Shown: in pieces, positions 1 through 64,000 of the stretch
How the letters are laid out: each line of letters opens with the position of its first letter
Position numbering within the stretch: the first letter of the stretch is position 1
Notes under the pieces: model-generated
Databases searched by the model: none
What the model saw: only the letters and a program-made list of their open reading frames with translations
What the model was told of the DNA's origin: nothing
DNA from: Mastigias papua
Lineage: Eukaryota; Cnidaria; Scyphozoa; Rhizostomeae; Mastigiidae
Assembly (NCBI GenBank): GCA_964019165.1
Contig: OZ025275.1
Location: 13,363,374 to 13,427,373, forward strand
DNA: 64,000 nucleotides
Direction of reading: 5' to 3'
Made by a program: the position numbers and the translations under genes

Positions 1-179
1 GCGATGGCCGTGAAAATTTTTTTCTCGCTGAGTGCCTTATTCAGCATGGCGGTCGTCTTCTCTTCATCCCATCCAAAACTTTCATGGCAGATTTCAGCAA
101 TATTTTCAAAATATCGACCTTTACTTCGGGCTCTTGGAGACTCCGTCACTTCAATTACTTTATCTATATCGTTTTCCAT
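1..179 (-). CDS. Partial coding exon at window edge, unknown protein
   Basis: Reading the minus strand from an ATG at 179 gives an open frame that runs off the window, about 59 residues, beginning MENDIDKVIEVTESPRARSK. It is charged and probably helical (ENIAEICHESFGWDEEKTT follows a little later), and its codon use looks more like protein than do the plus-strand frames over the same bases. I do not recognise the family. Short charged ORFs of this kind also occur in repeated elements, so it could be transposon-associated. The start is chosen because it is the first ATG and the upstream bases are AT-rich non-coding. Seen: the open frame. Inferred: that it is a real exon. Confidence 0.4.
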   Translation of the reverse strand, partial: MENDIDKVIEVTESPRARSKGRYFENIAEICHESFGWDEEKTTAMLNKALSEKKIFTAI

Positions 180-538
180 TCTCAAATCTTGATTTAAGTT
201 AAGAATTTTCGTGAAATGTATGAGCACGGATGAAACACGTCTTCTCTTCTCTCTATACAACAACAACAACATCTTAGTTTATTGCCACTTGTTAGCATGG
301 CCAGCTTTCCCCTACATTCACACCTTTCATACTCATTTTCTGCAACTTCTTGAGGCCAATGTCGACTCGACTTTCGCACCGTTTACGTCAGAGTTTGAAT
401 GTAGCTCAGTTACAAGGATGTTGTCCCCGTTCTTTTAGCAGCAATTTCTTAAGTCGAGGCTATGACATAACCAGTCATCTCTGCCATGACAGTGATCCTA
501 CCACTCTACAACTTTCTAACCTGTCTTCCACTCTCCAT
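180..538. other. Non-coding stretch
   Basis: No exon, promoter motif or repeat that I can support. Short ORFs on both strands have low-complexity or repetitive composition. Confidence 0.4.
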
Positions 539-893
539 GCAGTGCTTATATTTTTGAAGTGTACAGAGCAAATATGGGTGCAGGCGAAGGGAGCTCAACA
601 TTATTTGTAGTAGCAAGGTGTAGAAACTCTGAATCTGTTGTGAGAGATGTTCTTTATGAAAGCACGACGTAGTTGCTGGGCAAGGGGATTCAATCTTGCA
701 TACGTGGAAAGACCGTGCGAACCACCGTTACGACAGCATGTTTCAATGAAAGGAAGAAAGTCTTTCAAATTCTATCACAATTAAAGTGCCTGACGGTGCA
801 ACTCACTTTCGTAATGATCCACCAATACCTACGTTCAATGATAGGGAAAATCTTTCCAGAGATGAAGAGTTGAGAAGACTAGATATCAAAGCA

Positions 894-1136
894 TGTTAAG
901 AATTATGATTATAATGAAGATATGACTCCCGTTTACATTTAACCAGACTGACATTTTATCTATGTTGGTAAGATCACGTGACTCATTTCACTATTGTTTC
1001 CTTTTGTTACCGCGTGACCGCGTGACCGCGTGACGGTTCGTTCGTTAGATCTACTGATTCACATTTTTCATATTGCGATTGTTATGTTACGTTGATGTAG
1101 ATCTGCTTTTTTGCTCCTTTCCTTTCTACTAAATTA
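894..1136 (+). repeat. copia 5' LTR
   Basis: Matches the 3' LTR at 5091-5331 along its length, with small indels. It contains three to four tandem copies of an 8-bp unit (CGCGTGAC, about 1014-1035) that the 3' LTR has only once. The end is set where similarity to the 3' LTR stops and the primer-binding site begins. Confidence 0.9.
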
Positions 1137-1148
1137 GGTTATGGGCCT
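1137..1148 (+). promoter_or_regulatory. Primer-binding site, internal tRNA-iMet type
   Basis: GGTTATGGGCC directly follows the 5' LTR. It is complementary to the anticodon region of initiator tRNA-Met, as in Drosophila copia, which primes from a cleaved half-tRNA rather than from the tRNA 3' end. Seen: the sequence and its position. Known: the copia priming mode. Inferred: that this lineage used it. Confidence 0.75.
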
Positions 1149-1213
1149 AGAGTACGTAGCTGATATCCGGCTACGATTATAATACTCCGAGAAAGTCGCA
1201 GTGCTGGCTGGAA

Positions 1214-1554
1214 ATCTGTTCCAACGTGGAATTTTTATTATTAAATTATTAAATCTTGTTTTTACACGAAACCTATCAGCTGAAAATAAATCTAAAACAA
1301 TGCATGAAAAATCAAAATACACACAATTAAATCTATACACGGACTTGCTGATCTTCCTAGGGGTCGTGCTTAGAGAAGGGTACTAATTTTGCAAGAATTC
1401 CTTCAACCTTTTTTTGACTGTAGTTATATTGGAACAATCTGATTTGCAAGGAGATTTCGTTCCATGTCTTTGCACCAGAATAGAAGAAGTTTCTTTTAGA
1501 GATCTCCAAGTTTTGTCTAGGGGTATCAAGGTCTAATTGATTTCTTGTTCGATA
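1214..1554 (-). mobile_element. LINE 3' fragment nested inside copia
   Basis: On the minus strand, 1554 to about 1366 reads as the C-terminal end of a jockey/CR1-type ORF2, with motifs RNQLDLDTPRQNLEISKRNF and FYSGAKTWNEISLQI, ending at a TAG and followed by a 3' UTR-like stretch down to 1214. GCTGGAA occurs at both borders (1207-1213 and 1555-1561), which looks like a target-site duplication. After it the copia gag frame starts (ATDDIGLKVDKLNPEDYFHW). So a 5'-truncated LINE jumped into the copia leader. Confidence 0.7.
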
Positions 1555-1561
1555 GCTGGAA

Positions 1562-4500
1562 TTGGCCACTGACGACATCGGTTTGAAAGTAGACAAATTA
1601 AACCCAGAGGATTATTTCCATTGGAAATTCCAGAAGGAAATTAGCCTTTGCAGTAAGGATCTCTGGGATATTGTAGATGGAACTGAAACTTTGCCTGGCG
1701 GTGCTAACGATGATAGTGTAGAAAATTCAAAAACTTAAAAAACCTTTCCTTGGCATTGATATGTTTATCTGTGATGTCCAATTTGCAAATTTATGTGAGC
1801 TTGGCAGAAACGGCGAAGGAAGCTTGGGATAACTTGAAAAGACATTTCGAGAAGAAATCCCTGTTTCAAAAGATATATTAGAGGAGAGAATGTTACGCCG
1901 CCCAAATGGAGAAGGGAACGAAAATGATTAACCACATAAATTGCATAAAGACGCTTGCGGAGCATATTGAAGGAGTGGGAGATACTTTGGCTGAGAATGA
2001 TTTAGTGATTATTCTTATGAGTAGTTTACCTGAAGAATATGATTTTTTAATTACGGAACTTGAAACAATTCTAGAAGATTTGCTGACTTGGGGTTTTGTG
2101 CGTGATAGACTAATCTATGGGTATAAAAAGATGCAACGTGGAAGTGCTGGCATTGTAGAAAGTGTTCAAACCCCCAAGACGTACTGCTAAGTCAGAAATT
2201 CACACACCATAAGAAACCATTCGGAGAGAAGAGGTTCAAATGTTATTATTGTGAGAAGACAGAACATTTTGTGAAAAACTGCTATAAAAAAGAAAGCAGA
2301 GGTCATAAAGCTTCAAGATCAAAAACTGCAAACAAAGTTGGAAGTATTGAAAACGAGGATGTAGAAAATCCTGAAATTGCACTGGTTGTAAGTGATAACT
2401 CGTTTGTATGCAAAGAATAACGGATTGATTCAGGGGCTTCTCAGCACATGATACCCAAGAAGAAAGAATTGTACAATTATAGTACAGTTGAAGATCCACT
2501 CAAAAAAAAGCTTGCTGATACCAGTACATTACTGGCACATGGGAAAGCCAGTTCATGTATAATAGTCTATAATGGCACAGAAAAGATCAGTTTAGTCCTC
2601 ACTGATGTTTTATATGTCCCAGAACTGCAAAATATATTATTACCTTTGCCAACAATAATAGAGAAAGGGGTAACCGTACAACTTAAGGGACAGGTCTGTG
2701 AATTGATGATTAACGACAAACGTTATTGTATAGGACATAAGCATGGAAAATTATACAAACTTACATGTGAACCGATACAAGAATCTTGTTTTGAATCATA
2801 TATAGATGGTGTGAATTCTTTGATGCTATGGCACTGTCGTTTTGGACATCTGCCGTTTGATAGCTTCAAACTCCTGGATGAAAATCCATTGTTGATGGTA
2901 TCAAATTCATTGTGAAAGAAGAAGTAAGTCGTGATTGCGAAGGATGTGCAAAAGGAAAAATGCACCTTATGCCATTTCCAAGAAGAAGCCAACATAGAAG
3001 ATATGAAATATTGTGACTCATCCATTCTGATGTGTGGGTCTATTCATGCGACATCACTGGGAGGATCAAGCTACTTCCTAACTTATATTGATAATTTTTG
3101 AGATTTGCCTCTAAAGACGAAAAGTCAATTGCTTGAGAAATTTAAAGAATTCGTGACTTCAGTTGAAAATCAAACAGGGAAGAGAATAAGACACTCAAAT
3201 CCGACAATGGCGGTGAGTACAAGTCTGCAGGATTTATTCACTATTGCAACTCTCGTGGCATAAAGGAGGAATTTACTGTTCCTATAACTCTTGAACAGAA
3301 CGATGTTTCGGAGAGATTGAACAGGACCATTATGGATACAGCGCGTTCAATGCTATACCATGGACAATTGCCATTAAGTTTCCGGGGAGAGGCAGTTTCC
3401 ACATCTGTCTGCTTGAGAAATTTGAGTCCCACTGTGTCGATCGATGGAATGACTCCATATGAGCGTTGGTATGACCAAAAACCAAATGTCAACCATTTAA
3501 GAGTATTCGATTGCAATGCATACGTGTATCTCCCTGATCAAAAGCACAAGAAGCTAGAGGGAAAGTCCTAGTTGGCTGCAAATGGAGCTTCAGATTGGCT
3601 GCAAATGGATCTTCAACTTGAAAAGGAACACTGACAATAGCATCAGTCGATACAAAGCAAGATTGGTTGCTCAAAGGCACACTCAAGAGGCAGGACTTGA
3701 CTACGATGGTGTGTTTGCACCTGTGGCACGATATACGTTTACAAGATCAGTGCTAGCCTTTTCAAATGCATTAGATTTAGAACTTCACCAAATGGATGTT
3801 TAGACGGTCTTTTTAAATGGCGAACTCAACAGCGAAATTTACATGAAGCATTCAGACGGGTATGTAGACAGACGAAGACCAGATATAGTATGCCAGTTGC
3901 AGAAAATCATTTATGAACTAAAGCAATCAGGGAGATGCCGGCATTTGTCCATTGATCAATGTTTGAAAACGCCATGTTACACACGTTGATAACAGTTTTT
4001 CGTAAGCTAAAGGGTCTATCCAGTTTAAATATTCGAAATTATTATTATTATTATTATTTACGCACAGAGTGATGCAGATCCTTGCATTTATTCAAAGTCG
4101 GGTGAGTCAAAATTAATGATTATTGCTTTATATGTTGGTGATTTATTGTTAGCTTCAAATGACATTAACTTCTCGGGAAATGAAAAGAAGGCTCTTCGAA
4201 GAAAATTTGAGATGGAAGATCAAATGGAAGCAGGTTATTGCCTTGGAATACAAACAAGCTTGAGCGAGGAAAGAAGATATTAAGCATAAATCAGAGGTCG
4301 TATTTAGAAACTATGCCGAAAAGGTTCGAAATGACCGATTGTAAACCTGTCGCAACGCCACTTGAACAAGGTAAGAAGTACCAGAAACTTTCCGATGGAT
4401 CACAACCTGTGAAAATCAAAGAGTATCAAGCTGTCATTGGAAGTTTAACGCACGCTGCTCTAGCAACAAGAGCTGATTTATGCTCAGCCGTGGGAGCACT

Positions 4501-5040
4501 TAGTCAATTTATGTTGAATCCAAGTTCATTACGTTACGTTAAAGGAACTCTTGACTATGGATTAAAGTTTGAGGCTTCTAGTTCAAATAGCTGACAACTT
4601 CGAGGTTGCTCTGATGCCGTCTAGGCAGGAGATATCTCCAATAGGAAATCAACTTCGGGTTACCTATTTCAATTTAGAGGTGGAATTGTATCGTAAAGAA
4701 GTAAGCGACAAAATATTGTGTTATCTTCAACAGAGGCAGAATGCCTAGCTTTAACGCTAGCCTCACAAGAAGCAATATGGCTTAGAAGATTGTTATCAAG
4801 TATCAGATTTAGCAATCAGTAGCTATTCATTTATACGAAGACAATCAAGGAGCTATTGAATTGTCAAAAATCAACTCATCGTGTGCGTTCGATACAAGTA
4901 GACATAAAATATCATTTCATCCGTGAAGCTGTGGAGAGAAAAAAAGTTAACACTGTATATTGGCCATCGAATACAATGATTGCTGATATTCTCGCGAAAG
5001 GACTTGCAAAGCAAAGATTTTAAGAATTCCGTAGGAAGAT
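1562..5040 (+). pseudogene. copia gag-pol, multiply broken
   Basis: Domains in order. UBN2-type gag, about 1570-2190 (KLNPEDYFHWKFQKEI; LPEEYDFLITELETIL). A zinc knuckle C-x2-C-x4-H-x4-C at 2241-2282. An aspartic protease DSGAS motif at 2427-2441, just after an in-frame TAA. A GAG-pre-integrase motif LWHCRFGHLPFDSF near 2825. Integrase with SDNGGEYKSAGF near 3198 (in the original frame) and SERLNRTIMDTARSML near 3310. Reverse transcriptase from about 3600 (KWIFNLKRNTD; ARLVAQRHTQEAGLDYDGVF). The catalytic box at 4131 reads YVGD instead of the usual YVDD. RNase H ends with STEAECLALTLASQEAIWLR near 4730 and ADILAKGLAKQRF near 4983. Many stops and frame changes; non-functional. Confidence 0.92.
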
Positions 5041-5077
5041 AGCAGTTGAGACTTCAGCGTGAATTAATATAAGCACT

Positions 5078-5090
5078 AGGAAAGTGGAAG
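5078..5090 (+). promoter_or_regulatory. copia polypurine tract
   Basis: AGGAAAGTGGAAG lies immediately before the 3' LTR, the position of the plus-strand primer. Confidence 0.65.
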
Positions 5091-5331
5091 TGTTAAGAAT
5101 TATGATTATAATGAAGATATGACTCCTGTTTACATTTAATCCCAATGACATTTATCTGCGTGGGTAATATCACGTGACTAAATTCACTGTTGGTTTGTTT
5201 TGTTACAACGTGACGGTTAGTTCGGATCTACTGATTCACGTTTTCATATTGCGATTGCTATGTTATGTAGCTATGTTATGTTAGTATAGATCTGCTATTT
5301 TGCTTTGTTCTTTTCTACTAAACTTCTAATA
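5091..5331 (+). repeat. copia 3' LTR
   Basis: Begins TGTTAAGAATTATG like the 5' LTR and ends before CAGCATGGGC, where the interrupted gene resumes. It differs from the 5' LTR by many substitutions, by having a single CGTGAC unit, and by a local duplication of 'gctatgttatgta', so the insertion is not recent. Confidence 0.9.
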
Positions 5332-5939
5332 CAGCATGGGCAAAAGAGTTCAGCGGAAGAGTTGAGGATGATCCTTTGAACAATTTAGAAATATATTCCA
5401 ATCTCTTGGTTTTTCCAAAGTGTATCAATGAACATGGAATGCTGTTTGAGACAGATCCTAGCATGAGGATAGTATCTTCAACCTTCGAAATAATTTACAA
5501 CGAGCGAGCGTAGCTGTTAGAAAACGATAATGTTTTGTGTTCGGTTCACTGGACTGAATAGCACACTTATTGATCTAAGTATTGCTTTACTAAAACTCAT
5601 TAAAATTATTATCTAGATTTCGATTTTTGCCCTTTTGACAACTACAGTAATTATCATTTACGATTTTGCTCCAGATTTTAAGTCATTTTAATTTTAATAC
5701 ATTCATAACATTGATTTACTGTATAATCTTAGCCTCAGTATTTACCATAATTCATACTATTTAGTGAGATTTACAACTTTAGACATTTGTCTGATTTCAT
5801 TTCATTCATTTTCATTTTTAATTCTTCACTCACAGTTCTTTGGGGCTTCCACTCATATCTACTCGATATAGCAAACTTTCTGTTTATTGAGATCCTCGTT
5901 ACTTAGGCACTGAGCAGAACATTGCCTCTGCACAAATTC

Positions 5940-6046
5940 TTCTCCAGCAACCTTTGGTTAGTCTCTTTTTCACCAGTCATCCGTACTGATACGAAACATG
6001 GCGTCATCCAAAGAACCCTTTGAATTGCTCAAACCTGCACGAATGT
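5940..6046 (+). pseudogene. Truncated duplicate of NOL11 exon 1
   Basis: An ATG at 5998 opens MASSKEPFELLKPARM followed by a stop. The NOL11 first exon at 28451 reads MASFTEPFELLQLAHSR. The upstream bases also match ('ctttggttagtctc...ttcacc...gatacgaaac' against 'tgtttggtttgcctc...ttcacc...gataaaaaac'). No further NOL11 exon follows. With the decayed ORF at 574-5513 it keeps the same gene order as 26160-28579, so both belong to one duplicated block. Confidence 0.8.
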
Positions 6047-6630
6047 AAGGTTGTTGTGGCCAGGCAAGATATCGGGAATCTCCCCGGAGTGACATGTGAA
6101 ATTCATAATTACATTCAATCAGGGGCGATGCTAGAAAATATTCGTGGGGTGTTATGTGTCAAGTTGCAGAGTAGGCAACTTATATTGCACACATTGACAG
6201 TCTTCTTTACATGGCTAGTATGATGTAAAAGAATGATCTTTATATTACTCTTGAGTTAATTGCCATTCGTGATGATTTGAGAAGCCCCAATTGGAGAAAT
6301 TCCTTGGAAGAGTGCTCCACTATGGGAAAATAGCTGAGCACCCGCGTGGGGTAATGAAGAGTGATAACCAGCTCAGCCCAAAAGGAGTCTTGTGAACAGG
6401 AAACTTATCGTAGCGTCCTGTTTTTCTTCACTAATTCCTTTTTCCAATACCACTGCTTAAATTTCCAAGACAAGTTTTAGTGGCCAAGACCATTCTAAAT
6501 CAGACAGTGAATCATCCAGTATAGGCATTTGTAAGATCTAGCTGTTTCGGAGCCATTCAAGGAGTACGTACGCTCTGAAGGAGGGGAGGGGGTATCCAGA
6601 AAAGTGCACGAAATCGTACGAGGAGAGGCA
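6047..6630. other. Intergenic, no supported feature
   Basis: Nothing beyond short chance ORFs; G-rich strings near 6580. Confidence 0.4.
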
Positions 6631-6811
6631 TAGCTGCTAAATGTTTTAGAGCCCTGTCAGGTCTATTTGCTCCTAACCTAATTGACCAATCATCATGCAA
6701 ACTGAGCATAGTCTTAGCATGTGTAGTCAGAGTCCTTCATGCTGATTGGTCAATTAGGTTGGGAGAAAATAGACCTGAGAAGGTTCTCAAACATTTGGCG
6801 GCTCTGCTAGA
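6631..6811. mobile_element. Long-TIR MITE, MULE-like, copy 1
   Basis: A fold-back element. The left arm (TAGCTGCTAAATGTTTTAGA, then CAGGTCTATTTGCTCCTAAC) is the reverse complement of the right arm (GGAGAAAATAGACCTGAG, then CTCAAACATTTGGCGG). Terminal repeats are about 70 bp. Flanks GAGGAGAGG on the left and AAGGAGAGG on the right suggest a 9-bp target duplication, typical of Mutator-like elements. Further copies are at 34830-35018 and 42122-42256. Confidence 0.6.
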
Positions 6812-8140
6812 AGGAGAGGGGGTCTTTTCAACGAGCGTAACTGCGCCAGTATATAGTTTTCAAACGCTATTTACATGCGAGGCATACTAAGTAGATAAAA
6901 CTATCTTTTGGAAATTATCCAGGCAAGATCGTTCTATTCATGAAAACCCTCAATGTAGATTTTTGATTTCTCCATGGATTACGGTTTGGAAACTTTGATA
7001 ATAGCGAGATAAACAATAGATTCAAAATTATCGGCGGGGGCAGTGATGAGTTAAAAGTTGTACGCTTAGGGGGAGGGGCAATTTCAAAACGTACAGAAGG
7101 ATGCAATTGGAGGGGGTCCAAAATCGATGGATAATGAAGGTACATAATTTTCGAATGGCCCCTTCATAAAACTTGAGTCTTACGATATGCAGTTTTTTTT
7201 ACATTTGGCTTGAATACTGACTTTTCTTGAGAGTCTATGAAAAGTACCGAAGGGGATTTGTTCTACACTTTTATTAGGGTTTCCTTGCTTGCATATGTTT
7301 TCATTTTGTTTTAAGAAAATTTAACTAATCAGAAACTTTCTTTAATGCCTATTGTTCTTATTTGTTGAACACACTAGGGCAAAGTAGGATTGCCTTTTTT
7401 CAAGAATATTTAACAACATTGGTACACATTTAAAGCGCAGTGACTGGCGCTCACGATAGAACAGAATTCTTACATTGCAAGAATTCAAAGCCATACTGAT
7501 GAATAAATGACAACAGAGTCTAAAATAGGACCTCTTAACTTCTATGGCAGTACTGATACCGTGTGTAGGAAGCATTGACTATATTTTGCGTAGTTTTCAG
7601 TTTTTTCTTATTGAGATTCTTACAAGATTTTGGTGATAGCACAGTCTCCAAATGATTTGACTAGCACTAGAGGAGAGACTGAAGCACAAGTGTTTAGTTC
7701 ATTTGGTATGGAAAAAGAAACGATAGGGAAATTGCTGCAGGTAATCGCTGTAAAATACAAAAGGATCTCTTGAAAAATAAACCTAGAAATTGACCATTGT
7801 AGCGCCGTCGCTCAATGCCAGAAATGACCCAGTGAATTAGGCACCAAGGTGCATGGAGCATTAATAGCTCCTCTTGTTTAAGAACGACCTTGATAACTTG
7901 CATATTCTAGTAACAAACAACTTTGTATATAGGGACAGTCGTGAAAAATAACACCAAAGCTGCTCTGAATCGCTTCTTTAACAAAATATGCAATTCCAGC
8001 TAGCACACTGAAAGCTATTTTGCGTTACCACCCTTTTGGAGTGCATTGCTTTTGTCCAGCAGGAAAAAAACAAACAACACCGCTTAGTCATTCGTGTTCA
8101 TATGTAGAAACAAGTGAGTTGAGTTTCAAATCAAAATGAA
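6812..8140. other. Intergenic, no supported feature
   Basis: Downstream of the minus-strand secreted-peptide gene. Short ORFs here have no support. Confidence 0.4.
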
Positions 8141-8147
8141 AGGCATA

Positions 8148-8153
8148 TTTATT
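8148..8153 (-). terminator. Poly(A) signal AATAAA of the secreted-peptide gene
   Basis: AATAAA on the minus strand, about 92 bases after the stop codon at 8245, in an AT-rich context. Confidence 0.65.
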
Positions 8154-8244
8154 ATCAGCAAAATGCTAGCTTGAGACTACAAGACAGTATGTCCACTTGC
8201 TTGAAAGTGAGCAGTCCTCTGCGCTTCTTGGAGTGCTTTCTACA

Positions 8245-9481
8245 TTATCCGGAGCGCCTTCTTCTGTATCCGGAACGTCTTCTTGCGGGGCCAGATCGTC
8301 TTCTTGCGGGGCCAGATCGTCTTCTACGGTAACCAGATCGCCTTCTTGCATTCGGATTTACGCCTGAGGAAGAAGATAAATAGCAACAACTCTGTGTAGG
8401 GATTGCACTTCTCGATTGCAGTTAAATGTCACATGCAATATAAAATTGTTCCATCTCAAGAAATCATATGGCCATCCAGAAAGCCATCTAATACTCTGCT
8501 TAGCACGTAAAATTCTAATTTATAAGTATTCTTTCAGAGTAAGAAAAATTCTGAACTAAAAAGATCTCTCATTTTGCATACAACATAAAATCTTGATACC
8601 GAGCTTGCAGCACTTAAAGTAATGTAGCAAGCAATAAGGAAGTGCTTTCTTTGAGATTCGAAAATGCCATTCATTTGTTTAAGTATACAGTTCTAGAATG
8701 TTACCAATAGCTCTTCAGCATATAAATTTAAGCAGACCTTGGCTTCTAGGATCATGAATCTCTTCAAGCGCAACTTCATCAATTGGGTCATCATCGCTAG
8801 TCATCTCGTAGTCTTCGTCTTCATCCTCATTAAGATCTCTTTCCGTGAAGCCATCTTCTCCTTCCTCTGCATTCTCAGGTACTGCAGCCCTTGGATCAGA
8901 GGTGTCAGCTAAAAGGAGAGGTACATAGCGCAAAAGAATTACAATACATCGATCCGAACATACAGTGAAAGTAAAGAAAATTGAAATATCAAATTTTCAC
9001 TTTATCAGCCTACCAGTACATGCCCATTGAATAAGTCTTAGCAGATTTTACATCGAATTTTTAAACGAGAGTTAGTAAAATATGGGATTCTGGCCTTCTG
9101 ATTTGTCCATATGGCAGAAGATTCCCAAATTGGGGATCGCACTATCAGCCAATCAAGATTTGAGTCCTATGCGTTAGCATCCCAATACATGCCCATTGAA
9201 TTGGCTCTCCAGCCTCTAACAAACCCAGCAAGTTATGGGATATGAGTTACGGTATTTGAGAAGAAACTGAAGTTGATACAATTGTAGCTTGATGATGTAT
9301 GCGTGTTTTGGAATATGTAATCATAATAATTTGAACAGCCATGATGTAATCTTGCATTGAAATAAGGTGATAGTAATGCTTAAAAAGACATGTAGAACAT
9401 ACCTTCTAGATTTTTGGCAATTGCCTGGTGCGACCAGATTGCACAAAGGCCAACTAACAAAAGCAGCAGTTTGGTATTCAT
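8245..9481 (-). CDS. Secreted precursor: acidic propiece plus Arg-rich RRSG-repeat tail
   Basis: Three coding exons on the minus strand: 9481-9403, 8908-8738 and 8363-8245. All junctions are GT-AG and both introns are phase 1, giving 122 residues. Residues 1-22 are a classic signal peptide (MNTKLLLLLVGLCAIWSHQA, then IA), with likely cleavage after AIA. Residues 27-83 are a propiece with 24 Asp/Glu and only 3 Arg (for example ERDLNEDEDEDYEMTSDDDP). Residues 84-122 carry 17 Arg and no acidic residue, in repeats such as RRSGYRRRRSG and RRSGPAR. Each part has its own exon. An upstream non-coding exon, TATA box and poly(A) signal complete the gene. The plan (signal, anionic spacer, cationic C-terminus) is that of antimicrobial-peptide precursors such as Hydra arminins, but the tail sequence is unfamiliar. 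Alternatives: a mineral or matrix-binding basic protein, or a hormone precursor cut at RRRR sites. Function is inferred. Confidence 0.85.
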
Positions 9482-9497
9482 GATTTTAGACGCCTTC
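9403..9497 (-). other. Exon 2 of the secreted-peptide gene (start codon exon)
   Basis: The acceptor 'tttgtcttttcag' is at 9500-9498. The exon carries 16 bases of leader, an ATG at 9481 in a good context (A at -3), the signal peptide, and a donor GTATGT at 9402. Confidence 0.85.
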
Positions 9498-9654
9498 CTG
9501 AAAAGACAAATGATAGCAGCCGTTATACACAATAAATATTATTTAGAAACGAAGTAGTTCATAGTAGTTTCATCGCCGCTTATCATAACTAATGCCTAAT
9601 ACCAAAGATGAATTTTAGAATGTCCCCAGTATGTCAGCCTGATGAGTAACTCAC

Positions 9655-9685
9655 CTTTCCTCACTGCTGTCTAGTCCACGAATAA
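9655..9685 (-). other. Non-coding exon 1 of the secreted-peptide gene
   Basis: On the minus strand a strong donor (GGAAAG|GTGAGT, GT at 9654-9653) sits about 55 bases after the TATA box. The transcription start is placed about 30 bases downstream of TATA, near 9685; it is an estimate. Confidence 0.6.
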
Positions 9686-9707
9686 ATCAGGTTGGACATG
9701 GGAGCGC

Positions 9708-9715
9708 CTTTTATA
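9708..9715 (-). promoter_or_regulatory. TATA box of the secreted-peptide gene
   Basis: TATAAAAG followed by GCGC on the minus strand, correctly spaced ahead of the leader exon. A strong TATA promoter fits a highly expressed, tissue-specific secreted product. Confidence 0.7.
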
Positions 9716-10041
9716 GATGTAACAGGGCAGGTATTGTAATATTGGCAGCAGAGCAATTTTACCTCCATTGTTGTCAGAAAAGCCCACATTATTATTCAAT
9801 GCAGTTATGCATTGAGGCTACCTTCTTTGAAATGGCCAAATTGGATTACGAATGAAGAATCAGTATAATTAAGGTTCAACCATTAGCGCATTTACATTCT
9901 TCATTGCCTAACCCATAAGAGACTACTTCATTTCACAACAATTTGATTATATTGGCTAAAGAAGATTTGAGGCATGAAGACACGTGATTCTGAGCAAAGA
10001 AAGACACCTGAAGGAATTCAGATTTTTTGGGATAAGTCACT
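9716..10041. other. Upstream flank of the secreted-peptide gene
   Basis: No coding signal. Any proximal enhancer would lie here, but I see no site I can name. Confidence 0.35.
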
Positions 10042-10320
10042 AAAGCCTGCCAAAGTCTTGGAACACTTGCTATGATTTTCGCTATAGAAGAGGTATAGCA
10101 TCCCCTCCCACGTTAAACAATGTTGTATGAAGCAAATATGAGCTACCCGAAGGGCAAAAGTGATGTGTGTGTATGTGCAGAAAGCTATGATTTTTGGCTA
10201 ACGAATCAACATTGTTTGCGGGGGGTGGGGTGTACATCGTAATTCCTATCACAGAAAAGCGGCAGTAGCTGGAAAGACATCCAATCGTGTGAGTGTTCCA
10301 ACTACCTAAAGTAGGCACTG
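10042..10320. mobile_element. Tc1/mariner-like MITE family B, degraded copy
   Basis: Matches the better copy at 30260-30539 over its length (shared 'cttggaacacttgctatgat' and 'aacaatgttgtatgaagca'). Ends (GCCTGCCAAAGTCTTGGAAC and GTGTTCCAACTACCTAAAGT) are inverted repeats. Confidence 0.65.
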
Positions 10321-10599
10321 AATCGCTCTAAACTTCCATGTGGAGGAGCTGGCGACTTCCAGAAGTTTCTCCCATTTGATAATAAGCTGTGCAATTAGAA
10401 ATTATACTGCTTGCTAAATGTAATTAGAGCATAGAATGGGCGTAGAACTCTAGCGAAAATAATGCATTGTCTGTAAGATCTATCTTTAAATACCAATGAT
10501 AGCACCATTGCTAAACTATGCTTCTGTCGAGAGACCTATCTTGCACCTTAACGCTGAACGAGTTTCCCAGCTATTATAGTCATATTTGACTGATGAAGT

Positions 10600-10760
10600 T
10601 GGTTAAGCTAGTGTTATACGGAGCAATTTTTCACGGCAACTCGCTTTGCAATGGTAAATGAAGGGATTGCAAACCATTTTTGTTTGGGGTGTTACCCGTA
10701 GCAACGATTGCAACTTGCAACGACCTCTGCAACTTGCAGGGGCCACTTTTAGTGATAAAA
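10600..10760 (+). repeat. GTTGCAA-rich repeat, copy 1
   Basis: The segment from 'gctagtgttatacgg' through 'gcaatttttcacggcaact' and 'gtagcaacgattgcaacttg' is repeated in reverse orientation at 43880-44145. Multiple short TTGCAACTTGCA motifs suggest subterminal repeats of a DNA transposon. Confidence 0.5.
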
Positions 10761-11219
10761 TCTTAAACTGCGCACATGCCTAATTTACGATTGCGTTGCA
10801 AGTTGCAAAGATACATGTTACACAGTGGCATGGCAAAAAATTTCCGGCAATCGTTACAAAGAAAACCTGCGTTGCATAGCATAGAAGTGACTTGCCTATT
10901 CATTTGGGCCATTTTAAATGCAAAGTATTTATCATGCTTGGGTTGGAAATCATTAGTTTTACTGTTATACCTAACCATCTTTGGTTAGCATATTTTATTT
11001 TAGGTTTAGACAATGCGGCTTGTGCAACTGTAGTCCCTTGCACTTGCACCTAAGCACAAAGAAAATCATTGACACATAAAGCCTGTAATTTTCGTTGGTG
11101 GAATTAAATAAAAAGTATTTTTTAATATGCAATGTAGCATATCGTAGAATGATACAGCCTGTGGTCAGAGAAGGAGAGGAGACACAACCTTTTGTAAACC
11201 GTCAAACGTTTTTCAGAAC

Positions 11220-11760
11220 TATTGCCTCGACAAGTACTGAGGCAATCGGTTCAAATTTTGTAGAGGTGCGTCAATTCATCACAAGGGGTGCATGAAAAGG
11301 TGAATTGGATGATTAGCTCAGATTTCTTTCCTGGGAATTGATCAATATAATTGCGTTGCTACCGAATAATAAAAGATTAGACACAGATGAGCTCCCGAGT
11401 TATGCTTGTATTCATACTGAAATTAGCATTTTTTACATTGTCTGTCGAATATCAAATTTGAAGGTTTTGATTTGACTTGATAACTTAATTATGTTGCTAA
11501 GAGAGGGCATACACGCGGATTCTTTGCAAAGAAAGCTAACCTGAAAAACTCAAATTTAATAAGTTAGATCTATAGTCCCAATTACTCATACTTACCCTTT
11601 GGGTATTCTTCAAGTTGCTATGCTGATTTCCTTTGAAGTGAATGCAAGGTTGTATGCTGGAATTCTTCCATAGCATCTCCAAATACCCTTATCATGTTTT
11701 CTGAGCTCCACAGAGCTGCGTAGCAGCTGATTCCCTAAGGCAATTCAAAGCCATAAGCCT
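11220..11760 (-). repeat. Left arm of large inverted repeat; BEL/Pao-like fragment
   Basis: Reverse-complement match to 14930-15480. On the minus strand it encodes GNQLLRSSVELRKHDKGIWR then GRIPAYNLAFTSKEISIAT. The other arm gives GNQLLSSSMELGKYNEGLWR then RRIPAYNSAFISKEISIAT. This resembles the zinc-binding region ahead of the integrase core in BEL/Pao elements (a G-[IL]-WRC-x-GRI... pattern). Neither arm has a long open frame. Confidence 0.45.
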
Positions 11761-12988
11761 TCTACAGACTCAATGACACTTGCAATAAACAACGGTGTGT
11801 TTCTAAATCCCTCTGATTGAAGTGTTGAAGTACATGGCCAACCCAGTGTGCGTCGCAGAGATAACTTTTAAAGTAACACACAACAAATTGTTGTTTCAAG
11901 AGTGCATCAGCAAGATGGTAGCCTATGGGCACGGTTAGCATTGCCACCTGCAAAACCCACGTATTTTCATTATCAGTATTGCTTGTTAATGCACCAATAA
12001 GCCAGTGTCTGTACGTTGTTTGTGAACTGAGATTTTTAAATGATGTTACAAGTTCCATTCCTTGAAGTCAGACATATTCCTTTACAATTTAGCTTGTTGG
12101 ATGCAACCTGCTTCATAAGGTGAACAACATTGGCAATTTTGCAAATGTTAAATATGGTTAGCACGGCTCTGGCATGGCGCTGAGACAAACATCGCGTTTT
12201 ATTGGTGATGCAACTGTACCAGGATAACTGAGAGCCAAGACAGATAAAGACAAACCAGCCTTGAAATAATTACAGTATCATTGCACTCTAACTCGACTAA
12301 GCGTAAGAAATATAGCGCAGAGCTGAAAACATCAACAGAGCTTCACAAGTCACAGTGACGTGAAGTGCCCCTGCTAACATTCCAGATTCGAATTTATTGT
12401 ACTATGTGAGGAAACAATCAAATTTCAAGATTGAAAGATTCAAAACAACTTTTTAGCTTCAATTATTAGATTGCGGAAAAAAATTTGAAAAGCATGTGGT
12501 TTCAGAAGAATTGTGCAGCGTACTGCGTAGAGTCACCATTTCCCACAATGGGACGCATAATGATGAGACCAGACATCTGAGGAAATATAAAATGACTATT
12601 TGGTTCAGTAGGTAGCATAACGGCGAGGACCAAACATTTTCGGTAGCATAACGACGTTAGGCTGCGTTACCCCTCGATTACACCACTGCTCCTAGCCGAC
12701 TAACTTCAAATGTTTCTAGCAATGTAATCAAGTGGATGTATTACTTACGGTTCATTAAGCTTAAAGTTATGATATAGGCATTCGATGGACACCTTTCATA
12801 ATAGGTAATTGGAGTAGAAGATAATCGATACAAATCTGAAAACCTGAAGACCACTTGCATCGCAGTGTACATTACTCAGGTAGCTGGGATCGATTCAGTC
12901 GCTCCAACCAGAGTTGAAGACTTGTTTATATATCTAAAAGCATCTCATTTGCATGGCTTCAGGCTGCAATATGTTTCCTTTCCCTATA
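11761..12988. other. Interior of the inverted repeat, no gene
   Basis: Lies between the arms at 11220-11760 and 14930-15480. No supported exon. Confidence 0.35.
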
Positions 12989-13295
12989 CACTACCGTTCA
13001 AAAAGTGTTGGAATGATTCGAAGTTTCGAAGGACGTTTATGTTAAAAGCTTTAAACAACATGCTCTCCTATCAAATAAGACAGCTGACTGCTACCATGAA
13101 ATTTTATATCTTAAAAAGTATAAGGCGAAAGTTGAAGTGCTTCATAAACTCATTAGCATTTTTTACAATGTTTAAATATGCACTAGTCGAAGATAAGACT
13201 AAGCATATATCAATACCTTTTTGATGCCAAACAAAAACAAAATCAACGCGATCATTCTTTTATCGAATCGTCCCAACCCTTTTTGAACGGTAGTG
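12989..13295. mobile_element. Tc1-like MITE, about 307 bp
   Basis: Terminal inverted repeats CACTACCGTTCAAAAAGTGT and (reverse-complement end) CACTACCGTTCAAAAAGGGT, each flanked by TA, the Tc1/mariner target duplication. CACTACCG(T/G)TCAAAAG is the familiar end of Tc1-like elements. The plus-strand ORF across it is not a transposase. Confidence 0.85.
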
Positions 13296-13479
13296 TAGAA
13301 TCCCTGATATTTTTCAGTTTATGTTTATAAGACAAACAATATTAGAAGAAGAGAGCTATCAACTAGTTGAGGTAAAACTATGTATAGTCAAAAAGTGACA
13401 ATTAGTGAAGTGAGCAATTGTTGCAAGACCCAGCCAAACGATACAACATCATGTCGATAGGCGATGCAACAACAACTGT

Positions 13480-13600
13480 GACGGCTTTCAAACTTGATGT
13501 AACATCATGCAGCAAATGTTGGCGCGTTAACTTGGGGTGGCCAAACGAAGCAACATTGGCTCTGCAACAAATGTTGCACGCAAAGTCGCTTCGTTGGACC
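13480..13600. repeat. Short fold-back repeat
   Basis: GGCCAAACGAAGCAAC and GTCGCTTCGTTGGACC form imperfect inverted copies around CAACATTGG/ATGTTGCA motifs, a style common in cnidarian interspersed repeats. Confidence 0.35.
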
Positions 13601-13609
13601 GAGGCTTAA

Positions 13610-14929
13610 GATTGCTCAACTATATGCAAGTATTAACAATGGCCTCAGCAATATGAGGGAAATGACTTTCAGACGGCAGTTTTACTTTTCACTCAATTTG
13701 GTAATCATTCCTGAGATTGCTGTCTTTAGCATGACTGACTTGGGCTATGTTGTTGTCCACGGCAACTGGCTTTAGATTCCATACAATATTGACCCCTGTA
13801 TAGCTTTGGATTATACTGCTTTAAAGTTATTGCATTGTTTCTGGGATATCTTATTAGAAGGCTAATGGGTTGGACTAAATTTGATTTGGTTGCTAAGAGA
13901 ATATACAATCACTTATACACATGGATTCGTAGCAATGAAAGACCAACTAAAAGAGGCATGTGATAGTCCCTGAAACCTCAAATATAACAAGGAAAGTTCA
14001 TAGCTGACGTGCTATACTTCATGTTAACATTTTATAGATGTGAAGGGTCGATATCTCCCACTTGATCCTACTGTATATTCAGTTCTGTGTATATTGTGGA
14101 GGAAGTTGTAATGCATGCAGAATGCAACTAGAACATAATGTGGGCTTTCTATTTCTGTACTTGGCTGCAAGACAGCAAACATACTTTGCAAGTTGCAAAA
14201 GCCAGCAAAGATTCGAAATCCATTTACGTCAAAAAGGACGGTTTACTTTGGAAGCAAGAGCCAAATAGCTAAATATAGTCAAAGCACGTAAATATCTTGC
14301 TTGGACGAATGAAAGTTCTCTTGATTCATAGAATTACAGAATTCAGTGTTCACTTGAAGGTCTAAAACTGTTGGCTCCTAGAGAGTACGCCAAGTTTATC
14401 CTGCGACAACCAACCTTGAAAGTTCTCTACACAGATATTCTTGAGCCTTACTGTTGACGTTGCTGCTCAGCTTAGTAGCTATTAAGTATTGTTATATTAG
14501 AAATGCTGATCTAAAGTCATTGCATGAACTAATTAAATAGCTGCATTAAGTAAAAAAATAGAGCAGGAATGGTGCTGGAGTTAGGGGTCTAGACATGGTG
14601 TAACATGTTTGCCGATCAAAGGCCTGGCGACTGGGGCTCAAGGAGTGCCAATGCGAAAGCTCAAAAAGTTTGGTTTGAAGGACTCTGAATAGTTGGCATA
14701 TGAATCTTGCTGTCAAGAAGCACCTGATATAATGGAGACAGGCAAAAATGATTGATTGGACGAAGTAATGGGACAATGATTGCCCACAGATGACTGAATT
14801 ACTCAGTTTTCTAGTAAAGGAGTTTAATTACTAGAAAATAATTATTCTTATTCTTATTTATTATAAGAATAAGGAGAGAAATCAAGGAATAACAGCAATA
14901 AAAGAAATTAAGTCTACGGAAAGCTTGCG
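13610..14929. other. Interior of the inverted repeat, no gene
   Basis: No exon or regulatory site that I can support. Confidence 0.35.
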
Positions 14930-15480
14930 GTTAAGAATTGCCCAAGGAAATCAGCTGCTAAGTAGCTCTATGGAACTTGGAAAATATAATGAGGGCCTTT
15001 GGAGATGCTGTAGAAGAATTCCAGCCTACAATTCTGCATTCATATCAAAGGAAATCAGCATAGCTACATTGGCTGAAGAACACCCAAGAGGCAGGCATTA
15101 GTAATTATGGTAATAGATCTGCCTTATTAAATTTGAGATTTGAGACATTTCTATGTTCTTGTCATGTTAGTTTTCTTTGTTAAGAATCCCCGTGTATACC
15201 CTCTCTTAGCAACTCAATTAAGCTGATTAAGTTAAATCAAAAACTTCAAATTCGGCATTCGAATGACAGTGTAAAAATGTTAATTGCAGTATTGATGCAA
15301 ACTTACCTCTGGAGCTCAACTGTGTTGAATCTTTTGTTATTCGAATGCAATGGATAGCAACGCATTCCAGCTCATTAAACTCCAAGACAGAAACCTGAGT
15401 GAATCATCGAATCTACCTTTTCAAGAACCCATGTGATGCATTCACTTGCCTCTACAAAATTTGAGCCTTATTGCCTGGGT
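14930..15480 (+). repeat. Right arm of large inverted repeat; BEL/Pao-like fragment
   Basis: Inverted partner of 11220-11760. The plus strand encodes GNQLLSSSMELGKYNEGLWR, then RRIPAYNSAFISKEISIAT at about 14950-15070. Matching non-coding blocks continue to about 15480 ('ccctctcttagcaac' against 'gttgctaagagaggg'). Confidence 0.45.
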
Positions 15481-15768
15481 ACTTATCAATGCAACAATTT
15501 CTTGTAGACAAAAGTTGCTTGAAATGATGACAAAGTCATACTTCGCTCCTGTTGTATGCAGCTGTGTCAGATAAATTCAAATGAATCGCTGTCTGTGTAT
15601 ACATATTTATTGCCTTAATTTTACTCCTTTGATATAGAGCATTACTCGCTTAATTGATGAAAACGGGTCCTAAAACATAACGAGCCACTACATTCAAGGG
15701 TCAGGCATTGTGTTTAAAAGTGGGGTGGCCCTACTGACATATGTCGGCCGTATTGTAATGTTTATTAA

Positions 15769-16860
15769 TCATTTTATTATAAATTTCCTTGTATTGTCAT
15801 CAAAACCAAATTCCTTCATCACGTCCAGGAAAGAAGTCGACGATCTGTTCATAACACCGATTTCTCCCATGGATAGATTCAAGAAAAAGACTTCCTTATA
15901 TTGAGACTTAAGGTCTATTAGCAACTTTCGGTACCTTTGCTCCTTTCCGATCGAGTTAGGGGAAAAGTTGGACTCGTAACCAATAGTCAGTTCGGAAACG
16001 TAAAGAGAATTTGAAGGCAAAAGTAATATGAGATCAGGTCTGACATCATCTGCTGAAATTATGGATAGACTGAGATAGCCAGGAAGATCAGAAAATAGTT
16101 TGATACCCTGTGCAGCTTTGAAAAACTGAGTAATGTATTGTAGAATAGAGTCGTGACGCCATGTAAAGCGTCCATGATCGAGGTAGCTCTTACAGCCTGC
16201 GACGATGGGAAGAAGGGTTTCAGGATGTAAGCAAAAAGAGCACTCTGATGTTGGACTGATACCCCATTTAGCAAGATGTTTTCTGGTTAGAAGTAAATTA
16301 TTCATATATCGAAAAGTACAATTGGAAATGTTTTTAGACATTTTGTTTTGCACTGTTGACCATATACAGCTTAAGCTTAAAAGAGATTGGTCCATTAAAA
16401 GTGAAAAGAGGGAGCATTGAGAAACAACATGGTTTTGGAGCTTTATCTTCATGAGCTATTCGGAAGGCTTTTAAGACACCATTATAATGTTGATATGTGT
16501 CATATTGGAGCTAGTACACTTCCAAATGTCTCTTGCGTCATGGTTTGTGGAAGATTTAAGAGAGTTTCTTAAAACTTCTCGATGTTGTGTGAATTTTGCT
16601 GAAGCTGAATGTTCAAGTCAAACTTTGTTTTGGAAAGAACGATGTTACTGAGAGTAGCACTTATAGGGAGTTCTAGCCATTGGCGTATATATCTGGAAAC
16701 CATGGTATCAAGATTCTCACAGACCCAAGTTTTCGAGAGGTTCGTTAGCTTGAAATGCCTAGATATTTTTGCGAGGGCATATCTTTGATAGGGGAGAAAT
16801 CTTTTAGAGATGCATTGGCAGCTCATCAATATCTGACATAAACGACTCTAAAGCGTCAAC
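15769..16860 (-). mobile_element. 5'-truncated non-LTR retrotransposon with restriction-like endonuclease tail
   Basis: Minus strand, two frames. 16829-16569 resembles a reverse-transcriptase thumb (LSKTWVCENLDTMVSRYIRQ, WLELPISATLSNI). 16452-15769 is open for 227 codons and holds a degenerate zinc knuckle (CSFCLHPETLLPIVAGC, His position lost), then GRFTWRHDSILQYI, then RPDLILLLPSNSLYVSELTI. The PD...E-L-T pattern is the restriction-like endonuclease of R2/NeSL-type elements. RT catalytic motifs are absent, so it is truncated upstream and frameshifted. The exact clade is an inference. Confidence 0.75.
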
Positions 16861-17143
16861 TTATTCCAATTTGTGCTTCAGCTATGACATACTGAAGTCA
16901 AAATGTCTGCCGGGACACTGAAAGGGCTCATCATTCTTTATAGGAGGCACTGGTTCGTTGCTAATAACAAGCTTTGGTTGAAATTGTATCGATTTTGGTG
17001 AACCTTTTCTCATACTAAAAGTGACACATTCATCGACTCTAATGACCATACCTGCCCATTGACACCTGATCGTAAAACAATTTAAAAGCAACTGGTTTTC
17101 CCATTCATCCCCGGTAACAACTGCCGCATCATACATCATATGG

Positions 17144-19440
<2,297 letters not shown>

Positions 19441-19443
19441 GAT

Positions 19444-20115
19444 ACAATAAAATCTCTCTAAAGCTGACACCATCGGGACTTCTTCTGCTTGAGACGATGG
19501 ATTCTCTTTTCTTTAAGCAATCTGCAGGCTGAATTCAAAGATATGACCATTGTAAATGACAAGCTCCTCATCTTCTAGACTATTCTGTGCAAAATGCCTC
19601 ATTTCATCTACCATTTCAATAGCAACTTGATTATCTTTTCTTCTTTTTCTGGATCATCATCATTGCTGTCACTGTCGACACAAGTTTTCTTTGCAATTTC
19701 ATTGCGATTCAAGTGTTTCTTCGCATGGGCGAACTCGCCAGTGCATGTGCTTGTGCCGAACCTGTTCACAGTCAACCGAAAATAAAAGTCTTGACAATGA
19801 GTAGAGCCACCGATATAAGATGTGTATTTTAATGTAGAACATGTGTTGTAATCCTCATTTGCTAAATTTATTATCAAATCATTGGCTTCAAGCAAATGTT
19901 ATTTTTATAGTGTCCGCTTCTTTGAAGCACTTTGTGCGTTTGGGGTAAAGAAATAGAGTCCGCTGTCCGTCTTAACGAGGTGTCCGTCTTATAGAATACG
20001 AAGATTACAGCATTTTCTATTGACATTGGCAGGGACTTCCAATAAGTGTCCGTCTTAACGAGGTGTCCACTTTATAGAAGTGTCTGATTTGAGAAAGTTG
20101 ACCGTGCTTTACAGT
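19444..20115 (-). mobile_element. pogo/Tigger-like DNA transposon relic
   Basis: The left end TAAAATCTCTCTAAAGCTGA resembles Tigger-type ends. The right part repeats GTCCGTCTTAACGAGGTGTC three times, the subterminal signature of pogo-like elements, and ends GACCGTGCTTTACAG. A minus-strand frame (19895-19608) ends in an acidic tail (DSDSNDDDPEKEEK) like the C-terminus of pogo transposases. The catalytic core is missing. Confidence 0.5.
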
Positions 20116-23100
20116 TGCAGAAAAGTTTTATTTGTTAAGCATTTTTTCCAATCTATTTCATGCATTCATCGGTGTACAAATTTCCAGTTTCACTGCGAAT
20201 TCCTTATTTAAGTTAGTCAACCAATAACAAATCTGTAAAACTACTAAGTTTTACAGGTTATTTTTATTATCCTTTACTTCTTTATCTACTATCCTTCTCT
20301 AACGGGGATGGTCACTTCGACTAGTAAAACACAAAACGACTTGGGCAAACAGCGATTTCGAACAAAGATTATACTTCATAACAATAACAACAGCGGCTCT
20401 ATATAAAGTCCGTGATGACGACTATAGTTCACGGCAGCAAAAACACTACTTTCAAGAAGGGCAACTAAAACATGACTTTTATTGACGGCCTAATTTCTTC
20501 ATCCATTTTGTTGATTTCCTCGAGGAGAATAGCCATTGCTATTGTACAAGTCCGTAGGGAGCTAACAAAGATTGGGGGGGGGGGAGGGGAGCGCATTGTA
20601 TCATGTTATCAGAGCAGCTGTTCTATGCATCTCGAAACACAATATCAGAAATTATTGGAAGGCCTGCCCGCCCTGCCCGCCCTGCCCCACCACTGCCTAC
20701 GGTAATGATGTTTAGCCAAATTGCTATGTTTCTCATCTATCAGGCATGGCACCTTTGGAGTATGGAGGACGTCAACGGGAACATTTGTCATGAAACTTCT
20801 TGGTCTAAAGTTGGCTTTTCATTGAAGATTTTTCATAGATCCTCCACTGAGTACTATACTAATTAGCAAACTTTTAGCTTGGCAGATACCCGTATGGGCC
20901 AGTCCTGAGGGGTGAAATTTGAAAAATTTTCTGTCGCGTCTCACCCAACCTTGGTGGGTCCTCCTACGCACAAAAGGAGGCATCGAGTCTTCCTACAACT
21001 CCCTCTAGGTCACTTAGTAGCGTGGTAGTCACTATGAATGAAGTAGCTGTGCCCCCTCTCTCCTGAACATCCCCCTTCGCTACGGCATCTTCTAAGCCTG
21101 AATAATATCCCAAGCTGTATTCTCTTAAAAAAGAATTTTTGGTGTGCCTTTTTATGTGGACTGGGCCCCTGCCCTCGAAAATTCCTAGCTGAGCACCTGA
21201 TTTTGCTAACAGCCACTTTCAACAAATAGCTGTGTCCTATTTACTATCTACAAATGCAGATCCACAGTTTCGATGTACCCACAAAATAGGTCAGACCCAA
21301 TCCACACTAATTTTAGGCCCTGCGTAAAGTGATGCAGTCACATCTATATTCCCATTTCTCGCAAAACACAGCATGCAGTTGGTATTGATATGATAAAAAA
21401 TGTTTATCCACCGCACTAAATTGCAGAAAGAGGGTACTTGACTGGTGCCATACTAGCTGCATCGTTCTTTCATATGAAATGTAAGCTCAGCGAAAATGTG
21501 AATTGTATTGCTCTTCTGCTCGACACAACATTTCGTTGCTTGTAGAAGTAATAATCTAATTGAGCTCTGTTAGATCAACAATGCTTTGATAATTCTGTCT
21601 CGCTATCCAAGATGGCAAATATCTATTGTGCAGGGGCAAATTCAGGCTCAAAGCTGACTGAGGCACAAACGAGCGCGAAGCGTGATATATTACGTGTGCA
21701 TAATGTGCTGGACAACGCTCATCAAACAATCAAGAATGGCCTTTTTATATCTGTTTCGTGGCCACGCCCATGTTTAATTCGTACCTATAGTTCTGAAAGA
21801 AGTAAGGAAAGGCACTACATCGCCATTGGCATACATGAGTACCTAGCCATATTACTTAACAGCATGTTTCATACCAATAAGGAAAAAATGAACCAATGTC
21901 TTAAAATGCTTCGACTTTATCTATTATCAGCAAATATGAGAACATAATTTACAATTATCAGGCACGGCGCCACCAGATAAAAAGAAGGAGACTATAAATA
22001 ATAGAATTGCTTGATGAAGGGTAGAAAAATCGATAGTTGGCAAAACTTGGGGGCTGAAGCTTCCATAACTCCCAGTGATGCTGTGCTTGTTGGTTTGCCA
22101 GTGCCTCTGCTATCTATTGAAAGAATACAGGTAAACAAATAAAATACATTTTCCCCTAAGGTTGCAAATTGTTTCATACCTTTAAACAAAGATCTACGTG
22201 TGCTGTCCGAACACATAATACAAAAATTGAAGTAATGGTACTTTCCGATTAGTCCCATGCTGGACTCAAAGGAGATTGCTGGTGGTCCGTGATGAATTAT
22301 GATTATAGCAAACTCAATTTTACTTATAGAAAAGCTTTACAGAAAAGAATTAGGCGAATAGTAATCAAACCTTACTGAAAAGTCCTAGGGAACTATGCTA
22401 CATACTAGGAAAATCAGCTCAACAAGTGCCCCTTCGTATGGAAGGTTGATTGACCTTATGATATAATACTTTAGGGTTACATTTCTTGGTTTGCTATCCA
22501 CAGAGTACCCATTTTATTACTTTTGACTTGCTGTGGTACGTAGAAAAGGCCTAATTCATGGATACTCACTGCAAGGTAATCATATGAACAGATTTGAAGC
22601 CATAACGACACTTATATTGTTGTGGAAGCACTTCCTGTTAAAATGAGTCACTCTGATGCAGTTGTATGGCTGGAAAATATTATTTTCCGTTGCACGGCTG
22701 GGCTATTTCCGCTGCACAAGTGAGCTACTTCCCTAAGGAAGTTTAGAAAACAATCTTAAACTGAGGCAAGCCAATAATTTTCATGTACTTTCTCTCACAT
22801 ATTGCATTGCTATCAAATGAAAACATGAATATAGACAATCAACGATGAACAATTGTAGTGACCCTCAGCCTGGTGACCGTCAACACCGGGGACAAAGCCT
22901 TCAACTTCGGCCTCATTTCATCATTCATTCTCAACCGACCTTTTCCATTAATGCCAAGTCATACCACATCTGGACATCACCTTACGTCATCCCTGTCATC
23001 ACATCTTACAGGTCATTCCTTTACATTTGTTTACCTCGCATGTCCATTCCACCTACTCAGCCCACCACTTTCTATTTGTATCTATTTAGTAATTCATGTG

Positions 23101-25330
23101 TAATGATTCGTCAGCTAAATTTGTGTATATATGTCTTTAAAATTATATTGAATAATCAGTCAGTAGATCAGTTCGTTCACACAACATCGTCTATCTCTGG
23201 CGCCGTGTTCTCTGCAAGTTAAATAGGACCACATTGACTTCAACCAACAAAGAGAAAGGCCGGTTACCCCTGCAGCATTTCATATCACTAAACAATCACC
23301 AATCAAATTCAACAGCAACCAGGAAGCTCCTCCGTGTACGCTCACATGGCCTTTCATGCTAGAACTATTAGTACTTCTGGAAAACTTGTATTGTTGGGTG
23401 GTTATTCACAAAAGTTAAAATAATGACATCTGGAATTTGGACTGAGTTACGTGCCTCAGGTGATACAGCCTGAATCTGCCCCTGTATTGTAACTCAACTA
23501 GGCAACCTGTAGTCTCTGTTTCCAGTATTGCAACACAAACTCGGATGGACGTATTGAAGTGTATCTCAAGTTTGACCATGGCTCACGTGAAATTGAACCC
23601 TGGTCACCGATAATTTTGATTGGAAAACAAAAACAGCCCCGGTCAGACAAACGCTTGATTGGGCAATGCAGAAGTTTGAAATCTGGCCAGGGTTCGCGCC
23701 AAAATTTGCCACTAAATTCGATAATCTCATTGGATTATTGCAAGTTAATCCTGTATAATTTAGAGGCCCACCACGGCTCGGAAAATATGCAACATGTGAC
23801 ATAGGAGCAGATAAATGATTGGAGATTGGTGCTTGCAAATTGGAATATGATTCGATCGTGCTTTTTCTGTGGTCCGCAAAAGAGACTTATCATCCAAGGG
23901 GTTGCATTGCATACTTACTTCCTCCGATACTTATATCCCTCAACAAATCAGTAAACTGTAGTTAAGCCGATATTCTGACCGGTGCTCAAGCACTGCCTGT
24001 GTAAAATTATTTGAATTTTACCTAGAAAAAGGATCAATTGTCGACTATCACAATTACTAATTGATGTAATCAAACGACGCAACAAATAATAAAACGACCA
24101 ATAACAATGAATGTTCCAAGTTCATTAAGCAACGGCTTCTTCTAAAACTGTCTCTCTAACTGACGATTGTAGCGGCTTTTACTCACGAATACTTCTAGTT
24201 ACCTCCATTAACGACTTTCACATGACGACTCTGGCATAGGACATGCACCGTAATGCAGACGTAAACAATATGATTACTTGATATGATGTAATATCGTTTA
24301 ATTTAGTATATGACGTATGCTGTATCATGCTTACTTTTATTCTAGAAGCATTACATAATTATCATCCCATAGGGTATATAAGGGGTTAGGGTTCTCTGTT
24401 ACAAGTTAGTTAATTTCAATGATCTGTGTAGTATAGTATATCAGATACTATCGTATTTCTGTCATCGAAACTCTGCTCTCAAGAAACAACAGACTCTGAC
24501 GGCTTCACATAACAACTGAACTGGATACAAAACAGCATGGTCATTTTATGGTACACAGACTACACAACACAAAGAAAGGGCGATTACAACATAAGATGGT
24601 AACTGATGATTAGTGGCATGGTAGCTACTTACAAACAAGACTGTACGGTTAAAAAATAAAGGTACTTCACTGACAAAAATAGAAGTACATTACATACACG
24701 TGGAACAATAAACCAGTTGTTTAACACTTGCCCTGGTCTGGATCTCTTAGCTTTACCTTAAGTCTTTCATATGAGAACATCAGTGCAGTGCATGTAAACT
24801 TGTGCGGAGAAAGCAAATGCACATTCGAATAATAGACCCCTTCTATTAGAGAAGTCCATTATACGTTTGCATTAAGTCAGAGATAGATCTAACCTCCCTT
24901 TGCCGAATGGTTTTCCATGTCTATCGCTGCGAAACGAGTGCCCATTAATATAATTGAGGGGCCATCCAAAATGACTTACGCTCAATGTTAGTCGATTTTG
25001 GACACCTTTCCCTCCCTTTTTACCTTGTGTACATTTTAGTGCGTACGTACCCTTTAGTCATCGCCCCACGCGTAAATAATTTGAGCCTGTTGTTTACCTC
25101 ACTATTTTCACAAAGTTTCCGGTACCCCGTAACCCCCTTCAGGGTGCAAGTACCTGTTGAATGGTCGCTGATGCAATATGACTGGTTATGCCATGGTTTA
25201 TGCCCAGACCATGAGACCACTTACCTTTTTGAGATCGGTAGTTACACCCTTTGAGCCATGAAAACGGAACTAGGACATCATTTCCGGAAAGCAAAATCAA
25301 ACATTAACACCAAATACCATTTCGTACTGC
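20116..25330. other. Long gene-poor region
   Basis: I find no convincing exon. There is a TATATAAAG at 20401 and a TATATAAGG at 24372 followed by LTR-like sequence, but neither leads to a supported product. 20660-20690 has CCCGCCCTG tandem repeats, and 21160-21200 matches 32727-32760 ('cctgccctc(g/a)aaaattccta'). Confidence 0.35.
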
Positions 25331-25335
25331 CACTA

Positions 25336-25620
25336 TTGCTCGGTTAGCAGTGATTAGTGATTAGAGCGCTTGACTGCTGAGCAAAACGTCGATGGTTCGA
25401 GCCGAACCCTCGGATCATAGTTGGGATGGATGCTCGTCCACTGTCTACCCAGCAGCATATGGGTGCCTGGTGGCAATACTGGGGAAGTTAAAGGTAGCGA
25501 GAAAAGGAACTGGCCACCCTACCTCATTATGCCGGCGGCTCAGGATAAGTGTCCCTCTAAAGGGCACTGCCTAACATACGGACTCTTACATAGGACCCAC
25601 CGTTGCTTTTAGGAGTGACC
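25336..25620 (+). mobile_element. tRNA-derived SINE, copy 1
   Basis: The head looks like a tRNA: GCTCGGTTAGCAGTGATTAG, anticodon-arm sequence TTGACTGCTGAGC (Ser-GCT-like) and a B box GGTTCGAGCCG. A conserved body follows, with 'aggaactggccaccctacct' and 'aggataagtgtccctctaa', also present in reverse at 54880-55135. GTGATTA is duplicated in the A-box area, so it is not a functional tRNA gene. Confidence 0.75.
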
Positions 25621-25820
25621 AAGCCAGTTCTGAAATGGTGAGGGGGCAGCAGGGATCAAGAGGGACATGTCAGGGTGTGGGCCAGACAAGCTTCTGTGAT
25701 CACACCCTTAAATTCTAGGAAAACGCCCCTCTAACCAATAATGCATCCCAGAAAACCAGGTATTGCAAGTACTGTATGCAGCTGAAATGATTTCGGGGTC
25801 GAGATTCTGATTCTGAAAGG

Positions 25821-25950
25821 TGGAAGTTTGAGTTTGAAAGTTTTAGGTTTGAGTTTGACAGTTGAAAGCTTGACAGTCGGAAGTTTGAGTTTGACAGTTG
25901 AAAGCTTGACAGTCGGAAGTTTGAGTTTGACGGTTGGAAGTTTCAGTCTG
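25821..25950 (+). repeat. Minisatellite upstream of the orphan ORF
   Basis: About three units of a 35-bp repeat (GTTTGAGTTTGACAGTTGAA, then AGCTTGACAGTCGGA), ending about 210 bases before the ATG at 26160. Confidence 0.85.
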
Positions 25951-26159
25951 TTTTATGGCGGTAACCGCGCGTGTAGAACTGTGAACCAGTCACATGATCA
26001 ATGTAAACCAATGATAAAGCTTGTCCGTAAGTGAACAATACTCTGTCTATAAGTGATGTGTAAGCCGTGAAAACGGCCTTTTTGCGACAATTGGCTGTTC
26101 CAAAAGTTTGCTAAAGTTCTACACTCTGTGTCTATATTTTGGACGTGTACGGAGCAAAT

Positions 26160-26699
26160 ATGGGTGCAACAAAAGGCAGCACACCATTACTTTTATTACG
26201 AAAGTCTAGAGATCCTGTTTCTGCTGCGAAAGATGTTCTTTGCTGGACAAAAAGGCATGGTATAGCTAATGGGAAAGCGGAGTTGATAGTACAAGAATGG
26301 AAAAGACGTGCGGCAGATGGTTACGACATCATATTTGAACCAACTGAAGACGACCGTATAAGATATACCGTAATCAAAGTACCAGACGGTGTACCGCATC
26401 TTCGCAATGGCCCGCCAACACTTGCATTGCATGCACACGGAGACGGCGAGTTGAAAAAACTTGATGCCACAGCATGGGTAAAGGAATATAGTGGAAGAGG
26501 TGAGAACGATCCTATGAACGAGATGGAAATAGATTCCATCCTCTTGGCTCATAACGAAATGTGTCGTGGATATGGTGCAAATGGAATGATGGTTGAAAGA
26601 GATGCTAACCTGAAGATAGTGTCCTCATCCTTCAAATCTTTTGGTTACGCGATTAGATTAAGCAATGGAAACGATTATCCAACTATAGGGGAGTTTTAA
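26160..26699 (+). CDS. Orphan protein, 179 residues, intact
   Basis: An uninterrupted frame of 180 codons including TAA. The start ATG is supported because the decayed paralogue at 574 keeps the same ATGGGTGCA context, and A at -3 with G at +4 make a good initiator. It begins MGATKGSTPLLLLRKSRDPV. Conserved blocks shared with the paralogue are YTVIKVPDGVPHLRNGPP, KKLDATAWVKEYSGRGENDP and ANLKIVSSSFKSF. There is no signal peptide or membrane segment; composition is soluble and mixed charge. I do not recognise the family and assign no function. No intron is needed. It stands just upstream of NOL11 on the same strand, an order repeated in the duplicate. Divergence that spares protein-level motifs suggests it was under selection. 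Confidence 0.7.
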   Translation: MGATKGSTPLLLLRKSRDPVSAAKDVLCWTKRHGIANGKAELIVQEWKRRAADGYDIIFEPTEDDRIRYTVIKVPDGVPHLRNGPPTLALHAHGDGELKKLDATAWVKEYSGRGENDPMNEMEIDSILLAHNEMCRGYGANGMMVERDANLKIVSSSFKSFGYAIRLSNGNDYPTIGEF

Positions 26700-28450
26700 A
26701 AGTTGTGCCCAGATAGGGCTTTTCTCGTAGTTGGGACATGACGCCTCCAATTGTACTTGGTTACTTTTTTATTCCTTACATATTTTACACATGTATATTA
26801 GCTATGGGCAATTCTCACTAGAGTTGTCTTCTCTTTCATACGTATACTTGTCACCTTAAGTATTGTATTGTAAATAGTAGGCTTTAATTAGCTTGTATGT
26901 TTGGCCTCCATTTTATCTTTACTTGCAGAACTCTTATCAGATAATGCCCAGTGCCCTGTTAATGCAGCAGCCATATCTTTAGTTAAGATAAAGCCTTCAC
27001 TTTGCCTGTTCCAGTTAATTTTAAATACCAAACATGTGCAGCCAACACATGTACTTTGTATTGGCTTTCCCATGGCGAAAAGAACGACAAAATAACAAAA
27101 GAAATGGCATATTGTTGTGTATATGATAAAACCAATCATTCACACTTCTCTATCTCAACGGAGGATGAAAAACACGGTTTTCACTTTAATAGATGTTGCT
27201 ATAAGCATAGTGGCTACAATCATTATTAGGGTGAAATAGCAGAAAAAAGTAAGCATAGTGCTAAGCATTATGGTACCTTATAATGGAATACAAATAAAAA
27301 AATTTCAAAATTGCCAACAAAACTTGACAACACTTTCAGCCCAGGTGAATGAATAAGTGAAAATATTGCATCGTAAATTGGCGAAGTAGAGTTAGAGGAT
27401 AACTTAAAAATATTTGTCCCTGGACTAGAATTTGAGCTCACTGTAGATTAGGAGCATATATGCATATACTTTGACCTAACGTCAATGAAAAATTGCTAAT
27501 ACTTACCAGAATCACTTTGTGTTGGCTTAATTTGTTCCCATTTTCCGGATACCCATGGTAATTACGTACAAGTCGATAAAAATGTAGAAAGACTATCTTC
27601 AGTGGACAGGTGACACACCCTTTTGGAAGACGGCATGCTACGCAAGGTGCAGTGGTGTGGAGAAGTGGAAGCATGGGGGCAACTACAGGGACCGTGGAGC
27701 AGTCTGAAAGTGGGGGGGGGGCTAAAATTTAGCGAAGTGTCTATATTATTCTACTACTGACGTCACGATTTAACAAAAAGTTAACCCCTGCAGCACAATA
27801 CTAGTGCTCAATTCAGATGCCGTCTTTGAGTACCTGAAAAACTACAGTAATCAATCATTAGCGAATTCTTTTGGCCCCTTTAAAACATTATTATTTATTT
27901 TCAAAAAAGTGGGGGGACTATAGCCCCCCAGCCCCCCTGTTCCGCGGTACCTGAACTACCCCCCACTTTAAGGAATTCCTCTTCATAACGTTTTCCTCTT
28001 AGTTCCTGTTTTATAGAAAAGCTGTCACAAGATTATCTAAATCCCTGGTAGATAAAAGTATGCTTGGGAAATGTCCTTTAAGTTTGAGTAGAAGGTGTGG
28101 CTCCAAAAATTTTCCCGGGAGTGTAGCCTCAAGACCCCCTCTGGTTGTTGTCGCTCACTTTATTTTCCTATTGTTTTAATGTGTCAAACAGATACTGCTA
28201 ATCAGGTAGCAACGTCCATGAAAGGGAGAGTAAAACTCTTAATCCTCCTGGATGCTAAGAGCCGGCCTGGTTTATCTTAGCTTTTGACAAAGGCCCCCCT
28301 GCATTTCTGAAAGAGCACAAGTACGTTGATGAACTGAACCGAACTGAACGTTGTCGCTCCACCAGCCCTCCCTAGAGACCATCGTCCTCGACCGACAGTT
28401 TCTGTTTGGTTTGCCTCGTATTCACCTGCTATCGCACATTGATAAAAAAC
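26700..28450. other. Intergenic between orphan ORF and NOL11
   Basis: Contains a G/C-rich fold-back at about 27705-27975 (gtggggggact / agccccccagcccccctgt). The last 100 bases before the NOL11 ATG are richer in CG dinucleotides and probably hold its promoter and 5' UTR; no TATA box is seen. Confidence 0.4.
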
Positions 28451-49344
<20,894 letters not shown>

Positions 49345-50424
49345 TGCTATTTGATATTCTGTATTTTGGTAGATATCCTTGGTAAGCATTCATAATGCAA
49401 TTCACTCGAGTGTTTTGTCTATCGAATTTCAAATCTGAACTATTGATAAAATTTAAACAAAGTGTATCATAGCGGCAAAAGATATTATACCAGTAGATTT
49501 TCACTACGACCAGCGCTTACAATAGTGAGGAGAGTTAAACACAGAAAGGAAATACAAACAAACAAACAAACAAACAAACAAACAAACAAACAAACAAACA
49601 AAATGCAAGATAGGCTGCTGTTGAGTATTTTTCCCAGGAACGCAAGAGCAAGGCTTATGAGGCCAACTATTTGTTGTCATCCATTGATGCAGATATCATA
49701 TCTTTTTTGTCAAAAGAAGGGCACTCCCATCCCTCTTGCTTCCCTTAGGAAAAGACAATGGGGGTGATTGCCTCCTGCACCCATCTTTCTGGTGTCTTTG
49801 CTTTTTTCTACCAATCTTTTGCAATGTTATGTTGAGAGCTAGATCTGCTTCATCGGATAATTGAGTTTGTTGTTGGATGTTCTCATGAAATTTGGACGCG
49901 ATTTACTTATAGTGAAAGCGAATAAATTAATGGGCAGAACGAATGTTAACATTACATGTTGCTCGTACTTTGTAGACATTTGCCAAAATTTTCTACATGT
50001 TTATGTGAAAGAAAGTAGCAGGGTTTGGTTTTGTTTTAGATTTAGTTTGGTACAAAATCCAGAGCCTTAAAAAGTATAGGGTTTCTGATTTTCAATGATT
50101 TTGTATTGCACTATATTGTATTGTCGTCCTGAAAAGAATCTGTAAATTTAGGAGATGGTAAAATTTACATATGAAAGTGAAGGAAATTAGCTGGACATAA
50201 TTTTGGGTTAGGCTTCACCGGTTTGGACAAGAAATCGAGACACACTCCGAGCAGCCTCGTTTGCATGTGTATGTTTACTTTGGTAGAGAGATTAAGATGG
50301 ATGGCTCAGTGGATGGCCTTGGTACCTTGGCCTTGAGTCCCTCTGGAGGCAAAGGAATTAAGTCAAATTGTTATACTTGAATTGAAAATATCCAAGCTAT
50401 GAAGCCGAATGATATACATGGAAT
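49345..50424. other. Intergenic between NOL11 and the BTB gene
   Basis: Head-to-tail spacing of about 1.1 kb. Holds the (CAAA)n tract; no clear AATAAA close to the NOL11 stop, and no TATA box before 50425. Confidence 0.45.
49555..49602. repeat. (CAAA)n microsatellite
   Basis: About twelve tandem ACAA/CAAA units. Confidence 0.95.
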
Positions 50425-62073
<11,649 letters not shown>

Positions 62074-63220
62074 ACTCTTGAAATCAGGCCTGTAGGACAT
62101 ATGGTTGAAACCTATCCGATGCATATAACTAAGTTCCTCTTATCCAATCATAAAAGGCTGTTTGTTGGCCCTGTATCTTGAAGTCGATCTTCAAAATTTC
62201 ATGTAATCTTCTATCAATACAATTCTTAAAGAGCCCTTATCCCATTAGCATCTCGTTTTTGGCTGTCCGGCTATTGCATTCTGGCATATACTGATTGAGT
62301 TATGAGATATCTTGTTACATGAAAAATGGATGAAAGAAGCGCGGTGGGATAATACATTAATAGTGAAGTAATTGGAGCGGAGTAAAGTTAGTGAATTTGC
62401 TTTCTGATTTGAACCAGGAGTTGTATCACTGCGTTGCTAATAGTGCACGATAGCGCTTATGTCATGTGTTTGGTCATACAGATGTGTCCACAATCTCACC
62501 TAGCCTAGGCGTATTACCCCATACCCCAGGTCATGCTCAGATTTATAATTTAGGAATGGGCAAGTTAGTGAATGTCCTTTCCCCTAAACGCACTTTTTCG
62601 TATGGCCCCTCCGTTGGAAAATTCCTGGCGCCTCCCCTGTCTTCTATGGGGCCACATGAGAAGCAGGAAATTTTGCTAAGGACCCGACCAAAAATCTGAA
62701 CTTAATGTTGCATTGTAATAGCTGTATATGACATGAACATGAATAAACATAACTTGAAAATAACAGCAGCTGCAGTCCTTAAGTTAGACGAGTTTGCAAA
62801 ATATGTTTATTTTGTTATTTTCATTAATTTTTCGCCAGTCGATCAGAGTCATTCAAAGGGTCATATGTGGCCTTCGGACCATGTGATCCCCAGGTCTGGT
62901 ATAATGCACTTCACGGACCTTGTAGTTTAGTATGTTTTGGCAAATTTGGTTTGTTCGACATTTTTGAAAATTTAAACGCAATATGGGCATCGAATCGTTC
63001 AAAACATGATTGATACTAGTGACTACTTTCAGTGCGAGCAATTTGAGAAATATGGGCCAACTGCAACTTCAGGTTCTAACGTATATGAGGATCATAGAGT
63101 CTCCTCCCCCTTCCAAGCTATTTGTATTCTTAATGTACTATTTTACATTGGCTTATATTCCATAGTGGGTTCTGTTGTTTTGTGTAAATCCTCGAATTAG
63201 CTCTTATTTTTAATACTTTT
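62074..63220. other. Intergenic, no supported feature
   Basis: Possible 3' UTR of the BTB gene at its start. No AATAAA close to the stop is obvious; 'GAATAAACATAAC' at about 62740 is a distant candidate. Confidence 0.35.
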
Positions 63221-63224
63221 TGGA

Positions 63225-63490
63225 TAGGGACTTATTTGAGGAGAGAGATGATTCCAGGAGGGGGCTTATAACATTTCTTGAGACATGTTGCATATCAATC
63301 TCATTGTCAAAACTCCTTTTCTCCATAATGTTAAAAAAACAGTGTAAATTTAAGGATTAGTCTTTATCAAAGTTCATCATTATCGTCTGAGGTGGGGGCT
63401 TATTCGAGGGGACTTTTGATGTTCTAGCATGAAGGGTTATTCAAGGGGGCTTTTACGAGTGTATCCAATTTGAGGATTTACGGTATTCCG
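63225..63490. repeat. 'GGGGGCTTATTCGAGGGG' interspersed repeat
   Basis: Three degenerate units (GAGGGGGCTTATAAC, GTGGGGGCTTATTCGAGGGG, CAAGGGGGCTTTTACGAG) followed by 'tgaggatttacggtatt', a style of dispersed repeat common in invertebrate genomes. Confidence 0.5.
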
Positions 63491-64000
63491 GTGTCAGTCA
63501 TCTAGTATTTTCTCTTTTTCATCCCTTTGTTGTTCCTTTTATTTTGTGTTAAACATTATTGTTTTGTTTCGTTGCATTGCAGTGTGTTCTAGTAGGATGC
63601 AGTATAAGTAAATGACAGCTTGATATTTAAAAAAAGAACGGTAGTAATAGTCACAGCAATTAAAAATTATATAAAGGTAGCACTCATTGACACGCTGAGG
63701 CTTTAGTAGAAGGTCACGTTAGTGCAGATGGGGTTTTAAAAATTCATAGGACCCTGTGTTGTGACCCACTTGTCATGAAGTTGTACGTCATAAAGTTAGT
63801 CTGAATTAGCATTTTGGGTTGCCTACCTTTGCTTATTTATATAAAGTAGCTTAGGAGATTCAACTCAATGAAAACTAAATAGACAGCAGGGGTACACCTA
63901 AGTAGTTTCATGTGCAAGGATCTAATCCACAAACAGGGCGATTTTAAAGAGCATACTGTTTAGGATGATATTTTTCAAAATAGGAAACTGATGAGATACT
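63491..64000. other. Window end, no supported feature
   Basis: No exon or recognisable repeat. Confidence 0.35.

What the first reader, a model, noticed from the sequence alone, without database searches (positions are those of the whole stretch)
8148..9715. Complete gene for a candidate new cationic-peptide precursor
A signal peptide, a 57-residue propiece with 24 acidic residues, and a 39-residue tail with 17 Arg are assembled by three phase-consistent exons, with TATA box, leader exon and AATAAA all in place. Charge neutralisation of a basic effector by an acidic propiece is known from antimicrobial precursors such as Hydra arminins. The RRSG(Y/PA) repeat tail is not a family I recognise, so it may be undescribed. 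A mineral-binding or matrix role is an alternative.
Basis: partly seen in the sequence, partly recalled or inferred. Interest (0 to 1): 0.88.

Follow-up and report, generated by a model that had tools for sequence, protein, structure and literature searches.

The report
Charge-caged polyarginine peptide of a jellyfish
A gene in a jellyfish-type genome encodes a small protein, likely secreted, whose acidic middle would mask a five-repeat arginine tail; the tail is 36 of 37 residues identical in a second sequence although most of the acidic part differs, and the peptide is predicted to act, once freed, on negatively charged targets such as microbes.

Summary
The minus-strand exons join into one 122-residue frame: predicted signal peptide (cut after AIA), acidic propiece (24 D/E of 57) and a 39-residue tail with 17 Arg and no acid. 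Neither charge block arises in 100 Markov sequences. A protein from another source (P0002, JGI, 118 aa, uninterrupted) supports the splice frame: signal peptide 14/22 identical, propiece 16/54, tail 36/37, same order of repeat units. Only this locus matched in the 347 Mb host genome. The mitochondrial contig, read by eye, has the ancestral medusozoan gene order, so the host is a jellyfish-type cnidarian. Pfam, NCBIfam and PDB gave no relative. I read it as an arminin-like, charge-bipartite precursor whose effector is a hydrophilic RRRSG-heptad polycation, not an amphipathic lytic peptide; the acidic half would silence it until processing and amidation. Secretion, release and antimicrobial action are inferred. 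Arminin membership is not met (few aliphatic residues, one locus). Rivals: an uncleaved acid/base matrix protein, or a multi-copy signal-peptide precursor.

The parts
9709..9715 (-). TATAAAA box
   Evidence: sequence match; activity inferred
9655..9685 (-). non-coding leader exon (5' end predicted about 30 nt after the TATA box), donor AAG|GTGAGT
   Evidence: start predicted
9403..9497 (-). exon 2: ATG at 9481, predicted signal peptide residues 1-22 (AIA|K), 26 residues plus 1 base
   Evidence: signal peptide 14/22 identical to P0002, score reached by 0 of 2000 shuffles
8738..8908 (-). exon 3: acidic propiece, residues 27-83, 24 D/E; phase-1 introns on both sides
   Evidence: also predicted as ORF P0001; acid count above all 100 Markov sequences
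8148..8363 (-). exon 4: Arg-rich tail, stop TAA 8247-8245, 3' UTR with AATAAA 8153-8148 (true 3' end lies some bases further)
8248..8346 (-). array of five units (four of 21 bp, the last 15 bp) encoding RRRSGYR RRRSGPA RRRSGPA RRRSGYR RRRSG
   Evidence: order and number identical in P0002
8245..9481 (-). whole coding region (spliced, 122 aa)

Best explanation
The gene encodes a predicted precursor in which an acidic propiece (net charge -21) would likely silence a +17 arginine tail of RRRSG heptads until secretion and processing free it, and the freed tail is predicted to act as a polycation on negatively charged targets, most likely microbial surfaces at the animal's epithelia or mucus. Shown: the open spliced frame, the charge split, exon borders close to the module borders, and a tail that stayed fixed between two sequences while the propiece changed sequence but kept its charge. 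Inferred: signal-peptide cleavage after residue 22; removal of the propiece by the acid-site (D/E) processing described for cnidarian preprohormones, since no dibasic site precedes the tail; C-terminal amidation at the final Gly; binding by many weak ionic and hydrogen-bond contacts of a disordered chain, without a membrane-inserting helix.
For: Frame and charge blocks, beyond Markov expectation. Homologue P0002 keeps signal peptide and tail (14/22 and 36/37) but only 16/54 of the propiece (8 further gap columns), while propiece net charge is -21 and -23, tail +17 in both, whole proprotein -4 and -6: charge more than sequence of the propiece is kept. Propiece alignment score is reached by 20 of 2000 shuffles (35 of 2000 if only residues from 30 on are used), signal peptide by 0 of 2000. 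Repeat number and order YR-PA-PA-YR identical in both. Inside this gene's five RRRSG cores, 27 of 50 codon comparisons differ and none changes the residue. Both proteins end in Gly. Layout matches arminin-like precursors and periculin (PMC12013895, PMC10945409 and PMC11767717 passages). AlphaFold2 of P0002 alone: helix only at 3-36, blocks after residue 20 at pLDDT 52-63, consistent with disorder but a single-sequence model.
Against: No expression, peptide or activity data. Tail has only 14% FWYILVMA residues, unlike typical membrane-active AMPs (recalled). No dibasic site between propiece and tail in either protein, so release is unproven. R-X-[RK]-R type sites at 2 places inside each tail could let convertases cut it up. 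One locus here, whereas Hydra AMP genes come in paralogue families. An exactly fixed tail is less usual for immune effectors, which tend to change fast (recalled). The conservation case rests on two sequences, the second from an unnamed source.
Confidence: 0.42

Rival explanations
1. Uncleaved acid/base block protein: the two halves pair within and between chains and condense into a secreted matrix, mucus, capsule or mineral-binding coacervate, like a silaffin precursor in layout.
For: Near-neutral net charge of the whole proprotein in both sequences, -4 and -6; no dibasic cleavage site before the tail; the fixed repeat number suits a structural spacing role; diatom Sil1p has signal peptide, acidic domain 20-107, then basic repeats (PMC4557024 passages).
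Against: The propiece differs at most positions while the tail does not, which suits a disposable propiece better; no Lys in the tail for silaffin-type modification; silica is not known from jellyfish (recalled).
Confidence: 0.28
2. Multi-copy peptide-hormone precursor: convertases cut at RRR/RRRR and release SGY and SGPA peptides.
For: RR and RRR are processing sites in scyphozoan preprohormones (PMC6909153 passages); repeats separated by Arg runs; R-X-[RK]-R sites at 2 places in each tail.
Against: No GR or GK site in the 122-aa sequence, the hallmark used for cnidarian neuropeptides; products would be 3-4 residues without N-terminal pQ or X-P protection; the Arg residues are as fixed as the spacers.
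Confidence: 0.12
3. Nucleic-acid or polyglutamate packing protein of a secretory organelle, for example a counter-ion of the nematocyst matrix.
For: Arg-only, Lys-free tail; nematocysts hold poly-gamma-glutamate (recalled).
Against: No Cys-rich minicollagen-type domain: the protein has one Cys, inside the predicted signal peptide; no expression data.
Confidence: 0.1

Closest known systems
Hydra arminins and Trichoplax arminin-like precursors
   Same: Signal peptide, strongly acidic N-terminal part, basic C-terminal part, C-terminal Gly for amidation (passages). Lack of Cys in the basic part is recalled for arminins and seen here.
   Different: Basic part there includes aliphatic residues and is described as alpha-helical; here it is RRRSG heptads with 14% FWYILVMA. 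Arminins are stated to be confined to Hydra, with 9 and 12 paralogues in two species (passages); here one locus.
Myticalins (mussel)
   Same: Linear, Arg-rich, lacking Cys (abstract start); non-coding exon 1 and a phase-1 second intron (PMC12294457 passages).
   Different: Order reversed: cationic part first, acidic C-terminal extension after a dibasic site; three exons rather than four; many genes; known from mussels and, as modiocalins, Modiolus.
Silaffin precursor Sil1p (diatom)
   Same: Signal peptide, acidic domain, then strongly basic repeats (passages).
   Different: Lys-rich modified repeats cut at RXL; different kingdom and mineral.
Scyphozoan neuropeptide preprohormones
   Same: Peptides flanked in some families by RR/RRR; acidic residues used in processing (passages).
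   Different: No GR/GK sites, no pQ or X-P protected repeats here (sequence).

Membership tests
Arminin / arminin-like | signal peptide and highly acidic N-terminal region | tested here: met
   signal peptide judged by its AXA site and hydrophobic core, no SignalP run
[quoted passage not shown]
   tail basic but FWYILVMA fraction 0.14 in both proteins, its few members being mainly Ala and Tyr
Arminin / arminin-like | C-terminal glycine for amidation | tested here: met
   both proteins end RRRRSG
Arminin / arminin-like | several paralogues | tested here: not met
   only this locus among scored candidates in the genome
Arminin / arminin-like | sequence homology to a Hydra arminin | not tested
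   no arminin sequence was fetched; arminins stated to be confined to Hydra
Arminin / arminin-like | antimicrobial activity | not testable with these tools
   bench assay needed
Cnidarian neuropeptide preprohormone | three or more similar peptides followed by GR/GK processing sites | tested here: not met
   no GR or GK in the 122-aa protein (sequence); criterion
Myticalin | cationic peptide first, dibasic site, acidic C-terminal extension | tested here: not met
   order is acidic then cationic; no dibasic site before the tail
Any Pfam or NCBIfam family | score above the curated cut-off | tested here: not met
   this protein: 2 Pfam hits, at most 11.9 bits against a cut-off of 22.3, NCBIfam none; P0002: 3 Pfam hits, at most 14.2 against 31.5, 2 NCBIfam hits, at most 12.5 against 759

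The most novel reading that the evidence does not exclude
An undescribed medusozoan effector family: a secreted, charge-caged polyarginine peptide made of a frozen five-unit RRRSG heptad array (YR-PA-PA-YR), whose exact length and order are held by selection while its acidic cage is free to drift as long as it keeps its charge. It would be a peptide that acts through a fixed Arg-heptad register rather than through an amphipathic helix or a disulphide fold.
Probability: 0.5. Interest if true: 0.7.

Novelty: new variant of a known kind. Interest (0 to 1): 0.52.

Why it matters
Jellyfish immune and matrix peptides are poorly known; the review passages read here name one jellyfish AMP, six-Cys aurelin. 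A conserved, Cys-free polyarginine precursor would add a chemically distinct class. The contrast between fixed tail and drifting propiece makes charge caging directly testable with synthetic peptides. The constancy of a 21-bp repeat array, which could slip in number, asks what needs exactly five units.

Tried and rejected
Prokaryotic or viral origin: no relative in IMG/VR (79 pattern stretches, none confirmed) or GTDB genome contigs (594 stretches, none confirmed). Known family: Pfam and NCBIfam gave nothing above cut-off; PDB sequences gave nothing up to E 1 for the window's protein. More relatives: three searches of 5.77 billion proteins returned no others than P0001 (the window's own exon-3 ORF) and P0002 (tail only, returned P0002 alone); each scored only about 8000 candidates sharing most words, so distant relatives may be missed. 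Chance ORF: rejected. In print: the strings RRRSGPARRR, RRSGYRRR, RRSGPARRRSG are in none of 5.39 million open papers. Topic searches listed no paper that I recognised from title or abstract start as this family; I saw 2 of 2, 15 of 138, 10 of 274, 15 of 74, 12 of 41, 12 of 4602 and 9 of 9 papers, listings only except for passages of PMC12294457, PMC10945409, PMC6909153, PMC11767717, PMC4557024 and PMC12013895 (and of PMC3519871, from one search). GFP as an anthozoan marker was uninformative, since no control genome rang. Window Rfam scan: 0 matches at gathering score. Genome size in papers: none. AF2 of P0002 was too low in confidence for a fold search. Pfam on 10 window ORFs (one of them, at 45230) gave no hit above cut-off. 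The mitochondrial polB reading rests on motifs seen by eye; Pfam gave 0 families for that ORF.

A DNA-level search of the host genome for degenerate copies of the gene and a genome count of the side ORF at 26115 did not complete. An 18S rRNA search did not complete.

Full report
Observation. Exon 2 (9497-9403) starts the frame at 9481; exon 3 (8908-8738) is the acidic part; exon 4 (8363-8148) holds the Arg tail, the stop at 8247-8245 and AATAAA at 8153-8148. Both coding introns are phase 1, so the acidic exon is a symmetric 1-1 module. The protein is 122 residues. Residues 1-22 look like a signal peptide ending AIA. Residues 27-83 hold 24 D/E. Residues 84-122 hold 17 Arg, no Lys and no acid. 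From residue 86 the tail reads NPNA then RRRSGYR, RRRSGPA, RRRSGPA, RRRSGYR, RRRSG and stop.

More than chance. In 100 first-order Markov sequences made from the window's dinucleotides, no open 37-residue stretch had more than 11 Arg (observed 17) and no 57-residue stretch more than 13 D/E (observed 24). tblastn found no credible second copy in the window (hits other than the gene's own exons have E of 1.5 or more, apart from shifted or weak self-matches inside the gene).

A second sequence. A search of 5.77 billion proteins returned P0002 (JGI source, 118 aa, contig of 1723 bases, E 3.9e-24) and P0001, the window's own exon-3 ORF. P0002 runs from signal peptide to tail without interruption, so it is either transcript-derived or intronless; which one, and from what animal, could not be checked. 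It matches the spliced product across both predicted coding junctions. By segment: signal peptide 14 of 22 identical, propiece 16 of 54 with 8 gap columns, tail from NPN on 36 of 37. The signal-peptide score is reached by 0 of 2000 shuffles, the propiece score by 20 of 2000, so the propiece is related largely, though not only, through composition. Net charges stay put: propiece -21 and -23, tail +17 and +17, proprotein -4 and -6. A 21-bp tandem array could be expected to vary in copy number; number and order of units are the same in both. Within this gene the five RRRSG cores differ in 27 of 50 codon comparisons without one residue change; the five units are not independent, and two of them are identical in DNA, so this is supporting evidence only.

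Host. The window lies at C12:13363374-13427373 of a 346.8 Mb assembly of 172 contigs. COX1 on contig C172 has 5 in-frame TGA. C172 is 16455 bases; read by eye from its translated frames it carries a probable polB-like ORF and cox1 on the minus strand, then on the plus strand cox2, atp8, atp6, cox3, nad2, nad5, nad6, nad3, nad4L, nad1, nad4 and cob, and it has inverted repeats near both ends (244-355 with 16337-16448). The rRNA genes were not looked for. ARAGORN found two tRNAs, Met and one with anticodon tca, which it labels SeC and which I read as Trp under the mitochondrial code. Linearity with inverted terminal repeats, two clusters of opposite polarity, only trnM and trnW, and a polB ORF are the features listed for the ancestral medusozoan order, found in discomedusan Scyphozoa, Staurozoa and trachyline Hydrozoa (PMC3519871, abstract and passages); that the gene order itself is the same is recalled. 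Pfam did not confirm polB. The host is therefore most likely a medusozoan; class and species remain open.

Copy number. Searching the genome with this protein gave three matches at E up to 0.001, all exons of this gene; searching with P0002 at E up to 1 gave only the tail exon of this gene. Only the best candidates are scored there. A DNA-level search for degenerate copies did not complete.

Mechanism. A propiece that keeps charge more than sequence, in front of a fixed polycation, fits charge caging: the acid half likely keeps the tail inactive and soluble in the secretory path. No dibasic site precedes the tail in either protein, so release would need the D/E-site processing described for cnidarian preprohormones, which is said to stop at X-Pro (PMC6909153 passages). 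The conserved block starts at N-P-N, which fits; but in this species a Gln (residue 83) lies before it, where such trimming would also stop, so the fit is exact only for P0002. Both proteins end in Gly, as needed for amidation. With 14% FWYILVMA residues, the tail is unlikely to insert into membranes as helical AMPs do; binding to anionic surfaces, nucleic acid or mucus is the more likely mode. All steps after translation are inferred.

Comparison. In layout it works like arminins and the arminin-like Trichoplax precursors, but fails two features tested here, aliphatic tail and paralogue family. It is the mirror of myticalins. Sil1p of diatoms has the same order of parts, which keeps the matrix rival alive. 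The neuropeptide criterion is not met. I rate it a new variant of the charge-bipartite precursor kind.

Noticed in passing
window about 1556-5020 (+): Broken Ty1/copia-like element: Pol_BBD and gag_pre-integrase hits in one ORF, SH3_retrovirus in another, spread over several interrupted frames. Described only.
   Followed up: partly
window 26115-26699 (+) and 5322-5510 (+): Two copies of an unnamed protein family, 26/56 identical; no Pfam hit for the longer one. Probably a dispersed repeat or gene family; genome count not answered.
   Followed up: partly
G000 contig C121 (L005, L006): Five matches to COX1 (three long ones with equal scores), one TGA in each of the four longer ones, distinct from the host COX1. 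Only L005 was translated; by recall it looks alveolate (dinoflagellate or apicomplexan), so the assembly may hold an algal symbiont or parasite.
   Followed up: partly
window 15772-16455 (-): ORF with a weak reverse-transcriptase zinc-binding hit below Pfam's cut-off, likely a retroelement remnant.
   Followed up: no
window 17145-17303, 31158-31268, 51823-52041: Long TA/AT dinucleotide arrays.
   Followed up: no
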